This document shows, in pieces, positions 1 through 64,000 of a stretch of 64,000 bases of DNA. Positions within the stretch are counted from its first letter, which is position 1, and each line of letters starts with the position of its first letter. The translations under genes and the position numbers were made by a program. Under the pieces are notes generated by a model. That model searched no databases, was not told the origin of the DNA, and saw only the letters and a program-made list of their open reading frames with translations. The DNA comes from Nocardioides baekrokdamisoli (GTDB taxonomy: Bacteria > Actinomycetota > Actinomycetes > Propionibacteriales > Nocardioidaceae), in assembly GCF_003945325.1 (NCBI RefSeq), contig NZ_AP019307.1, positions 1,364,001 through 1,428,000 of the forward strand, read 5' to 3'.

Positions 1-47
1 GCGCCGCCGATTGGGGCGCGACCGTCGCGGAATGGGACACTCGGCCC

Positions 48-737
48 GTGAAGACGATCGGCCTCATCGGTGGCATGAGCTGGGAATCCAGTGCTGCGTA
101 CTACGAGGGACTGAACAAGGGCATCCAGGCACGACTGGGCGGTCTTCACTCCGCCAAGATCGTGATGAATTCGGTCGACCTCGGCGAACTCAACGACCTG
201 CAAGAGCAGGGCGACTGGGACCGCATCGGCGCCATCCTGTCGGAGGCCGCCCAGAGCGTCGAGCGCGCAGGAGCCGACTTCATCCTGCTCTGCACGCTGT
301 CCTTCCACCACGTCTTCGACGCCGTCGCCGCGTCCGTGAACGTGCCGCTGATCGGCATCGCCGGCGCCATCGAGGACGCCTGCAAGGCTGCGGGCTACTC
401 GACCGTGGGCCTGCTCGGCACCAAGTTCACCCTGGAGAACAACTTCTTCGCCGAGCTGCTGTCCGACCGGGGCCTGGACGTCAACCTCCCCGACGAGATC
501 CATGTCGACTCGCTCGACCGGATCATCTACGAGGAGCTCGTCTTCCGTACGGTCAAGCCGGGCTCGCGCAAGCGCGTACTCACCATCATCGACGAGATCT
601 GGGACTCAGGCGTCGACGCGATCCTCCTCGGCGCGACCGAGCTCTCGCTGCTCGTACGCCCCGATGACGTGGATGTCCCCGTCATCGACGTCATCTCCGT
701 GCACGTCGAGGCCGCCCTCGACCGCGCACTTGCCTGA
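48..737 (+). CDS. Aspartate/glutamate racemase family protein, second catalytic Cys missing
   Basis: Predicted cofactor-independent amino-acid racemase (Asp/Glu racemase superfamily, YgeA-like), cytosolic, 229 aa, which is full length for the family. The signature GLIGGMSWESS lies at residues 5-15. These enzymes use one Cys in each lobe. The first is present (LLCTLSFHH, Cys82), but the second, normally in a GCTE motif, is Ala196 (LLGATELS), so two-base racemisation is doubtful and a lyase-like, binding or lost function is possible. The GTG start at 48 gives the family N-terminus, and a GACACT hexamer six bases upstream fits leaderless transcription. The reading frame is open back to the window edge, so an earlier start cannot be excluded. 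typA follows after 32 bp. Confidence 0.82.
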   Translation: MKTIGLIGGMSWESSAAYYEGLNKGIQARLGGLHSAKIVMNSVDLGELNDLQEQGDWDRIGAILSEAAQSVERAGADFILLCTLSFHHVFDAVAASVNVPLIGIAGAIEDACKAAGYSTVGLLGTKFTLENNFFAELLSDRGLDVNLPDEIHVDSLDRIIYEELVFRTVKPGSRKRVLTIIDEIWDSGVDAILLGATELSLLVRPDDVDVPVIDVISVHVEAALDRALA

Positions 738-769
738 TCTCTGCTTCTGACCCGGAAAGGGCCAACCCC

Positions 770-2659
770 ATGACCAAGTTCGCGAACCTGCGCAACGTCG
801 CCATCGTGGCGCACGTCGACCACGGCAAGACCACCCTCGTCGACGCCATGCTCCGTCAGGGCGGCGCCTTCAGCGCCCACGACCTCGAGTCGGCGACCGA
901 CCGGGTCATGGACTCCGGTGACCTGGAGCGCGAGAAGGGCATCACGATCCTCGCGAAGAACACCGCGATCCATTACAACGGTGCGTACGCCCCCGAGGGC
1001 GGCATGACCATCAACATCATCGACACCCCCGGCCACGCCGACTTCGGTGGCGAGGTCGAGCGCGGCCTGTCGATGGTCGACGGCATCGTGCTCCTGGTCG
1101 ACGCCTCCGAGGGCCCGCTCCCGCAGACCCGATTCGTCCTGCGCAAGGCCCTCAACGCCGACATGCCGGTCGTCCTGGTGGTCAACAAGACCGACCGCCA
1201 CGACTCCCGCATCGACGAGGTCGTCGACGAGACGTACGAACTCTTCATGGACCTCCTCGACGACTCGCACTCCCACGATGCTCTCGACTTCCCGGTCATC
1301 TACGCCTCGGGCAAGGCCGGCATCGCGTCGCTGGTGAAGCCCGAGAACGGCACCCTCCCGGAGGGCTCCAACCTGGAGCCGCTGTTCCAGACGATCCTGG
1401 ACACCATCCCGGCCCCGTCGTACGACGAGGGCGCGCCGCTGCAGGCCCACGTCACCAACCTTGACGCCTCGCCGTTCCTCGGTCGTCTGGCTCTCCTGCG
1501 GATCAAGCAGGGCGAGTTGAAGAAGGGCCAGCAGGTCGCCTGGATGCGCCGCGACGGCGCGGTCAAGAACGTCAAGATCACCGAACTGCTGATCACCGAG
1601 GGCCTGACCCGCGTGCCCGGCGAACTGGCCGGTCCCGGCGACATCGTCGCCATCGCGGGCATCCCGGACATCATGATCGGCGAGACGCTGGCCGACCCGG
1701 AGAACCCGATCGCCCTGCCGCTGATCCACGTCGACGAGCCGGCCATCTCGATGACCATCGGTACGAACACCTCGCCGCTCGTCGGCAAGGTCAAGGGCTC
1801 CAAGGTCACCGCCCGCATGGTGCTGGACCGCCTCAACTCCGAGCTCATCGGCAACGTGTCCCTGCGCGTACTCCCGACCGAGCGTCCGGACGCGTGGGAG
1901 GTCCAGGGCCGTGGTGAGTTGGCGCTGGCGATCCTCGTGGAGCAGATGCGGCGCGAAGGCTACGAGCTCACCGTCGGCAAGCCGCAGGTCGTCACCAAAG
2001 AGATCGACGGCAAGGTCCACGAGCCGCTCGAGCGCCTGACCATCGACGCTCCGGAGGAGTTCCTCGGTGCCATCACCGAGCTCCTCGCGACCCGTAAGGG
2101 CCGCATGGAGAACATGACCAACCACGGCACCGGCTGGATCCGCCTGGAGTTCGTCGTCCCCGCCCGCGGCTTGATCGGTTTCCGGACCGACTTCCTCACC
2201 GAGACCCGCGGCACCGGCATGTCGTCCTCGATCTCGGAGGGCTACACCCCGTGGGCCGGCGAGATCCGGGCCCGCAACAACGGCTCGCTCGTCGCCGACC
2301 GTTCCGGCGCGGTGACCGCGCACGCGATGACCTCGCTCCAGGAGCGCGGCACCCTGTTCGTGAAGCCGGGCACCGAGGTGTACGAGGGCATGATCGTCGG
2401 CGAGAACTCGCGCCAGGACGACATGGACGTCAACATCACCCGCGAGAAGCAGCAGACCAACATCCGCTCCGCGACGTCGGACAACTTCGAGAAGCTCACC
2501 CCGCCGCGCGACCTGTCGCTCGAGCAGTGCCTCGAGTTCTGCCGCGACGACGAGTGCGTCGAGGTCACCCCGGAGATGACCCGGATCCGCAAGGTCGTCC
2601 TGGACGCCAACGAGCGCGCGAAGGTTGCGAGCCGTTTGCGGAAGTCGAACAAGTCGTAG
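770..2659 (+). CDS. typA: Ribosome-associated translational GTPase TypA/BipA
   Basis: Translation-factor GTPase that binds the ribosome and supports assembly and stress adaptation, 629 aa, typical length. G1 AHVDHGKT at residues 14-21, switch region EREKGITI near 53-60, DTPGH at 85-89 and NKTD at 139-142 are intact. EF-Tu domain II, EF-G-like domains and the BipA C-terminal domain follow. The start is preceded by GGAAAGG about seven bases upstream. The 3' end (residues ASRLRKSNKS, then TAG) is re-created twice by a downstream 102-bp tandem repeat, so the natural C-terminus may have been replaced by repeat-derived sequence. Function is certain; the exact ancestral C-terminus is not. Confidence 0.97.
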   Translation: MTKFANLRNVAIVAHVDHGKTTLVDAMLRQGGAFSAHDLESATDRVMDSGDLEREKGITILAKNTAIHYNGAYAPEGGMTINIIDTPGHADFGGEVERGLSMVDGIVLLVDASEGPLPQTRFVLRKALNADMPVVLVVNKTDRHDSRIDEVVDETYELFMDLLDDSHSHDALDFPVIYASGKAGIASLVKPENGTLPEGSNLEPLFQTILDTIPAPSYDEGAPLQAHVTNLDASPFLGRLALLRIKQGELKKGQQVAWMRRDGAVKNVKITELLITEGLTRVPGELAGPGDIVAIAGIPDIMIGETLADPENPIALPLIHVDEPAISMTIGTNTSPLVGKVKGSKVTARMVLDRLNSELIGNVSLRVLPTERPDAWEVQGRGELALAILVEQMRREGYELTVGKPQVVTKEIDGKVHEPLERLTIDAPEEFLGAITELLATRKGRMENMTNHGTGWIRLEFVVPARGLIGFRTDFLTETRGTGMSSSISEGYTPWAGEIRARNNGSLVADRSGAVTAHAMTSLQERGTLFVKPGTEVYEGMIVGENSRQDDMDVNITREKQQTNIRSATSDNFEKLTPPRDLSLEQCLEFCRDDECVEVTPEMTRIRKVVLDANERAKVASRLRKSNKS

Positions 2660-2863
2660 CGAAGCGGAGACTTGGTTCGACTTGTCGGAAACGGCGAAGC
2701 AACCACGGACCCGCAGGGTCCATCGGTGGCAAGCCGAGTGCGCAAGGCGAACAAAGCGTAGCGCAGCGGAGACTTGGTTCGACTTGCCGGAAACGGCGAA
2801 GCAACCACGGACCCGCAGGGTCCGTCGGTGGCAAGCCGAGTACGCAAGGCGAACAAGTCCTGA
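2660..2863 (+). repeat. Two 102-bp tandem repeats re-creating the typA stop region
   Basis: Units lie at 2660-2761 and 2762-2863, about 90% identical. Each is exactly 34 codons, so the typA frame is kept. Each ends in a copy of the typA 3' terminus: the gene ends ASRLRKSNKS-TAG, unit 1 ends ASRVRKANKA-TAG (2759-2761) and unit 2 ends ASRVRKANKS-TGA (2861-2863). Each unit carries the hairpin GGACCC-GCA-GGGTCC (first at 2707-2721), flanked by CCAC/GTGG, which could act as a terminator. This looks like a target-regenerating intergenic repeat family or tandem duplication of the gene end. Confidence 0.85.
2707..2721 (+). terminator. Hairpin in first typA-distal repeat (repeated 102 bp further on)
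   Basis: GGACCC-GCA-GGGTCC forms a perfect 6-bp stem with a 3-base loop just after typA. The second copy extends to an 8-bp stem. There is no T-tract, so it would be a weak intrinsic terminator or an mRNA-stabilising element. Confidence 0.4.
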
Positions 2864-2950
2864 GTCGCTGACGCGCGGCGTGAATCGCGCCTAGACTCCC
2901 CCGTGCCGTAGCAGTGTCTTGCCGCGGAATTGCAGTGATGGGGGACATTC

Positions 2951-4393
2951 ATGCAGGTCATTCGGCTGCCGCGGCGCATCTGGGTGAGCGCTCTTGCGGT
3001 GCTCAGCGTGCTCACTATTGGAGCGACGCTGACCTACGCGAACTGGCCCGGCAGCATCACCAACGGCACCAACACGCTCCAGTCTGCGACGATCTCGTCG
3101 GCATTCAAGTACACCGGGTACTTCGGGACTGTGACCTGCAACATTGCCGCCGGTGCGAGTACGCCCACGGCGAGGTGCCCGATCGGAAGTATCTACGACA
3201 GCGCCGCGCTCCTCACCACGGGGCTGCCCAAGACCTACTCCGGACCGTCGATCACTCCGGGCGGAACCGCGACGGCCGCACAGCGAAGCACAACCGGAAC
3301 ATTTTCCGTCGCGTCCAGCTGCCCGGCGCAAGCGTTGTCCAACAGCCTTGACACCGCTGATCCGCTCCTTGCGCGTGCCGATTTCGGCCAGATCATTTTC
3401 AACACGACTGATCCATGGGCAACGACCAATGCGGTCAGCACCCAAGGGTTTTCCTACGGCTCCGGAGCGGCCCTGCAGACCTCACCCAATGCTGTCGCCG
3501 GTGGATACAGCATCGGACTGTGGTTCAAGTCCACCAACAAGGGCGGCTACATGTCGTTCGACCCCACGTCGTACAACGCCACCACGAGTTCGACCTCCTC
3601 CCCCGCCATCTGGACCGACAGCTCGGGCCACCTCGGATTCAGTCTGGCCACAACGACGGGCACTGTGACCGCGAAGTCCGCCGCGGTCATGTCGACCACC
3701 GCATGGCATTTCGTAGTGCTGTCCGTGCCCATCACTCTGGGGCTGACGGCAACCCCCACGATGTACATCGACGGGTCAGCAACGACGGTGACGCTCCCGA
3801 TTCCGGGCACGGCACTTCTGCCTTCAGGGACGTCCGGCTACTGGCACCTGAACTGGGCCAACGCACCCGGCCAAGCGACTGTCTCGGCGGGCGGCCTCAC
3901 GTCCGGGGCGTGGTACCGAGCCGCGCCAACGTCGGCCACGGAAGTCGATGCGATGCGCACGGCCGCAAACTTCGGCGCGTACCAGACGTACGTGACCGGA
4001 CGCACCGCGATGCAAAGTTTCTGGCCACTGAACGACGACGGGACCTATACCTACTCCGGCTCCATCCCGGGCGTGCCAAATCCTTGCGGGACCGTGCAGG
4101 TTGACGCCTGGGGCACCACGAATGCCGGCAACACCTGTGACTTCCTGGCGGGCATCACCCCCACGCCAGTCACCTTCGACAAGGTCCTCGGCAAGAGTTT
4201 CACCTGTGCGGTGACGGCTCCGACCGTCGCTCAGACGTTGTCGATCACGCTCCGGCGTAGCGCCTCCTGGGTAGCACCGGCACAGCAACTCAGGCTCTAC
4301 GTCCCCGTCACCTACACCACGACAAGCGCACCGGGGACCGGTTGGAGCCAGACGTTCACACTGAACTCCGCAGGCCACGTGCTGATTCCGTAG
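2951..4393 (+). CDS. Secreted LamG/concanavalin A-like surface protein
   Basis: 480 aa exported protein of unknown role. A hydrophobic signal segment spans residues about 12-30 (WVSALAVLSVLTIGATLTYA) and resembles the signal of SipW/TasA-type surface proteins. The middle (about 165-330) has the pattern of a LamG/ConA-like beta-sandwich: SIGLWFKSTNKGGYMSFD, then MYIDG. Four or more Cys residues allow disulphides. It is rich in Thr/Ser/Ala, as expected for a cell-surface or matrix protein. The ATG at 2951 has GGGGGA six bases upstream, and a TAGACT -10 element lies about 55 bp upstream, giving a leadered transcript. It is monocistronic. Ligand and partner cannot be read from sequence. Confidence 0.75.
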   Translation: MQVIRLPRRIWVSALAVLSVLTIGATLTYANWPGSITNGTNTLQSATISSAFKYTGYFGTVTCNIAAGASTPTARCPIGSIYDSAALLTTGLPKTYSGPSITPGGTATAAQRSTTGTFSVASSCPAQALSNSLDTADPLLARADFGQIIFNTTDPWATTNAVSTQGFSYGSGAALQTSPNAVAGGYSIGLWFKSTNKGGYMSFDPTSYNATTSSTSSPAIWTDSSGHLGFSLATTTGTVTAKSAAVMSTTAWHFVVLSVPITLGLTATPTMYIDGSATTVTLPIPGTALLPSGTSGYWHLNWANAPGQATVSAGGLTSGAWYRAAPTSATEVDAMRTAANFGAYQTYVTGRTAMQSFWPLNDDGTYTYSGSIPGVPNPCGTVQVDAWGTTNAGNTCDFLAGITPTPVTFDKVLGKSFTCAVTAPTVAQTLSITLRRSASWVAPAQQLRLYVPVTYTTTSAPGTGWSQTFTLNSAGHVLIP

Positions 4394-4435
4394 CCGACCT
4401 GTCCAACCAGCGAACGCAATTCCTGAACGACCGGC

Positions 4436-4441
4436 TAGTGT
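4436..4441 (+). promoter_or_regulatory. -10 element TAGTGT, leaderless start at 4448
   Basis: TAGTGT lies six bases before the GTG at 4448, and no ribosome-binding site is present. Confidence 0.5.
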
Positions 4442-4447
4442 CGACCG

Positions 4448-4846
4448 GTGAGGATCGCGGTCGTGCCGGGGACATTGGCTCTTCAGGAGCGGTACGCGTC
4501 CCTCACCGATCCGATCCCGGAACTGCGCGCCGCGGTGACGGCTGCGCGCGAATGGGCCGACCGGGTCTTCGTGATCAACGGCTCCGCCCGGCGTACGCAG
4601 GCCTCTCCCGGGCCTTTCGACGAACGAGCGGTTCCGTTCGACGAGGCGTTGTTCACGGCGTTGACCGGGCCCGACGTCGCAAGGATCCGCTCGACAGACC
4701 AGAGGCTCGCCACCGAACTCTGGGCGACCGTCGGCTCCGCGCCGGACCTCGCCGACGCGCTGGCCAGCAAGCCGTGGCAGGTCAGCGTCGACTACCACGA
4801 CGCTCCGACCGGAGTGGCCTGGTGGGTCATCAGGTACGCATCATGA
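4448..4846 (+). CDS. Short hypothetical protein, possible LigB-like fold remnant
   Basis: 132 aa cytosolic protein. The start MRIAVVPGTLALQERYASLTDPIPELR resembles the opening of small actinobacterial proteins of the class III extradiol dioxygenase (LigB) superfamily in general shape. It is much shorter than a catalytic LigB subunit, and no His metal ligands can be assigned, so no activity is claimed. The GTG start at 4448 is supported by the leaderless -10 box. Its stop overlaps the start of the next gene (ATGA at 4843-4846), so the two are translationally coupled. Confidence 0.6.
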   Translation: MRIAVVPGTLALQERYASLTDPIPELRAAVTAAREWADRVFVINGSARRTQASPGPFDERAVPFDEALFTALTGPDVARIRSTDQRLATELWATVGSAPDLADALASKPWQVSVDYHDAPTGVAWWVIRYAS

Positions 4847-5388
4847 GGACTCTGCTCGGTGACACCTCGTACACCTGGCCCGCCGGTCCGTGGGTGCGCG
4901 CGACGATGGTGTCGACCGCCGACGGCTCGGCGCACGGGCCGGATGGCCTCAGCGGGACGATCAACAACGCGACCGACAAGGAACTCTTCAACCGACTGCG
5001 GGACACGGCGGACGTGATCCTGGTGGGCGGTGGCACGGCCCGGGCCGAGGGTTACGGACCGGTCACCACGCCGATCGTCGTTGTCGCGCACGGGTTCCCC
5101 GCCGATCTGGCGTGGGCCACGGTCGTCTCCGGCGAGCCGCGCTCGATCATCACCGGAATGTACGAGGACGGCTACCAGCACATCCACGTCGAAGGCGGGC
5201 CCCACCTGCTCACCGACCTGCTCACCGCCGGCGTGGTCGACGAGTTGTGTGTGACGTACACGCCCGCGCTCGTCGGTGGTTCGTACGGGCGGATCACCGC
5301 CGGTCCGGATCTGAGCGTGGGCCTCACGCTGGCTTCGCTCGCGGAGGACGACGGGACGCTCTTCGCCCGGTGGCTCGTCAACCGCTGA
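4843..5388 (+). CDS. RibD C-terminal-domain (pyrimidine/dihydrofolate reductase-like) protein
   Basis: 181 aa NADPH-dependent reductase of the RibD-C/DHFR fold. Visible motifs are the substrate strand MVSTADGSAHGPDGLSG near residues 23-39, the cofactor loop ILVGGGTARAEGYG around 61-74 and HVEGGPHLL later. It lacks the deaminase domain of a full RibD, so it may be a stand-alone pyrimidine reductase or an enzyme of unknown substrate. The ATG at 4843 overlaps the preceding stop, and that start gives the proper domain N-terminus. A second RibD-C homologue lies at 50219. Confidence 0.8.
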   Translation: MRTLLGDTSYTWPAGPWVRATMVSTADGSAHGPDGLSGTINNATDKELFNRLRDTADVILVGGGTARAEGYGPVTTPIVVVAHGFPADLAWATVVSGEPRSIITGMYEDGYQHIHVEGGPHLLTDLLTAGVVDELCVTYTPALVGGSYGRITAGPDLSVGLTLASLAEDDGTLFARWLVNR

Positions 5389-5395
5389 GCCCCAC

Positions 5396-5401
5396 TAGCC
5401 T
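5396..5401 (+). promoter_or_regulatory. -10 element TAGCCT, leaderless start at 5408
   Basis: TAGCCT lies six bases before the GTG at 5408, with no Shine-Dalgarno sequence. Confidence 0.55.
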
Positions 5402-5407
5402 CGACCC

Positions 5408-6175
5408 GTGACTGATCTGATGATCGAACGCCGCGAAGGCGTCGTCGAGGTGACCTTCAACCGCCCGGAGAAGTTCAACTCCTTCACCCGCGCGATGTAC
5501 ACCGAGATGCGCGAGCTCTTCCTCGCCACCGCCCAGGACACCACCGTGAAGGCGGTCGTGCTCCGCGGTGCCGGAGGCAAGGCGTTCGCCGCCGGCAATG
5601 ACATTGCCGACTTCCTGGCACAGGACCAGGTCTCGTACGAAGCCGAGATCCGGACGATGTTCGACGCCCTGGCTGCACTCCCGCAGGTCACGATCGCGGC
5701 CGTCGACGGCGTCTGCGTCGGCGGCGGCCTGGGGATCGCGACGTTCTGCGACCTCCGGTTGGCGACGGCGAAATCGAAGTTCGGCTACCCGATCGCGAGG
5801 ACCCTCGGCAACGCACTCTCCGCCCCCGTGCTGTTCCGCTGCGCCGCGATCTTCGGCGAATCGATCACCCGCGAGATGTTGCTCGCCGCCCGGTTGGTCA
5901 CCGCCCAGCGGGCGTACGGCCTCGGCGCGCTGGCGGAAGTGGTCGAGGACGGAGACGCGCTAACCGCCTCGGTGGCGGCGCTCGTCGAGGAGATCCTGCT
6001 CCTGTCGGGGGTCACCCGGCGTACGACCAAGGATCAACTCGCCTTCCGCGCGGGCACGATCGAGCAGGTGCCCGAAGGTGAGGAGGCGCTGCTGCGCGAG
6101 GTGTACGGCGGCCCCGACTTCGCCGAGGGCGTACGCGCGTTCCTCGCGAAGGAGAAGCCGGCGTTCAGGGGCTGA
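5408..6175 (+). CDS. Enoyl-CoA hydratase/isomerase (crotonase) family protein
   Basis: 255 aa crotonase-fold protein acting on acyl-CoA thioesters. N-terminal NRPEKFNSFT, the oxyanion-hole strand RGAGGKAFAAGNDIADF (about 55-71) and the helix GVCVGGGLGIATFCDLRLA (about 102-120) are typical. In the catalytic helix region the usual Pro-Glu pair is FGYPIARTLG, so the general acid/base Glu of classical hydratases appears missing. Reaction type is therefore open (hydratase, isomerase, hydrolase or decarboxylase-like). It is a single gene with a leaderless GTG start. It converges on the response regulator gene across a small 22-bp repeat. Confidence 0.87.
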   Translation: MTDLMIERREGVVEVTFNRPEKFNSFTRAMYTEMRELFLATAQDTTVKAVVLRGAGGKAFAAGNDIADFLAQDQVSYEAEIRTMFDALAALPQVTIAAVDGVCVGGGLGIATFCDLRLATAKSKFGYPIARTLGNALSAPVLFRCAAIFGESITREMLLAARLVTAQRAYGLGALAEVVEDGDALTASVAALVEEILLLSGVTRRTTKDQLAFRAGTIEQVPEGEEALLREVYGGPDFAEGVRAFLAKEKPAFRG

Positions 6176-6182
6176 CTAACGC

Positions 6183-6241
6183 CGGGTTTCGGCCTGCCGG
6201 ATGTCGGGTTTCGGCCTGCCGGATGTCGGGTCTCGGCGGTC
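6183..6241. repeat. 22-bp tandem repeat, two full copies plus a partial third
   Basis: The unit CGGGTTTCGGCCTGCCGGAT+GT occurs perfectly at 6183-6204 and 6205-6226, then partially at 6227-6241. It sits between convergent genes and reaches the 3' end of the response regulator. It may serve as a bidirectional transcription-end element. Confidence 0.75.
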
Positions 6242-6926
6242 AGCGCGGCGCGACCGGGGCGTAGAGGTGCTCCGGCCGACCGGCACCTCCGTACCGGAGT
6301 TCCAGGCGTACGAGCCCGTGCTCGGCGAGGTAGGCGAGATAGCGCTGGGCCGTCGGACGACTGATGCCCACCTGCTCGGCGATGTCAGCGGCTGAGATCG
6401 GCTCCGGCGACTGCCGGACGGCCGATCGCACAAGTTCGAGCGTGGGAGCCGAGTGGCCCTTGCGGAGAGTCGGCGGCAACTCGTCGGGACCGCGCAGCGT
6501 ACGGAACAGGCGGTCGACCTCTGCCTGGTCCGGCTCGTCGCTGAGCGCCTTGAGCTGCCGGTGCAGGTCGCGATAGCTGATGAGTCGCTCTCGCAGCGCC
6601 GCCGCCGGGAAGGGCTTGACCAGGAAGTGCACGGCGCCGCGTTGCATGGCAGTACGCACCGTCGCGACGTCACGGGCTGCGGTGATGACGATGCAGTCCG
6701 GCCGATAGTCGCCGGGCAGATCCTGGGTGAGGACGTCCAGCCCGCTGCCGTCGGGCAGGTAGACGTCCAGCAGCACCAGATCCGGCTTCAACGACTCGAT
6801 CGAGGTGAGCGCCTCGCGCAGCGTGTGCGCTTCTCCGATGACCCGGAAGCCCTCGACGCCGGCCACGTACGCCGCGTGGATCCGGGACACCCGGAAGTCG
6901 TCGTCGACGATGAGTGTGGTGATCAT
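6240..6926 (-). CDS. CitB/DctR-type response regulator
   Basis: 228 aa two-component regulator. Receiver domain residues 1-120 has the acidic pocket Asp8-10, phospho-acceptor Asp54 in LVLLDVYLPDGSG and the conserved Lys in FLVKPF near 104. The C-terminus carries a winged helix-turn-helix (ISAADIAEQVGISRPTAQRYLAYL, about 175-198) that would bind DNA. It is the partner of the overlapping histidine kinase (ATGA overlap at 6923-6926). Families of this type regulate uptake of dicarboxylates, citrate or similar ligands. The divergent ABC transporter is the obvious target. Confidence 0.92.
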   Translation of the reverse strand: MITTLIVDDDFRVSRIHAAYVAGVEGFRVIGEAHTLREALTSIESLKPDLVLLDVYLPDGSGLDVLTQDLPGDYRPDCIVITAARDVATVRTAMQRGAVHFLVKPFPAAALRERLISYRDLHRQLKALSDEPDQAEVDRLFRTLRGPDELPPTLRKGHSAPTLELVRSAVRQSPEPISAADIAEQVGISRPTAQRYLAYLAEHGLVRLELRYGGAGRPEHLYAPVAPR

Positions 6927-8503
6927 GACGCATCCTTCGGAAGGGTGACCGAGAACTCCGCGCCCGGGCCCTCGCTTGCAGTGATGACGCCGCCGAGCCG
7001 CTGCACGATGCGATGGACCAGCGCCAGCCCCAGTCCGCGGTGGACCGACTCGCGCGCCGGCTTGGTCGTATAGCCGTCGACGAACACGGCGGTGGCCGCG
7101 CCCGGCGGGAGCCCCGGTCCGTTGTCGCGTACCCGGATCCGGATCTCGCTCGGGTCCTCCACGATCGACACCTCCACGCGACCCTGCCGACCTGGCTCGA
7201 AACCGTCGCCCGAGAGCGCGTCGAGGGCATTGTCGATCAGGTTGCCGACGATCGTGGTGACCGCCTGCTCGCGGGTGGGTACGTCGCCCAGCCAGGAGTC
7301 ATCGGTCAGCACCAGGTCGATGCCTCGCTCGGAGGCGATGGTGGTCTTGGCGAGCAGCAGCGCCACGACCAGAGGGCTGGCGATCCGCTCACGGAGCGAC
7401 TCCGAGCGGCTCGCCTCGCCCCCGACGAGATCGGTCAGATACGCGAGCGCCTCCTGGTGCTCGCCGAGCTCCAGCAGGCCGGCCACGGTGTGCATCCGGT
7501 TGGAGAACTCGTGCTGCTGCGCACGGAGGGCATCCGTCATGCCGCGTACGCTGTCCAACTCGCGGAGCAGGCCGGCCAGCTCCGTCCGGTCACGCAGCGT
7601 GATCACCGATCCGTGTGGCCGTCCCGCCAACGAGACCGGCATCCGGTTGACGGTCAGACAGAAGTCGTCGGTGAGGACGACATCGTCGCGTCCGGCGGTG
7701 GCACCGGTGAGTACGTCCCGAAGCCGTCCCTCCGGCAGCGCGTCCTTGAGTCGCTCGCCGAGACTGACCGAGCCGAGGTCCGCCAGACGCCTGGCCTCGT
7801 CGTTCATCACCACGACCCGCTGATGCTCGTCCAGCGCGATCATGCCCTCGCGGATCCCGTGGAGGACGGCCTCACGCTCCTGGAAGAGCAGGGCGATCTC
7901 GTCCAGTTCGAGCCCGAAGGTCCGCCGTTTGAGCCGTGCAGCCAGAACAAGGGAGACCAGGGCGCCGACTCCGAGGGCGACCCCGAACCACAGTCCCATC
8001 AACGGCAGTTCGCTGCGCCACGTCGCAGCCACCGAACTCTCCTGGAGCCCCACCGAGACCTCGCCGACCATCGCTCCGGCGAGGTCGTACAACGGCGCCT
8101 TGCCGTTTGCGGACCGGCCGGTGCTTCCGGCGTCGACGGTGTAGTGGATCTGGCCGTCAAGCGTGGCAATCGGCTCGGAGACGGGCTGCCCGATGAGCGC
8201 CGCGTACGGGTGCGAGTGCCGGATCCGGTGGAGGTCGATGACCACGACGTACGAGGCACCCGTCGAGTTCATCACGTCGATCGCCAGCCGCTGGATGGTG
8301 TCCCCACACCGGGCACTCGCCGCCATGCAGCGGCGGATGTCAGGTATCTGCGCGGTGGTTGCCGCGATCGCGCCTGCGCGGCGTTCGTACGTGTGGTCGA
8401 GGTTCGTACGCTCGCCCCGGACGAACAGGCCGAAGCCGACCGCCACCGTGATCACCAGGATGACCACCTGGCTGGCCAGGATCTGGGTCGAGAGTTTGCG
8501 CAT
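6923..8503 (-). CDS. CitA/DcuS-type sensor histidine kinase
   Basis: 526 aa membrane sensor. TM1 at about 10-28 and TM2 at about 172-195 bracket an extracytoplasmic PDC/PAS-like domain with Cys39/Cys47-type residues. A cytoplasmic PAS domain (about 215-325) follows, then the phospho-acceptor region QQHEFSNRMHTVAGLLELG (His near 345), and a HATPase with N-box NLIDNALDAL and G-boxes DNGPGLP and GLGLALVHRI. The missing classical DHp box is normal for the CitA family. A TACTGT -10 sits eight bases before the ATG. It would phosphorylate the response regulator encoded by the next gene. The ligand is unknown. Confidence 0.93.
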   Translation of the reverse strand: MRKLSTQILASQVVILVITVAVGFGLFVRGERTNLDHTYERRAGAIAATTAQIPDIRRCMAASARCGDTIQRLAIDVMNSTGASYVVVIDLHRIRHSHPYAALIGQPVSEPIATLDGQIHYTVDAGSTGRSANGKAPLYDLAGAMVGEVSVGLQESSVAATWRSELPLMGLWFGVALGVGALVSLVLAARLKRRTFGLELDEIALLFQEREAVLHGIREGMIALDEHQRVVVMNDEARRLADLGSVSLGERLKDALPEGRLRDVLTGATAGRDDVVLTDDFCLTVNRMPVSLAGRPHGSVITLRDRTELAGLLRELDSVRGMTDALRAQQHEFSNRMHTVAGLLELGEHQEALAYLTDLVGGEASRSESLRERIASPLVVALLLAKTTIASERGIDLVLTDDSWLGDVPTREQAVTTIVGNLIDNALDALSGDGFEPGRQGRVEVSIVEDPSEIRIRVRDNGPGLPPGAATAVFVDGYTTKPARESVHRGLGLALVHRIVQRLGGVITASEGPGAEFSVTLPKDAS

Positions 8504-8575
8504 CGCCTCTGACAGTAGTGAGCGATGTGGTCCGGCTCACACATGAGCAGAACGATCAAAACCTGTATCAAGCCG

Positions 8576-8592
8576 GTTAACCGCGGGGTAAC
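8576..8592. promoter_or_regulatory. Imperfect palindrome between sensor kinase and ABC transporter
   Basis: GTTAACC-GCG-GGGTAAC is a near-perfect inverted repeat in the 134-bp divergent interval. It is a possible regulator site shared by the two-component genes and the transporter. Confidence 0.4.
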
Positions 8593-8601
8593 AGCACAAT
8601 C

Positions 8602-8630
8602 GTGACCTGGGTCACAGCTGTTCCTACGGT
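8602..8630 (+). promoter_or_regulatory. Transporter promoter with palindromic operator over the -35
   Basis: The perfect palindrome GTGACC-TG-GGTCAC (8602-8615) includes a GTGACC -35-like hexamer. A 17-base spacer leads to the -10 TACGGT (8625-8630), and the ATG at 8638 follows after seven bases, so the transcript is leaderless. The palindrome is placed where a bound regulator would block or recruit RNA polymerase. Confidence 0.6.
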
Positions 8631-8637
8631 GGCTCAC

Positions 8638-9459
8638 ATGTCAGAAGTCCACAGTGCGCGCGTCGAACTCGTCGACGTCAGCAAACGATTCCTCACCCCG
8701 TCCGGGGATGTCTTCACCGCGGTACGCGATGTCACGTTCACCGTCGAACCGGGTGAGTTCTGTGCCGTGGTCGGTCCGACCGGCTGCGGCAAGTCCACGA
8801 CCTTGTCCCTCGTCTCCGGCCTCGACAAGCCCTCCGAGGGCACTGTCACGGTGGGCGGCAAGCCGGTCGACGGCATCGCCGACGGTGTCTCCTTCATGTT
8901 CCAGCAGGACGCCCTCCTGCCCTGGAAGTCGGTCCTCCACAACGTCGCCCTCGGCCCGATCTTCCGCGGCGTCAAGAAGAAGGACGCGTACGCCAAGGCA
9001 CGCGACTGGCTGCGTCGCGTCGGCCTGGCCGGCTTCGAGGACCGCTACCCCCATCAGCTCTCGGGCGGCATGCGCAAGCGCGTCGCGATGGCTGCGGCGC
9101 TGATCAACGAGCCGCGGATCCTGATCATGGACGAGCCGTTCGGCGCCCTGGACGTCCAGACCAAGGCGATCATGTCGAACGAGCTGCTCAACCTCTGGGA
9201 GCAGGTGCGCTGCTCGGTCATCTTCATCACCCACGACCTCGACGAAGCCGTCGCGCTCTCGGACAAGGTCGTCGTGATGACCTCCTCGCCGGGCGCGGTC
9301 AAGGACATCTACGACATCGACCTGGCCCGCCCGCGCGGCGACGTCCAGGAGATCCGCTTCCAGCCGCGCTTCGTCGAACTGCAGCGCCAGATCTGGGCCT
9401 CGCTGCGCGAAGAGGTCGAGCGCGCGTACGCGACGACCGCGAAGGGAGTCTCGGTATGA
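8638..9459 (+). CDS. NitT/TauT-family ABC transporter ATP-binding protein
   Basis: 273 aa ATPase subunit of a nitrate/sulfonate/taurine-type importer. Walker A GPTGCGKST at residues 46-54, Q-loop FMFQQDALLPW, signature LSGGMRKR near 141, Walker B ILIMDEPFGALD and H-loop FITHDLDEA are all present. The start at 8638 is chosen because a -10 box lies seven bases upstream and it gives the family N-terminus. It overlaps the permease gene (ATGA at 9456-9459) and forms an operon with permease and binding protein. Substrate class cannot be fixed from the ATPase. Confidence 0.94.
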   Translation: MSEVHSARVELVDVSKRFLTPSGDVFTAVRDVTFTVEPGEFCAVVGPTGCGKSTTLSLVSGLDKPSEGTVTVGGKPVDGIADGVSFMFQQDALLPWKSVLHNVALGPIFRGVKKKDAYAKARDWLRRVGLAGFEDRYPHQLSGGMRKRVAMAAALINEPRILIMDEPFGALDVQTKAIMSNELLNLWEQVRCSVIFITHDLDEAVALSDKVVVMTSSPGAVKDIYDIDLARPRGDVQEIRFQPRFVELQRQIWASLREEVERAYATTAKGVSV

Positions 9460-10772
9460 GCACCACAGGTGGAACCCGATCGTCGGCATCAGCACGGAGC
9501 CCGATCGACTTCGTGATCGCACTCCTCGGCCTGGCCGGCTTCGCGCTGTCGTTCTTCGACTACTACACCGCAACCACGCCCACCGGCGTACGTTTCGTGA
9601 ACAACGCCTGGCACGGCTGGTGGGGCTGGCTCGCCGCCGTACTCCTTCTTGTCGCCGCCCTGGCCGCAGCGGCCCGCATCGCCAACGTGCCGGTCCCCGG
9701 CCGTGACGCCATCTGCGGCTACGCCGCCAATGGCGGGCTGGCGCTGGCCGCCTTTGCGCTGATCGTGCACCCGGGGATCACCTTCTCCGCGGGTGGCAGC
9801 ACCCACGTGTCGGCATTCGACATCCTCAACCCGGCCGACACCAGCGCGACGCCGGGCCAGATCGGCTGGGGTTGGGCTGCGTGGACCCTTCTCGCGGTCG
9901 CCGTGGCAACTGCGCTCCTGATCAGCTTCAGCCGCCCGGAGCCAGCGGTACGCCGCAGGCGCCGGCTGGTCGTCCTCAGTGGTCAACTCCTGCTGACCGT
10001 CGCCATCTTCGGCTCCTGGCAGTGGGCGACGTCTGGCAGCCACCCCCTGCTCGACGCCTTCACCTACGGCAAGCCGTCCGTCATCTTCCAGGGCGACGTC
10101 CAGCACGGCGGCCTGCGATGGTTCTTCAACGGAGGCACCCAGTTCGGGGCGTACAGCCGACAGATCTACGTGACGTTGAAGGAAGCGGTCTTCGGGTTCG
10201 CAGTCGGATCCGCAGCCGGAGTCGTCGCCGGAGTCGCGCTGGGCCAGAACGCGTACCTCGCCGATGTGTTCAGCCCGTTCATCAAGGTCGTCAACGCCAT
10301 TCCGCGCATCGTCCTCGGATCGATCTTCGTGGTCGCGTTCGGCCTGGGCCTGACCCCGAAGATCCTCCTTGCCGGCGTCCTGGTCTTCTTCGTCGTCTTC
10401 TTCAACGCCTTCCAGGGCGTACGCGAGGTTGACCCGAACATCCTGTCGAACGCCCGAGTCCTCGGCGCCTCCAAGTGGAACATCACCCGGCACGTCACCA
10501 TCCCGTCGGCGATGACCTGGATCATCGCCTCCCTGCACAGCGCCTTCGGATTCGCGATCGTCGGCGTCCTCGTGGCCGAGGTACTGGGGTCCACCGAGGG
10601 CCTGGGCGACGTCATCCACGCCTCACAAGGCAATTTCGACGGCACCGGCGTCTTCGCCGTGATGATCACCGTCGCCGTGATCGTCCTCGTGGCCGAAGCC
10701 CTGCTCACCAAGCTCGAGCACCGGTTGCTCGGATGGCGTCCCGCGTCGCGATCCGACGCCGCCAGCATCTGA
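9456..10772 (+). CDS. ABC transporter permease with extra N-terminal membrane domain
   Basis: 438 aa inner-membrane permease. The C-terminal ~260 residues are a standard SsuC/TauC-type BPD transport domain, including the EAA-like loop NARVLGASKWNITRHVTIPSAMTWI. The first ~170 residues are not part of that family: they hold about four additional hydrophobic segments (near 20-40, 60-80, 92-110, 140-158) joined by short loops, followed by a basic linker PAVRRRRR. The usual subunit is about 250-280 aa, so this is a fusion. The extra domain could bind an accessory protein or the sensor. Start overlaps the ATPase stop. Confidence 0.9.
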   Translation: MSTTGGTRSSASARSPIDFVIALLGLAGFALSFFDYYTATTPTGVRFVNNAWHGWWGWLAAVLLLVAALAAAARIANVPVPGRDAICGYAANGGLALAAFALIVHPGITFSAGGSTHVSAFDILNPADTSATPGQIGWGWAAWTLLAVAVATALLISFSRPEPAVRRRRRLVVLSGQLLLTVAIFGSWQWATSGSHPLLDAFTYGKPSVIFQGDVQHGGLRWFFNGGTQFGAYSRQIYVTLKEAVFGFAVGSAAGVVAGVALGQNAYLADVFSPFIKVVNAIPRIVLGSIFVVAFGLGLTPKILLAGVLVFFVVFFNAFQGVREVDPNILSNARVLGASKWNITRHVTIPSAMTWIIASLHSAFGFAIVGVLVAEVLGSTEGLGDVIHASQGNFDGTGVFAVMITVAVIVLVAEALLTKLEHRLLGWRPASRSDAASI

Positions 10773-10810
10773 CGACCTCACCAACAACCCGTAAAGGAAA
10801 GAGAACAACA

Positions 10811-11896
10811 ATGAACCGTCGCATCGCCCTGGCAGCCGCTGCGCTGCTGACCGCCACGCCCGCCCTGGCGGCCTGTGGATCCTCCAGCCCGAGCAGCGCC
10901 TCGAGCAACGCCTTCGGTGCCTCGGTCTCGGCCGCGCCGACCTACAACGCCAGCTTCCCGACCGTGAAGCTCATGATCGGCGGCTGGGACAAGCAGATCT
11001 ACCTTCCCTACACGCTGGCCCAGAAGCTCGGCTTCTACCAGAAGTACGGCGTCAACGTCGTGCTCAGCACCGAGGGCAGCGTCAGCGCCGAGGACGCGCT
11101 TCTGGCCGGCGACGTACAGATGTCCGGTGCTTGGTACAACCACACCATCCAGCTCCAGGACAAGGGCAAGAGCGTCGAGGACGTCGTCCAGCTCTCCGGC
11201 GCCCCGGGCGAGCGGATCATGTGTGGCACCAACAGCGGCGTCCACAGCCCGGCTGACATCAAGGGCAAGAAGATGGGCGTCACCGACATCGGCTCGGGCA
11301 CCGACACCCTCACCCAGTTCATCGCCGCCAAGGCCGGCATCAAGCGCAGCGACTACAAGACGATCGGAGTCGGCGCCGGCGCACCGGCCATCGCCCAACT
11401 TCAGCGCGGCAACATCGACTGCATGATGACCACGCAGCCGACGGTCGGCGCCCTCGAGAGCCAAGGGCTGGCGTACTCGGCCATCGACCTGGCGACGGTC
11501 CAGGGCGCTCAGGCGGCCATCGGCGACCAGTGGCCCGCGGCCGGAGTCCTGGCGAAGACCGACTGGGTGAACAGCAACAAGGCGACCGTCCAGAAGGTGG
11601 TCGACGCGCTCGTCGCGACGATGCACTGGATCCACACCCACAACGCGACGGACATCGCCAACGCACTGCCGCAGTCGTTCGTCCAGAACCCGCTGGTGAC
11701 CAAGGCCGACTACATCAAGTCCCTCACCCAGGACTACGGCCAGTTCCTGCCGGACGGCCTGATGCCCGCGTCGGGTGCCCAGAACGTCCTCAAGAGCCTC
11801 GTCCTCGTCAAGGTGGCCACAGGCAACGAGGACCTGAGCAAGACCTACACCAACGACTTCGCCACCCAGGCGGCGAAGGACGGCGCACTGAACTAG
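10811..11896 (+). CDS. NMT1/TauA-like substrate-binding lipoprotein
   Basis: 361 aa extracytoplasmic solute-binding protein of the NitT/TauT class. Signal peptide with lipobox ALAAC (lipid-anchored Cys22), then a Ser/Ala-rich tether. The mature domain has the NMT1/SsuA pattern (LMIGGWDKQIYLPYTLAQKLGFYQ, later MGVTDIGSGTDTLTQF and GNIDCMMTTQPT). An AAAGGAAAG ribosome-binding site lies 8-10 bases before the ATG. Third gene of the transporter operon. Ligand unknown; the family binds nitrate, taurine, alkanesulfonates or pyrimidine precursors. Confidence 0.93.
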   Translation: MNRRIALAAAALLTATPALAACGSSSPSSASSNAFGASVSAAPTYNASFPTVKLMIGGWDKQIYLPYTLAQKLGFYQKYGVNVVLSTEGSVSAEDALLAGDVQMSGAWYNHTIQLQDKGKSVEDVVQLSGAPGERIMCGTNSGVHSPADIKGKKMGVTDIGSGTDTLTQFIAAKAGIKRSDYKTIGVGAGAPAIAQLQRGNIDCMMTTQPTVGALESQGLAYSAIDLATVQGAQAAIGDQWPAAGVLAKTDWVNSNKATVQKVVDALVATMHWIHTHNATDIANALPQSFVQNPLVTKADYIKSLTQDYGQFLPDGLMPASGAQNVLKSLVLVKVATGNEDLSKTYTNDFATQAAKDGALN

Positions 11897-11901
11897 TCGC
11901 A

Positions 11902-11917
11902 CAGCCCTTCGGGGCTG
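11902..11917 (+). terminator. UUCG-capped hairpin after transporter operon
   Basis: CAGCCC-TTCG-GGGCTG, a 6-bp stem with a UUCG tetraloop, starts a few bases after the stop codon at 11896. No T-run follows, as is common in actinobacteria. Confidence 0.6.
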
Positions 11918-11977
11918 GCTCCCAAGCCGCGGCGGGTCGATCTCACGGACGTGATCGGCCCGCCGTCGGTGGTTGAC

Positions 11978-12074
11978 CGCCGAAAGGTGAAGAAATCCGG
12001 ATCGAGAGGTGACGTCGTCTCCAGTCCACAGAGACGGGCTCACCTTTCGGCTCGGAAATCCTCACCTTTCGGCG
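11978..12074. repeat. 13-bp inverted repeats between convergent genes
   Basis: CGCCGAAAGGTGA (11978-11990) is exactly repeated in inverse orientation as TCACCTTTCGGCG (12062-12074), with an extra 11-base copy at 12040-12050. The right arm ends at the folP stop codon. It may be a bidirectional terminator or a small palindromic element. Confidence 0.7.
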
Positions 12075-12938
12075 TTACGAGAGGCCGCGGATCGCGCGGT
12101 ACGGCGGCCTGCGCCCAGCGATCGACCAACTCATGTCGATCACGTCGCGCGTCTCGCGTACGTTGTGGGCCCGATAGATCCGCGCTCCCAACCATGCCGA
12201 GATGGCGGTCGCGGCGAGGGTGCCGGGCAGACGCTCACCGGTCTCGCGACCGAGGGTCTCCCCGATGAAGTCCTTGTTGGACAGCGAGACGAGCACCGGA
12301 TAACCGGTGGCCACCATCTCCCCCAACCGCCGAGTCGTCTCCAGCGAGTGGAAGGTGTTCTTCGCGAAGTCATGGGCCGGATCGATGATGATCGACTCCC
12401 ACGCCACCCCGGCGGCACGAGCTCGATCGGCGTAGCCCAGCACCGATGACAGCATCGACGCCATCACGTCGTCGTACTCCTGGCGATGCGGGTCGGTGCG
12501 CGGCGAGAGCCCGCCGGCGTGCGTACACACGACGGCGGCGCCGAACTCGGCCACGACGTCCACCAACCCGGGGTCGTGTCCACCCCAGGCGTCGTTGATC
12601 AGGTCGGCACCCTCGGCGAGCACCGCACGAGCCACCGACGCCCGCCAGGTGTCGACTGAGATCGCCAGCTGTGGGTACGCACCGCGTACGCGAGCCACGA
12701 ACCCGGCGACCCGGTCGATCTCCTCCTCAGCCGAGACAGCGGCCCCGTAACCGGCCTTCACCCCGCCGATGTCGACGATGTCGGCGCCTTGTTCGACGAC
12801 CTCCGCGACCCGATCCCACGCAGCTTCCTCCGCGTACGTCGAGCCCTGGTCGTAGAACGAGTCCGGGGTCCGGTTGACGATCGCCATCACCAGCGGCTGG
12901 TTGTCGTCGAACGAGATCGAGCGGAGCTTGAGGACCAC
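12075..12938 (-). CDS. folP2: FolP2-type dihydropteroate synthase homologue
   Basis: 287 aa TIM-barrel protein of the pterin-binding family. The N-terminal strand reads MAIVNRTPDSFYDQGSTY, the form seen in the actinobacterial FolP2 group (mycobacterial Rv1207-like), not the canonical DHPS sequence. Other matches are DIVDIGGVKAGYG, AISVDTWRASVA, LINDAWGG, IIIDPAHDFAKNTFHSLE and the final RAIRGLS. FolP2 of mycobacteria is reported not to replace DHPS, so the catalytic role is uncertain. The GTG start has the -10 TAGGGT six bases upstream. Divergent from galE. Confidence 0.88.
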   Translation of the reverse strand: MVLKLRSISFDDNQPLVMAIVNRTPDSFYDQGSTYAEEAAWDRVAEVVEQGADIVDIGGVKAGYGAAVSAEEEIDRVAGFVARVRGAYPQLAISVDTWRASVARAVLAEGADLINDAWGGHDPGLVDVVAEFGAAVVCTHAGGLSPRTDPHRQEYDDVMASMLSSVLGYADRARAAGVAWESIIIDPAHDFAKNTFHSLETTRRLGEMVATGYPVLVSLSNKDFIGETLGRETGERLPGTLAATAISAWLGARIYRAHNVRETRDVIDMSWSIAGRRPPYRAIRGLS

Positions 12939-12944
12939 GCCGCG

Positions 12945-12950
12945 ACCCTA
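12945..12950 (-). promoter_or_regulatory. -10 element TAGGGT, leaderless start at 12938
   Basis: On the minus strand TAGGGT is followed by six bases and the GTG of the folP2-like gene. Confidence 0.55.
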
Positions 12951-13051
12951 CCTGCGGACGTACGCCGAACCCGTCGAGCCGCCGACACCACAAACCTCAC
13001 CAGCATCAAGAATTAACACGCGCGAGAGCGACAACACCCCTTACGCATCGC

Positions 13052-13057
13052 TACCCT
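13052..13057 (+). promoter_or_regulatory. -10 element TACCCT, leaderless start at 13065
   Basis: TACCCT lies seven bases before the GTG of galE, with no ribosome-binding site between. Confidence 0.5.
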
Positions 13058-13064
13058 GCTCGAC

Positions 13065-14048
13065 GTGAGTTGGCTTGTCACCGGCGGTGCCGGATACATC
13101 GGATCCCATGTGACACGTGCGCTCCTCGATGCCGACCTGACCCCCGTCGTCCTGGACGATCTCAGCACCGGTTTCCGACGCTTCGTGCCTGACGACGTGG
13201 CGTTCGTCGAGGCCAGCATCCTTGACCGCGCCGCCATCGAAAAGGCCATCACCGAGCACCAGGTCGAGGGCGTCATCCACCTCGCCGGCTACAAGTTCGC
13301 CGGCGTCAGCGTCGAGCGTCCGCTGCACACCTACGAGCAGAACGTCGAGGGCACCGCGCGGCTCCTTGAGGCCGTGGTCAGCACAGGCGTGAAGAACTTC
13401 GTGTTCTCCTCCAGCGCAGCCACCTTCGGCACTCCCGATGTCGACCTCGTGACCGAGGAGACGCCGACGCTTCCGGAGAGCCCGTACGGCGAGACGAAGC
13501 TGATCGGCGAATGGCTGATCCGCGACGTGGCCCGCACCCACGGCCTCCACCAGACGAGCCTGCGCTACTTCAACGTCGTCGGCAGTGGCTCCGACGATCT
13601 GTACGACACCAGCCCGCACAACCTGTTCCCGCTGGTGTTCGACGCCCTGGCCAACGGGCGTACGCCACGAATCAACGGCACCGACTACGCGACTCCCGAC
13701 GGCACCTGCGTCCGTGACTACGTCCACGTCGCGGACCTTGCACACTCCCATGTGGTCGCCGCCCAGAAGTTGGCGGCAGGCGAGCAGCTCGCCCCGATCT
13801 ACAACCTCGGGTCCGGCAATGGCTCCAGCGTGAAGGAGATCATGGACGCGGTACGCGAGGTCACCGGCATCGATTTCATCCCTGAGATCGGTCCGCGGCG
13901 CCCCGGAGATCCCGCCCGGATCGTCGCCACAGGCGAGCTTGCGGGCCGCGATCTGGAGTGGACGATGCGCAACAGCCTGACCGACATGGTCGCCAGCGCC
14001 TGGTCGGCACGCACTGCTGCAGGGGACGGTTACCCCCGTGGAACGTGA
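13065..14048 (+). CDS. galE: UDP-glucose 4-epimerase
   Basis: 327 aa extended short-chain dehydrogenase that interconverts UDP-glucose and UDP-galactose using bound NAD. Rossmann motif VTGGAGYIGSH at residues 5-15, active-site SSSAATFG near 125 and the catalytic YxxxK in SPYGETKLIGEW near 143 are intact. The short YIGSHVTRALLDAD form and NGTDYATPDGTCVRDYVHV are typical of GalE. It provides UDP-Gal (or related sugars) for the neighbouring glycan genes. Start supported by a leaderless -10. Confidence 0.92.
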   Translation: MSWLVTGGAGYIGSHVTRALLDADLTPVVLDDLSTGFRRFVPDDVAFVEASILDRAAIEKAITEHQVEGVIHLAGYKFAGVSVERPLHTYEQNVEGTARLLEAVVSTGVKNFVFSSSAATFGTPDVDLVTEETPTLPESPYGETKLIGEWLIRDVARTHGLHQTSLRYFNVVGSGSDDLYDTSPHNLFPLVFDALANGRTPRINGTDYATPDGTCVRDYVHVADLAHSHVVAAQKLAAGEQLAPIYNLGSGNGSSVKEIMDAVREVTGIDFIPEIGPRRPGDPARIVATGELAGRDLEWTMRNSLTDMVASAWSARTAAGDGYPRGT

Positions 14049-14098
14049 AGTTGAAGATTTGGCGGTCCCGTCCCCAAGAGTGACTTCGTCCCGTACCC

Positions 14099-14104
14099 TA
14101 GATT
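14099..14104 (+). promoter_or_regulatory. Possible -10 (TAGATT) for the glycosylphosphotransferase gene
   Basis: TAGATT follows the galE end in a locally AT-richer stretch and would give a leader of about 65 bases before the ATG at 14176. Confidence 0.35.
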
Positions 14105-14175
14105 CCTCGGGCGGGCGTGACTCCAGTCACCCTTTGGCGTTATCTGGACGTGGGCTCTCGGGCGGAGGTGCGTTA

Positions 14176-15621
14176 ATGACACTCCTCGCTGAGCGCCGTG
14201 CTCTTCGTTGGGTCACCCGTCAGAGCCGTACCCTCAGGTTCCTGCCGCTGACCGCACTGGTGTCCGACGCGGTCATCATCGTCCTGACGATGATCCTCGC
14301 CGCCATCGGTCACGACCTGGCTCCGCACACCGCACACCTGGCCAACACCGACCTGCTCATCGCGGGCCCGATCATCGTCGTTCTCTGGATCACGGTCATG
14401 GGCGGCTTCGGGGCTTATCAGGCCGAGGTCTTCGGCGCGGGCGCGGATGAGTACAAGCGGGTTCTGCACGGTTCGCTCTACAGCGTCAGCATCGTGGGCG
14501 TCGCCTGCTACCTCGCGCACTTCTCATTGGCCCGCGGCTTCTTCGTACTGATGTTCGTCATCGGGGTCCCGACCCTCCTGATCGGGCGCCGCCTGATCCG
14601 TCACGGCGTCCACCTCGCCCGCATCCAGGGCAAGCTGCAGGAGCGTACGGTCATCGCCGGGTCGGTCAGCAACGTCGACGACATCGCCGACGTGCTGCGC
14701 CGCGAGTCGTGGCTCGGCTACCGCGTCGTCGGCGCCCTGTGCCCCAGCTCGGCCACCGAGACGCCCGGCGGCATCCCGATCATCGGCCACGACGACCTCA
14801 CCACGATCCACCGCGTCTCCGGCGACGCCGACGTGGTCTTCCTGGCCGGCGGCACCGACTTCAACTCCCGCGACATGCGCCAGCTCCAGTGGAGCCTCGA
14901 GCAGGACGCGACCCGGTTGATCGTCGCTCCGAATGTCAACGACATCTCCAGCGAGCGTGTGCGGGTACGCCCCGTGGGCGGTCTTCCGCTGATGCACATC
15001 GACGGTCCGCGCTGGAGTCACGCCACCCAGAAGGCCAAGCGCGTCTTCGACGTGATCGGCTCCTTGCTGCTGCTGACCATCTTCAGCCCGCTCATGCTCG
15101 CGATTGCCCTGCGCATCAAGTTGTACGACGGCGGCACGGTGTTGTTCGCCCAGACGCGCGTCGGCCGCAACGCGCGTACGTTCTCCTGCTTGAAGTTCCG
15201 CACCATGGTGCCGAACGCCGAGGATCTGCTGGCCGCACTGCACGCGCAGGCCGGCTACACCGGCGGGCTCTTCAAGATGGAGGACGACCCGCGCATCACC
15301 GGCCCCGGTCGCACCTTGCGCAAGTACTCCCTGGACGAACTCCCGCAGCTCATCAACGTCCTTCGCGGCGAGATGAGCCTGGTCGGCCCGCGACCGAACC
15401 TCGTCCATGAGGTCGCGCAGTACGAGAAGCACATGACCCGCCGCCTCCGCGTACGCCCAGGCATGACCGGCCTCTGGCAGGTCTCCGGTCGCGCGAACCT
15501 GTCCTGGGAAGAGGCGATCCGTCTCGACCTCTACTACGTCGACAACTGGTCGATGCTCCAGGACATCAACATCCTGATCAAGACGTTCCGAGTCATCACC
15601 GCGGGCCACGGCGCGTACTGA
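14176..15621 (+). CDS. Polyprenyl-phosphate glycosylphosphotransferase (PHPT), first copy
   Basis: 481 aa membrane enzyme that starts glycan synthesis by transferring a sugar-1-phosphate to undecaprenyl phosphate (WbaP/CpsE type). About four TM segments in residues 20-150, a Rossmann-like domain ([18 protein letters not shown]), a fifth TM near 285-305 and the catalytic C-terminal domain with [35 protein letters not shown] split over about 340-420, and [13 protein letters not shown]. The ATG at 14176 has GGAGG eight bases before it; an in-frame upstream ATG lacks family similarity. A paralogue with the same domain order lies at 61862. Confidence 0.95.
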
Positions 15622-15635
15622 CGCGTCCTCACGCT

Positions 15636-16832
15636 GTGTCACAGGCGGGCCTGAGGCGCCACATCGCGCTCTCGTTCGGACCGACGGTCCTGGCGCTGCT
15701 CACGGGCTTGGCCGCAGTCCCGGTCATCCTCTCCACGCTCGGCCCGGCAGCATGGGCGGCCGTCGCGGTCGGCCAGGCCGTGGGCTACTTCAGCAGCCAG
15801 TTCGTCGGCTGGGGGTGGAGCGCCGTCGGTGCCAGCGCGGTGGCGGCGCGCGATCCCCGGGGCCAGGCACAGTACGTCGCGGACTCGGTGGGACCCCGGC
15901 TGTGGCTCCTCGGCCTGGCGTTCCCGATCGGTTGCGCGGCAGCGTACGTCGTAGCGCCCCCGGGCGACCACGTGTGGCTGTGCGTGGCGCAGGCGGCCGC
16001 ACTCATCCCCGGCGGACTCAACGGGATGTTTTACTACACAGGTTCGTCGCGACCGGACCTCACGATCCTGTTCGACGCCGTGCCGCGGGCGGCGGCGACC
16101 GTGATCGGGCTTGTGGTGCTCGTCGCAACGAAGAACATGTTCTGGTACATCGCGTTGCAGTTCGTCTGCGACCTGCTGCTGGTGTTCTTCTTCGTACGCC
16201 GTGCGGAGAGTTTCGGAGCCCGGTTCGACCTCGGTCGTAGGCACGCCTGGCGGATGCTGCGCCAGCAGCGTGCGGCTGTCCTGATCACCACGGCGACCAA
16301 CGCGATCGGCTCCCTGCCGATCACGATCGTCTCGGCATTCCGCCTGCCGGCGATCGCCACGTACGCCCTCGCCGACCGGATCCGCGGCTACGCCGCCGGC
16401 GCGCTCGGCCCACTCGTGGGGACCGCGCAAGGCCGACTGCACTCCCCTGACCGCGCTGTCCTCCACCACCGGATCCGGGTCGCACTCCGGGTCTGGACAT
16501 GTGCTGCCGTCGTGGTCGCCGTCGGGTTCGTGTTCGCCGCGTCCTGGGTCGGGCGGCTGCTGTCACACAACTCGATCCGGATCCAGCCGTCGATCGCGAT
16601 CCCGTTCGCAGCCACGCTGGCTCTGGTGATCATGACCGACTTCATCGGCGGGGCGGCACTGCTGGCTCTCGAGCGGGTTCATGACGTCGCCCGCAGTTGG
16701 ACCTTCGCAGCGGTGGTGGGGCTCCCCCTCGTCGCGATCGGCGCGTGGGCGTACGGCACGACGGGCGCTGCCGTCGGCGTGACCGCCATCCAGGCGATTG
16801 CCGCGGCCTGGCAGTGGTGGCGACTGGAGGCG

Positions 16833-16850
<18 letters not shown>
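15636..16850 (+). CDS. Wzx-like polysaccharide flippase
   Basis: 404 aa multi-pass membrane protein, about 11-12 hydrophobic segments, in the MOP/PST exporter pattern ([22 protein letters not shown] at the start). It would move lipid-linked oligosaccharides across the membrane. It follows the glycosylphosphotransferase by 14 bp, so the pair is likely co-transcribed. The GTG at 15636 is used. Its last 18 bp overlap the 3' end of the convergent rmlA. Confidence 0.78.
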
Positions 16851-18750
<1,900 letters not shown>

Positions 18751-18762
18751 TTTCAAGAGTTA

Positions 18763-18808
18763 CTAAGGATTATCAAATCTTCCTAACTCTCACTAACTTC
18801 GATAACAT
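18763..18808 (+). promoter_or_regulatory. AT-rich promoter with helically phased CTAA repeats
   Basis: The 64 bases between rmlB and the ATPase gene are only about one third G+C. CTAA motifs start at 18763, 18783 and 18793, that is 20 and 10 bp apart on the same helical face. The -10 TAACAT (18803-18808) is six bases before the ATG at 18815, so the message is leaderless. The phasing suggests an operator for a dimeric or oligomeric regulator. Confidence 0.55.
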
Positions 18809-18814
18809 CTGTTC

Positions 18815-20032
18815 ATGGATCCCGTCCGAAACCCGTACACTCCCAACGCCGGCGCGCAGCCGGTCGCGGTGGTCGGACGCGACGACCAACTCCAGAATTT
18901 CGACCTGCTGCTGCACCGACTGACCGCCGGCCGCACCGAACAGTCGATGATCATCACCGGGCTTCGGGGCGTCGGGAAGACGGTCCTGCTCGGACGCTTC
19001 TACCGCAAGGCGATCGCACAGAACTGGGTCGTGATCGAGGAAGAGATCAGCAAGCACGACGACACTGCCTTCCGGCGCAACATCGCTGCGTGGATGCGGA
19101 CCGCGCTTCTCGAGCTCTCTCCCCGCTCGCGCTGGTCGGACCGGCTGCACCGGGCTGGCGGTGTCCTCCGAGCCTTCTCCCTGACGGTGGATCCGACCGG
19201 TGGGTTGACCGCCGGCCTCGATGTCGATGCCTTGACCGGCCTCGCGGACCGCGGCGATCTCCGATACGACTTGACCGACCTCATGGTCGCGGTCGGCGAG
19301 GCTGCCCAGGCCAGTGACCGCGGGGTGATCCTGCTGCTCGACGAGATCCAGTTCCTGTCCAAGGTCCAGCTGGAGGCGCTGATCGCGGCGCTTCACAAGA
19401 CGGTGCAACGAGCTCTCCCGGTGACCATGGTCGGCGCCGGCCTCCCGCAGATCGCCGAACTCGCGGGCGACGCCAAGTCGTACGCGGAACGCCTGTTCAA
19501 GTTCCCCCACATCGTCACCCTTGACAGCGAGGACGCCATGCGGGCGCTGAGCGAGCCAGCCGCCGAGGAGGGAGCAGCGTACGCGCCGGAGGCGCTTGCA
19601 CTTGCTCTCGACATCACCGGCGGTTACCCGTACTTCTTGCAGGAACTCGGGTACGCCGTCTGGGGAATCGCGGAAGGCCCGGTCATCACGGCGGACGACA
19701 TCCACACGGCGCTGCCGCTCTACGAGTCGAAACTCGACTCGTCGTTCTTCCGCGTACGTCTGGACCGCTCCACCGAATTGCAGCGCGTCTATCTGCGCGC
19801 GATGGCGGAGCTCGGACCCGAACCGCAGAAGGCCGCCGATGTGGCCACACTGCTGGGGCGGACCTCCTCGCAGGTCGCCCCCACGCGCGCCGAACTGATC
19901 AACCTCGGCCTGCTGTACACACCCGAGCACGGTTACGCGGCGTTCACCGTTCCGCATTTCGACCGATTCATGAAGCGCGCCATCCCCGACCTCGTGGTTC
20001 CGGAGATCCGAAAGAGGAAGACCCATGACTGA
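18815..20032 (+). CDS. ORC1/STAND-type AAA ATPase, function unknown
   Basis: 405 aa cytosolic ATPase with an Orc1/Cdc6-like AAA core. Walker A ITGLRGVGKTVLL (about 46-58), Walker B VILLLDEIQFLSK (about 168-180), sensor-1-like VTMVGAGLPQI and a C-terminal winged-helix part with DVATLLGRTSSQVAPTRAELINLGLL. Such proteins occur as stand-alone regulators or anti-phage-like ATPases, but no effector domain is visible here. It is lodged inside the dTDP-rhamnose genes and its stop overlaps the next start by eight bases (20025-20032), so rmlC-rmlD translation is probably coupled to it. The AT-rich promoter hints at later acquisition. Confidence 0.8.
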   Translation: MDPVRNPYTPNAGAQPVAVVGRDDQLQNFDLLLHRLTAGRTEQSMIITGLRGVGKTVLLGRFYRKAIAQNWVVIEEEISKHDDTAFRRNIAAWMRTALLELSPRSRWSDRLHRAGGVLRAFSLTVDPTGGLTAGLDVDALTGLADRGDLRYDLTDLMVAVGEAAQASDRGVILLLDEIQFLSKVQLEALIAALHKTVQRALPVTMVGAGLPQIAELAGDAKSYAERLFKFPHIVTLDSEDAMRALSEPAAEEGAAYAPEALALALDITGGYPYFLQELGYAVWGIAEGPVITADDIHTALPLYESKLDSSFFRVRLDRSTELQRVYLRAMAELGPEPQKAADVATLLGRTSSQVAPTRAELINLGLLYTPEHGYAAFTVPHFDRFMKRAIPDLVVPEIRKRKTHD

Positions 20033-21422
20033 CCTGACTGTTGAGCGGACCCCGATCCCGGGGCTCCTGGTGGTCCATCTGCCGGTCCACGGCGACGCTC
20101 GCGGCTGGTTCAAGGAGAACTGGCAGCGCGCGAAGATGACTGCGCTCGGCCTGCCCGACTTCGGACCGGTGCAGAACAACATGTCGTTCAACGCCTCCCG
20201 GGGCGCGACCCGCGGCATCCACACCGAGCCGTGGGACAAGTTCGTCTCGGTCGCCAGCGGCAGCGTCTTCGCAGCCTGGGTGGACATGCGTGAGGGTGAC
20301 TCGTTCGGCGCCACGTTCCACATCGAGATCGGGCCTGACGTCGCGGTCTTCGTGCCGCGAGGCGTCGGCAACTCCTACCAGGCCCTCGAGGACGGCACGG
20401 TCTACAGCTACCTGGTCAACGACCACTTCGTGGCCGGCTTCACCTATCCCGCGCTCAACCTCGCCGACGAGACCGCTGGCATCCCGTGGCCGATCCCGCT
20501 GGACTCCGCGGAGGTCGAGATCAGCGAGAAGGACCAGAACAACCCGCGCCTGGCCGATGTGACGCCGATGGCTCCGAAGAAGACTCTGATCGTCGGGGCG
20601 AAGGGCCAACTCGGTCGGGCTCTGGCGGCGGTCTACCCCGGCGCGGTCCAGGTCGACCTCGACGAACTGGACATCTCCGACGCCTCCGCGGTCGCGGCCT
20701 GGCCGTGGAGCGAGTACGCCACGATCCTCAACGCGGCCGCGTACACGGCTGTGGACGCGGCTGAGACCCCCGAGGGCCGTCCGGTCGCCTGGAAGGCCAA
20801 TGCGGTCGCTCCGGCGAACCTGGCAGCCGCTGCGCGCGAGCACGGCCTGACGCTGGTGCACGTGTCGAGTGAGTACGTCTTCGACGGGACCGCCGAGGAG
20901 CACACCGAGGACGAGGCCTTCTCCCCCCTCGGCGTCTACGCGCAGACCAAGGCTGCCGGCGACATCGCGGTGGCCACCGCGCCGCGGCACTACATCCTGC
21001 GTACGTCGTGGGTCATCGGCGACGGCAACAACTTCGTACGCACGATGGCGACCCTCGCCAGCAAGGGCATCTCGCCGAAGGTGGTGGACGACCAGATCGG
21101 CCGCCTGACCTTCACCGACACCCTCGCCGGCGCGATCAAGCATCTCCTCGACATCGAGGCGCCGTTCGGCACGTACAACGTCACCAACGGTGGCCAGCCG
21201 ATGTCGTGGCAGGCGATCGCCGCTGAGGTGTACGCACTGAGTGGCCGAGCTCGTGAGGATGTCGGCGCCACGTCGACCGAGGAGTATTTCGCCGAGCAGG
21301 TGGCTGCCGGGAAGCTGATCAGCCCCCGCCCGAAGAACTCCGCGATGAACCTGGCGAGGATCCGGGCGACCGGCTTCGAACCCACGGATGCGATGGAAGC
21401 ACTGAAGGCCTACCTCGCCTGA
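20025..21422 (+). CDS. rmlCD: Fused dTDP-4-dehydrorhamnose 3,5-epimerase / reductase
   Basis: 465 aa bifunctional enzyme carrying the last two steps of dTDP-L-rhamnose synthesis. Residues 1 to about 180 are RmlC: GDARGWFKENWQ, then RGIHTEPWDKFVSV with the catalytic His, and a cupin core. From about 186 the RmlD reductase begins with LIVGAKGQLGRAL, then NAAAYTAVDAAE, SSEYVFDGT and the catalytic YAQTKAAGD. Such fusions are known in actinobacteria. The order on the chromosome (rmlA divergent, rmlB, ATPase, rmlCD) supplies all four activities. Confidence 0.95.
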   Translation: MTDLTVERTPIPGLLVVHLPVHGDARGWFKENWQRAKMTALGLPDFGPVQNNMSFNASRGATRGIHTEPWDKFVSVASGSVFAAWVDMREGDSFGATFHIEIGPDVAVFVPRGVGNSYQALEDGTVYSYLVNDHFVAGFTYPALNLADETAGIPWPIPLDSAEVEISEKDQNNPRLADVTPMAPKKTLIVGAKGQLGRALAAVYPGAVQVDLDELDISDASAVAAWPWSEYATILNAAAYTAVDAAETPEGRPVAWKANAVAPANLAAAAREHGLTLVHVSSEYVFDGTAEEHTEDEAFSPLGVYAQTKAAGDIAVATAPRHYILRTSWVIGDGNNFVRTMATLASKGISPKVVDDQIGRLTFTDTLAGAIKHLLDIEAPFGTYNVTNGGQPMSWQAIAAEVYALSGRAREDVGATSTEEYFAEQVAAGKLISPRPKNSAMNLARIRATGFEPTDAMEALKAYLA

Positions 21423-21432
21423 GCAGGCGACG

Positions 21433-21478
21433 AAGGCCCCCGGACGGCGTTGGGATCAACGCGGTGCCGGGGGCCTTT
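21433..21478 (+). terminator. Strong intrinsic terminator after rmlCD
   Basis: AAGGCCCCCGG (21433-21443) pairs perfectly with CCGGGGGCCTT (21467-21477), with an inner CGTT/AACG helix. It ends in a short TTT. It separates rmlCD from the convergent cupin gene. Confidence 0.8.
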
Positions 21479-21485
21479 CGGTTCG

Positions 21486-21857
21486 TCAGTGGGAGTGCGT
21501 ACGCGCTGCCGGAACCCGGCCGAAGTCGTCCTCGAGCCGGACGATGTCGTCCTCGCCGCAGTAGTCACCGCGCTGGATCTCGATGATGACGAGCTCGTCG
21601 TCCTGCTCGTTCACGATCCGGTGTGGCACGCCGACAGCGACCTCGACCGACTGGCCGGGACCGGTGTGGACGACGTTGCCGTCGATCACCGAGGAGGCCG
21701 TGCCGGAGATCACCGACCACCACTCGCTGCGATGATCGTGGGTCTGGTACGAGAGCCGCGAATGCGGGTTCACGTTGATCCGCTTCACCTTGTAACCGTC
21801 GCCCTCATCGAGGACGACCCAACTGCCCCACGGGCGAACTTCGGAATCACCGATCAC
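21486..21857 (-). CDS. Mannose-6-phosphate isomerase-type cupin
   Basis: 123 aa single cupin domain like the C-terminal part of ManC/type II phosphomannose isomerases. Pattern: RPWGSWVVLDEGDGYKVKRI, NPHSRLSYQTHDHRSEWW with His metal ligands, then GVPHRIVNE and VIIEIQRGDYCGEDDIVRLEDDFGR. It has no nucleotidyltransferase domain, so it would only isomerise or bind a sugar phosphate. GTG at 21857 is chosen since the -10 TACCGT is seven bases upstream, although an in-frame ATG exists 36 bases earlier. Confidence 0.85.
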   Translation of the reverse strand: MIGDSEVRPWGSWVVLDEGDGYKVKRINVNPHSRLSYQTHDHRSEWWSVISGTASSVIDGNVVHTGPGQSVEVAVGVPHRIVNEQDDELVIIEIQRGDYCGEDDIVRLEDDFGRVPAARTHSH

Positions 21858-21864
21858 GATGCAA

Positions 21865-21870
21865 ACGGTA
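21865..21870 (-). promoter_or_regulatory. -10 element TACCGT, leaderless start at 21857
   Basis: Minus-strand TACCGT followed by seven bases and GTG, used to choose the cupin start. Confidence 0.5.
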
Positions 21871-21912
21871 ACCGACGCGGGTGGCCGGAACATGACATCC
21901 CACCAAATAGGT

Positions 21913-21943
21913 GAACCCGCGCACCGAAACGGTGCGCGGGTTC
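21913..21943 (-). terminator. 14-bp-stem terminator of the HbhA-like operon
   Basis: GAACCCGCGCACCG-AAA-CGGTGCGCGGGTTC is a perfect 14-bp stem with a 3-base loop. It lies downstream of the gene ending at 21987 on the minus strand. Confidence 0.75.
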
Positions 21944-21986
21944 CCTGATGTATCTCGATCAGTCGGCCGCAAGCGGCCTCACTGAA

Positions 21987-22415
21987 TCAAGCCTTCTTGG
22001 CAGCCGGAGCCTTCTTGGCCGGAGCCTTCTTCGCCGGAGCCTTCTTGGCGGCCGGAGCAGCCTTCTTGGCCGGAGCCTTCTTGGCGGCCGGCTTCGCCGG
22101 GGCGACCGGAGCCTCGACGACAGCCTCGGTCTTCTTGACCAGGCCGGTCACGAACGCCTTGGCGTCGAACGCCTTCGCGTCGGCGATGACCTTCTTGGTG
22201 TCAACAGCCTTCACCTGGGCAACAACGGCCTTGGCGTCGAAACCGGCGACGGCCTTGCGGGCGTCAGCGATCTGGGCCTTCACCGAGGCGAGGGTCGGGC
22301 GCTCGATCTTCGGCAGCTCCACCTTCGGGAGCTCAACCTTCGGCAGCTCGAACTTGGGCAGCTCGACCTTCGGCAGCTCGATCTTCGGCAGTTCAATCTT
22401 CGGCAGGGTAGCCAT
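21987..22415 (-). CDS. HbhA-like lysine/alanine-rich protein with LPKxE repeats
   Basis: 142 aa low-complexity protein. Residues 4-38 are seven consecutive five-residue repeats LPK(I/V/F)E. A helical middle (SVKAQIADARKAVAGFDAKAVV) leads to a tail of Ala-Ala-Lys-Lys-Ala-Pro type from about 105. The tail is the same kind as in mycobacterial HbhA, a heparin-binding surface adhesin, and also resembles histone H1-like proteins, so DNA, polyanion or surface binding are all possible. No signal peptide is seen. It is translationally coupled to the XRE regulator (TGATG), matching the Rv0474-hbhA order in mycobacteria. AAGGAG precedes the start. Confidence 0.8.
   Translation of the reverse strand: MATLPKIELPKIELPKVELPKFELPKVELPKVELPKIERPTLASVKAQIADARKAVAGFDAKAVVAQVKAVDTKKVIADAKAFDAKAFVTGLVKKTEAVVEAPVAPAKPAAKKAPAKKAAPAAKKAPAKKAPAKKAPAAKKA
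22302..22406 (-). repeat. Seven 15-bp repeats encoding LPKxE
   Basis: Seven in-frame 15-base units on the minus strand encode Leu-Pro-Lys-(Ile/Val/Phe)-Glu. High nucleotide identity between units suggests recent slippage. Confidence 0.85.
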
Positions 22416-22822
22416 CAGTTTTCTCCTTCAAGTGGCGCCGCGGTCTGGGCCTCGGCAATGGGGTTGGCAGTGTTTTGAGCAAGGAACGACGCGTACACGT
22501 CAAGCAGTGACTGCTTCTGTCGCTCCGTCAGACGGGCATCGCCGAGAACGGCGACTTCCACCGATCCTCCGAACTCCTCCTCGACGCTGAGGATGCCGGC
22601 GCGGATGTAAACCTGCTCCGCCGAAATCCGCAGCGCCTTGGCGATCTGCTGGAGGACCTCAGCCGAGGGCTTGCGCAGACCACGCTCGATCTGGCTGAGG
22701 TACGGGTTTGAGACACCCGCCTGGTCGGCAAGTTGGCGCAGCGACAGCTTGGCGCCGACACGCTGCTCCTTGAGGTAGTCGCCGAGGGAACCGACGGCCA
22801 TCCCAACCTTGCTCGTAACCAT
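22415..22822 (-). CDS. XRE-family transcriptional regulator (Rv0474-like)
   Basis: 135 aa DNA-binding protein. The helix-turn-helix KLSLRQLADQAGVSNPYLSQIERGLRKPS (shown here only as family landmark LSLRQLADQAGVSNPYLSQI) is close to that of mycobacterial Rv0474. The C-terminus has the characteristic LTERQKQSLLDVYASF. ATG at 22822 is chosen because an AATACT -10 lies six bases upstream with TTGCAA 18 bases before it. Tandem TATTGCTA motifs overlap this promoter and suggest autoregulation. Probably controls the HbhA-like gene it is coupled to. Confidence 0.88.
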   Translation of the reverse strand: MVTSKVGMAVGSLGDYLKEQRVGAKLSLRQLADQAGVSNPYLSQIERGLRKPSAEVLQQIAKALRISAEQVYIRAGILSVEEEFGGSVEVAVLGDARLTERQKQSLLDVYASFLAQNTANPIAEAQTAAPLEGEN

Positions 22823-22828
22823 GAGAGA

Positions 22829-22858
22829 AGTATTGCTAACTATTGCTAGCAGTTGCAA
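22829..22858 (-). promoter_or_regulatory. Promoter and tandem operator of the XRE/HbhA-like operon
   Basis: Minus-strand -35 TTGCAA (22853-22858), 18-base spacer, -10 AATACT (22829-22834). The spacer contains two TAGCAATA-type repeats ten bases apart, and GCTA/TAGC arms, placed for repression by the encoded regulator. Confidence 0.6.
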
Positions 22859-22902
22859 GCGGGCGTCGCGTGAGCCTCCTCACACACCCGTCCGGACCCG
22901 GA

Positions 22903-23604
22903 TCAGCCCAGCATCTCCAGCAGTCGGATCGCCGCCGAATCGGCGTCGCCGCGACGGCCAGCGACAGTCACCGGAGCAGTCGCGACCGCATCGGTGACGG
23001 CGGCCAGCACCTCGTACGGTCGACGTCTGGCCGCCACCGCGTTGTCCAGCAGACGCATCGCGGCTGCGCTCCTCGAGATGGGGGCGACAGCCCAGTCGGA
23101 ACCGTCCTCGAAAGTCAGGTCGGCGATCGCGTGGATCCGGGCGGGCTCCATCACCGATGACGCACCGAGGTCGGTCGCATCCACGCGATGAAGACCCTCA
23201 GGAGTACGCATCACGAGTCTGCGCGGATACGCGTGCACCAACCCGTCCGGGGTGAGCAGCGCGTACTCGTCTGATCCGTAGGATGCTCCGTGTCGCAGCA
23301 GCGCCGCGACCAGGGAGGACTTGCCGACCCGGGACATGCCGGGAAGGAGCAGCGCGGCGCCGTTGACGGCGACGACCCCGGCATGGATGAACACCGCCTC
23401 GGTCGCATGCTCGGCGACCCAGAACTCGAGCTCATGGATCATCCCGGCGATGTCGTCACCGGGATGGATCGCCACGTGCTGCTCGGCCTCGAGTTCTTCC
23501 TCGCGCCACCAGAACGGCAGATGCTCCCGGACGTCCACATGTTCCGCGGCATAGATCGAGACCGCGCATCCGTACGCCCGCGAGCTGAGCTTCGTCCACG
23601 TCAT
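22903..23604 (-). CDS. HPr kinase/phosphorylase-like P-loop protein
   Basis: 233 aa protein related to the C-terminal kinase domain of HprK. The strand VFIHAGVVAVNGAALLLPG leads into the P-loop GMSRVGKSSL at residues 89-98, followed by ASYGSDEYALL with a metal-binding Asp. No HPr target is nearby. Related kinases occur with a PqqD-like protein and a nucleotidyltransferase in exopolysaccharide loci of other bacteria. ATG at 23604 overlaps the preceding gene by four bases (ATGA). Third gene of the operon after the Wzz/kinase-like gene and the nucleotidyltransferase. Confidence 0.82.
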   Translation of the reverse strand: MTWTKLSSRAYGCAVSIYAAEHVDVREHLPFWWREEELEAEQHVAIHPGDDIAGMIHELEFWVAEHATEAVFIHAGVVAVNGAALLLPGMSRVGKSSLVAALLRHGASYGSDEYALLTPDGLVHAYPRRLVMRTPEGLHRVDATDLGASSVMEPARIHAIADLTFEDGSDWAVAPISRSAAAMRLLDNAVAARRRPYEVLAAVTDAVATAPVTVAGRRGDADSAAIRLLEMLG

Positions 23605-24482
23605 CGGGCGCTCCGGTACGCCCGGAGAGCGCCCGGCAGGGCCGACAGGATGCGCAGCCACCGACGCACCCGAGCCCGTACGACCCCTGCCCTGCGGGCG
23701 CTGAGGTCCGGGTACGCGGCGCGGATGAAGTCGGCGGTCGGCCACACCTCGCGCAGCAGGAAGATCGGCACACCGCGCCATGGCGTCGTGGCCATCCGGT
23801 CGAGCGCGATGACCTGTGCTTCCGCATCACCCAGAGCCAGACGGGCCCGGCGGCTGAGCGGCTGCGGCGGGTCGACACCCACACGGGTGAGGGCCGCATC
23901 GAAGAGGTCAGCGGCGCCGAGGCGGACGGCGATGGCCCGAGCCTGATCCCACGCCGAGGCATCGGCGCGTGCGTACGCCAGGGTCAGGTCATCCCACCGC
24001 CGGGAGAGATCGCCACCTCCCGACAGCGCATGGAAGGCGACGGTCAGGCAACGACCGACCTCGTCGAGCGCCGGCACCTGGCCGGAGCCGAGATCGAAGT
24101 CGACGAAGTGAGGGCGAAGTTCGGCCCACAGTGAGTCGCCATCGACCGGAAGTGACGGCAGCGAACGGTGCAGGTCCACCTCGAAGCCGGAGGCGCTGCG
24201 CAGCTCGACGCTGTGCCCCCATTCGTGGGGAGCACCGACGGCGTGACCATCCGCGATTCCGCCTGCTCGCAGCGCGTCGATCGCGTCCGGCAGACGACTG
24301 GCCGGCACCAGCAGATCGACGTCGGCGTACGCCCGGGGCGGCGAGTACAACCACAGCGACGTGGTCGGGCCCTTGATGAGGACGTGCGGGATGTCCGCTC
24401 GTGCCAGACAGCGGCTGGCGTCCAGGGTCAGCAGGTCGACCCGCAGGTTGTTGGCCTGCACCTCGAGGTCGACATCAGCCAC
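23601..24482 (-). CDS. Family-5 nucleotidyltransferase
   Basis: 293 aa protein of the NTP_transf_5 group, a minimal nucleotidyltransferase fold. HVLIKGPTTSLWLYSPPRAY and then ADVDLLVPASRL carry the Gly-Ser/Thr and Asp-x-Asp features; VDLHRSLPSLP gives the third acidic residue. The C-terminal half is basic and helical. The substrate is unknown; homologues sit with HprK-like and PqqD-like proteins. GTG at 24482 overlaps the upstream gene by eight bases and has AGGAGGAGG before it. Confidence 0.8.
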   Translation of the reverse strand: MADVDLEVQANNLRVDLLTLDASRCLARADIPHVLIKGPTTSLWLYSPPRAYADVDLLVPASRLPDAIDALRAGGIADGHAVGAPHEWGHSVELRSASGFEVDLHRSLPSLPVDGDSLWAELRPHFVDFDLGSGQVPALDEVGRCLTVAFHALSGGGDLSRRWDDLTLAYARADASAWDQARAIAVRLGAADLFDAALTRVGVDPPQPLSRRARLALGDAEAQVIALDRMATTPWRGVPIFLLREVWPTADFIRAAYPDLSARRAGVVRARVRRWLRILSALPGALRAYRSAR

Positions 24483-25797
24483 GACGCCACCTCCTCCTCA
24501 CACGAGCGAGCGGCGTACGCAGGGCTGCGTCGGCCGCCGAGCCGCCGCGAGATGCGTTGGCCACGACACCGAGCACCACCGTGCCACTCCGGCTGAGCAT
24601 CTCCATCGCTGAACGCAGTCGGGCCGGCGTCACCCGCCCGATGCGCGCGACCACGATCGTCGCGTCCGCCGCCGCACAGACGACCTCTGCGGACGCGTTG
24701 CGCTCGATGTGGGGTGCGTCGATCAGGATCAGATCGACCTCGGCACCGAGGTCAGCAAGCAGGTCCGCGAAACGCGTGTCCCCGAAGAGGTCGGAGTCCT
24801 CCCGTTCGGCACGGCCGGCGACGAGCACCTTCGGTCCCACACCCGCGTCCTGGATGACCGTCCGGACGGGGAGATGTCGGTGGAGGGCCTGGGACAGCCC
24901 GACGTCGCCGCTCAGACCGTAGTGACTCGCCAACGTGGGACGGCGCAGGTCCGCCTCGACGATCAGTACGCGCCGACCCGAGGCGTGGAGGGCAGCGCCG
25001 AGATGGGTCACGACGCTGGTCCGACCCTCCCCGGCGGTCGTACTGGTGACGGCGACGACCTTCGCGCCGCTGGCCACCACGGCAGCGCGAAGGCTCCGAT
25101 GACCCTCGGCCTGCCGCCGCGAAGGCCTCGGCCCACGGGTGGGCAGAGGGAGGCGTACGCGCCGCGGGATGACCGCGAGCAGAGGTCGGCCGGTCACGGC
25201 GACCAACTGATCCCCGTCGCGAAGGCTCCGGTCCAGGACGTCGATGGCGGCGATGATCCCGAGACCGAGTGCCAGCCCGAGGGCGAGCCCGAGCTCGAGC
25301 CAGCGCTTCTTCACGGGAGAGTACGGTGCGGACGGCGGCACTGCGGGAAGCGTGACGTGCAGCGTGAGGCCCGTGTCCAGCGGGCCCACGAGATGAGCGA
25401 GCTCGGCCGGCAGGACGGCGGCGAGACCGTTTGCGACCTTCGCAGCCCGGACCGGATCCGTGTCCACCACCGCGATCGCGACCAGCGAACTGTCCCCGGA
25501 GTTGGTGACCACCTGCGGGAGCGAACCGGTCACGCCCGCGCGTTCCATTGCCTTCTGGATCACCGGCGCCTTGTCGGCCACCCCGGCCAACGCCTGGGCG
25601 CGGAAGAGGATGAGGTTGTGCGCCTCGAACTCGTCGCCGGCGGTCGTGCCTGAGTGCCCGATGGCGAGTTGCGTGATCGCCACGTATCGCGGCGTCTGTG
25701 ACTGGTAGCCCAGGACCGACAGGCCGAGCCCGAGCACCACTGCAGCGATCAGCACCCACCACAGCCGCCGGACACGACGAAGGTAGAGCGCAACCAC
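24475..25797 (-). CDS. Degenerate Wzz/BY-kinase-like protein
   Basis: 440 aa membrane protein with the arrangement of polysaccharide co-polymerases: TM1 (about 10-32), a Wzz-type extracytoplasmic domain, TM2 (about 165-190) and a cytoplasmic P-loop domain. The Walker A reads TTAGEGRTSVV, with Arg (codon at 25021-25023) in place of the catalytic Lys. Walker A' is LIVEADLRRP, and Walker B is LILIDAPHI. The C-terminus is Arg-rich and has no Tyr cluster, so autokinase activity is unlikely. GTG at 25797 has GGAGG seven bases upstream; the adjacent GTG at 25800 is an alternative. A canonical paralogue lies at 34198. First gene of a three-gene operon. Confidence 0.88.
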   Translation of the reverse strand: MVALYLRRVRRLWWVLIAAVVLGLGLSVLGYQSQTPRYVAITQLAIGHSGTTAGDEFEAHNLILFRAQALAGVADKAPVIQKAMERAGVTGSLPQVVTNSGDSSLVAIAVVDTDPVRAAKVANGLAAVLPAELAHLVGPLDTGLTLHVTLPAVPPSAPYSPVKKRWLELGLALGLALGLGIIAAIDVLDRSLRDGDQLVAVTGRPLLAVIPRRVRLPLPTRGPRPSRRQAEGHRSLRAAVVASGAKVVAVTSTTAGEGRTSVVTHLGAALHASGRRVLIVEADLRRPTLASHYGLSGDVGLSQALHRHLPVRTVIQDAGVGPKVLVAGRAEREDSDLFGDTRFADLLADLGAEVDLILIDAPHIERNASAEVVCAAADATIVVARIGRVTPARLRSAMEMLSRSGTVVLGVVANASRGGSAADAALRTPLARVRRRWRRG

Positions 25798-25886
25798 CAC
25801 GACGCCTCCGAACCGACGGGTCCGCGGGCGACTGCCGGGATCCACGGGAAGTTTACCGATCGGGTACGCACCCAAGCGGCCGCGGA

Positions 25887-25892
25887 TACAGT
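25887..25892 (+). promoter_or_regulatory. -10 element TACAGT upstream of the PqqD-glycine-rich gene
   Basis: TACAGT in the 155-bp divergent interval predicts a leader of about 55 bases before the ATG at 25953. On the opposite strand TAAACT (25850-25855) could serve the Wzz-like operon. Confidence 0.45.
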
Positions 25893-25952
25893 TCAGGCAC
25901 AGGTCTGGGCGCGGGGAGCGGCCGACTCCTGAAGACTGGGGAACGACAGACG

Positions 25953-27005
25953 ATGGCGCATGCACTCGTGACGGTCGCGGCGAAGGTCGTGAGCCGCAGG
26001 ATCGACGACTCCTATGTCGTCCTCGACGAGGGGAAGCTCGTCGCACACCATCTGACGGGCGAGGTCGCTGACGTCTGGACGGACATCCTGGCCGGCGAAC
26101 CGATTGATCTCAGTGCTCCAGCCGTGGCCGAACTCCATGCCCTCGGTCTGATCATCAGCGGCGGGATCGGGCGGCGTACCGCGCTCAAGCGCGCCGGGGT
26201 GGTGGTCGGACTCGGGATCACGTCGCTGGCCCTTCCGGAGGCTGCCGCGGCAGCCTCGGCGACCAGCCTCAACAAGGCCACCGCAGGCACGTACTGCGTC
26301 ACGGTGCCCGCCGGTCAGACGACGGCGAGTTTCACCATCACGGCCGGCGGCGGTGGCGCTGGCGGCCTGACCGGCCTGCTCGGTGGCAACGGCGGAGGCG
26401 GAGCCAAACTGTCGGGAACGATCTCCGGCCTGGTCGGCGGAGATGTCGTCGTGGTCGTCGTCGGCGCAGGCGGTTCGGGTGGCTTCGCCGCGATCGCCGG
26501 CAGCGGCGGATCCGGCTATGACTCGGGCGGCAACGGCGCCGCAGCGCTGACCGGTGGTGGCGGCGGCGGCGGTGGCGCCACGAGCATCGGCGTGGTCCGC
26601 GGCGCCGCGCCCGGAAGCTGCCCCGCGAACCAGACATGGTCGGGTGCTGCCCCCACGACGCTCGGCGTCGCCGGCGCGGGCGCCGGAGGAGGCAGCACCG
26701 GAACCCTCAACGGCGGCAACGGCGGGACGACCAACGTCGGAAGCACCGCAGCCGCCGGCCAGAACGGCAAGAACGGTGGCCTGCTCAATCTGTTCGGTGG
26801 CGGAGGCGGTGGCGGCGGTGCCGGTTCACCCGCCCCGGGTGGCGTCGGTGGCGGAGCGACCGGCGGTTCAAGCGGCTGGGCCAACGGCGGCGCCTGGACC
26901 ATCAGCGTCGTGAGCGCGACCACCGTGGCGAACGGCGGCCAGGACCTCCTCATCGGCATCGGCGGCACCGGCTCGCCGGGGGCAGGCATCGTCACCTTCC
27001 CCTAG
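25953..27005 (+). CDS. PqqD-like domain / internal Tat signal / glycine-rich exported protein
   Basis: 350 aa three-part protein. Residues 5-68 match a small PqqD-like (RiPP recognition-type) fold: SRRIDDSYVVLDEGKLVAHH, LTGEVADVWTDILAG, then AELHALGLI. Residues 72-103 form a twin-arginine signal: GRRTALKRAG, hydrophobic VVVGLGITSLALP and an AAAAASA cleavage region. From about 110 comes a beta-type glycine-rich domain (YCVTVPAGQTTASFTITAGG and many Gly runs) like those of secreted or tail-associated glycine-rich proteins. A signal located after a folded cytosolic domain is unusual. Divergent from the Wzz-like/nucleotidyltransferase/HprK-like operon, which suggests a joint function. No family name fits the whole protein. 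Confidence 0.82.
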   Translation: MAHALVTVAAKVVSRRIDDSYVVLDEGKLVAHHLTGEVADVWTDILAGEPIDLSAPAVAELHALGLIISGGIGRRTALKRAGVVVGLGITSLALPEAAAAASATSLNKATAGTYCVTVPAGQTTASFTITAGGGGAGGLTGLLGGNGGGGAKLSGTISGLVGGDVVVVVVGAGGSGGFAAIAGSGGSGYDSGGNGAAALTGGGGGGGGATSIGVVRGAAPGSCPANQTWSGAAPTTLGVAGAGAGGGSTGTLNGGNGGTTNVGSTAAAGQNGKNGGLLNLFGGGGGGGGAGSPAPGGVGGGATGGSSGWANGGAWTISVVSATTVANGGQDLLIGIGGTGSPGAGIVTFP

Positions 27006-27039
27006 GACCCGACGACCGACCGCGTGCGAGGATGTCGGC

Positions 27040-28590
27040 GTGTCACTCCCCCAGTACGCCGCGTCGGCACGCGAACTCGATGAACTCGATCTGGTGGCCT
27101 CTGGCGCCCTCCCCGGACCGGTGCGATGGGCGACCGACGACGCAGCGGTGATCGACCCCGAAGGGGCACCCGTGGCCGACCTCGTGGCAGGCCGCGTGGA
27201 GAACTGGACCGGCTTCGTCCACCGCCCCTTCCACCGGCTCTACCTCACGCCCGAGCAGGCGCGCAGCGCGTACGCCGGGCGTACCTTCGTCGCGGTGTCG
27301 GCACCGCTGTCCGAAGCGCAGCTGAGGCAACTGGCACTGACCAAGGGTGCAGTCGTGCTTGCGCTCGTCGGCACCGGCACGGCGAGTGTCGCCACCATCC
27401 GTTCGGTGATCCCGGGTACGCCCGTCGTCGCGGTCCCGCTTCCGGCGGACGCTGATGCGGCCGACCGTGCCACCGTGATCGCGGCGTACACCGATGACCC
27501 GGTCGAGCTCGACGGCGCATCGGCCCCGGTCGAGGGCAATGGCGGCCTGGTCGTCTTCTTCACCGGCTTCTCCGGCAGCGGCAAGTCCACTCTCGCTCGC
27601 GCACTCGTCGACCAACTGCTCGAGTCCGGCCACACCGTGACGTCCCTCGACGGGGACATCGTCCGTCGCAACCTCAGCGCGGGCCTCACCTTCAGCCCCG
27701 AGGACCGCGAGACCAACATCCGACGCATCGGCTGGGTCGCCGCCGAGATCGCCCGCCACGGCGGAATCGCCGTCTGCAGTCCGATCGCGCCGTACGACCG
27801 CACCCGCAAGGCTGTGCGAGCGATGGTGGAGGAGGCCGGCGGCCGCTTCGTACTGATCCACGTTGCGACGCCGATCGAGGAGTGCGAGCGGCGCGACCGC
27901 AAGGGGCTGTACGCCAAGGCGCGCGCCGGCGAGATCCCCGACTTCACCGGTATCAGCGCGCCCTACGAGGAGCCAGAGGACGCGGACGTACGCATCGACA
28001 CCACCGGCCTGAGCATCGAGGAAGCCCTCGAGCCGGTGGCGGAGGCGGTACACGCCCCGACGGCGTCGACCACGGACCCCAGGGGCCCGTTGAAGGTGCT
28101 TTTCGTCTGCACGGCCAACATCTGCCGGAGCCCGTTCATGGAGCTCACCGCGCGAGCCCTCGCCCCGGAGTTGACGATCAGCAGCGCCGGTACGCACGGC
28201 TTCACGGCTGCGCCGATGGAGTCAGAGATGGCCGCCGTCCTGGCCGAGGGAATCGATCCGGGCGAGTTCCGAAGCCGGCCGTTGACCGTGGACATGCTCG
28301 CCGAGGCCGACCTGGTGCTGACGGCTCAAGCGAGCCACCGGTCCTACATCCTCGACGACCACCCGGCGTACTTCACCAAGGTGTTGACGCTGGGCCAGGC
28401 GGCCGAGGCCATCAGCAGGAGCGAGACCACGGGTCGGGCGCTGGTCGCGGAGTTGGCGCGTACGCGCGGAGCCTCGGACCCGGCTCTGGACGTCGACGAC
28501 CCGTACCGCAAGGGCCCCGTCGCCGCACGCGCAGCAGCGGACCAGATCAGTTCGCTGGTGGCTGCGATCGTGCCGAGACTCCGCGAGTAG
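27040..28590 (+). CDS. cysC: Adenylylsulfate kinase fused to LMW protein-tyrosine phosphatase
   Basis: 516 aa cytosolic fusion. Residues about 1-160 resemble a degenerate ATP-sulfurylase N-terminal region (RELDELDLVASGALPGP). Residues 168-340 are an APS kinase: Walker A GFSGSGKST (176-184), LDGDIVRRNL, RRIGWVAAEIARHGG, then KGLYAKARAGEI; it would make PAPS from APS. From 351 a low-molecular-weight phosphatase follows: VLFVCTANICRSP with C357-X5-R363 and the acid loop DVDDPY (Asp487). The two activities on one chain are rare. The start GTG is leaderless-like (GAGGAT six bases upstream). cysD lies 4.6 kb on and cysN 27 kb on. Confidence 0.88.
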   Translation: MSLPQYAASARELDELDLVASGALPGPVRWATDDAAVIDPEGAPVADLVAGRVENWTGFVHRPFHRLYLTPEQARSAYAGRTFVAVSAPLSEAQLRQLALTKGAVVLALVGTGTASVATIRSVIPGTPVVAVPLPADADAADRATVIAAYTDDPVELDGASAPVEGNGGLVVFFTGFSGSGKSTLARALVDQLLESGHTVTSLDGDIVRRNLSAGLTFSPEDRETNIRRIGWVAAEIARHGGIAVCSPIAPYDRTRKAVRAMVEEAGGRFVLIHVATPIEECERRDRKGLYAKARAGEIPDFTGISAPYEEPEDADVRIDTTGLSIEEALEPVAEAVHAPTASTTDPRGPLKVLFVCTANICRSPFMELTARALAPELTISSAGTHGFTAAPMESEMAAVLAEGIDPGEFRSRPLTVDMLAEADLVLTAQASHRSYILDDHPAYFTKVLTLGQAAEAISRSETTGRALVAELARTRGASDPALDVDDPYRKGPVAARAAADQISSLVAAIVPRLRE

Positions 28591-28879
28591 CGGACTTCGG
28601 GTCCGCTTCCCAGTGCGGGAAGTTCGGCCCGCCCTCGTCACGCGACTCCGGTACGAACGCGACCGGCGCCACCCGGTCGGCACGGGCTCCCATTCCGCGG
28701 CCCCCACCGGGCTCGGCATGCCAGGCCGGCATCGCGGCGTGCTGGCCGCGCGGACTCTCGAGGCGCGTGAGCGGCACCCAGGTGCGCGGCTGACCGGAGT
28801 GGTTCTCGATGTGCGGGCACTCGTCCCCATAGCGCCGACGACACTGGGCACGGCGTTTCATACGGCGGTACCAACGCAT
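28547..28879 (-). CDS. Small hypothetical protein, Arg/Pro/Trp-rich
   Basis: 110 aa protein without recognised domain. It starts MRWYRRMKRRAQCRRRYGDE and contains paired Cys and His residues (QCRRR, ECPHIE) that could bind metal. Codon third positions are strongly G/C, as in true genes here, and GGAG lies seven bases before the ATG. It overlaps the 3' end of the cysC-phosphatase gene by 44 bp in antisense, which is unusual. It could still be a by-product of high GC. Confidence 0.5.
   Translation of the reverse strand: MRWYRRMKRRAQCRRRYGDECPHIENHSGQPRTWVPLTRLESPRGQHAAMPAWHAEPGGGRGMGARADRVAPVAFVPESRDEGGPNFPHWEADPKSATRGVSARSQPPAN
28590..28606 (+). terminator. Hairpin at the cysC-phosphatase stop codon
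   Basis: GCGGAC-TTCGG-GTCCGC forms a 6-bp stem starting at the last base of the stop codon. Confidence 0.4.
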
Positions 28880-28934
28880 GGTGGGACTCCGATGCTTCAG
28901 GCCCGGTCCCGATACCAAGCGCGCCAGGCGAGGC

Positions 28935-30101
28935 TCAGTCCCGCCCGTAGATGTCCCGAGTGTAGACCTTGTGCGAGACGTCAGAAAGGGAATCGGCGTC
29001 CCGGTTGGCGATGATCACATCGGCGCGGCTCTTGAACTCATCGAAGTCGCGAACGACCTCGGAATGGAAAAATTCGTCCTCGGTCAGGGTCGGCTCGTAG
29101 ATGATCACCGACACCCCCTTGGCCTTGATCCGCTTCATCACGCCCTGGATCGAGGAGGCCCGGAAGTTGTCCGATCCCGCCTTCATGATCAGCCGGTGGA
29201 CGCCGACCGTCTTCGGCTCGCGGCGCAGGATGTCGGCAGCGATGAAGTCCTTGCGGGTGGTGTTGGCCTCGACGATCGCGCTGATCAGGTTCTGCGGCAC
29301 GTCGGCATAGTTGGCCTGCAGTTGCTTGGTGTCCTTCGGCAGGCAGTAGCCGCCGTACCCGAACGACGGGTTGTTGTAGTGGTTCCCGATGCGCGGATCC
29401 AGGCCGACGCCCTCGATGATCTGACCGCTGTTGAGTCCGTGCAGGGCGGCGTACGTGTCGAGCTCGTTGAAGTACGCGACCCGCAGCGCCAGGTAGGTGT
29501 TGGCGAAGAGCTTGATCGCCTCGGCCTCGGTCGACCCGGTGAACAGGGTCGGGACCTCGGTCTCCTCGGACCCCTCGAGGAGCAGGGCGGCGAATTCCTT
29601 GCCCCGGTCGGTGTCCGACCCGACCACGATCCGCGAGGGGTGCAGGTTGTCGTACAGCGCCCTTCCTTCACGAAGGAACTCGGGGCTGAAGATGATCGAC
29701 GCACCCGGGTGGCTCTCGCGCAGACGCGCGGTGAACCCGACCGGCACCGTCGACTTGATGACGATCGAGGCGTCCGGGTTGATCTCGAGCGCAGCGGCAG
29801 TGACCGACTCGACGGAGCGGGTGTCGAAGTAGTTCGTCCGCTCGTCGTAGTTGGTCGGCGTGGCGACGACGACGAACGTCGCACCCGCGTACGCCTCCCG
29901 CGGGTCGGTCGTCGCCGTGAGGCTCAACGGCTTGGTGGCGAGGTATTCCTCGAGCTCGTGATCGACGATCGGGGACACCCGGTTGTTGACCTTCGCGACC
30001 TTGTCCGGATCGAGGTCGAGGGCGACGACGTCGTGGTGCTGGGCCAGGATGACGGCGTTGGAGAGTCCGACGTAACCGGTTCCGGCGATCGCGATCTTCA
30101 C
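28935..30101 (-). CDS. ugd: UDP-glucose/nucleotide-sugar 6-dehydrogenase
   Basis: 388 aa NAD-dependent dehydrogenase making UDP-glucuronate for capsule synthesis. Rossmann motif [14 protein letters not shown] at residues 3-16, STVPVGFT near 117-124, [16 protein letters not shown] and the active-site [12 protein letters not shown] with Cys253 are intact. The length and short C-terminal domain match the Ugd form of about 390 aa found in many capsule loci. The GTG at 30101 has TACTCT six bases upstream, so leaderless. Confidence 0.94.
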
Positions 30102-30107
30102 GGGTGA

Positions 30108-30113
30108 AGAGTA
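30108..30113 (-). promoter_or_regulatory. -10 element TACTCT, leaderless start at 30101
   Basis: Minus-strand TACTCT, six bases, then the GTG of ugd. Confidence 0.55.
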
Positions 30114-30150
30114 ACCATGCGCAAGCGAACGGCCGGTGACCTGACAACGC

Positions 30151-31515
30151 CTAGCCGGAGTGCGCCGGGCGCCTCGGCGGATCCCAGGTCAGCGCCGCCA
30201 CGACCACGGCTGCCTCGACGAGGAAGAAGTAGTTCGCGAAAGCCTGCTTCCCGAGAGTGATCAGCACCAGGAGCGAGAACCCCACGCCGAGAGCGAAGGC
30301 CGCCGGCGTACGCGGTGCCCGCCAGGCGACGATCAGGGCCGTGATGAACCCGCCCACCAGCGGCAGCCATCCGTACGTCGAACTCGGCGGCCATCCCCAG
30401 TGGTTGACCGACCAGACCAGCGCGGAGGAGGAGTCGGCGCGGAAAGGCTGCAGGAATTGCAACCTGACCACACTGCGCCAGAACCCGGCCGGATCCCACG
30501 CCAGGAACGGCGCCAGCGCCAGCACCGCGGTGGCCACGGTCAGCGAGCTGAAGCGCCGCAGGCCGCCGGCGTACGCGCGGGCCGTCGGCAGCAGCAGGAT
30601 GAGGAGCGGCGCGGCCACCACGAAGTACTGCTTGGACACCAGCAGCAGCCCGAGCCACACCGGGGTCCAGCGGCTCCCGCGCGACGCACCGACCACGGTC
30701 AGCACCAACAGGAGGATCGACACCGGCTCGACCCAGAAGTTGGAGAGGACGAACAAGGTGCCGGGCAGGAGCAGGATGAGCCCACCGCGCAACCCCACGT
30801 ACCGGATCAGCACGACCGCCGCGATCACGAGGGCGATCAGGCCTCCGAGCCGGACGTCACCGAGGACGAACCCGACGACGGCGCTGATCAGGGCCGGCGG
30901 CGGATAGGGGAAGCCGAAGTCCAGGGTGGTGCCGGAGACCACCTGCGGTGAGTAGAACAACCGGTTGCCGGCCGCCGGGTACGGCGAGGTGAACGTCAGC
31001 GAGTACGGGTCGTGCCCGTGCAGGAGTGCGTCCGCGGAGCCGCGCAGGAAGACCCCGACGTCCATCACGATCGGCGCATGCAGGAGGGTCACCGTGGCAG
31101 CCGCCACCGCAAGGGCAGCGAAGGCCATGGAGAGCCACGGCCGCTTCAGGAGCCCGCAGCCGAGCGCGGCCGCGGCACCGAGGGTGATGGCGAGTTCCAG
31201 GCCGGATCTGGTCGAACTCGACACATCCGTCCACGACCCCAGTCGTACGACGTCCTCGCACACGAAGGCGACCGCGACAGCCGCCCAGAGAAGAAGTCCA
31301 CCGTCGCGAGTCCCGGCGGATTCACTCCCCGAGCCGGACGCCGCCGACCTGGCGGAGCGCAGCATCACTGCGCCGAGGAGAGCGACCGCCACCAACTGTC
31401 CGGCGATGGCGACATCCGCCTCCATCGCGGTGGAACTGAGCCCGATGGCTGCCGCAGCCAACCAGAGCCACGACTCCGGACGCCACCGCAGCCGATCAGC
31501 GCCGAGGGCGCGCAC
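30151..31515 (-). CDS. GT-C type integral-membrane glycosyltransferase (GT87-like)
   Basis: 454 aa protein with about 12 predicted TM helices. The loop [23 protein letters not shown] has the acidic residue in the first loop typical of polyprenyl-phosphate-sugar-dependent GT-C enzymes, and FPYPPPALI matches the GT87 pattern. It would add sugars on the outer face of the membrane from a polyprenyl donor. The donor synthase could be the GT2 domain of the upstream gene, which it overlaps by 20 bp on the same strand. The GTG start at 31515 is not certain. Confidence 0.75.
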
Positions 31516-32971
31516 GGTAGACGAACTGATAGCCGAAGAGGGTCGGCCGAGCCGCCACCAGGAACCGGTCGATCACCTGCACGAGACGACGAACCAACGC
31601 CGGAACGGGAAGCAACTCCCACGGCGTGCCCGAGTACTGGCGCTCGACGATCTCGAACCCGGCGTCGCGAAGCGTCCGCTCGAACATCCGGCGGGTGAAG
31701 AAACGTACGTGGCCACGATCCAGCGGCCCACGCTCGTCGTAGTCGAACAAGCCGGCGGCGATCCTGCCCCGCGGATACCAGTGCGAGATGTTGGGCACCG
31801 AGATCAGCAGCTCACCGTCATCGGCCAGGCGGGCGTGGATCTGCTGAAGGAGGGCGTCCGGATCCAGGACGTGCTCGGCCACGTCACCAGCCACGACGAC
31901 GTCGTACGTCTCCGCCAGACCGTCCGGCAGTCCGGCGTTGAGATCCGCAGCTACGAACCGGCGCAGACGCTCAACCCCCGGATGGGTCTCCAGGTCGGTG
32001 CCGTCGACCTCGTGCCCGTACGACATCACCTCGCCGGCGAACGCGCCGTCGGAGCAGCCGACATCAAGGACCGACACCGGGGCACGACCAGCCAGCCAGC
32101 CGAGCAACAGGCGATGGCTGGAGTTGTCGGCGACCTTCGTCAGGTACGGGTCGGTGGCAGAGGGCATCGTGGGCGCGAATCGCGCACTCAGCACCGCCTT
32201 GATCACGTCCCGAGCGTAGGCGAGACCGTTCACGTGGCAGATCTCGTTTCCGTAATAGGTCGGGATCGGCACCTCGGAGATCCGCTTCTTGGCGGCAATC
32301 AGGCCGAGGATGATGTCGGTGTCGAACGAGAAGCCTTCGGCGTACGAGTCGATGCCGAGCTCCGTCAACGTGCTCACCCGGTAGGCCCGGTAGCCGCTGT
32401 GCCACTCGCTGAGCTTGACCCCGCTGGCGCGGTTCTGGAGCCAGGTCAGGATCCGGTTCCCAACGAACTTGTACATCGGCATCCCGCCCTCGCGGGCAGC
32501 GCCCGGGGGCAGCATGCGCGACCCGAAGACCGCATCCGCCTCTCCCCGCTCGATCGGGGCGATCAGCGACTCGATCACCTCCGGGGCGTACTGGCCGTCG
32601 GCGTGCAACAGGACGACGATGTCGCAGCGGTCGGCGAGCCACTGGTAGCCGTCCTTCTGGTTGCCGCCGTAGCCGCGGTTGACCTTCTGCCTGCGGACGG
32701 TCACGGGCAGCGAGCTGCGCTCGCGGTATTCGCGCGCCAGCGTGAAGGTCCGGTCGCTGCTGGCGTCATCGCTGACCAGGACGTGCGAGACCCGCTCCGC
32801 GAAGTCCGTCGGGAGCCGGTCGAGGGTGTCGACGAGGGTGGATTCAGCGTTGTACGCGACGACGAGGACCCCGATCCGGGCGTGCTCTGCCGACGTCGGG
32901 GCCGCGGTCGACCGGCGACCCTCCACCCACTGTCGGGTCCACTCTGCTGGGCTCACGGCAACGGTGCTCAT
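31496..32971 (-). CDS. GT2 glycosyltransferase fused to SAM-dependent methyltransferase
   Basis: 491 aa fusion. Residues about 30-280 are a GT-A glycosyltransferase of the polyprenyl-phosphate-mannose/glucose synthase type: IGVLVVAYNAESTLVDTL, SDDASSD, VVLLHADGQYAPE, WHSGYRAYR. Residues about 300-480 are a class I methyltransferase: VSVLDVGCSDGAFAGEV as the SAM motif, then DVVVAGDVAEHVLDPD and LLISVPNISHW. One polypeptide could make and methylate a lipid-linked sugar or hold two steps together. ATG at 32971 is preferred over an ATG six bases earlier because GGGGAGG then stands seven bases away. Confidence 0.9.
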   Translation of the reverse strand: MSTVAVSPAEWTRQWVEGRRSTAAPTSAEHARIGVLVVAYNAESTLVDTLDRLPTDFAERVSHVLVSDDASSDRTFTLAREYRERSSLPVTVRRQKVNRGYGGNQKDGYQWLADRCDIVVLLHADGQYAPEVIESLIAPIERGEADAVFGSRMLPPGAAREGGMPMYKFVGNRILTWLQNRASGVKLSEWHSGYRAYRVSTLTELGIDSYAEGFSFDTDIILGLIAAKKRISEVPIPTYYGNEICHVNGLAYARDVIKAVLSARFAPTMPSATDPYLTKVADNSSHRLLLGWLAGRAPVSVLDVGCSDGAFAGEVMSYGHEVDGTDLETHPGVERLRRFVAADLNAGLPDGLAETYDVVVAGDVAEHVLDPDALLQQIHARLADDGELLISVPNISHWYPRGRIAAGLFDYDERGPLDRGHVRFFTRRMFERTLRDAGFEIVERQYSGTPWELLPVPALVRRLVQVIDRFLVAARPTLFGYQFVYRARPRR

Positions 32972-33183
32972 GGGCATTCCTCCCCTTGTCTGTGCCCATC
33001 GTCACGGGGTCGGGGGCCACCATCAACGGGTCAGGGAGTGATCGACCCGAAGAGGTATCCGGCCAGTAGTCACAAAGGCTCGGTCACCTCTTCCGGAGGT
33101 GTACGCGGGGCCCTCGACGGGGTCCGCGGAGCCCTCTCGGTCCACGCAGACGTACGCACCGCACCGCCGAGCGCTCGCTCCCG

Positions 33184-33189
33184 TACGAT
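33184..33189 (+). promoter_or_regulatory. -10 element TACGAT upstream of cysD
   Basis: TACGAT lies eight bases before the ATG at 33198, giving a leader of at most two bases. The rest of the 226-bp interval 32972-33197 shows no gene; it holds short GGGGCC/GGAGCC repeats only. Confidence 0.5.
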
Positions 33190-33197
33190 GAACCGCC

Positions 33198-34109
33198 ATG
33201 TCTACGCCCAAGGACTATCGCCTTTCCCAGTTGGATCAGCTGGAGGCCGAGTCGATCCACATCTTCCGTGAATCCGCTGCCGAGTTCGAGCGGCCGGTAC
33301 TGATGTTCTCCGGCGGCAAGGACAGCATCGTGATGCTGCGTCTGGCCGAGAAAGCGTTCCACCCCGCCAAGATCCCCTTCCCGGTCCTCCAGGTCGACAC
33401 CGGACGCGACTTCCCCGAAGTGCTCTCCACCCGCGACAACTGGGTCAACCGACTCGGAGTCAAACTCGTCATCGCCAGTGTCGATGACGCGATCCGGGAC
33501 GGGATCGTGGTCGAGGACGGCAAGACCAGCCGCAACCGGATGCAGATCGCGACCCTGCTCCATGCGATCGAGGACAACGGGTTCACCGCCGCCTTCGGAG
33601 GCGGTCGACGCGATGAGGAAAAGGCCCGCGCGAAGGAACGGGTCTACTCCCACCGTGACGAGTTCGGCCAATGGGACCCCAAGAACCAGCGCCCCGAACT
33701 GTGGAACCTCTACAACGGGCGACTCCATGAGGGTGAGCACATGCGGGTGTTCCCGATCTCGAACTGGACCGAACTCGACATCTGGGACTACATCGGCCGC
33801 GAAGGCATCGAGATCCCCTCGATCTACTTCTCCCACCAACGCCGCGTGTTCGAACGCGACGGAATGCTGCTGTCGGAATCCGAATGGAACACCCTGCGCG
33901 ACGGGGAAACCATCCAGGAGCGGACCGTCCGGTTCCGCACCGTCGGCGACATCACGTTGACCGGATGCGTCGAATCCGGGGCCAGCACCGTCGACGACAT
34001 CATCACCGAAGTCGCCACCGCCCGCGTCACCGAACGCGGAGCCACCCGCGGCGACGACCGCTTCAGCGAAGCAGCCATGGAAGACCGCAAGAAGGAAGGC
34101 TACTTCTGA
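33198..34109 (+). CDS. cysD: Sulfate adenylyltransferase subunit 2
   Basis: 303 aa PP-loop ATP pyrophosphatase that makes APS from ATP and sulfate with the GTPase CysN. LMFSGGKDSIVMLRLAEKAF with the SGGKDS loop near residues 37-42, FGGGRRDEEKARAKER and the C-terminal TVRFRTVGDITLTGCVES are diagnostic. cysN, normally the next gene, is 21 kb away. From about codon 150 on it prefers GAA over GAG, unlike neighbouring genes and like cysN, which suggests shared foreign ancestry. Confidence 0.96.
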   Translation: MSTPKDYRLSQLDQLEAESIHIFRESAAEFERPVLMFSGGKDSIVMLRLAEKAFHPAKIPFPVLQVDTGRDFPEVLSTRDNWVNRLGVKLVIASVDDAIRDGIVVEDGKTSRNRMQIATLLHAIEDNGFTAAFGGGRRDEEKARAKERVYSHRDEFGQWDPKNQRPELWNLYNGRLHEGEHMRVFPISNWTELDIWDYIGREGIEIPSIYFSHQRRVFERDGMLLSESEWNTLRDGETIQERTVRFRTVGDITLTGCVESGASTVDDIITEVATARVTERGATRGDDRFSEAAMEDRKKEGYF

Positions 34110-34143
34110 GCCACGGATGCCTCCCAGGAGCGATCACGCCGGG

Positions 34144-34149
34144 TAATCT
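34144..34149 (+). promoter_or_regulatory. -10 element TAATCT upstream of the Wzz/BY-kinase gene
   Basis: TAATCT lies 48 bases before the TTG at 34198 and predicts a leadered mRNA with a GAGGGAG ribosome-binding site. Confidence 0.45.
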
Positions 34150-34197
34150 CGGCTGGGTTCCGGGACCGTGTGAAGTAGTGAATCGAGGGAGACTGCG

Positions 34198-35607
34198 TTG
34201 GACGGGATGCGCCTGCGCCGCGCGCTCGCTCGCGCTTGGTATCTGATTCTCGTCGGTGCCCTCTGCGGAGCCGCCGGCGGCTACGTCGTGTACACGAGGG
34301 CGACCCCCACCTATCAGGCCTCGGCCCAGTACGTCGTGGGGTACAGCGCCACCCGAGTCGGCCTGGACGAGACCACCCAACGCGTCCTGTCGGCCCAGCG
34401 CGCGACGACACTCATCCAGATCGCCACCACCGTTCCGGTGATCCAGGACGCGCTCAAGGCAGCCGGCCTTCCGAATGACGCGCCCACCGTCACGGCGTCC
34501 GGTGAGGACTCGAACTCGTTCCTCACGATCACTGTCACCGACACCGACCCGCAGGGCGCCGCCCAGATCGCCAACGCGTACGGCTCGATCCTGCTGCCGC
34601 AGATGGTCCGCCTGGTCGGTCCCATCGACAAGGACGTACGACTCCAGGTCGTGGCTCCCGCCGTACCGCCGCGCTCGCAGGCTTCTCCGGTCCTGGCCCA
34701 CGACCTCGGGTACGGCCTGATCGCCGGCCTGGTCCTGGGACTGCTGATCGCCCTGGCTCGCGAGATGCTGGACATGAGCGTGCGCGAGTCCGACGACGTC
34801 GTCGCGGCGTCCGGGCTCACATTGTTGGCCGCTGTGCCGTACAGCCAGCCGAAGGTCCGGCTGCCCACCGACCGCGACCCTCGCAGCATCCGCGCCGAGG
34901 CGTACCGCCAGATCCGCACCGCGATCACCAGCAGCCAGCCGACGCCGCAGGTCATTGCCGTCACCAGCGCCACCAGCGGCGAGGGCAAGACCACCGTCAC
35001 CTGCAACGTCGCCACCGCCTTCGCCCGGGCCGGTCACCGAGTCGCGGTCGTCGATGCGGACCTGCGTCGTTCCTCGGTGTCCGAGGTCATGGACGTCCCG
35101 CCGGGCCATCCCGGACTCAGCGAGATCCTGCTGGGGCGCGAGACGCTGTCCGAGACGATCCTGATGACCAACGAGGAACTCCCGGACGTCCTCCTGGCCG
35201 GCGAACCGGTCCAGGACCCCAGCGAGCATCTGGCCTCGGCGACATTCGCCGGTCTCGTGGCCGAACTGCGGACCACGTACGACTTCGTCTTCATCGACAC
35301 TCCCCCGGTCATTCCGGTCACGGACGCCTTGGTGGTGTCTCCGCTCTGCGACGCGGTGGTGATCGTGGCCCGGATCGGTTACACCACCCCCGCTCGGATC
35401 CGACGTGCGATGACCGCGCTCACCCAGGTGCGGGCAGTGACCCTGGGAGTCGTCGCGAACTGCGCACGCGGCAACGCTGATCGCGACTACCGGTACGGCT
35501 ACGCGAGCTACTACGAGCGCGGACCGAGGAAGCCCGAGGGCGACTCGACCACGGCCCCGCCGACGACGCCGGGCAAGCGCGCGAACCGCGGCAGCCACGC
35601 TCGCTGA
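34198..35607 (+). CDS. Wzz chain-length regulator / BY-type tyrosine kinase
   Basis: 469 aa polysaccharide co-polymerase with autokinase. TM1 about 13-33, Wzz periplasm-facing domain to about 165, TM2 about 172-192, then a P-loop kinase: VTSATSGEGKTTVTCNVA (Walker A with Lys near 263), VAVVDADLRR (A') and FVFIDTPPVI (B). The C-terminal tail DYRYGYASYYERG is the Tyr cluster for autophosphorylation. TTG start with GAGGGAG six bases upstream is used; an ATG three codons later is too far from it. The LMW phosphatase at 36834 is the likely counter-enzyme. Confidence 0.92.
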   Translation: MDGMRLRRALARAWYLILVGALCGAAGGYVVYTRATPTYQASAQYVVGYSATRVGLDETTQRVLSAQRATTLIQIATTVPVIQDALKAAGLPNDAPTVTASGEDSNSFLTITVTDTDPQGAAQIANAYGSILLPQMVRLVGPIDKDVRLQVVAPAVPPRSQASPVLAHDLGYGLIAGLVLGLLIALAREMLDMSVRESDDVVAASGLTLLAAVPYSQPKVRLPTDRDPRSIRAEAYRQIRTAITSSQPTPQVIAVTSATSGEGKTTVTCNVATAFARAGHRVAVVDADLRRSSVSEVMDVPPGHPGLSEILLGRETLSETILMTNEELPDVLLAGEPVQDPSEHLASATFAGLVAELRTTYDFVFIDTPPVIPVTDALVVSPLCDAVVIVARIGYTTPARIRRAMTALTQVRAVTLGVVANCARGNADRDYRYGYASYYERGPRKPEGDSTTAPPTTPGKRANRGSHAR

Positions 35608-36720
35608 TCAGACGGCGACGAGCCCCTGGGGCCGCAGGTCACGGCCCAGGACGGTGTCGACCGCTTCCGCGATGCGCGTCCGAAAGGCCTCCGGAGCGTA
35701 CGCAGAACCGAGACTGCGGATCTTGTCCGGTGACCATGAGTGCGTACGGCACTCGCGGATGCCAGCCGCCACGGCCTCCGGCGAGGTGTCGTCGATGAAC
35801 ACGCCCGTACTGCCCTCGATGGTGGAATCGAGGTAGCCGCCGGCACGGAGCACGACGGACGGCGTCCCGAAGGCCTGCGCCTCCACCGTGGTGAGTCCGA
35901 AATCCTCATGCGCCACCGCCACCAGGGCGGACGCATTCGCGTACAGCCATCGCAGGCCGGCATCGCTGAGCTGCTGGAGGACTGTGACCCGGTCCGAGGC
36001 CCATTCGGGACGACCCCCGACGACCACCAGCCGTTCGTCGGGGACGAGGTCCATCGCGGCGATGATCTGTTCGGTGTGCTTGTAGCCACGCAGGCGACTG
36101 ATGGTCAGCAGGAAACCCGGCTCGGCTCCGGGGATCGGGTCGATCGGGCCTTCCGGCGACAACCCACGCGGGGGTGGCAGCACATCGGCCCGCAGGCCGT
36201 ACGCCGCGTGCACCCGGCGGGCGACCGCGGAAGAGTTGACCATGTACGCGGCAGCGTCCTCCGCTGCGACGGCGTCGGTCTGTCGCAACCGATCAGTGCT
36301 GGCGGCGAACGCGGTCCGGGCCCAGCCCGGCATGCCCTCGAAGTAGTCGTCGGGCTGGTACAGCCACCGCGCGGGGTTGTGGCAGTAGACCAGCTTCGGC
36401 GCAGCCGAGGTCACGCGATGGGCCCAGCCGCTGCTGGAACAGATGACGACGTCCGCATCCTCGACCACGTACTCGGAGAACGCCCGGGCGAGGAACGGGA
36501 ACGCCCGACGGGGGTCGGCGCGGAAGGCACGCACCTTGTTGGTCCAGAGCGTCTCGACGTCGTAGTCGGAGAACTCCGTGAAGGTGGTCGCAGGATTCCA
36601 GCACGAGGTGACCAGACGGGCGTCGGGGAACGTACGCATCAACTCGAGCGTCACACGCTCGGCGCCCCCGCGCTGCGTGAGGTAGTCATGGACGATGACG
36701 ACGCGTTCTTGATTCCCCAC
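35608..36720 (-). CDS. GT4-family glycosyltransferase
   Basis: 370 aa GT-B glycosyltransferase. VVIVHDYLTQRGGAERVTLEL at the N-terminus, LLTISRLRGYKHTEQIIAAM as donor-domain start and VAVAHEDFGLTTVEAQAFGTPSV as the E-x7-E region are typical. Probably adds a hexose to the growing repeat unit. Reads towards the kinase gene, ending directly next to its stop. Confidence 0.9.
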   Translation of the reverse strand: MGNQERVVIVHDYLTQRGGAERVTLELMRTFPDARLVTSCWNPATTFTEFSDYDVETLWTNKVRAFRADPRRAFPFLARAFSEYVVEDADVVICSSSGWAHRVTSAAPKLVYCHNPARWLYQPDDYFEGMPGWARTAFAASTDRLRQTDAVAAEDAAAYMVNSSAVARRVHAAYGLRADVLPPPRGLSPEGPIDPIPGAEPGFLLTISRLRGYKHTEQIIAAMDLVPDERLVVVGGRPEWASDRVTVLQQLSDAGLRWLYANASALVAVAHEDFGLTTVEAQAFGTPSVVLRAGGYLDSTIEGSTGVFIDDTSPEAVAAGIRECRTHSWSPDKIRSLGSAYAPEAFRTRIAEAVDTVLGRDLRPQGLVAV

Positions 36721-36833
36721 GTAGATAAGATGCCTTTCGTCGGCGATGATGACGCGATTACGGCCGCAATCTCACAAGCGGATCATCTGTCTCAGTACGT
36801 TAGCCACTCCACTGTCATTCTTTTGGACTATTT

Positions 36834-37433
36834 GTGCTCAGCCGAAAGACCCTTGTTGCGGGTCAGCCACGACGTGGCGCCGATGACGCTGCCGTCCAGA
36901 TTCTGGTGGTCTGCACGGGCAACATCTGCCGCTCTCCGTACGTGGCAGCGCTCCTCCAGCGGGCGCTCCCGGATGCACGCGTGACATCGGCCGGCACAGC
37001 CGCCATGGTCGGGCGACAGCCGGTGGTGCCCGTGGCCGACGTCCTCGCCGACCTGGGCGCGGGTACGTCCGCACCAGCCCGGCAACTGCGCCGATCGATG
37101 GTGCGCCGCGCCGACGTCATCGTGGCGATGACGCACACCCAGCGCGCCACCGTGGTCCAGATCGTGCCGAAGTCCGGCGCACGAACTTTCACGCTCAAGG
37201 AACTGGCCCGGACGGCCGCGCACCTCACACCACCGGGCGACGACCTCCGCACCAGCCTGACCGCACTGCTGGCTCGCACCGCTCTCGACGTGGGTGCGTC
37301 CGCACGCGATCACGACGACGATCTCGACGATCCGTACGGGGGTCCCCCCGAGGGGTACGTCCGGATGATGAGCGAGGCCGACCTGGCCGTGGGCGCCATC
37401 GTTGCCGCGCTGCGGGCGGAGACCCTTCGGTGA
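36834..37433 (+). CDS. Low-molecular-weight protein-tyrosine phosphatase
   Basis: 199 aa cytosolic phosphatase. ILVVCTGNICRSPYVAALL carries C27-X5-R33, and DLDDPYGGP near 165 gives the acid loop. A 20-residue N-terminal extension precedes the fold; GTG at 36834 is the only in-frame start seen. Ends with a four-base overlap on the polymerase gene. Expected to dephosphorylate the BY-kinase tail and so control polymer length. Confidence 0.9.
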   Translation: MLSRKTLVAGQPRRGADDAAVQILVVCTGNICRSPYVAALLQRALPDARVTSAGTAAMVGRQPVVPVADVLADLGAGTSAPARQLRRSMVRRADVIVAMTHTQRATVVQIVPKSGARTFTLKELARTAAHLTPPGDDLRTSLTALLARTALDVGASARDHDDDLDDPYGGPPEGYVRMMSEADLAVGAIVAALRAETLR

Positions 37434-38761
37434 TGACCCCCGAGCGGATCCGCGCAGCCGCACCCACCATCCTCGTGGTCGCCGTGACCGCCGGCGCAGC
37501 CTTCACGGTCGGGGCGATCGGCGGGCACCTCGGTACGACCCCATTCGCCATCCTGATCGGCGTGGTGGTCGTGGGCGCGATCGTCCTGCTCCGCCCGGCA
37601 CTGGTCGGGGTGGTGTCGCTGCTGGCGATCTTCAACGTCTACCGCGTCAGTGCCGGCGCGTCCGCGAACCCGGGCGCCATGACCGGCATCTCGTACTCCG
37701 ATGCCGCCCTGGCCGGCGCCACGCTGCTCGCCGTGCCGAGCATGGCGCGTACGCCGGAGATCCGGCGCCTCGGGCTGCCGCTCCTGGGTCTGGCGCTCTA
37801 CTTCGTCGCCCTGCTGCCGACGTTCATCCTCAACCACTCGCATCGGGCGGACGCCGAGGCGTTCCATCGGTTCATCCTGGTCGGCGGCGCGCTGGTGGTG
37901 GGCGCCTGGCTGACCCGGGATCGGCTGGTGAAGCCGGCCCTGCTGACCGTGATGGTGATGGGCTTCGTCGTCGGCGTCGTCACGATCATCAGCGGCGCAG
38001 CGCATGGCTTCACCCAGCCGGCCTCGCCGTTCGGACTGAACAAGAACTACGGCGGTGCCCTGCAGGGTGACCTGGCCGTGATCATGATCGTCCTCGGCCG
38101 CAAGCTCGGGTTGAACAGGATCACCCACCTGATCGGCGCCGCGGTGTTCGTCGGCGCCACGTTCGCCACTCACTCGCGCGGCAGCATGCTCGGCATCTGC
38201 GCCGGCCTGTTCATCACGATCATCGGCGGTGGACTGGCGCGCAGTCGGGTCTCCCAGGCGATCGTCGTCGTCCTCACTGCGGGCCTCGGCCTCTTCATGT
38301 ACAACTCGATCCAGGCCCAGATGAACGTGCCCACGAATGAGTTCAAGTTGAACCCGATCGGCGTACGCCAACAGGTCGAGCAGGAGGCGCGGCGGATCTG
38401 GCGTACCTCGCCGTGGGACGGCGTCGGGCTCAAATACTTCACGTCGGGCAACTACGGCCATTTCGGCAGCCAGGCCCCCAACAACGTCGTCGACAACGAA
38501 CTGGCCGAGTCGGGCATCATCGGGCTGACCGGGTTCGTGGCGTTGGCAGGGTGTGTGGGCGTCGCCGGATGGACCCGTCGCAAGGACGCGTACGTCCTGA
38601 CCGGACTCGCCCTCGTCGTCGGACACCTCGCCCACGGGCAGGTCGACGTCTATTGGCAGGCTGGCCTGGTGCCTCTCCCGTACCTCGTCCTCGGTATGGG
38701 CTTGGCTGCGCCTCCCTCCCGGGACCCGGTCGAGCGGGCCGTGGCGGGGGTGACCGCATGA
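37430..38761 (+). CDS. Wzy/O-antigen ligase-family membrane protein
   Basis: 443 aa, about 11-12 TM segments. FGLNKNYGGALQGDLAVIMIV, FATHSRGSMLGICAGL and the large loop with WDGVGLKYFTSGNYG and VVDNELAESGIIGL follow the Wzy_C family. It would polymerise repeat units on the outer face, or ligate the polymer. Overlaps both neighbours by four bases. Confidence 0.88.
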   Translation: MMTPERIRAAAPTILVVAVTAGAAFTVGAIGGHLGTTPFAILIGVVVVGAIVLLRPALVGVVSLLAIFNVYRVSAGASANPGAMTGISYSDAALAGATLLAVPSMARTPEIRRLGLPLLGLALYFVALLPTFILNHSHRADAEAFHRFILVGGALVVGAWLTRDRLVKPALLTVMVMGFVVGVVTIISGAAHGFTQPASPFGLNKNYGGALQGDLAVIMIVLGRKLGLNRITHLIGAAVFVGATFATHSRGSMLGICAGLFITIIGGGLARSRVSQAIVVVLTAGLGLFMYNSIQAQMNVPTNEFKLNPIGVRQQVEQEARRIWRTSPWDGVGLKYFTSGNYGHFGSQAPNNVVDNELAESGIIGLTGFVALAGCVGVAGWTRRKDAYVLTGLALVVGHLAHGQVDVYWQAGLVPLPYLVLGMGLAAPPSRDPVERAVAGVTA

Positions 38762-39591
38762 CGCCGCCGCTCGTGGTGGTGGTCGCGTACGCCCGGGATG
38801 ACCTTCTCCAGATCTGCCTTGACGGCCTCGGCGAGTACTCCCCGGTTGTCGTGGTGGACAACGCGGCCGCCGCCTCGACCGAGGCGCTGGTACGGGGCGG
38901 GACAGCGGCGTACGTGGCCGCACCGAGCAATCTGGGCTTCGCGGGCGGCGTCAATCTCGCCCTGGCGACGGCCTGGGACGGGCAGAGCGACGTCCTCCTG
39001 CTCAACCCGGACGCCCGGGTCACGGCGGCACAGGTCACCGATCTGCAGGCGGCGATGTGGGCGAGGGGCGGCCGCTGTGCCGCGGTCGGGCCTCGTCTCC
39101 AGCGACCGGACGGGAGCGAGGAGCCGGCGAGTTGGCCGCTGCCCTCACCCCGACAGGTGTGGCTGGACGCCTTCGGTCTGGGGCGTTGGGATCGCGGCCC
39201 TCGCTTCGTCGCCGGCACGGTCCTGATGGTGCGCGGGAAGGCTCTTGCTGAGATCGGAGGCCTTGACGAACGCTATTTCCTGTACGCCGAGGAGGCGGAC
39301 TGGCAGATGCGCGCCCGTGCGGCCGGATGGTCCGTCGGTGTCGTCGAAACCCTCACGGTCACGCATGTCGGCGGCGCATCCAGCAGTGATCAGCTCATCA
39401 GAATTCGCCAGTTCCACCGCAGCGCTCGGCTCTTCGCCGAGCGGTGGTACCCGGGGACAGGTGCGCTCCTGATGCGCGCCGGCCGCGTGGTCGCTGCCTG
39501 CCGCCGCTGGATCACCCGACCATCGTCGCGGCTCGAGCAGCGAGAACTGCTGGCGACCTCGCTGGACCGCACGTTCAGGGGCGGGTCGTGA
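38758..39591 (+). CDS. GT2-family (rhamnosyltransferase-like) glycosyltransferase
   Basis: 277 aa GT-A enzyme. PSNLGFAGGVNLALA, DVLLLNPDARVT and GPRFVAGTVLMVRGKAL, followed by YFLYAEEADWQMRARAAGW, are typical of WbbL/rhamnosyltransferase-like GT2 proteins. The N-terminal strand is short. ATG at 38758 (ATGA overlap). dTDP-rhamnose from the rml genes is a likely donor, by family rather than by proof. Confidence 0.88.
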   Translation: MTPPLVVVVAYARDDLLQICLDGLGEYSPVVVVDNAAAASTEALVRGGTAAYVAAPSNLGFAGGVNLALATAWDGQSDVLLLNPDARVTAAQVTDLQAAMWARGGRCAAVGPRLQRPDGSEEPASWPLPSPRQVWLDAFGLGRWDRGPRFVAGTVLMVRGKALAEIGGLDERYFLYAEEADWQMRARAAGWSVGVVETLTVTHVGGASSSDQLIRIRQFHRSARLFAERWYPGTGALLMRAGRVVAACRRWITRPSSRLEQRELLATSLDRTFRGGS

Positions 39592-40598
39592 GCCGTCCCC
39601 GGGTGACCCACGTCGTCGCGACCGATGCCTTCGCCGGCGTCGAGCGGTACGTCTGCGACACCGTGACCGAACTGCACGCGCGCGGCTGGCAGGTCACCGT
39701 CATCGGGGGGGACCCTGAGGCGATGCGCGCCAACCTTCCCGCCGGCGTACTGCAGTTCCCGGCCAGGACCGCCGCCCATGCCGTACGGACCCTCTGGCGC
39801 CGCCCGAGCGATCTGGTGCACACCCACATGACCGCAGCCGAAGCTGCTGCAGCGCCGTTGAAGGGACTCAGGTTCCAGCGACTGGTGAGCACGCGACACC
39901 TTGCCCAACCGCGGGGCTCCTCGCCGCTCGGACGCCTGGCTCGACCCGTGATCGAAGCAAGGCTGGACGCACAGATCGCGATCAGCGAGTACGCCGCGTC
40001 CGTCATCGTCGGGCCGTCGATCGTCGTGCCGAACGGTGTGCCGAGCAGTCGACTCGCTCCGCTCCCGCGGGAGCGGACCATCGTGGTGATGCAGCGGCTG
40101 GAGTCCGAGAAGGACACGGCACTGGCCGTGCAGGCGTACGCGGCCTCGCATCTGGCCGAGGACGGGTGGGCGCTCCGGATCTGCGGCCGTGGCGCCGAGG
40201 AGCAGCCGCTACGAGCACTCGCACGGGACCTCCGGATCGAGGTGGATTTCGCCGGCTTCGTCACCGATCCCCGGTCGGTGCTGGCGTCGGCCGGGATCGT
40301 CCTCGGCACGGCCCCTGCTGAACCGTTCGGCCTCGCCGTGGTCGAGGCGATGGCCGAGGCGGCCCCGGTCGTCGCCTCGGACGGCGGCGCCCACCCCGAG
40401 GTACTGGGCCCCGACGGGGTCTACTTCCCGGTCGGTGACGTGCAGGCTGCCGCGGCAGCACTGCGTACCGTCGCCGCCGATGAGGCGTACGCCGCCGCCT
40501 ACGGACGTACGCTGCAACGACGGCACTCCGAGCTGTTCACGATCGAACGCCACGTGGACCGGCTCGAGGTCGTGTACGAGGAGGCCTGGAACCGATGA
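39588..40598 (+). CDS. GT4-family glycosyltransferase
   Basis: 336 aa GT-B protein. FAGVERYVCDTVTELHARGW opens the acceptor domain; VVMQRLESEKDTALAVQAYA and PAEPFGLAVVEAMAEAAPVVAS are donor-site landmarks. GTG at 39588 overlaps the previous stop. Part of a six-gene plus-strand run (36834-41644) with overlapping starts. Confidence 0.9.
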   Translation: MSRPRVTHVVATDAFAGVERYVCDTVTELHARGWQVTVIGGDPEAMRANLPAGVLQFPARTAAHAVRTLWRRPSDLVHTHMTAAEAAAAPLKGLRFQRLVSTRHLAQPRGSSPLGRLARPVIEARLDAQIAISEYAASVIVGPSIVVPNGVPSSRLAPLPRERTIVVMQRLESEKDTALAVQAYAASHLAEDGWALRICGRGAEEQPLRALARDLRIEVDFAGFVTDPRSVLASAGIVLGTAPAEPFGLAVVEAMAEAAPVVASDGGAHPEVLGPDGVYFPVGDVQAAAAALRTVAADEAYAAAYGRTLQRRHSELFTIERHVDRLEVVYEEAWNR

Positions 40599-41644
40599 CG
40601 CACGTCGCGTTGCTGAGTCTGGAGCCGTGGGATGAGGTCTGGCGCCGGAACCAACACCTGGCGAGCCGACTCGTCGACCGCGGCTCGGCATCGTCGCTGA
40701 CGTTCGTCACCCCGCCGACCGGTGGGCTCGCTACCCAAGCGGCGCGGTGGTCGCCGCACCCCGGGATCACCGTCGTGACCCCGCCCCTGGTGGTGCCCCG
40801 ACGCTTCGGTGGCCACCGGGTGCTCGGCGAATGGCTGCGGTACGAGCTCCGCGGAGCGGACGTGATCTGGGTCAACGATCCGGTGGCCGGGGCGTCGGTG
40901 ATCAATCGCACCAAGCCGATGGCGTACGACGTCACCGACGACTGGCGCTCGATGCCGCAGCCCGAGGCGGATCGGCTGCGGATCATCCGGGCGGAGGATC
41001 GGTTGGCGGCCGTCGCCCACACGGTCGTCTGCTCCTCGGTCCTGCACGAGCGGTGGCTGCATCGCTATCGGATCGACGCCACCGTGATCCCCAACGGCGT
41101 CGACGTGCGGGCCATCCGCGCCGCGGCCCCGCACGCGCTCACCGGGCCCGGTCCGCACGCCGTCTACGTGGGGACCCTGCACGAGAACCGGATCGACCTC
41201 GACCTGGTCCGCGACCTGATCACCGAGTGGCCCGGCACGGTCCATCTGGTCGGTCCGTGGCACCTGCCGGTGAGCGTGTCGACCCAATGGCGCGCGCTCG
41301 GCGCTGACATCGTCGGACCGGTCGCCAGCGCCGACGTCCCAGCGTGGCTGAACGCGGCCGATGTGTTGATCTGCCCGCATCGCGTCGACGACTTCACCCT
41401 CAGCCTGGATGCCATCAAGGCTCACGAGTACCTCGCCACCGACCGTCCGGTGGTGGCCACGCCGAGTTGCGGCTTCCAGCTCCTGTCGGGTGCCGGGCTG
41501 AGTGTCGTCGGTGCTGAGGGCTTCCTCAGTGCGTGCCAGGACGCGCTGGCCGGTCCGGCGATCTCGCGTACGGTCGCCGTGGACTGGGACGAGCGCACCT
41601 CCGCCTTCGCCGCAGCGCTGGGTCTCGGACAGGCGCTCGCCTGA
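40595..41644 (+). CDS. TuaH-like GT4 glycosyltransferase
   Basis: 349 aa. WDEVWRRNQHLASRLVDRG is the start typical of TuaH-like glycosyltransferases. VIPNGVDVRAIR and AVYVGTLHENRIDLDLVRDL mark the domain junction, and LSLDAIKAHEYLATDRPVVA the donor site. Overlaps the upstream gene by four bases, and its stop directly abuts the stop of the convergent WbsX-like gene. Confidence 0.87.
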   Translation: MTHVALLSLEPWDEVWRRNQHLASRLVDRGSASSLTFVTPPTGGLATQAARWSPHPGITVVTPPLVVPRRFGGHRVLGEWLRYELRGADVIWVNDPVAGASVINRTKPMAYDVTDDWRSMPQPEADRLRIIRAEDRLAAVAHTVVCSSVLHERWLHRYRIDATVIPNGVDVRAIRAAAPHALTGPGPHAVYVGTLHENRIDLDLVRDLITEWPGTVHLVGPWHLPVSVSTQWRALGADIVGPVASADVPAWLNAADVLICPHRVDDFTLSLDAIKAHEYLATDRPVVATPSCGFQLLSGAGLSVVGAEGFLSACQDALAGPAISRTVAVDWDERTSAFAAALGLGQALA

Positions 41645-42733
41645 TCAGTCGCTCAGACCGGCAGCCAACGCCTCCAACCAGCCGCGACCCCAGCGCCGAT
41701 CCGGCTCGAGGTGGTTGCCCTCGGCCCATTCGTTCCAGGATTTCACCCAGACGATCCCTTCACCGTCGGGCAGTTCCCGCGCGCGGCGGGCAGCAGCCGC
41801 CACGTGCGTACGAAAACGCTCGGGCGAGGATCCGGTGAGGACGACCCCGTTGCGACCCGACCGCGGGGTGTTGTCCCACGCCGGCCAGACGGCCGGCTGG
41901 AAGAAGTCCGGGTCGACGAAGTCCGGCAGCGGTTCCGGCTGTGGCAGGTAGGGATAGCTCTCCGGCATGCCGAGCCGCCGGGACAGATTGACGCGCCTCG
42001 CCGAGCCGCGCCTCCGCAGGGCAGGAAGCCGCATGAACACAGCCGCGTCGAAGCCATCGATACGCGCGGTGGCGTACGTCGGCTCCTCCTCGGTCCGGTT
42101 GGTGACCTCAGCGACGAAATACAGTCCGGGCAGGCCGGCAGCCTCCGCCAACGCCCGCCAGTGGGCGATGAAACCGGCCACGTCCGGCAGATTCTCCGGG
42201 CGGAAGACGTAGAAGATCGGCCGGCCGTCGACCGTGAGATAGCGAGGATCCCGGAACGCCGGCAGCACCGCCTCGAAATGGGCTTCCTCGTCGGCAGCAC
42301 CGGGGTACGTCTGCTCGATCAGGATGGTGTCCTTGGCCCCGTGCCACACGCCGCTCCAACTCTCGTTGGCCCAGCCCAGGCAGAACCCCAGATCCGGCTC
42401 CCCCGACTCGATCACCTCGGTGATCGGCCGCTCCAGGATCCGACGGCCGCCACCGAACCAGTAGTGCCAGTAGCAGAACCCCGAGACGCCGTAGGCCCGC
42501 GCCAACTCCGCCTGTGCGTGCCGGTTCTCGGCGACCCGGAGGTCGTAGAAACCCAACTCCCCCGGCAGATCGGGCTGTCGGTGCCCCGGGAAGAGTGGCC
42601 GTGCCTTGGTGACGTTGGTCCACTCGGTGAAGCCGGTGCCCCACCAGGCGTCGTTCTCCGGGATCGGATGGAACTGCGGTAGATAGAACGCAATCGACCG
42701 GAGCGAGGGTCCTGAGGGCACGCGCCGAAGCAT
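41645..42733 (-). CDS. WbsX-type (GH99-like) polysaccharide protein
   Basis: 362 aa. IAFYLPQFHPIPENDAWWG, GFTEWTNVTKARPLFPGH, GFCYWHYWFGG, GWANESWSG and VWVKSWNEWAEGNHLEPD identify the WbsX family found in O-antigen and capsule loci. The fold is a TIM barrel related to GH99; it is annotated as glycosyltransferase or hydrolase in different clusters, and its reaction is unproven. Divergent from the TylF-like gene, 11 bp apart. Confidence 0.92.
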   Translation of the reverse strand: MLRRVPSGPSLRSIAFYLPQFHPIPENDAWWGTGFTEWTNVTKARPLFPGHRQPDLPGELGFYDLRVAENRHAQAELARAYGVSGFCYWHYWFGGGRRILERPITEVIESGEPDLGFCLGWANESWSGVWHGAKDTILIEQTYPGAADEEAHFEAVLPAFRDPRYLTVDGRPIFYVFRPENLPDVAGFIAHWRALAEAAGLPGLYFVAEVTNRTEEEPTYATARIDGFDAAVFMRLPALRRRGSARRVNLSRRLGMPESYPYLPQPEPLPDFVDPDFFQPAVWPAWDNTPRSGRNGVVLTGSSPERFRTHVAAAARRARELPDGEGIVWVKSWNEWAEGNHLEPDRRWGRGWLEALAAGLSD

Positions 42734-42738
42734 AGGAT
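42733..42738 (+). promoter_or_regulatory. -10 element TAGGAT, leaderless start at 42745
   Basis: TAGGAT lies six bases before the GTG at 42745; its first base is the first base of the divergent gene. Confidence 0.55.
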
Positions 42739-42744
42739 GCCCGC

Positions 42745-43572
42745 GTGAATCCAGCGGCCGACTCGTACCTGACCCTGCTGGCCGAGACTCTCACCCGGTA
42801 TCAGCGCGGCCAGCACCTGCGAGCGGTCGATCCGTTGGGGCGTGGCCGGGTCGTGACCGGCGCCGTACGCACCGCCTCCGGACTCCTGGCCCGGCAGGGT
42901 CTTGTCGTGGCTCGGCCGGTCCCGTCCGATGATGCAGCGCGCGAGATCGGGAAGGAATGGCCGTACGACGGCGCCGAAACGATGATCGGGCTCAAGCGGC
43001 TCGCCAACATCCGCCAGTGCATCGAGACCGCCCTGGCCGACGGCGTACCCGGTGACGTCATGGAGTGCGGCGTCTGGCGGGGCGGGGCTGCCATCTACAT
43101 GGCCGCCACCCTGGCCGTGCACGACGCCACCGACCGGGCGGTGTGGTTGGCCGACTCCTTCGAGGGCCTCCCGGCTCCCGAGACACAGCGGTACGCCAAG
43201 GCCGATCAACTCGATCTGTCCGACATCGCGCACCTGGCGGTGGGCCTCGAGGAGGTGCAGGCGAACCTGCGGAAGTACCACCTTCTCGGGGACAACATCC
43301 GCTTCCTCCAGGGCTGGTTCAAGGACACCCTGCCCACGGCGCCGGTCGAGAGCCTGGCCGTGCTCCGGCTCGACGGCGACCTTTACTCCTCCACGATGGA
43401 CGTGCTGGTCAGCATGTACGACAAGGTCAGTGTCGGCGGGTTCATCCTCGTGGACGACTACAACGATCTGGCCGAATGCCGTGAGGCAGTCACCGATTTT
43501 CGGGCCGAACGCGGGATCACTGACGAGATCGTCCCGGTCGACTGGACCGGGGTCTACTGGCGCAAGTCCTGA
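42745..43572 (+). CDS. TylF/MycF-family O-methyltransferase
   Basis: 275 aa SAM-dependent methyltransferase. ANIRQCIETALADGVPGDVM, ECGVWRGGAAIYMAA (SAM site), LADSFEGLPAPE and the metal-binding LRLDGDLYSSTMDVL, VDDYNDLAECREAV match macrocin O-methyltransferase relatives, which methylate sugar hydroxyls. Likely O-methylates a glycan residue or its precursor. Confidence 0.92.
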   Translation: MNPAADSYLTLLAETLTRYQRGQHLRAVDPLGRGRVVTGAVRTASGLLARQGLVVARPVPSDDAAREIGKEWPYDGAETMIGLKRLANIRQCIETALADGVPGDVMECGVWRGGAAIYMAATLAVHDATDRAVWLADSFEGLPAPETQRYAKADQLDLSDIAHLAVGLEEVQANLRKYHLLGDNIRFLQGWFKDTLPTAPVESLAVLRLDGDLYSSTMDVLVSMYDKVSVGGFILVDDYNDLAECREAVTDFRAERGITDEIVPVDWTGVYWRKS

Positions 43573-43575
43573 CCC

Positions 43576-44661
43576 TCAGGCTGCGCTGAGGGCGTGCAAC
43601 CGCTCACGGCGCTGCGCAATCACTGCGCCGGCCCGAACCCTGATCGGCTGCTCGACGAGGTAGTAGCTGACCGCCGCCAGCGCCACCGCGGCCAGCGTCC
43701 TGATGAGGGCAATCGCAGGGGTCGACCAGTCCGCCATCCAGCGATCGGTGGCAGCGTTGAACAGCCCTGAGTACAGATACGCGCCATAGCTGATCTGGCC
43801 GACCCAGCGCAGCGGCGCGACGCTGAACAGCCGCGCCGGAACGCTCGTCTCGCGTTGAGAGAGATGACCGATCAGGAGCATCGAGGCCAGGGCCGCCAAT
43901 GGCACGCACTCATTGAGGAAGTCGAGACGGGTACGACCGGCAGCGATGATGACGCCGACCAGCGCAACCAGACTCAGGACCCCGGTCAGATGCGCGGCGA
44001 GGACGCGCCGCACCCGCAGGTCGCGCACGACCAGCGCCAGCAAGCCGCCGAGCAGCAGGGAGCCGGCGCGCGAGTCCGGCCGGAAGTACGCCTGCGGGAT
44101 CCCGTCGATCGACGGACCGTGATGGAGGACCAGGGACGCCCAGGACGCCGCGACCCCGAGGACGACGAGCGCGATCGCCCACCGCTGACGACGAAGCCGC
44201 AGCAAGAACATCAGGATCACGGGCCAGAGCAGGTAGAACTGCTCCTCCTCAGCCAACGACCAGGTGTGGCCCAGACCGTCGAGGTTCGACCATCGCAGCG
44301 ACACCGCGATGTTGGCGGTGTAGGTGACCACGGCGGCGACGGCGCCGGCGTACGCGGCGAAGGTGCCGTCCGGCAGGAGTCGGTACGCCATGCCGGCAGC
44401 GACCAGGGTCAGCACCAGAGCCGGAGCCAGTCGAGCGATCCGGCGCAGATAGAACGACGAGAGCGACACCGAACCCCACCGCTCGCGCTCCTGGATGAGC
44501 AGTGTCGAGATGAGGTAGCCGCTGAGGACGAAGAAGATCTCGATGCCCAAGCCACCGCCGAGGAAGTGCGGTCCGTACCCGGAATGGAGCGCCAGGATCA
44601 GGAGAACCGCGGTGCCTCGCACGCCGTCAAAGGCAGCGATCCGGGCAGGCATGGGCGACAT
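43576..44661 (-). CDS. Acyltransferase-3 family membrane protein
   Basis: 361 aa, about 10 TM helices. AFDGVRGTAVLLILALHSGYG with the family Arg/His, FFVLSGYLISTLL, FYLRRIARLAPAL and HTWSLAEEEQFYLLWPV are diagnostic. Predicted O-acetyl or succinyl transfer to sugars. Follows the glycosyltransferase at 44680 by 18 bp on the same strand. Confidence 0.94.
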   Translation of the reverse strand: MSPMPARIAAFDGVRGTAVLLILALHSGYGPHFLGGGLGIEIFFVLSGYLISTLLIQERERWGSVSLSSFYLRRIARLAPALVLTLVAAGMAYRLLPDGTFAAYAGAVAAVVTYTANIAVSLRWSNLDGLGHTWSLAEEEQFYLLWPVILMFLLRLRRQRWAIALVVLGVAASWASLVLHHGPSIDGIPQAYFRPDSRAGSLLLGGLLALVVRDLRVRRVLAAHLTGVLSLVALVGVIIAAGRTRLDFLNECVPLAALASMLLIGHLSQRETSVPARLFSVAPLRWVGQISYGAYLYSGLFNAATDRWMADWSTPAIALIRTLAAVALAAVSYYLVEQPIRVRAGAVIAQRRERLHALSAA

Positions 44662-44679
44662 CGTGCCACGCAGCTGAGG

Positions 44680-45786
44680 TCAGCCGAGCAGACCCGCGGG
44701 CAGCGCCGCGACGTACGCCGCCTTCACCTCGTCGACCGACATGCGGGCATGCGCGTACGCGGCCGCCCGCTGCCGGAGTTGGTCGCACGCGGCCCGGTCC
44801 GTGACCAGGGTGGTGACGGCGTCGCCGACCGCGTCGGTCTGCATGACGACCCCCTCGGCTGCCAGCTCGCTGGCCCCGGCTCGAGGATCATTCGTGATCA
44901 CAGCTGCGCCGGCACCCAGCGCCCAGCACAGCGGGCTGCTGGTCGCCAGAGGATTGGCGTACGGCCCGGTGACCAGGCGCACCACGACGGCAGAACGTCG
45001 ATAGACAGCCAGCAGGGTGGCCTCGTCGACGAAGCCGAGGAGTTCGATGGTGAGGTCCGTCCCCTCGGCCGCGCGCTGCACCGCGTCACGCACATTCTCA
45101 GAACTGGCACCCACCACGACTCGCCAGCCACCCGACCTCGGCAACGCCTCGACCACTTCGGCGGCGGCGACCTGGTCGGAGAGGTAGCCAGGCAGGAAGA
45201 CGGTCCTGTCGGGCGACGGAGACGAGAACTCGACCGGATGGGCCAGCGCGACTGCGGCGATACCGCGTTCAGCCGAGACGGCCTCCGCGCCCGCACGAGT
45301 GAGAGCGAAGACCCGTATCGCGCCGCCGAGAAGGCCACGCTCCAGACGCGCACCGACCACCCGGGACAGCCACATCCCGATCCGACGCAGTCCCCGGCGG
45401 TCCAGCACCCCGAACAGCATCGAAGCACCCACCACCGACGGCGGATCGTGCAGGGTCAGTGCGTACGGCACGCTCCGGCCGCTCAGGCGCAGCCCGAGAC
45501 CGAACCAGAACTCGAACAGTGCTCGGCCGCTGAGTTCAAGGTGCACCAACGTCGGCTTGCGCCGGCCCGTACGGAAGCCCGAGACGCATCCGGCGATGGC
45601 TGACCGCAGTGTCTGGGACCGGTGCGGGTCCCCCGGCACGGCGACCCACTCAACGTCACCGATCTGGCGGAGGATCTGTGAAAATGGCTCGGCGTAGAGC
45701 GCCACCCCGCTCGGAGACGGCGCGCGCTTCGCGACGTACACGATCCGGGGCCGACCAGAGCGGAGAGGACCGGGATGTTCACTCAC
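44680..45786 (-). CDS. Glycosyltransferase, GT4-like
   Basis: 368 aa GT-B-type protein. IVYVAKRAPSPSGVALYAEP at the start, ALTLHDPPSVVG, TVFLPGYLSD and GAGAAVITNDPRAGASELAAEG at the donor site. It is more divergent than the other GT4 genes. GTG at 45786 is chosen since residues before it do not match the fold. Confidence 0.8.
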   Translation of the reverse strand: MSEHPGPLRSGRPRIVYVAKRAPSPSGVALYAEPFSQILRQIGDVEWVAVPGDPHRSQTLRSAIAGCVSGFRTGRRKPTLVHLELSGRALFEFWFGLGLRLSGRSVPYALTLHDPPSVVGASMLFGVLDRRGLRRIGMWLSRVVGARLERGLLGGAIRVFALTRAGAEAVSAERGIAAVALAHPVEFSSPSPDRTVFLPGYLSDQVAAAEVVEALPRSGGWRVVVGASSENVRDAVQRAAEGTDLTIELLGFVDEATLLAVYRRSAVVVRLVTGPYANPLATSSPLCWALGAGAAVITNDPRAGASELAAEGVVMQTDAVGDAVTTLVTDRAACDQLRQRAAAYAHARMSVDEVKAAYVAALPAGLLG

Positions 45787-45845
45787 CGCGCCACCCCGCC
45801 CGTACGCCGCTGCACCAGACCACCGTATCGACACCGCGCGGACTG

Positions 45846-47339
45846 ATGAGCAACCTTCGGACCCAGACGCTGCGCGGCTCCGTGTGGACCGTGATCGGCA
45901 CCGTCGCGAACGTGCCGCTCGCCATCGGGCTGACCCTGGTGCTCGCGCGAGCGCTGTCGCCCCAGGGGTACGGGCGGTTCGCGCTGCTCACCTTTGTGGT
46001 GCTGCTCGTCAACGCCGTGGCCGGGCTGGGCCTGACGAACGTCGTCCAGAGGCGGGTGTCGCTGGATCACGGACGGGCGGACCCCGCCGCTCAGCGTCGC
46101 TGGCTGCAGATGGCTCAGACCGTGTGCACGGGCCAGATGATCGTCGTGCTGGCGGCCTGCGCATGGCTGTTCCACGGAAGCGCGCCCCTGCTCCTGATCA
46201 CCGGGTACGTCGTCCTCAACTGGCTGTCCACACCCGCGGCCACGTTGCTGACGTCGACCAACCAGAGCGCGATCGTCGCCAGGACGGCCATGGTCTCCGC
46301 CGTGGTCTCCGCCGCCGTCGAGATCTGCCTGGCGGTCTGGAGCCACAACCCCGACCTGGTGCTCGCGAGCGGCATGCTCGCCGGCACGGTGCCCCACCTC
46401 GCCCTGATCTGGCTCGCTGGACCTCGGGCGATGACCCGGCCCGGATGGGGCGTCGTCCCGATCTCCCGCAGCGACTGGCGGTTCGCCCTCACCAGCCTGG
46501 CCAGCGGACAGATCGCAGTGCTGGTGTTCAGCCGGTCCGAGTTGCTGTTCTTCGGTCCGACGATGGCGTACGACCGGGGCCGGTTCGCAGCGGCCGGGTC
46601 CATCGGCGCGCGTACGTCCCTGCTGATCGACTCGCTGTTCGGCAGCATCCCTGCCGCGCTCACCACCTTGCACGGGCGAGATGAGGCCGACTACCACCGC
46701 GGCGTCGCGGCGCTGTTCCGGCTGTCAACGGTCCTCTTCACCGTGCTGTTCCCGAGCGCGTTCGTCTGCGCGGTCATCGCGGCGCCGTACGTCTTCCCGG
46801 CGCAGTACGGCGACCTGCGCTGGTGGGTGCTCCCCCTGATTGCGATCTCACTCCTGCAGACGGCCGCGCAGCCGGCCCTCGCCGCGTGGTCGGCCCGCGG
46901 GTCGGCGGACGTCCCGCTCGCTGCAGGGATCGCCGGTGCCGTGATCGATGTGGTGCTGAGCGCCTCCCTGGTGCCGTCGTACGGCCTGCGGGGCGCGGTG
47001 ATCGCCAACGTCGGCGCTGGTCTGGTCTACCTGATCGTGATCGCGTGGGCGTTCCGTACGAACATCGCCCGATCTCTCTATCGGACCTATCTGGTCACCA
47101 CGGCGGTCGCGACCGCACTCGGCGCCGCGGTGGCGACGGGCGTGGCGCTGATGTTCGCGACCCGCGACCCACTGGTGTTGGCTGCGATTCCTGCGGCACT
47201 GCTGCTCAGCCTGATGGTGCTGGCGATCGTGCGGCCGCTCGGCGCTGCGGACGCCGAGCTCCTCGGCTCTGGGCGGCTGGGAGGGCTCGTACGCCGAACG
47301 CTCCAGTGGTGCGTTCGTACGCGCTCGACGCCGGTGTGA
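45846..47339 (+). CDS. Wzx-type flippase, second copy
   Basis: 497 aa with about 14 hydrophobic segments. MSNLRTQTLRGSVWTVIGTV, LVLARALSPQGYGRFALL and GLTNVVQRRVSLDH are typical of polysaccharide exporters of the MOP family. It is longer than the 15636 copy and of the usual Wzx length. ATG at 45846. Divergent from the GT gene at 45786. Confidence 0.9.
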   Translation: MSNLRTQTLRGSVWTVIGTVANVPLAIGLTLVLARALSPQGYGRFALLTFVVLLVNAVAGLGLTNVVQRRVSLDHGRADPAAQRRWLQMAQTVCTGQMIVVLAACAWLFHGSAPLLLITGYVVLNWLSTPAATLLTSTNQSAIVARTAMVSAVVSAAVEICLAVWSHNPDLVLASGMLAGTVPHLALIWLAGPRAMTRPGWGVVPISRSDWRFALTSLASGQIAVLVFSRSELLFFGPTMAYDRGRFAAAGSIGARTSLLIDSLFGSIPAALTTLHGRDEADYHRGVAALFRLSTVLFTVLFPSAFVCAVIAAPYVFPAQYGDLRWWVLPLIAISLLQTAAQPALAAWSARGSADVPLAAGIAGAVIDVVLSASLVPSYGLRGAVIANVGAGLVYLIVIAWAFRTNIARSLYRTYLVTTAVATALGAAVATGVALMFATRDPLVLAAIPAALLLSLMVLAIVRPLGAADAELLGSGRLGGLVRRTLQWCVRTRSTPV

Positions 47340-47345
47340 GCGTGG

Positions 47346-47351
47346 AATACT
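47346..47351 (+). promoter_or_regulatory. -10 element AATACT upstream of the acyltransferase at 47359
   Basis: AATACT lies seven bases before the ATG at 47359, and no ribosome-binding site is visible. Confidence 0.4.
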
Positions 47352-47358
47352 CCCGGGC

Positions 47359-47922
47359 ATGTCGACCGCTTCGTACGCGACCTTGAGGCGTTGGCTGCAT
47401 CCGCTGCGCGCGATCGCGGAGCTGTTCCACAATCGGGCGCTGACCCACCTGCCGTGGACCTGGTTGCGGGTCGCGTACCTCCGCCGACTGGGCATGGAGG
47501 CCGGGCCGCACACCTACCTGTTCGGCGGCTCGGAGGTGCTCGAACCGCGCAACCTGACGATCGCCGGGAACTGCCACATCGGTCGGTTCTGCCAGATCGA
47601 CGCGCGCGGCGGGATCTCGATCGGCCGTAATGTCGTCATCGCCAGCCACACGCTCCTGATCACCGCCGACCACGACCCGGACGACCCGGAGTTCGGCGGC
47701 CGGCTCGGTCCGATCACGATCAGGGACCGCGTCTGGCTGGGCAGCCGGGTCACGATCCTCAAGGGCGTGACCATCGGCGAAGGTGCCGTGGTCACGGCGG
47801 GATCCGTTGTCCATCGCGACGTTCCGCCGTGGACGATCGTCGGCGGCGTACCGGCGGTCCCGATCCGGGACCGTTCACGGGAGCAGACGTACGAGATCGA
47901 CTCCGGCCCGAGGTTCTACTGA
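47359..47922 (+). CDS. Left-handed beta-helix acyltransferase (WcaF/Maa-like)
   Basis: 187 aa hexapeptide-repeat acyltransferase. Repeats run through LTIAGNCHIGRFCQI, GISIGRNVVIASH and ITIRDRVWLGSRVTI, VTIGEGAVVTAG; the catalytic His is in TADHDPDDPEF. It acetylates a sugar hydroxyl from acetyl-CoA. Ends just before the convergent GT gene. Confidence 0.92.
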   Translation: MSTASYATLRRWLHPLRAIAELFHNRALTHLPWTWLRVAYLRRLGMEAGPHTYLFGGSEVLEPRNLTIAGNCHIGRFCQIDARGGISIGRNVVIASHTLLITADHDPDDPEFGGRLGPITIRDRVWLGSRVTILKGVTIGEGAVVTAGSVVHRDVPPWTIVGGVPAVPIRDRSREQTYEIDSGPRFY

Positions 47923-47926
47923 GCGG

Positions 47927-49039
47927 TCACAGACCGTCGTAGACGGCCAGGGTCTGGCGCGCGCAGCGCTCCCAGGTGAACGTGGCGGCGTGCGATCGGC
48001 CGGCGGCAACCGTGGCTGCGTGCGCTGCTGTATCCATGCCGAGGACGTCCACGATCCCGTCGGCGATCGATGCGACCGACTCGGGGTCGATGTAGCGGGC
48101 GATGCTGCCGCCGACCTCGGGCAGCGAGGTGGCGGACGAGGCGACGACGGGGCAGCCGGCGGCCATCGCCTCCAACACCGGCAACCCGAAACCTTCCGCG
48201 AGCGAGGGGAACACGAACGCCGCGGCGCGCTGATAGAGCGCCACCGCTTCGGCGTCCGACACGTACCCGGTGAAGATCAGCGCGTCGGACGGCAGACCGG
48301 TCGGGGCCGTACGCCGCAGATCGGCTTCGGCGCGGATCGACGGTCCGGCGAGGACCAGCCGAAGGTCGGCGAAGCCGGGAGTCGTACGCACCGCCGCAAA
48401 GGCTTCGATCAGCCGCGGCAGGTTCTTCCGAGGCGTGTGACCACCGATGTGGAGCAGGTAGGGACCGTCCGGGACCGGCGCGTCGGACACCTCGGCAAAC
48501 CGCTCCGCGCGTACGCCGTAGAGGGTCACGTGGACGCGCTCCTCGGGTACGCCGAACGCCTCGCAGATCGCATCTCTGGATGCTGCCGATCCGGTGGTCA
48601 CGGCGGCGGCGCGGCGCAGCAGGCTCCCGGCGCCGACGTACATCGCGCCCTCCTCGGCGGGCCAGCGCCGGGCCACGACGTCGTGGAGGTTGACCACGAG
48701 CTTCCTCGAGGGGACCGCCGGGTCGGCATCGGTGTGGAACTGGTGGAAGACGTCGTACGCGCCACCGAGAACCCGTTCGCTCGGGAAGCCCACGGAGGCC
48801 TGGAGCCCACGCACGGCCCGTTCCGGGATCCGCGTCGTACGTGCGCGCACGCTCGGGTGGACCGCGGCTGCCGAGGCCGGACCGATCTCCGGGTGGCGTG
48901 CCGAGTTGTGGCGCAGCGCCACGGCCAACTCGGGGCGCTCGGCGACCAGCGCACGCAGCAGTTCGGTGAGGTGTACGCCGGGCCCTGATCGTTCGCCCGC
49001 GAGCGGAGGCCCGCTGACCAGAAGTCGTCGTACGGTCAT
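47927..49039 (-). CDS. GT4-family glycosyltransferase (mannosyltransferase-like)
   Basis: 370 aa GT-B protein. LVVNLHDVVARRWPAEEG, LLHIGGHTPRKNLPRLIEAF, and FVFPSLAEGFGLPVLEAMAAG are strong GT4 landmarks. Overlaps the upstream GT gene by four bases (ATGA). Confidence 0.93.
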   Translation of the reverse strand: MTVRRLLVSGPPLAGERSGPGVHLTELLRALVAERPELAVALRHNSARHPEIGPASAAAVHPSVRARTTRIPERAVRGLQASVGFPSERVLGGAYDVFHQFHTDADPAVPSRKLVVNLHDVVARRWPAEEGAMYVGAGSLLRRAAAVTTGSAASRDAICEAFGVPEERVHVTLYGVRAERFAEVSDAPVPDGPYLLHIGGHTPRKNLPRLIEAFAAVRTTPGFADLRLVLAGPSIRAEADLRRTAPTGLPSDALIFTGYVSDAEAVALYQRAAAFVFPSLAEGFGLPVLEAMAAGCPVVASSATSLPEVGGSIARYIDPESVASIADGIVDVLGMDTAAHAATVAAGRSHAATFTWERCARQTLAVYDGL

Positions 49040-50163
49040 CGAAGCACCAACTCGTACGCGGCCAGATAGGACTCGACGGCCGTGTCCCAGCCGTACCCGG
49101 CAGCCACAACGGCCGCGGCGGCAGCGCGTCGAGCTGCGCCGACCTCGTCGTGAAGCAGGTCCCGGACTGCGGCGACCAGCGCATCCGGATCGTCGGCGGC
49201 GGCAAGTGACCCGGTGACGCCGTTGATGATCAGATCCGGGAGGCCGCCGACTGCTGCGGCGACCACCGGCGTTCCCGCAGCCATCGCCTCCAGCGCGACC
49301 AACCCGAAGGCTTCGGCATGGCTCGGCACGACGACCGCCGAGGCGCTGCGCATCAGCCCGGCGATGCGGACCGGCTCTGCGTCGCCGACGAGCGCGATCC
49401 GGTCGGCGGCTCCGGAGGCCAGCCTGAGTGCTTCAAGCCGCGCCCGGTCCGGACCTTCGCCTGCGATCAGGAGCCGGTGCGGGAGGTCCGCGGACAGGCG
49501 GTCCCAGCGCTCGATCACATCCCCGAAGCCCTTGTTCGGGACCAGCCGACCGACCATCAGCACGTACGGCTCAGCGGCGACGATCCGTGGTCCGGAGAAG
49601 AGGTCGAGATCAACCCCGTTGGGGATGACCCGGACGTCCTCGAAGTCGGCGCCCTGGAACGCCCGGGCCCGCCGCAGGGTGTCCCGGGACGGGGCGGTGA
49701 CGAGGTCCGCATCGGCCGCCAGTCGTCGCCACGATCGCCCGGCACGACGGTCTCGCTGATACAGCCCGGTCGCATCGCCGGTGAGCTCGCCGTGGGTCGT
49801 GACGACGAGCGGCACACCCGCGGCGCGGGCTCCGATGCGGGCGTAGTCGGCGTTGGAGGACACGCAGTGCACGTGGATCAGATCGACCTCGCGCGCAAGC
49901 GCGGTGAACTCACGTCGGTGCGCCCGGGAGAGCAACGCCCATGAGGTCATCCCGCGGACGGACCGGTGCGGCGTACGGAATGGAATCCGCACGACCTCGA
50001 TGCCGTCGACGACCTCGGTGGCCGGCAGGTCCCGCGGCGCCCGGTTGGTCACAACGAGCGGCTGGTGCCCTCGCTCAGCCAGGCCCCGGGCAAGGTGGGC
50101 GGCCACGCTCTCCACCCCGCCGACGTGCGGGTGATAGCTGCTGGGGACCACCATCACGCGCAC
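49036..50163 (-). CDS. GT4-family glycosyltransferase
   Basis: 375 aa. SYHPHVGGVESVAAHLARGL, RVIPNGVDLDLFSG, LMVGRLVPNKGFGDVIERW and HAEAFGLVALEAMAAGTPVV. The GTG at 50163 is leaderless. First gene of a two-gene GT operon. Confidence 0.94.
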   Translation of the reverse strand: MRVMVVPSSYHPHVGGVESVAAHLARGLAERGHQPLVVTNRAPRDLPATEVVDGIEVVRIPFRTPHRSVRGMTSWALLSRAHRREFTALAREVDLIHVHCVSSNADYARIGARAAGVPLVVTTHGELTGDATGLYQRDRRAGRSWRRLAADADLVTAPSRDTLRRARAFQGADFEDVRVIPNGVDLDLFSGPRIVAAEPYVLMVGRLVPNKGFGDVIERWDRLSADLPHRLLIAGEGPDRARLEALRLASGAADRIALVGDAEPVRIAGLMRSASAVVVPSHAEAFGLVALEAMAAGTPVVAAAVGGLPDLIINGVTGSLAAADDPDALVAAVRDLLHDEVGAARRAAAAAVVAAGYGWDTAVESYLAAYELVLR

Positions 50164-50169
50164 GACTAG

Positions 50170-50212
50170 AGGCTAACGGCTGAGCCCTTCTCTCGGCCTG
50201 TCCTCCTACGCT
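50170..50212. promoter_or_regulatory. Divergent leaderless promoters at 50163 and 50219
   Basis: Minus-strand -10 TAGCCT (50170-50175) and plus-strand TACGCT (50207-50212), each six bases from its start codon. Confidence 0.6.
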
Positions 50213-50218
50213 CAAGGC

Positions 50219-50785
50219 ATGAGCCGCATCGTGTACGCCACGGCCACCTCCCTGGACGGCTACCTCGCCGACGCGGACAACTCTCTTGACTGGCTCTTCG
50301 CAGTCGACGGCGGTGACGATGCAATCGCCGAGGGCGAGACCTTCATGGCGGGGGTCACCGTCTACGTGGAGGGCTCGACGACCTACCTCTGGGTCCTCGA
50401 ACACGAACGGGTCCTCGATGAACCCAGCAAGTGGCAGACGTTCTATGGCGACCGGAAGACGTTCGTCTTCTCGTCTCGGCCAGACCTCACCCTGGTCCCA
50501 GGAGCCGACATCGAGGTGCTCAACGGGCCGGTCGAGCAGCACATCGACACCATCCTGGCCGCTGCGGGCGACGGTGACGTACTGCTCGCCGGCGGCGGGG
50601 CGTTGGCCGCGGCATTCGCCGAGATCGGGAGGCTGGACGCGATCTACCTGTCGATCGCACCGGTCACTCTGGGGGCCGGCGCACCATTGCTTCCCGCCCG
50701 CTTCGACTCGACTCGGCTTCGTCTGACCGCGGTCCACCAGACCGGTCAATTCATTCAGGCCGAGTACGAGGTCCTCTCCGACTAG
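50219..50785 (+). CDS. RibD C-terminal-domain/DHFR-like reductase
   Basis: 188 aa. IVYATATSLDGYLADADNSLDWL, FMAGVTVYVEGSTTYLWV, then VLLAGGGALAAAFAEIGRLD follow the stand-alone RibD-C group. Role unknown; it has no obvious part in glycan synthesis. Its stop overlaps the convergent GT stop by four bases. Confidence 0.9.
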   Translation: MSRIVYATATSLDGYLADADNSLDWLFAVDGGDDAIAEGETFMAGVTVYVEGSTTYLWVLEHERVLDEPSKWQTFYGDRKTFVFSSRPDLTLVPGADIEVLNGPVEQHIDTILAAAGDGDVLLAGGGALAAAFAEIGRLDAIYLSIAPVTLGAGAPLLPARFDSTRLRLTAVHQTGQFIQAEYEVLSD

Positions 50786-51831
50786 GACGGGGCCTCGGCT
50801 GCTGCCAGCACCTGCCGCATCGAGTCATCCCACGAGAACCGGCGTACGTTGCGCTCCCCCGCCTCGGCGAGCTCCCCAGCCAGCAGCGGATCCGTGAGGA
50901 CCCTGAGGGCGGCGTCCGTGATCGCGCTCGAATCGTACGGATCGAAGAGCAACCCCGACCCGTCCAGGACCTCGGGGAGCGACGCGGCGTCTGCCGCGAT
51001 GACCGGGCAACCGCACGCCTGGCTCTCCAGGATCGGCAGCCCGAAGCCCTCGTACAACGACGGCAGGATGCTGAGTCGCGCTCCGCGGTAGAGCGCGATG
51101 AGTTCGTCATCGGTGACCCGCCCGACCATCACGACGCCGGGCCGGGCCGCCAGGCCGCCTGCACTTCCCGCGACCAGTAGCGGGTCGCCGACGATCCTCA
51201 ACTCGATCCCGGTCTGCTGGTGGACGTGCTCCCAGGCCTCCACGAGCCGGGCGATGTTCTTGCGCTCACTCGGAGAGCCGACGGCGACGGCGTACGCCCC
51301 GCGCTCCTGCAGCCCGGGTGAGAACTCGGGTCCGACGGCGTTCGGCACCACGAGGATCTTCGACCGCTGGATGCCGTACGCCTCGGCCAGCTCGCGTCGG
51401 GAGAACTCGCTCACCGTGACGACCGCCGCGGACACCCGGAGCAGCAGCCACGCCATCACCCGGTACCAGGTCCGGAATCGCCACGAGTAGTTCGACGGGA
51501 GCCGGAGGTAGCCCACATCGTGATGGCTGGCGACCTGGCGTCGGTAGGTGATCGGGCCGGTGTTGCACAGGCCGATCAGGACCGGGCGGCCGAGCCGCCG
51601 CAGGTACGCCGGGAGCTCGATCTGTTCCCAGGCGTGGCCGTGCAGGCGGCCGGTCGTACGCCACGACTCGACCGGCACCCACTGGGGCCGACTCACGCCG
51701 GCGGGAGCCACCACGACCGTGTCGGGGCGAGCGACGAGCAGGCGCCTGGTGATCTCGGTGGCGAACCGTTCCACGCCGGTGATCGGGTGCGTCAGGAAGC
51801 GCCCGTTCACTGCCAGCGGCCGCCTCGTCAC
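50782..51831 (-). CDS. GT4-family glycosyltransferase
   Basis: 349 aa. LAVNGRFLTHPITGVERFATEI, HHDVGYLRLPSNYSWRF, AVGSPSERKNIARLVEAW and SILPSLYEGFGLPILESQACG. GTG at 51831 is chosen over a start 36 bases earlier, since the -10 TAGCGT is seven bases upstream of it. Confidence 0.92.
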   Translation of the reverse strand: MTRRPLAVNGRFLTHPITGVERFATEITRRLLVARPDTVVVAPAGVSRPQWVPVESWRTTGRLHGHAWEQIELPAYLRRLGRPVLIGLCNTGPITYRRQVASHHDVGYLRLPSNYSWRFRTWYRVMAWLLLRVSAAVVTVSEFSRRELAEAYGIQRSKILVVPNAVGPEFSPGLQERGAYAVAVGSPSERKNIARLVEAWEHVHQQTGIELRIVGDPLLVAGSAGGLAARPGVVMVGRVTDDELIALYRGARLSILPSLYEGFGLPILESQACGCPVIAADAASLPEVLDGSGLLFDPYDSSAITDAALRVLTDPLLAGELAEAGERNVRRFSWDDSMRQVLAAAEAPS

Positions 51832-51837
51832 CGCCGG

Positions 51838-51844
51838 TACGCTA
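51838..51844. promoter_or_regulatory. One palindromic -10 shared by two divergent leaderless genes
   Basis: TACGCTA reads TACGCT on the plus strand and TAGCGT on the minus strand. Each is exactly seven bases from its start codon (51851 plus, 51831 minus), so both promoters share six of seven bases. The intergenic space is 19 bp. Confidence 0.6.
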
Positions 51845-51850
51845 CCCGGG

Positions 51851-53062
51851 ATGAAGGTCCTGCGCATGTATCACGCCGGGCGTGACGCAGCCCATCGCGA
51901 ACGCGATCGTGCGCTGGCCGAGGCGGGCGCGGACCTCACTCTCGTGGTGCCGTCGCAGTGGCCCGGACCGGACCATCTCGGCGACGAGGACTTCCGTGTG
52001 ATCGAGCTCCCGGTGCTGCGTCCGGGGGACATCAATCGACACACGTACGCGGACCCGCGGATGGTGGCGGACCTCATCGCCGATCTGACTCCCGATGTCG
52101 TCGACATCCACGAGGAGCCTTACAGCGCGGCCATGCATCAATTGCTCGGACTGCTCGGCCCGCAACAGGCAGTCGTTGCGTACACGGCGCAGAACATCGA
52201 CAAACGCTTCCCCCCGCCCTTCGCCCGCTGGGAGCGCGCGGCGCTGAGGCGGCTCAACGGGCTGTATCCCTGTTCGCGGCAGGCCGCGAGCGTCGCTATC
52301 GGCAAGGGGTACGCGGGACCGGTCGAGGTGCTCCCCCTGGCAGCTCCGGCAGCGATGACCGCCGGCGACCAGCGGCTCGACGGAGACCTGAGGCTGCTTC
52401 TGGTCGGCCGGATGGTGCCGGAGAAGGGCGTGCTGGATGCCGTACGCCTGCTCGCCGACGCGCGGCTGTCGCACGCGCGGCTGCAGCTGGTCGGCGAAGG
52501 ACCCGAAGTCGTCCGCGCCCTCGAGCTGGCCGCAGCCCTGGGCGTACGCGACCGCCTCGACATCTCCGGATGGCTCGATGCGGGGGCCTTGGCAACCCAC
52601 TACCGACGAGCCCACATCGTCCTCGCGCCGAGCAGATCCACCCGATCCTGGACGGAGCAGTTCGGCCGGATGGTGGTCGAGGCTCAGGCCTGCGGCGCCG
52701 TGGTCGTCGGCTACGCCAGCGGGGCTCTCGACGAGGTGATCGGCAATGCCGGGCTCACCGTGCCGGAGGGGGACGAGCAGGCGCTCGCGGCTGCCGTGGC
52801 CGGGTTGGCGACCGACCCGTCGCGCTGGAACGACCTCCGCACGCGCGGCTTCGAACTCGCCGCAACCCGGACCTGGGATGCAGTCGCTCGGCACCAGATG
52901 GCGTTGTACGAACGAGCCCTTGCCGGCCCTGCGCCGACAGCGTCAGGTCGCGCCGCGGCCCGTGAGACCTGGGGCGCGCCCGCGCTGGACGGCGTACGCC
53001 CCTGGGCTCTGCCCCACCTCGCTGACCGAGTCCGCACTCGGATCCTCGGAGCGGATCGATGA
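51851..53062 (+). CDS. GT4-family glycosyltransferase
   Basis: 403 aa. MKVLRMYHAGRDAAHRERDR, VVDIHEEPYSAAMHQLLGLL, LLLVGRMVPEKGVLDAVRLL, and RSWTEQFGRMVVEAQACGAVV. ATG at 51851 is leaderless. Its end overlaps the acyltransferase start by four bases. Confidence 0.92.
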   Translation: MKVLRMYHAGRDAAHRERDRALAEAGADLTLVVPSQWPGPDHLGDEDFRVIELPVLRPGDINRHTYADPRMVADLIADLTPDVVDIHEEPYSAAMHQLLGLLGPQQAVVAYTAQNIDKRFPPPFARWERAALRRLNGLYPCSRQAASVAIGKGYAGPVEVLPLAAPAAMTAGDQRLDGDLRLLLVGRMVPEKGVLDAVRLLADARLSHARLQLVGEGPEVVRALELAAALGVRDRLDISGWLDAGALATHYRRAHIVLAPSRSTRSWTEQFGRMVVEAQACGAVVVGYASGALDEVIGNAGLTVPEGDEQALAAAVAGLATDPSRWNDLRTRGFELAATRTWDAVARHQMALYERALAGPAPTASGRAAARETWGAPALDGVRPWALPHLADRVRTRILGADR

Positions 53063-54153
53063 CGCACTACCGCGGCCTGCACGGGCTGCGTGGCCTCGCT
53101 GCTCTCACGGTGGTGATCTCGCATGCGTTGCTGACGGACAACCGGATGTTCGCGGTGACGCTCGGCAAGCCGGTCACCGGCGCCAGCGCCTGGATCACCT
53201 ACTCGCCACTGCACCTGTTCTGGGACGCATCGGAGGCGGTGATCGTCTTCTTCGTCCTCTCCGGGTTCGTCCTCGCGCTGCCATTCGTCCACAGCACCCC
53301 GATCGCACAGTGGCTGGCCTACTACCCGCGGCGGCTCGCACGGCTCCTGCTGCCGATCTGGGCGGCCGTGGCGCTGGCGTTCGTGATCGCGGTGCTCATC
53401 CCGCGCTCACCGGACACGGCCAGCTCGTGGGTCGACCAACACGCTCATGCGGCCACGTTGCACAACGCCGCCCAGGCCGCGGTCGTACGCGGAGACCTCC
53501 CGCTCAACACGCCGTTGTGGACGATGAAGTGGGAGATCATGTTCTCGTTGCTGCTGCCTGCCTATGTGCTGGGTGGGCGTCTGCTGCGCAAGGTCTGGCT
53601 CCCGATGGTCGTGCTGGCGATCCTTGTCGGCGTCTGGGGCGGCCATCGCGCCAGCGCGTACATCGCGTACCTGCCGGTCTTTGCCGTCGGAACGTTGTTG
53701 GCGCTCGGCCGCGAGCGCTGGATGCCCTGGTTCGGCCGCCTCACCGGCTGGCGGATGTGGCTGGTGCTGGTCGCCGCGCTGGGCCTACTCAACGTCCACT
53801 GGGCCACCCGGGCCACCGCCGGCACCGGGCCGGGCAACCTGTGGATCCCGGGATCGATCGTCCTGGCCGCGGGCGCGCTGGTCTGCCTGTTCGCTGCGAC
53901 GCCGGCAGTCGCGGCGTTCGGCACCCATCGCGTGGTGGCCTGGCTCGGGCAGATCTCCTTCAGCCTGTATCTGATCCACGAGCCGATCGTGGTGTCGATC
54001 GCGCAGATCGACGGCGGCCGGATGCCGTGGCCGGCGACGCTGGCGATCGCGCTACCGGCCTCGATCGCGGCGGCAGCCGTCTTCCACCGATGGGTCGAGG
54101 CCCCGGCGCATCGGCTCTCCCGCCGGATCGGGAATGCGTTCAGCTCGCGGTGA
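53059..54153 (+). CDS. Acyltransferase-3 family membrane protein, second copy
   Basis: 364 aa, about 10 TM helices. LHGLRGLAALTVVISHALL, FFVLSGFVLALPF, YYPRRLARLLLPI, LWTMKWEIMFSLLLP and FSLYLIHEPIVV match the family. Probably O-acylates a sugar. Translationally coupled to the preceding GT. Confidence 0.94.
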   Translation: MTHYRGLHGLRGLAALTVVISHALLTDNRMFAVTLGKPVTGASAWITYSPLHLFWDASEAVIVFFVLSGFVLALPFVHSTPIAQWLAYYPRRLARLLLPIWAAVALAFVIAVLIPRSPDTASSWVDQHAHAATLHNAAQAAVVRGDLPLNTPLWTMKWEIMFSLLLPAYVLGGRLLRKVWLPMVVLAILVGVWGGHRASAYIAYLPVFAVGTLLALGRERWMPWFGRLTGWRMWLVLVAALGLLNVHWATRATAGTGPGNLWIPGSIVLAAGALVCLFAATPAVAAFGTHRVVAWLGQISFSLYLIHEPIVVSIAQIDGGRMPWPATLAIALPASIAAAAVFHRWVEAPAHRLSRRIGNAFSSR

Positions 54154-54174
54154 GCAACTGAACCGACGGCCTGC

Positions 54175-55623
54175 TCATTCGCAGGACCGCGCCAGACCCT
54201 GCAACTTGGTGTGATCAAGTGGCAGCGAGCCGGCGTCGATCGCACGGAGTTGTTCGGGGGTGTACGCCTGCACGACGGCGGTGGCATAGCAGACCGCGAA
54301 CGCAGTCGGGACCGATCCCTTGCTCTCGACTGCGCTGACGATCACGTTGCGCACAGTCAGCACGTACAGCGCGTCGAACGAATGGTCACCGCTCGCCTTG
54401 TAGGTCTTGCCCGGGTCACATGTGTTGAGCGTGACCACCGAGCCCCTCGACGTGACGGTCGCGCCCGTCCTCGCCGCCGCAGCCCAGCGCTTGAGCCCGG
54501 CATCGATCCGGGCGGCCGCGGCCGAGCTGGAACCGGCGAAGTTGGTCCGCATGCACGATGTGCCGTTCTTCGTGTACTGCACGTAGAGATCGCCACCGTC
54601 CCCGCCCGCGGTCTGCAGTGCAGTGCCGATCGAGTTCCCCTTGGTGAGCAGGAAGTACAACCACATCACGCCGAAGGTGCCGCGATCCACCTCGACCTCA
54701 CCGGTCGCGAGCTTCGGCTCGGAGACGGGAGTGGGCTTCCAGTTCTCGTCGAGCAACCACGGTTCGACGATCTGGATGTCGTGCTCAGGGGCCTTCTCGA
54801 AGAGCTTGTTGACTGCGTCGTTGCCGCCCTTCCTGAAGGTTTCGTCGACGACGTCGTTGCCCAGCGGATACGGCGCATAGTCGGTCGCCTGCAGGATCTC
54901 GGGTACGTCCTTGAGACCGGCGTCGCTGTTCTTGGCGAACTTCGCCTCCTCCTTGGCAACCTCAGCAGCATCCGCCTTGGAAAGGGCCTTGCGGTAGCCG
55001 TTTTCGATCCGGCGGGCGTCGCCCTCCACGATCGACGTGAAGGCGGTGTCATCCACCGTCTTCGAGTCACGCAGGCGCTTCGTCGTGCTCTCGAGATCGA
55101 AGTACTGGTCCTGAAGCACGTGAGTGAGCTCATGCACCAGCGTGACCTTCGTGTACGGGGTGAGGTGGTCGCCACGCACCCGGATCTTCTTGTCCAAGTA
55201 CGAATAGAAGCCGATCACGGACCCGCTCTGGCTCTTGTTCTCCAACTTCAGCAGGTCCTGGCCACCTGACATCACGCCCAGCGCGCGCACCATGCCGTTG
55301 GCCTGCTCGCGCCTCTTGCGAGCATCGCCGCTCTCCGCCTCGTCCTTCACGGTGACCTCGGCGTTGAACTCCTTGTCGGAGAGGAACTCGACATAGACAG
55401 GGTGCTTGAACTTGAGGCCGCGGTGCTCTTCGACGTACGCAACGAGGCTCGCGACCCGCGGGTCCCAGGTCGAGGGGTACGTCGGTCCGTGCTCCGAATC
55501 GGTGCCGCGGATCCAGGTGGCGCCGATGCCGGCAAGGATGCCGATCACCAGGACGAGCCCGATCAACGCGCCTGTTCCCAGGCTCTTCTTCGCTACCTCT
55601 GGGGCCTCAAACTGGTCACTCAT
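54175..55623 (-). CDS. Membrane-anchored zinc metallopeptidase-like protein
   Basis: 482 aa. A cytosolic N-tail of 15-18 residues, one TM segment (about 18-38), and a large exterior domain. TLVHELTHVLQDQYFD has the HExxH zincin motif at 164-168; SIVEGDARRIENGY supplies Glu200 as a possible third ligand. Late Cys residues (CDPGK, VCYAT, RSCE) suggest disulphides. Substrate unknown. The ATG has TAGGGT six bases upstream (leaderless); the gene is divergent from cysN. Confidence 0.85.
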   Translation of the reverse strand: MSDQFEAPEVAKKSLGTGALIGLVLVIGILAGIGATWIRGTDSEHGPTYPSTWDPRVASLVAYVEEHRGLKFKHPVYVEFLSDKEFNAEVTVKDEAESGDARKRREQANGMVRALGVMSGGQDLLKLENKSQSGSVIGFYSYLDKKIRVRGDHLTPYTKVTLVHELTHVLQDQYFDLESTTKRLRDSKTVDDTAFTSIVEGDARRIENGYRKALSKADAAEVAKEEAKFAKNSDAGLKDVPEILQATDYAPYPLGNDVVDETFRKGGNDAVNKLFEKAPEHDIQIVEPWLLDENWKPTPVSEPKLATGEVEVDRGTFGVMWLYFLLTKGNSIGTALQTAGGDGGDLYVQYTKNGTSCMRTNFAGSSSAAAARIDAGLKRWAAAARTGATVTSRGSVVTLNTCDPGKTYKASGDHSFDALYVLTVRNVIVSAVESKGSVPTAFAVCYATAVVQAYTPEQLRAIDAGSLPLDHTKLQGLARSCE

Positions 55624-55629
55624 GCCCGA

Positions 55630-55676
55630 ACCCTAAGACATCGCGGAGCGGCATGAGGGTCACTCGCCATTACCAT
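55630..55676. promoter_or_regulatory. Divergent leaderless promoters of the protease-like gene and cysN
   Basis: Minus-strand TAGGGT (55630-55635) for the start at 55623; plus-strand TACCAT (55671-55676) for the GTG at 55683. Both gaps are six bases. Confidence 0.6.
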
Positions 55677-55682
55677 TGGCCA

Positions 55683-56948
55683 GTGCCCGAGACCAAGCGC
55701 CACATGGACCTGCTGCGATTCGCGACCGCTGGTTCGGTGGATGACGGGAAGTCGACCCTGATCGGTCGCCTGCTCTACGACAGCAAAGCAATCTTCGAAG
55801 ACCAGTTGGACGCCGTGGAACGGACCTCCGAAGCCAAAGGCCACGGCTACGTCGACCTGTCCCTGCTCACCGACGGACTCCGCAGCGAACGCGAACAAGG
55901 CATCACCATCGACGTGGCCTACCGCTACTTCGCCACCCCCAACCGCAAATTCATCATCGCCGACACCCCCGGCCACGTGCAGTACACCCGCAACATGGTC
56001 ACCGGCGCCTCCACCGCCGACCTCGGTTTGATCCTCGTCGACGCCCGCCACGGCCTCACCGAACAATCCCGCCGCCACGCCGTGCTGCTGTCCCTGCTCC
56101 GAGTGCCCCACTTCGTCCTGGCGATCAACAAAATGGACCTCGTCGACTACTCCGAAGACGTCTACCGGGGCATCCTCGAAGAATTCACCACCTTCGCCAC
56201 CAAACTCGACGTCCCCGACCTCGAAATCATCCCCATCTCCGCACTCCAGGGCGACAACGTCGTGGACCGGTCAGTCAACATGGACTGGTACAAGGGCCCC
56301 ACCCTGATGCACCACCTCGAACACGTCCACGTCGCCTCCGACCGCGACTACCGCGACGTCCGGTTCCCCGTCCAATACGTCATCCGCCCCAAATCCGACC
56401 AACACCACGACTACCGCGGCTACGGCGGCACCGTCGCCGGCGGCGTCCTGAAACCCGGCGACGAAATCGTGGTCCTGCCCTCCGGGATGACCACCACCAT
56501 CGAAGCCATCGACCTCTTCGGTGAAGAACTCGACGCCGCCTACCCACCGATGTCCGTCACCATCCGCCTTAAGGACGACGTCGACGTGTCCCGCGGCGAC
56601 ATGATCGCCCGGATCCACAACGCCCCCGTCCCCAAACAAGACATCGACGCCATGATCTGCTGGATGTCCACCACCCCCCTACAACCCCGCCAGAAACTGG
56701 CCATCAAACACACCACCCGCACCGCCCGGGCCCTGGTGAAGGACATTCAGTACCGGCTCGACGTCAACACCCTGCACCGCGACCCCGACGCCACCACCCT
56801 CAGCCTCAACGAAATCGGCCGCATCCACCTCCGCACCACCACCCCCCTACTCGCCGACGTCTACGCCCAAAACCGCACCACCGGCTCCTTCATCCTCATC
56901 GACGAAGCCACCGGCATCACCGTCGGCGCCGGCATGATCAACAACTGA
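55683..56948 (+). CDS. cysN: Sulfate adenylyltransferase subunit 1 (GTPase)
   Basis: 421 aa regulatory GTPase of ATP sulfurylase. AGSVDDGKSTLIGRLLYDSK (P-loop), REQGITIDVAYRYF, DTPGHVQYTRNMVTGAS and NKMDLVDYS are intact; the APS kinase domain often fused at the C-terminus is absent. GTG at 55683 is leaderless and gives the family N-terminus. Codon use is foreign to the window: GAA and AAA dominate over GAG and AAG after the first 30 codons. Confidence 0.97.
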   Translation: MPETKRHMDLLRFATAGSVDDGKSTLIGRLLYDSKAIFEDQLDAVERTSEAKGHGYVDLSLLTDGLRSEREQGITIDVAYRYFATPNRKFIIADTPGHVQYTRNMVTGASTADLGLILVDARHGLTEQSRRHAVLLSLLRVPHFVLAINKMDLVDYSEDVYRGILEEFTTFATKLDVPDLEIIPISALQGDNVVDRSVNMDWYKGPTLMHHLEHVHVASDRDYRDVRFPVQYVIRPKSDQHHDYRGYGGTVAGGVLKPGDEIVVLPSGMTTTIEAIDLFGEELDAAYPPMSVTIRLKDDVDVSRGDMIARIHNAPVPKQDIDAMICWMSTTPLQPRQKLAIKHTTRTARALVKDIQYRLDVNTLHRDPDATTLSLNEIGRIHLRTTTPLLADVYAQNRTTGSFILIDEATGITVGAGMINN

Positions 56949-56952
56949 TCCC

Positions 56953-56998
56953 CTCGTGTGGTTCAGCGGGGGCCAGAGCACGCGCTGAACCACACGAG
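56953..56998 (+). terminator. 16-bp-stem hairpin after cysN
   Basis: CTCGTGTGGTTCAGCG (56953-56968) and CGCTGAACCACACGAG (56983-56998), perfect complement, 14-base loop. A related hairpin lies at 57981. Confidence 0.75.
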
Positions 56999-57053
56999 CC
57001 GGGCCTGTGGATAGCCGTTTGCCGCAACCGCGGACCTGTCGCACAGTCTGGGG

Positions 57054-57971
57054 ATGCAGCGCACACCCCTGGATCGACTCATCCTCGCCCAGGACGGCGT
57101 TGTCCGTCGCGATCAGTTGGCCGGTCTGGCCATCTCCCGCGACACCGTCCGCGCCAACCTGAGAGCGGACCGGTGGGTTCGACGCAGCTCGACGGTGGTG
57201 ACCACGTTCACCGGCACTCCGACCGCGATCCAGCAGCAGTGGATCGCGGTCCTGCACGGCGGTCCGGACGCGCTCCTCGGCGGCCTCGCGGCAGCAAGCG
57301 CAGCAGGCCTCAAGAACTGGGCCCGGGAGGAGATTCCGGTCTACATCCCTGCCGACGGCGGACCAGCGAGGCCGGCGCCGGACTTCGCCCGCTACATCCG
57401 AACTCGCCGCGACCTGAGGTCGTTGCGCGCCGGCCGCCCCGGCGTCCCGCGCCTCCGCCTCGAACCCGCCGTCCTCCTGTGGGCAGCGAATCAGAGCTCG
57501 CCCTCGACGATCCGCGGGGCCCTGAGCGCATGCGTGCAACAGCGTCTGACCGATCCCGCCCAACTACTGGACTGGATTGACCGTCTGGCGCCGCTGGCCA
57601 GATCCCCGCTCATGCGGGACACCCTCGAGATGATCACGGGCGGCGCCCACTCGAACGCGGAGATGAACCTCAAGCGGCTGTGCCAGCGCTTCGGGCTCCA
57701 GCCGCCGGTCAGGCAGACCAAGCGTCGCGATGCTCATGGCCACGTCAGGTTCACCGACGCGGAGTGGCGCACGGCAGACGGACGCACCGTGGTCCTTGAG
57801 ATCGATGGGGCGTTCCACATGGAGGTCGAGCACTGGGAGGCCGACATGGCCCGGGCACGGGCGCTGAGCAGTCCTCTGGTGAATGTGTTGCAGTGCACCG
57901 CTGAGGAGGCCGGGGAGAGCGCCGAGTTGGCCGCGGATCTGGTTCGTCTCGGCGTTCCACGGGCGGCCTGA
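57054..57971 (+). CDS. AbiEi-like winged helix / DUF559-type nuclease-fold protein
   Basis: 305 aa. Residues 5-45 resemble the N-terminal winged helix of AbiEi antitoxins (ILAQDGVVRRDQLAGL, RANLRADRWVRR). The C-terminus (about 230-290) has the DUF559/Vsr-like restriction-endonuclease pattern: WRTADGRTVVLEIDGAFH, WEADMARARAL and VLQCTAEE. Such genes are numerous in actinobacteria and have no proven role; defence or plasmid-type selfish function is a guess. Related hairpins flank it on both sides. Confidence 0.8.
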   Translation: MQRTPLDRLILAQDGVVRRDQLAGLAISRDTVRANLRADRWVRRSSTVVTTFTGTPTAIQQQWIAVLHGGPDALLGGLAAASAAGLKNWAREEIPVYIPADGGPARPAPDFARYIRTRRDLRSLRAGRPGVPRLRLEPAVLLWAANQSSPSTIRGALSACVQQRLTDPAQLLDWIDRLAPLARSPLMRDTLEMITGGAHSNAEMNLKRLCQRFGLQPPVRQTKRRDAHGHVRFTDAEWRTADGRTVVLEIDGAFHMEVEHWEADMARARALSSPLVNVLQCTAEEAGESAELAADLVRLGVPRAA

Positions 57972-57980
57972 GGTCTCGCG

Positions 57981-58018
57981 TGTGGCTGAGCGGGTGCCAG
58001 GAACCCCGCTCAGCCACA
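57981..58018. terminator. 14-bp-stem hairpin after the DUF559-type gene
   Basis: TGTGGCTGAGCGGG (57981-57994) and CCCGCTCAGCCACA (58005-58018), perfect complement, 10-base loop. It serves convergent genes on both strands and resembles the hairpin after cysN. Confidence 0.75.
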
Positions 58019-58026
58019 CAAGACGA

Positions 58027-58746
58027 TCAGGGGCGCTGGGCGACCACGACGATCTCGGGACCAAGCGTCTCCCGTTTCTCGGCGAGCCAGGCGAGCGCCC
58101 GCTTGCCGGCCCGCGCGACCGGCGTCGTACGCCCGATGTCGATGTGGAAGTGGCGCGAGCAGGTCTCGACCACGTCGAGGTCGGCGTACGCCATCAGCTC
58201 GCGCACCTCGGCGAAGGTGTATTCGCGGAAGTGCCTCGCGTGCGGCAGTCCGGCGATCCAGTCGGGCAGTGGGGTCGCGATGCTGCGCCCCGAGATGACC
58301 CGCACGCGATTCAGGACGTACGCGGCATTGGGCGTGGTGAAGTAGAGCCGCCCGCCCGGCCGCAGCAACCGTCGGATCTCCTGCAATGAGCGCACCGGAT
58401 AGCCGCTGAGGTGCTCGTACACCTCGGTCATGATGATCGCGTCGAAGGACGCGTCGGGGAGCGGATAGGGCACCTGTTCCAGATCCCATCGCACGTCGAC
58501 GACGCCGTTCTCGGCGTAGAGCCGAGCCATCCGACCGGCCTCGCCGCTCCCCCACTCGTCCGGCGCCTCGCCGAGGTCCAGAGCCGTGGCCCGGTAGCCC
58601 TCTCGCGCCAGCGCGGCGATCTGGTCGCCGGGGGCAGCGCCCAGTTCGAGGATGTCGGCCGGGGCGGCGAAGTCGCGGCGCAGCAGGTCGGCCACGAAGG
58701 CGTACCGCGCCTGCGATTCCACTCCGAGGTCATGCCGTTCGCTCAC
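58027..58746 (-). CDS. Class I SAM-dependent methyltransferase
   Basis: 239 aa. [20 protein letters not shown] as SAM-binding motif [29 protein letters not shown] and [17 protein letters not shown]. Substrate unknown; Methyltransf_11-like proteins often methylate sugars in such loci. GTG at 58746 has TAGGTT six bases upstream. Confidence 0.88.
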
Positions 58747-58752
58747 GCGCGC

Positions 58753-58789
58753 AACCTAGCAGCCACCGGCGGCGGGGCATCGTTACGAT
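58753..58789. promoter_or_regulatory. Divergent -10 boxes for the methyltransferase and ppnP
   Basis: Minus-strand TAGGTT (58753-58758), six bases from the start at 58746. Plus-strand TACGAT (58784-58789), eight bases from the ATG at 58798. Confidence 0.55.
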
Positions 58790-58797
58790 CTGGCCTC

Positions 58798-59103
58798 ATG
58801 AGCACGTATGAGAACGTCACCCTCGAGACCACCGCGAACGTCTACTTCGACGGCAAGTGCGTCTCGCACACGTTCCACACCGCCGACGGTACCCGCAAGA
58901 GCGCGGGCGTCATCCTGCCGTCGAAGCTCACCTTCGGCACCGCGGCTCCCGAGGTCATGGACATCCTCACCGGCTCGTGCACGGTGACCCTCGATGGCGT
59001 GATCAGCACGTACGCCGCGGGCCAGTCGTTCTCGGTGCCGGGCGACTCGAGCTTCGACATCGAGGTCGCCGAGGCTGTGTCGTACGTCTGCCACTACGGC
59101 TGA
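58798..59103 (+). CDS. ppnP: Pyrimidine/purine nucleoside phosphorylase
   Basis: 101 aa single-cupin phosphorylase (YaiE family) that splits nucleosides to base and ribose-1-phosphate. [46 protein letters not shown] and [11 protein letters not shown] are diagnostic. It has no link to neighbouring glycan genes. Confidence 0.93.
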
Positions 59104-59107
59104 GGCG

Positions 59108-60214
59108 TCACTGCACCTGGTTCTGGTTGATCGAGTAGCCCGCCATCTGGTCGTGGCGCAGGTCGTACCCCAGTTCACTCATCCCGGCGGGGTCGTACGT
59201 CAGCACCTGTCCCACGCCCGGGATCGTCAGGAAGGACGTCCCGTTGTGGACGTACGGCGCGGTGAAGTAGCTGACCTTGAGGTTGTGGATCGCGACGTCG
59301 CGACCGAGCCCGATCAGGTAGCCCATGCCCATCCGCTGGTCGACGATCGTGTTCGACAGCCCGTCGCTGATCACCTGGGGCAGCTCGACCGGGTTCAGGA
59401 GGACGCCGGACTTCGTGAGCTTGCGGAACACCGCCGCCATCCACGCCTGTTGGTCGCGTCCGCGGTCGATGTCGCCGAGGGCGAGTTGGTGGCGTTCGCG
59501 TACGAAGCCCAGCGCTTCGAGCCCGGTCATGTGGTGCATGCCGACGGTCCACCGGCCGTATGCACCTCCATTGGCGCAGGTCGCGTTGGCCGGCTGCACC
59601 CCTTCGTCGTACGCCTGGGTGACGTCGATGTCGACTCCGCCGAGGTCATCGGTCAGGTTCGCGAAGCCACAGAAGCCCATCATCATCACGTGGTCGATGT
59701 GGAACGGTGGCTGCCCGGGGGCGCTGAGGAGGTCCTGCAGCGTCTTGACGAGGAGTTGCGAGGCGCCTTCGGAGCCGCGCAGGCCGGGCTGGTGCCACAG
59801 CGCGCCCCAGGAGAACGAGGCGTTGATCTTCGCCTTGTTGTCGGCCGGCGCCAGGCCGCCACAGTGGGTGGGGCCGCACGGGATCGAGACGTAGAAGTCG
59901 CGCGGGAAGTGGATCACGTACGCCCGCTTGCGGCCTTCGTCGATGTGGATCAGCTGGATCACGTCGGCCCGACCGTTGTTGTTGAGGTCGGAGAAGTCGT
60001 GCGAGTCCGAGCCGATGAGGAGGATGTTCTCGCCGGGGCTGGTGCCGGGGTCGTACGGCAGCAGGAGCGCCTGGTGGAGGTTGTGGTGGGCCCACCAGAG
60101 GATCCAGAACAGGTATGCGATCAGCAGCAGGAACAGCGCCAGCAGGGACATGAGGATCCGCCGGCGCCATCTCGTACGCCCGCTGTTGCGCTTCGCCGCG
60201 TGTCCGCCCCCCAC
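59108..60214 (-). CDS. LytR-CpsA-Psr (LCP) family cell-wall ligase
   Basis: 368 aa membrane-anchored phosphotransferase that attaches glycopolymers from the lipid carrier to peptidoglycan. Basic N-tail, TM about 20-42, then NILLIGSDSH, FPRDFYVSIPCG, NKAKINASFSWG, DHVMMMGFCGFANLTDDLGG and FVRERHQLALGDIDRGRDQQ. GTG at 60214 is chosen because TACAGT lies eight bases upstream; in-frame starts up to 60298 exist. Probably anchors the capsule made by this locus. Confidence 0.9.
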   Translation of the reverse strand: MGGGHAAKRNSGRTRWRRRILMSLLALFLLLIAYLFWILWWAHHNLHQALLLPYDPGTSPGENILLIGSDSHDFSDLNNNGRADVIQLIHIDEGRKRAYVIHFPRDFYVSIPCGPTHCGGLAPADNKAKINASFSWGALWHQPGLRGSEGASQLLVKTLQDLLSAPGQPPFHIDHVMMMGFCGFANLTDDLGGVDIDVTQAYDEGVQPANATCANGGAYGRWTVGMHHMTGLEALGFVRERHQLALGDIDRGRDQQAWMAAVFRKLTKSGVLLNPVELPQVISDGLSNTIVDQRMGMGYLIGLGRDVAIHNLKVSYFTAPYVHNGTSFLTIPGVGQVLTYDPAGMSELGYDLRHDQMAGYSINQNQVQ

Positions 60215-60352
60215 AAGTGCAGACTGTAAAGCCTCGAGCATCGACCGCGAGTACCGCAGCATGGCTCGGGGCTGTTGTACGCACGACTCCTCACGCATCG
60301 TCTGGCGAACCGCTATGTGATCGCGGCGGACTCCCTCTATCCTTCAACGACC

Positions 60353-60517
60353 ATGCGGACCATCACCGACGTACGCCAGCGCGACCGACTCGAGGCGGCG
60401 CGCGAGCGGAAGCGTCTGAGGCGCTACAACCGTGAGCGGCTCGTCCGCAACGCACCTCTCCTTGCCACCTCGGGCACCGTCATCGCCATCGCCTTCTGGA
60501 TGGCGCTCACTCGCTGA
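60353..60517 (+). CDS. Small single-pass membrane protein
   Basis: 54 aa. A very basic N-terminal helix (residues 10-33) precedes one hydrophobic segment (about 36-51, APLLATSGTVIAIAFWMAL). TATCCT lies nine bases before the ATG at 60353. Divergent from the LCP gene. Role unknown. A longer in-frame start at 60275 is less likely because it spans the promoter. Confidence 0.6.
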   Translation: MRTITDVRQRDRLEAARERKRLRRYNRERLVRNAPLLATSGTVIAIAFWMALTR

Positions 60518-61081
60518 TCAGTCGGTGAGCACCTGGGGTGCCCACCGTGGCCACTCAGGCTGCCCCACGAGCGACCCGTGGACCATGGTGGCGCAGGGCC
60601 GGTAGGGACGGCTGGCTCTGGCGTTGTCGAAGAAGTGGGCCTCGTCAGCAACCTTCGCGGCCTGAGCCACCAGGTCCCACAGGCGCTCGTATCGTTCGCG
60701 GATCTTGGTCTCGGGGACGGCATGGCCGCCGTCGATGACCCTCTCTGCGACGCGCTGTACGGTGACGTCGACCGGCAGCATGATCACGTGAAGCACGACC
60801 AGGTAACCCAGCGCCGATGCGTCCGAGACGAGGATGACTTTGGACTGGTGGGAGCACACGGTCTCGGAGATGAACGACTCCCCTGCGGCCATCATCGCCC
60901 GCCGCTGCGATTCCGCGATCCGGGCGGCCTCGTAGGCATGTTCGGCCTGCGCTTCGGGCCAGAGCTGCGCTGCGATGTTGTCGGCGTTGATGAACGGGAG
61001 CCCAGAGGCGGACAGCACGCGGTTCACGTAGGTGGTCTTGCCGGCGCCGTTGGACCCGACCAGTAGGTGCAGAACCGGCAC
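60518..61081 (-). CDS. Zeta-toxin-like P-loop kinase
   Basis: 187 aa. LHLLVGSNGAGKTTYVNRVL (Walker A, residues about 9-16), FINADNIAAQLWPE with the substrate-binding Asp, SFISETVCSH and RERYERLWDL with Arg near 130. Zeta toxins phosphorylate UDP-sugar precursors of peptidoglycan; smaller relatives such as this may act on other substrates. It follows the antitoxin-like gene by four bases. Confidence 0.85.
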   Translation of the reverse strand: MPVLHLLVGSNGAGKTTYVNRVLSASGLPFINADNIAAQLWPEAQAEHAYEAARIAESQRRAMMAAGESFISETVCSHQSKVILVSDASALGYLVVLHVIMLPVDVTVQRVAERVIDGGHAVPETKIRERYERLWDLVAQAAKVADEAHFFDNARASRPYRPCATMVHGSLVGQPEWPRWAPQVLTD

Positions 61082-61085
61082 AGGG

Positions 61086-61442
61086 TCAGCCGATGGCCGG
61101 GCGGATGATCAGGTTGCCATCCTCGTCGGCCTCGGAGTACGAGCGGCCGGCCGCCTTGAACTCGGCCTCAAGATCCAGGCCTTCCCGCAGGGCGGCCCAC
61201 CGCTCTGCCCAGTTGCCACGGACGACCGCTTGCTCGCGCTCCCCCAGCAAATCGTAGGAACCATTGCCGGCCAGAACTTGCTGAACGGCGCGGTGGTTGA
61301 CCTGAGGCGACATCTCGAGTTCGCGTCCGATCCGGGCCCAGTGCGCAATTTGCTGAGGGACGGTCCGCGAAGCGCCGGGCGCCTCGGCCGCGGCCGGCTC
61401 GTAGACGTCAGCGGGAAGACGGGTCGCGGGGGTTGTACGCAC
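61086..61442 (-). CDS. ParD-like antitoxin
   Basis: 118 aa. RTVPQQIAHWARIGRELEMS is the pattern of the ParD-like antitoxin family, which is commonly found before zeta-type kinases. A palindrome overlaps its promoter. The GTG at 61442 is leaderless. Together with the next gene it forms a toxin-antitoxin module. Confidence 0.8.
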   Translation of the reverse strand: MRTTPATRLPADVYEPAAAEAPGASRTVPQQIAHWARIGRELEMSPQVNHRAVQQVLAGNGSYDLLGEREQAVVRGNWAERWAALREGLDLEAEFKAAGRSYSEADEDGNLIIRPAIG

Positions 61443-61448
61443 GCAACG

Positions 61449-61467
61449 AATGTAGCACCGTGCTACA
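61449..61467 (-). promoter_or_regulatory. Toxin-antitoxin promoter with 17-bp palindromic operator
   Basis: TGTAGCACCGTGCTACA (61451-61467) has 8-base arms and one central base. It overlaps the minus-strand -10 TACATT (61449-61454), six bases before the GTG at 61442, as expected for autorepression. Confidence 0.7.
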
Positions 61468-61487
61468 TCGATCGAAAGCTTGTTGCT

Positions 61488-61676
61488 CTAGTGACGGGGT
61501 TCGTACTTGGAGTGCAGGGTCCACGTCGTCCCGTCGAACGACTGCCAGACCGACTGCATGTTGTGCGTCCGGTCGGCTCGCTGCTGAGCCAGCGAACTCG
61601 CATCGGCGAGCGAACGCGTGGCCGGGGACGGCGTCGGCGGAGTCATGTTCGACGCGCATGCGGTGTAGAAGGTCAT
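61488..61676 (-). CDS. Small hypothetical protein
   Basis: 62 aa. Codon third positions are nearly all G or C, as in real genes here. Ser/Thr/Pro-rich first half and SVWQSFDGTTWTLHSKYEP at the end. GGTGGAG lies just before the ATG. No family recognised; could be a small regulator or secreted peptide, though no signal is seen. Confidence 0.55.
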   Translation of the reverse strand: MTFYTACASNMTPPTPSPATRSLADASSLAQQRADRTHNMQSVWQSFDGTTWTLHSKYEPRH

Positions 61677-61861
61677 GGCTCCACCATGCGCCGACCGGGG
61701 CCGATTCTCAAGCGTCGACCATCTAGTCCGAACGGACGAAACATGTCGTCCACATGCAGTTACCTCAACGTGACCTCTATCCCCCAGAATGGGGAGGCGG
61801 CGTCAGGGATGGGCGCCGTACGTACGCTGGGGAGCGGTTCGTTCCAGGCGATGGAGGACCC

Positions 61862-63304
61862 TTGATCTCGGTAGCAGAGGACGCAGGCGCAGCGGTATCG
61901 GTGACGCCGAGCCGCGGGACGTCGCTGCTGCCCGCAGTCGCCCTGACGATCGATGTGGTCGTACTGACGGTGGCGATGATCGCCGCGTACATCGGTCGCA
62001 ACACACCCTTCTTCGGCGCGCTGCGTCAGCAGCACCTCCCCGAGATCACGCCGATCATCGGGATCTCCTGGCTGATCCTGCTGTGGGGGTACGACCTCTA
62101 CAGCCGTGAGACCTTCGAGCCCGCCAGCGACGAGCTGCGCCGGCTCTGCGAGGCGAGTTTCATCAGCGGTGGCCTGGTCGTGGTCGGGAACTACCTCGCC
62201 CACCACCAGCTCTCCCGCGCCTTCTTCATGCTCGCGTACGGCATCGGGCTGGTCGGCCTCGTCCTGGGCCGTCTGGCGCTCCGTACCTTCTTGCATGCCT
62301 CTCGCTCGCGCGGTCATTTCATGAAGCGCGTCGTGATCGCCGGCGGGTCCGATCAGGTGGACGAGGTCGCGGCCGTCTTCCGTCGCGAATCCTGGGTGGG
62401 GTACGAGGTGCTCGGCGCATTGACGCCTACCGGTGTGGGCGCGACTCGTGGCGGTGTCCGGTCGTTGGGGCGGATCGATGACCTCGTGTCGGCAGTGGTC
62501 ACGTCGGGTACGGACATCCTGTGCATCGCGGGCGGCGCGGGTGTGTCGGCGACCGCGCTTCGCGAGGTGATGTGGCAGTTGGAGCCGTACGGCGTCCAGA
62601 TCGCTGTGGCTCCCACGATGACGGACATCGCCGCCGACCGGGTACGGATGCGGCCGATCGGCGGACTGCCACTGGTCCTGATGGACCCCGCTCGGTGGGC
62701 GGACTCCTCCAGCGGAGCGAAGCGTGCCTTCGACGTCGTGGTCACCTCGTTGATCCTCTTTGCCATGTCCCCGGTGTTGGCGGTTGCTGCGTGGCGGATC
62801 AGACGCTTCGACGGCGGCCCGATCATGTACCGCCAGCGGCGCATCGGCCTGGGTGGTCAGCCGTTCGACTGTCTGAAGTTCCGCACGATGGTCGTCGGTG
62901 CGGAGACGATGAAGGCCGCCCTCGAGGCGGAGCACGGCTCGGACGGCATGCTCTTCAAACTCAAGGACGACCCGCGGGTCACGAAACCCGGCGCATGGCT
63001 GCGGAAGTACTCGATCGACGAACTCCCACAGTTGTTCAACGTCCTGCGCGGCGACATGAGCCTGGTCGGCCCACGTCCCCAGGTCGATGCCGAAGTCGCG
63101 ATGTATGACAACGGAATGGCACGACGGCTCAACGTACGCCCCGGCATGACCGGCCTCTGGCAGGTCTCCGGGCGCTCGGATCTGTCGTACGAGGACGCGC
63201 GGCGGCTCGACATCTACTACGTCGACAACTGGTCACTGGGCCAGGATCTGTCGATCTTGCGGCGGACTGTCCGTGCCGTCTTCGCCGGTCACGGCGCTTA
63301 CTAG
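61862..63304 (+). CDS. Polyprenyl-phosphate glycosylphosphotransferase (PHPT), second copy
   Basis: 480 aa from the TTG at 61862, which has GGAGG four bases upstream; an in-frame ATG at 61754 is the alternative. Four TM segments, VVIAGGSDQVDEVAAVFRRE, a further TM, and the catalytic domain with [43 protein letters not shown] and DIYYVDNWSL. The C-terminal half is very close to the enzyme at 14176, the N-terminal half less so, suggesting a different sugar or acceptor complex. Confidence 0.93.
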   Translation: MISVAEDAGAAVSVTPSRGTSLLPAVALTIDVVVLTVAMIAAYIGRNTPFFGALRQQHLPEITPIIGISWLILLWGYDLYSRETFEPASDELRRLCEASFISGGLVVVGNYLAHHQLSRAFFMLAYGIGLVGLVLGRLALRTFLHASRSRGHFMKRVVIAGGSDQVDEVAAVFRRESWVGYEVLGALTPTGVGATRGGVRSLGRIDDLVSAVVTSGTDILCIAGGAGVSATALREVMWQLEPYGVQIAVAPTMTDIAADRVRMRPIGGLPLVLMDPARWADSSSGAKRAFDVVVTSLILFAMSPVLAVAAWRIRRFDGGPIMYRQRRIGLGGQPFDCLKFRTMVVGAETMKAALEAEHGSDGMLFKLKDDPRVTKPGAWLRKYSIDELPQLFNVLRGDMSLVGPRPQVDAEVAMYDNGMARRLNVRPGMTGLWQVSGRSDLSYEDARRLDIYYVDNWSLGQDLSILRRTVRAVFAGHGAY

Positions 63305-63588
63305 CCGCAGATGCGAGGCCTAGCGAGCATCCGTTAAGACACTCGCGCGATCACCCATTGTCGCCAAGCGACCCAGGCGTTTCGCGAGCCGATGAGACGG
63401 TCGCTCTGCGATCCAGAAGAAGAGCTCCGCGGCGATGGGCGAGGCCAGGAGCGTTAACACCAGGTGCACCAACAGGGGTGTGGTGGATCACCGCCAGGCC
63501 CTGTAGCGCGTCAAGGACATGGTTCGACTCACGCCAGCTTCCTACCTACCGGGCCGGTGTGCTCGGTCGCAACCGCCACACAGCTTTG
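63305..63588. other. Non-coding interval, no gene recognised
   Basis: 284 bp between the glycosylphosphotransferase and the membrane protein. G+C is visibly lower than in most of the window. No convincing coding frame, strong hairpin or tRNA was seen; a T-loop-like GGTTCGACTC at about 63520 is isolated. Confidence 0.5.
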
Positions 63589-64000
63589 TCACCAACCACG
63601 AACGAGCAGAATTTCCGAGACCACCAGAAGTACGAGCGACGCGGCGACGAGTGGGCGGTTACGTAACCCAACACCGCCGACCGTCATGGTCACGGCCTGC
63701 GATATCGCAAACGCCGCTAGGTACCCGGTGAAACTTGGATGCGCAAAGAGCACGGCGACCGTACCGGCGGAAACGATCATGTCGGCCGCGGCCTTTGCCA
63801 TCACAGTGCGTGCCATCCGGCGCGCGTTTACTTCCCGGAGGATCAGTGGAGCTGCCACGAGAGGACAAAGCCACCAGACGATGGCAACGCCGTACGAAGC
63901 GCCTCGAAACCCAGACGTGTGCAGAAGCAATGCAATCCCAGCTGCAACGGCTGCTGCCGACGTCAGGATCAGACTCGAGCGTCCCGTTACCCGACGCTCG
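63589..64000 (-). CDS. Partial multi-pass membrane protein, probable flippase C-terminus
   Basis: The minus-strand frame is open to the window edge (last ~137 residues visible; true start lies beyond 64000). Four to five hydrophobic segments, with a basic loop LREVNARRMARTVMAKAA between them, and the end LVLLVVSEILLVRGW. The pattern fits a MOP-family polysaccharide exporter but is not diagnostic. Base composition is less GC-rich than neighbours. Confidence 0.6.
   Translation of the reverse strand, partial: ERRVTGRSSLILTSAAAVAAGIALLLHTSGFRGASYGVAIVWWLCPLVAAPLILREVNARRMARTVMAKAAADMIVSAGTVAVLFAHPSFTGYLAAFAISQAVTMTVGGVGLRNRPLVAASLVLLVVSEILLVRGW

Follow-up and report, generated by a model that had tools for sequence, protein, structure and literature searches.

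The window analysed here is a stretch of 64,000 nucleotides of Nocardioides baekrokdamisoli (NZ_AP019307.1, positions 1,364,001 to 1,428,000), whose genome is a single contig of 2.97 Mb. On its forward strand lies a gene with a good coding signal (25953–27005, in window coordinates as throughout) for a protein of 350 residues, P0001. Residues 4–72 (25962–26168) are an RRE/PqqD-like domain by predicted fold, residues 73–101 (26169–26255) an internal Tat-type signal, and residues 110–350 (26280–27002) a region recognised by its glycine-rich composition, which has no Pfam match, is predicted to be exported and is modelled with low confidence. An earlier note on this DNA had read the N-terminus as PqqD-like and proposed a structure prediction, which bears this out: residues 1–73 fold confidently on their own from the single sequence and their best structural matches are RREs. 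The available parts of PMC12710340 define an RRE as a winged helix with the order bbb-aaa; the P0001 model is bbb-a-a and has two helices, not three, one being replaced by a loop. The sequence score of the domain is weak, P0001 has no PF05402 match over the cut-off and the window genome has none at E <= 0.05. The same note had placed an internal Tat signal ahead of a glycine-rich region, and here the sequence agrees in the twin arginines (R74-R75), the hydrophobic core (residues 81–95), an AxA-type site (AAAAA|S) and the glycine composition. Compared with 90 Tat signals described below, the signal (GRRTALKRAG...LPEAAAAA) has no W/YxxP; the Ser after AAAAA is retained.

Opposite P0001, on the reverse strand, is a three-gene operon, and profile searches and alignments agree with the three assignments made for it in that note. 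The first protein (24475–25800) is Wzz/BY-kinase-like with a broken Walker A, GEGRT (K to R), in which the Lys of active BY-kinases is absent; a window paralogue and three relatives have G[ED]GK[TS]. The window has two such Wzz-BYK paralogues, the intact Walker A being in that at 34207–35607 (forward strand). The second protein (23601–24482) is an NTP_transf_5 nucleotidyltransferase (PF14907, 48.8 bits against a cut-off of 31.2) with the KG and DxD columns kept. It shares 28% identity across 274 alignment columns with the nucleotidyltransferase of locus L106 in a relative, which lies directly behind a PqqD gene and a Tat-signal gene. The third (22903–23604) is an HprK-like kinase of 233 residues with its His, GKS and SDE kept; columns H111, K134 and D150 (numbering of the alignment's first row), the His, Walker Lys and Asp of HprK-like Ser kinases, are all present. 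This kinase is divergent, with an E-value of 3.7e-8 to our HprK model A2 that falls within the range of background matches. Its best named family is NCBIfam HprK_rel_A (TIGR04352; E 1.8e-14, 53.6 bits, below the 200-bit cut-off), from which it differs in being shorter and divergent.

GalE-like, sugar transferase, rhamnose, glycosyltransferase and the second Wzz-BYK genes surround P0001, and we therefore take the site to be a polysaccharide locus; the window profile scan covered 18 of the 58 called proteins, the remaining names being given by eye. Directly downstream of P0001 is a fusion of APS kinase (PF01583) and low molecular weight protein phosphatase (PF01451) at 27040–28590 (forward strand). 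Together with CysD-like (33198–34109) and CysN-like (55683–56948) genes, both named by eye, the APS kinase suggests a sulfated polysaccharide. An incomplete phosphatase-like gene is present at 37005–37433 (forward strand; PF01451 1.7e-6, profile 44–111). The gene at 21987–22415 (reverse strand), which adjoins an HTH gene, encodes a protein of 142 residues that contains KIELPK-type repeats and has a tail rich in Lys, Ala and Pro.

How are these genes arranged where no fusion is present? Among 46 gene-called loci (45 from the genus and one from the order, some sharing a genome and many picked for an NTase or PqqD match), HprK-like, PqqD and NTase genes were all tagged in 16, and 15 of these 16 also have a Wzz-BYK gene. 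In six loci a Tat-signal gene, a putative client of the set, lies within or against it. The orders are HprK, PqqD, Tat, NTase, Tat (L105); HprK, PqqD, Tat, NTase (L095 and L106); HprK, Tat, PqqD, NTase (L089); HprK, PqqD, Tat (L102); and PqqD, HprK, PqqD followed by a short Tat gene in the opposite orientation (L101). By the TypA tree the genome of L105 stands close to that of the window (TypA 89% identical), and the L105 locus shares with the window an epimerase, a sugar transferase, RmlA, RmlB, RmlC/D, a mannose isomerase cupin and an HTH gene; the window counterparts were named by eye, the HTH by profile search. In L105 the PqqD and Tat proteins are separate genes, whereas in the window they are one. 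A second set of 22 related loci (adding Marmoricola, Microbacterium, Agreia and others; L140 is from the same genome as L095) contains at least one Tat gene of the client type in nine cases, judged by eye (L139, L140, L143, L146, L148, L149, L150, L151 and L158). A commoner arrangement has PqqD fused C-terminally to HprK (L015, L016, L080–L083 and others), the reverse kind of fusion to that in P0001; no Tat gene of the six-locus kind was seen in the stretches of L015, L016, L080 and others of this type.

The signals of the clients have a feature of their own. A Tat-signal model (A3) was built from the signals of ten clients, and WxxPx[LIVFAM] is present in 81 of the 90 distinct signals from the fetched loci, which is not a free count because A3 favours W and P. 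In 76 of 78 signals W lies 16 residues before the end of the P-x-x-A site, placing the motif residues at W-16, P-13 and [ILV]-11. Position 2 of the predicted mature protein is Ser in 65 of 81 signals (the other nine, in which no P-x-x-A site was found, were left aside), compared with about 10% Ser at most later positions. By comparison, 30 ordinary Tat signals of the genus (PF10518 matches) include two with aromatic-x-x-P, both times outside the hydrophobic core, and 2 of 27 have Ser at +2 by a crude site finder that takes the first A-x-A-like triplet. Clients are about 100–940 residues long counted from RR, with up to 14 A3 matches per genome among the matches listed. The window genome has no A3 match at E <= 0.01 among the matches listed, and the glycine-rich passenger of P0001 was matched to no passenger of the separate clients.

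Could the RRE-like domain instead be a cytosolic anchor or scaffold? In that case P0001 would be an uncleaved type II membrane protein whose domain recruits the kinase, NTase and Wzz protein to another membrane target, such as a polysaccharide intermediate. The internal position of the signal suits this, since an uncleaved protein would retain its RRE within the cell while exposing the glycine-rich region, and so do the polysaccharide locus around the operon and its Wzz-like partner. However, the separate clients beside the module in relatives have N-terminal signals with clear AxA sites, and P0001 retains its Ala-rich site, so that we consider such an anchor unlikely.

Is the link between HprK and the WxxP-type Tat signals more than local? 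With strict cut-offs, which were picked after seeing the tables (A2 E <= 1e-10, A3 E <= 1e-5), 31 of 98 genus genomes have HprK and 31 have the Tat signal; 30 have both and 66 neither (30/1/1/66; Fisher 7e-23). The two exceptions are a genome with Tat only (G064) and one with HprK only (G069), whose Tat match of 5.9e-4 is 2.3 kb away. Without the four genus genomes that supplied signals to A3 the table becomes 26/1/1/66 (Fisher 7e-21). At search thresholds (A2 1e-5, A3 0.01), 32 genomes have both, 11 HprK only, 5 Tat only and 50 neither, among the matches listed, and the window genome is one of the 11. A PF14907 match (E <= 0.001) was found in all 31 strong-HprK genomes versus 24 of the 67 others. 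Both traits are patchy on a tree built from the TypA of 95 genomes (G031 and G076 have no TypA match and G004 only a fragment). Parsimony counts 16 and 17 changes, and a model of dependent change is favoured over independence by an LR of 90.7, a rough value from one gene tree with rates at their bounds. Among the Tat matches listed on the contig of HprK, one lies within 5 kb of it in 12 of the 31 genomes, counting G069, and within 40 kb in 23 of 31. The association extends to 296 class genomes, of which 18 have HprK (E <= 1e-10), 15 Tat (E <= 1e-5) and 11 both (Fisher 1e-12); tighter cut-offs set afterwards (1e-40, 1e-6) give 12, 11 and 11. The class genomes with both include four that also belong to the genus sample, and G193, G407, G481 and G517 have both beyond the genus. 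The strict class exception (G581, locus L195) has three Tat genes about 3–8 kb from HprK in which AxAVPAI replaces AWxxPAI. In several relatives (G017, G030, G096 and G084) a WxxP Tat gene adjoins TypA; in the window an exported-looking protein of 480 residues without a Pfam match (2951–4393, forward strand) lies beside a TypA-like gene (770–2659).

The motif and the enzymes have counterparts in peptide biosynthesis. According to the available parts of PMC8498205, PMC7533575, PMC9266682, PMC10368454, PMC12710340 and PMC13381572, taken jointly, HprK-like kinases of lasso clusters phosphorylate a Ser, the PqqD-like B1 raises the activity of the kinase BsfK, and RREs read [Y/W]xxPx[L/V/I/F/A]. 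These sources also describe PsmN as adding hexoses to the phosphate or possibly being a nucleotidyltransferase, a phosphate and then a hexose being reported for pseudomycoidin; phosphorylation in one lasso system was unaffected when the motif's Y or L was changed. Paeninodin-type/Bsf clusters, as described there, thus share with our loci the PqqD-like protein, HprK-like kinase, nucleotidyltransferase and leader motif, but act on short peptides, whereas here whole proteins with Tat signals are concerned. Another close system is that of the linear polyphosphorylated peptides (LPP), for which the accessible text of PMC13381572 describes a discrete RRE, an HprK-like kinase, an NTP transferase and capsule loci. 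There LppB is contacted by Y-16, P-13 and V-11 of the leader, and Ser3 of the core AQS is the residue that LppK phosphorylates; the clients have the mark at the same distance and the Ser one residue earlier. LPP differs in its leader peptidase, which is SipW-like, and in its MsbA-like transporter and, with paeninodins, is called restricted to Bacillota by its authors (same text), whereas in our loci a Tat signal forms the leader and the hosts are Actinomycetes. Neither these two components nor a lasso macrolactam cyclase or B2 peptidase was found among the 18 scanned proteins of the window's 58 or the 20 flanking proteins of L105, L095 and L139. The DUF2063-associated RREs with DUF2282 precursors, in the available parts of PMC12710340, likewise combine an RRE with an export-signal precursor, but use Sec rather than Tat, and no specific RRE-read motif is reported there. 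The words Tat and twin-arginine are absent from the accessible text of PMC13381572, and no Tat-RRE system was found in the literature searched.

We propose that this locus represents a protein-tagging module of actinomycetes in fused form, with the Tat signal serving as leader, a reading to which we give a probability of roughly 0.55. Computation supplies the fold, the gene sets, the motif with its spacing and the co-occurrence, while binding, the phosphorylated residue, the NTase chemistry, export and the tie to polysaccharide are predicted. In the unfused form, the small PqqD-like RRE would bind the Tat signal of a client through WxxPx[ILV] (W-16, P-13, [ILV]-11) and present the Ser at mature position 2 to the HprK-like Ser kinase. 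The family-5 NTase would then put a nucleotide or a sugar on the phosphate, and Tat would carry the protein, by then folded and tagged, to the surface on which exopolysaccharide is made. Tat carries folded, already modified proteins, which makes it suited to tagging before export. In the window the RRE would be joined in cis to P0001, the one client found; with the RRE tethered, the mark in the signal would no longer be needed, hence its absence from P0001. The general form of the proposal stands at about even odds in our view: that in Actinomycetes a Tat signal doubles as a RiPP-type leader, with a PqqD-like RRE reading the motif in its core and the two enzymes tagging Ser2 of a set of exported proteins ahead of Tat, the window being a natural cis fusion lacking the mark. 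The earlier note had seen the domain as a handle through which the kinase and NTase mark or check the protein before its export to the capsule. The domain itself stands and the relatives tie HprK-like, NTase and PqqD genes to Tat-signal proteins, so that the idea fits; marking, Tat export and capsule delivery are predictions of it. The note's expectation that homologues lie near HprK-like and NTase genes holds for the unfused counterpart, no homologue of P0001 having been found. The comparison with relatives also sharpens that reading, as their putative RRE mark sits within the Tat signal and is absent where the RRE is fused.

The association between HprK and WxxP Tat signals could also be real with the RRE serving to control export, retaining clients until folding is complete or the polysaccharide system is ready, while the kinase and NTase have different substrates. 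The motif is in the hydrophobic core, where binding would mask the signal from the translocon, and the up to 14 clients per genome are in many genomes 24–38 kb or further from HprK (among the matches listed). Against such a role stand the enrichment of Ser at +2 and the available lasso and LPP descriptions, in which the HprK-like kinase shares its substrate with the RRE; we therefore think it doubtful and keep tagging as the preferred reading.

Does the fusion occur elsewhere? Residues 1–115 of P0001 found only P0001 itself among 5.8 billion proteins in a word-limited search with candidates of 0.55–1.75 times its length. P0001 has weak matches in five of the 98 genus genomes besides its own; four of these cover the glycine-rich part only (residues 191–342) and were set aside, and a 709-residue frame of G001 (L018) is unrelated. 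Of 341 family genomes, 19 have a match, the own genome included; a search of all frames shows the matches outside the own genome to be unrelated proteins or antisense-like frames, and in none does a Tat signal follow an RRE. Likewise, 117 PqqD domain matches include none that runs on into a Tat-like signal, the extension of a flagged PqqD (L102) being an Ala/Gly tail, and the 90 Tat frames show no significant match to PqqD. A Tat protein of 672 residues beside HprK in Knoellia (L154), which we take to be PhoX-like, has an N-terminus that by eye is not RRE-like. The fusion is known from one sequence. That P0001 is an accidental or decaying fusion, with a chance open start before an ordinary Tat protein and a two-helix RRE remnant, would suit this single copy, the weak sequence score and the neighbour's broken Walker A, but is very improbable given the confident fold of residues 1–73 alone with RREs as best match, the good coding signal and the motifs kept in NTase and HprK.

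If the tagging reading is true, RiPP-style leader recognition would extend from small peptides to whole exported proteins, leader and Tat signal would be merged into one element, and the unexplained HprK-like/PqqD/NTase gene sets of polysaccharide loci would gain a testable role. The data hint that RRE-guided tagging of surface proteins ahead of export may be a way not described so far. The signal motif offers a ready list of candidate clients and the window fusion a test case in one protein. Among the candidates is a tandem cluster of large Tat WxxP proteins (L178; G085:C10:246000-256460), of which the one scanned, with 1039 residues, has RCC1 repeats.
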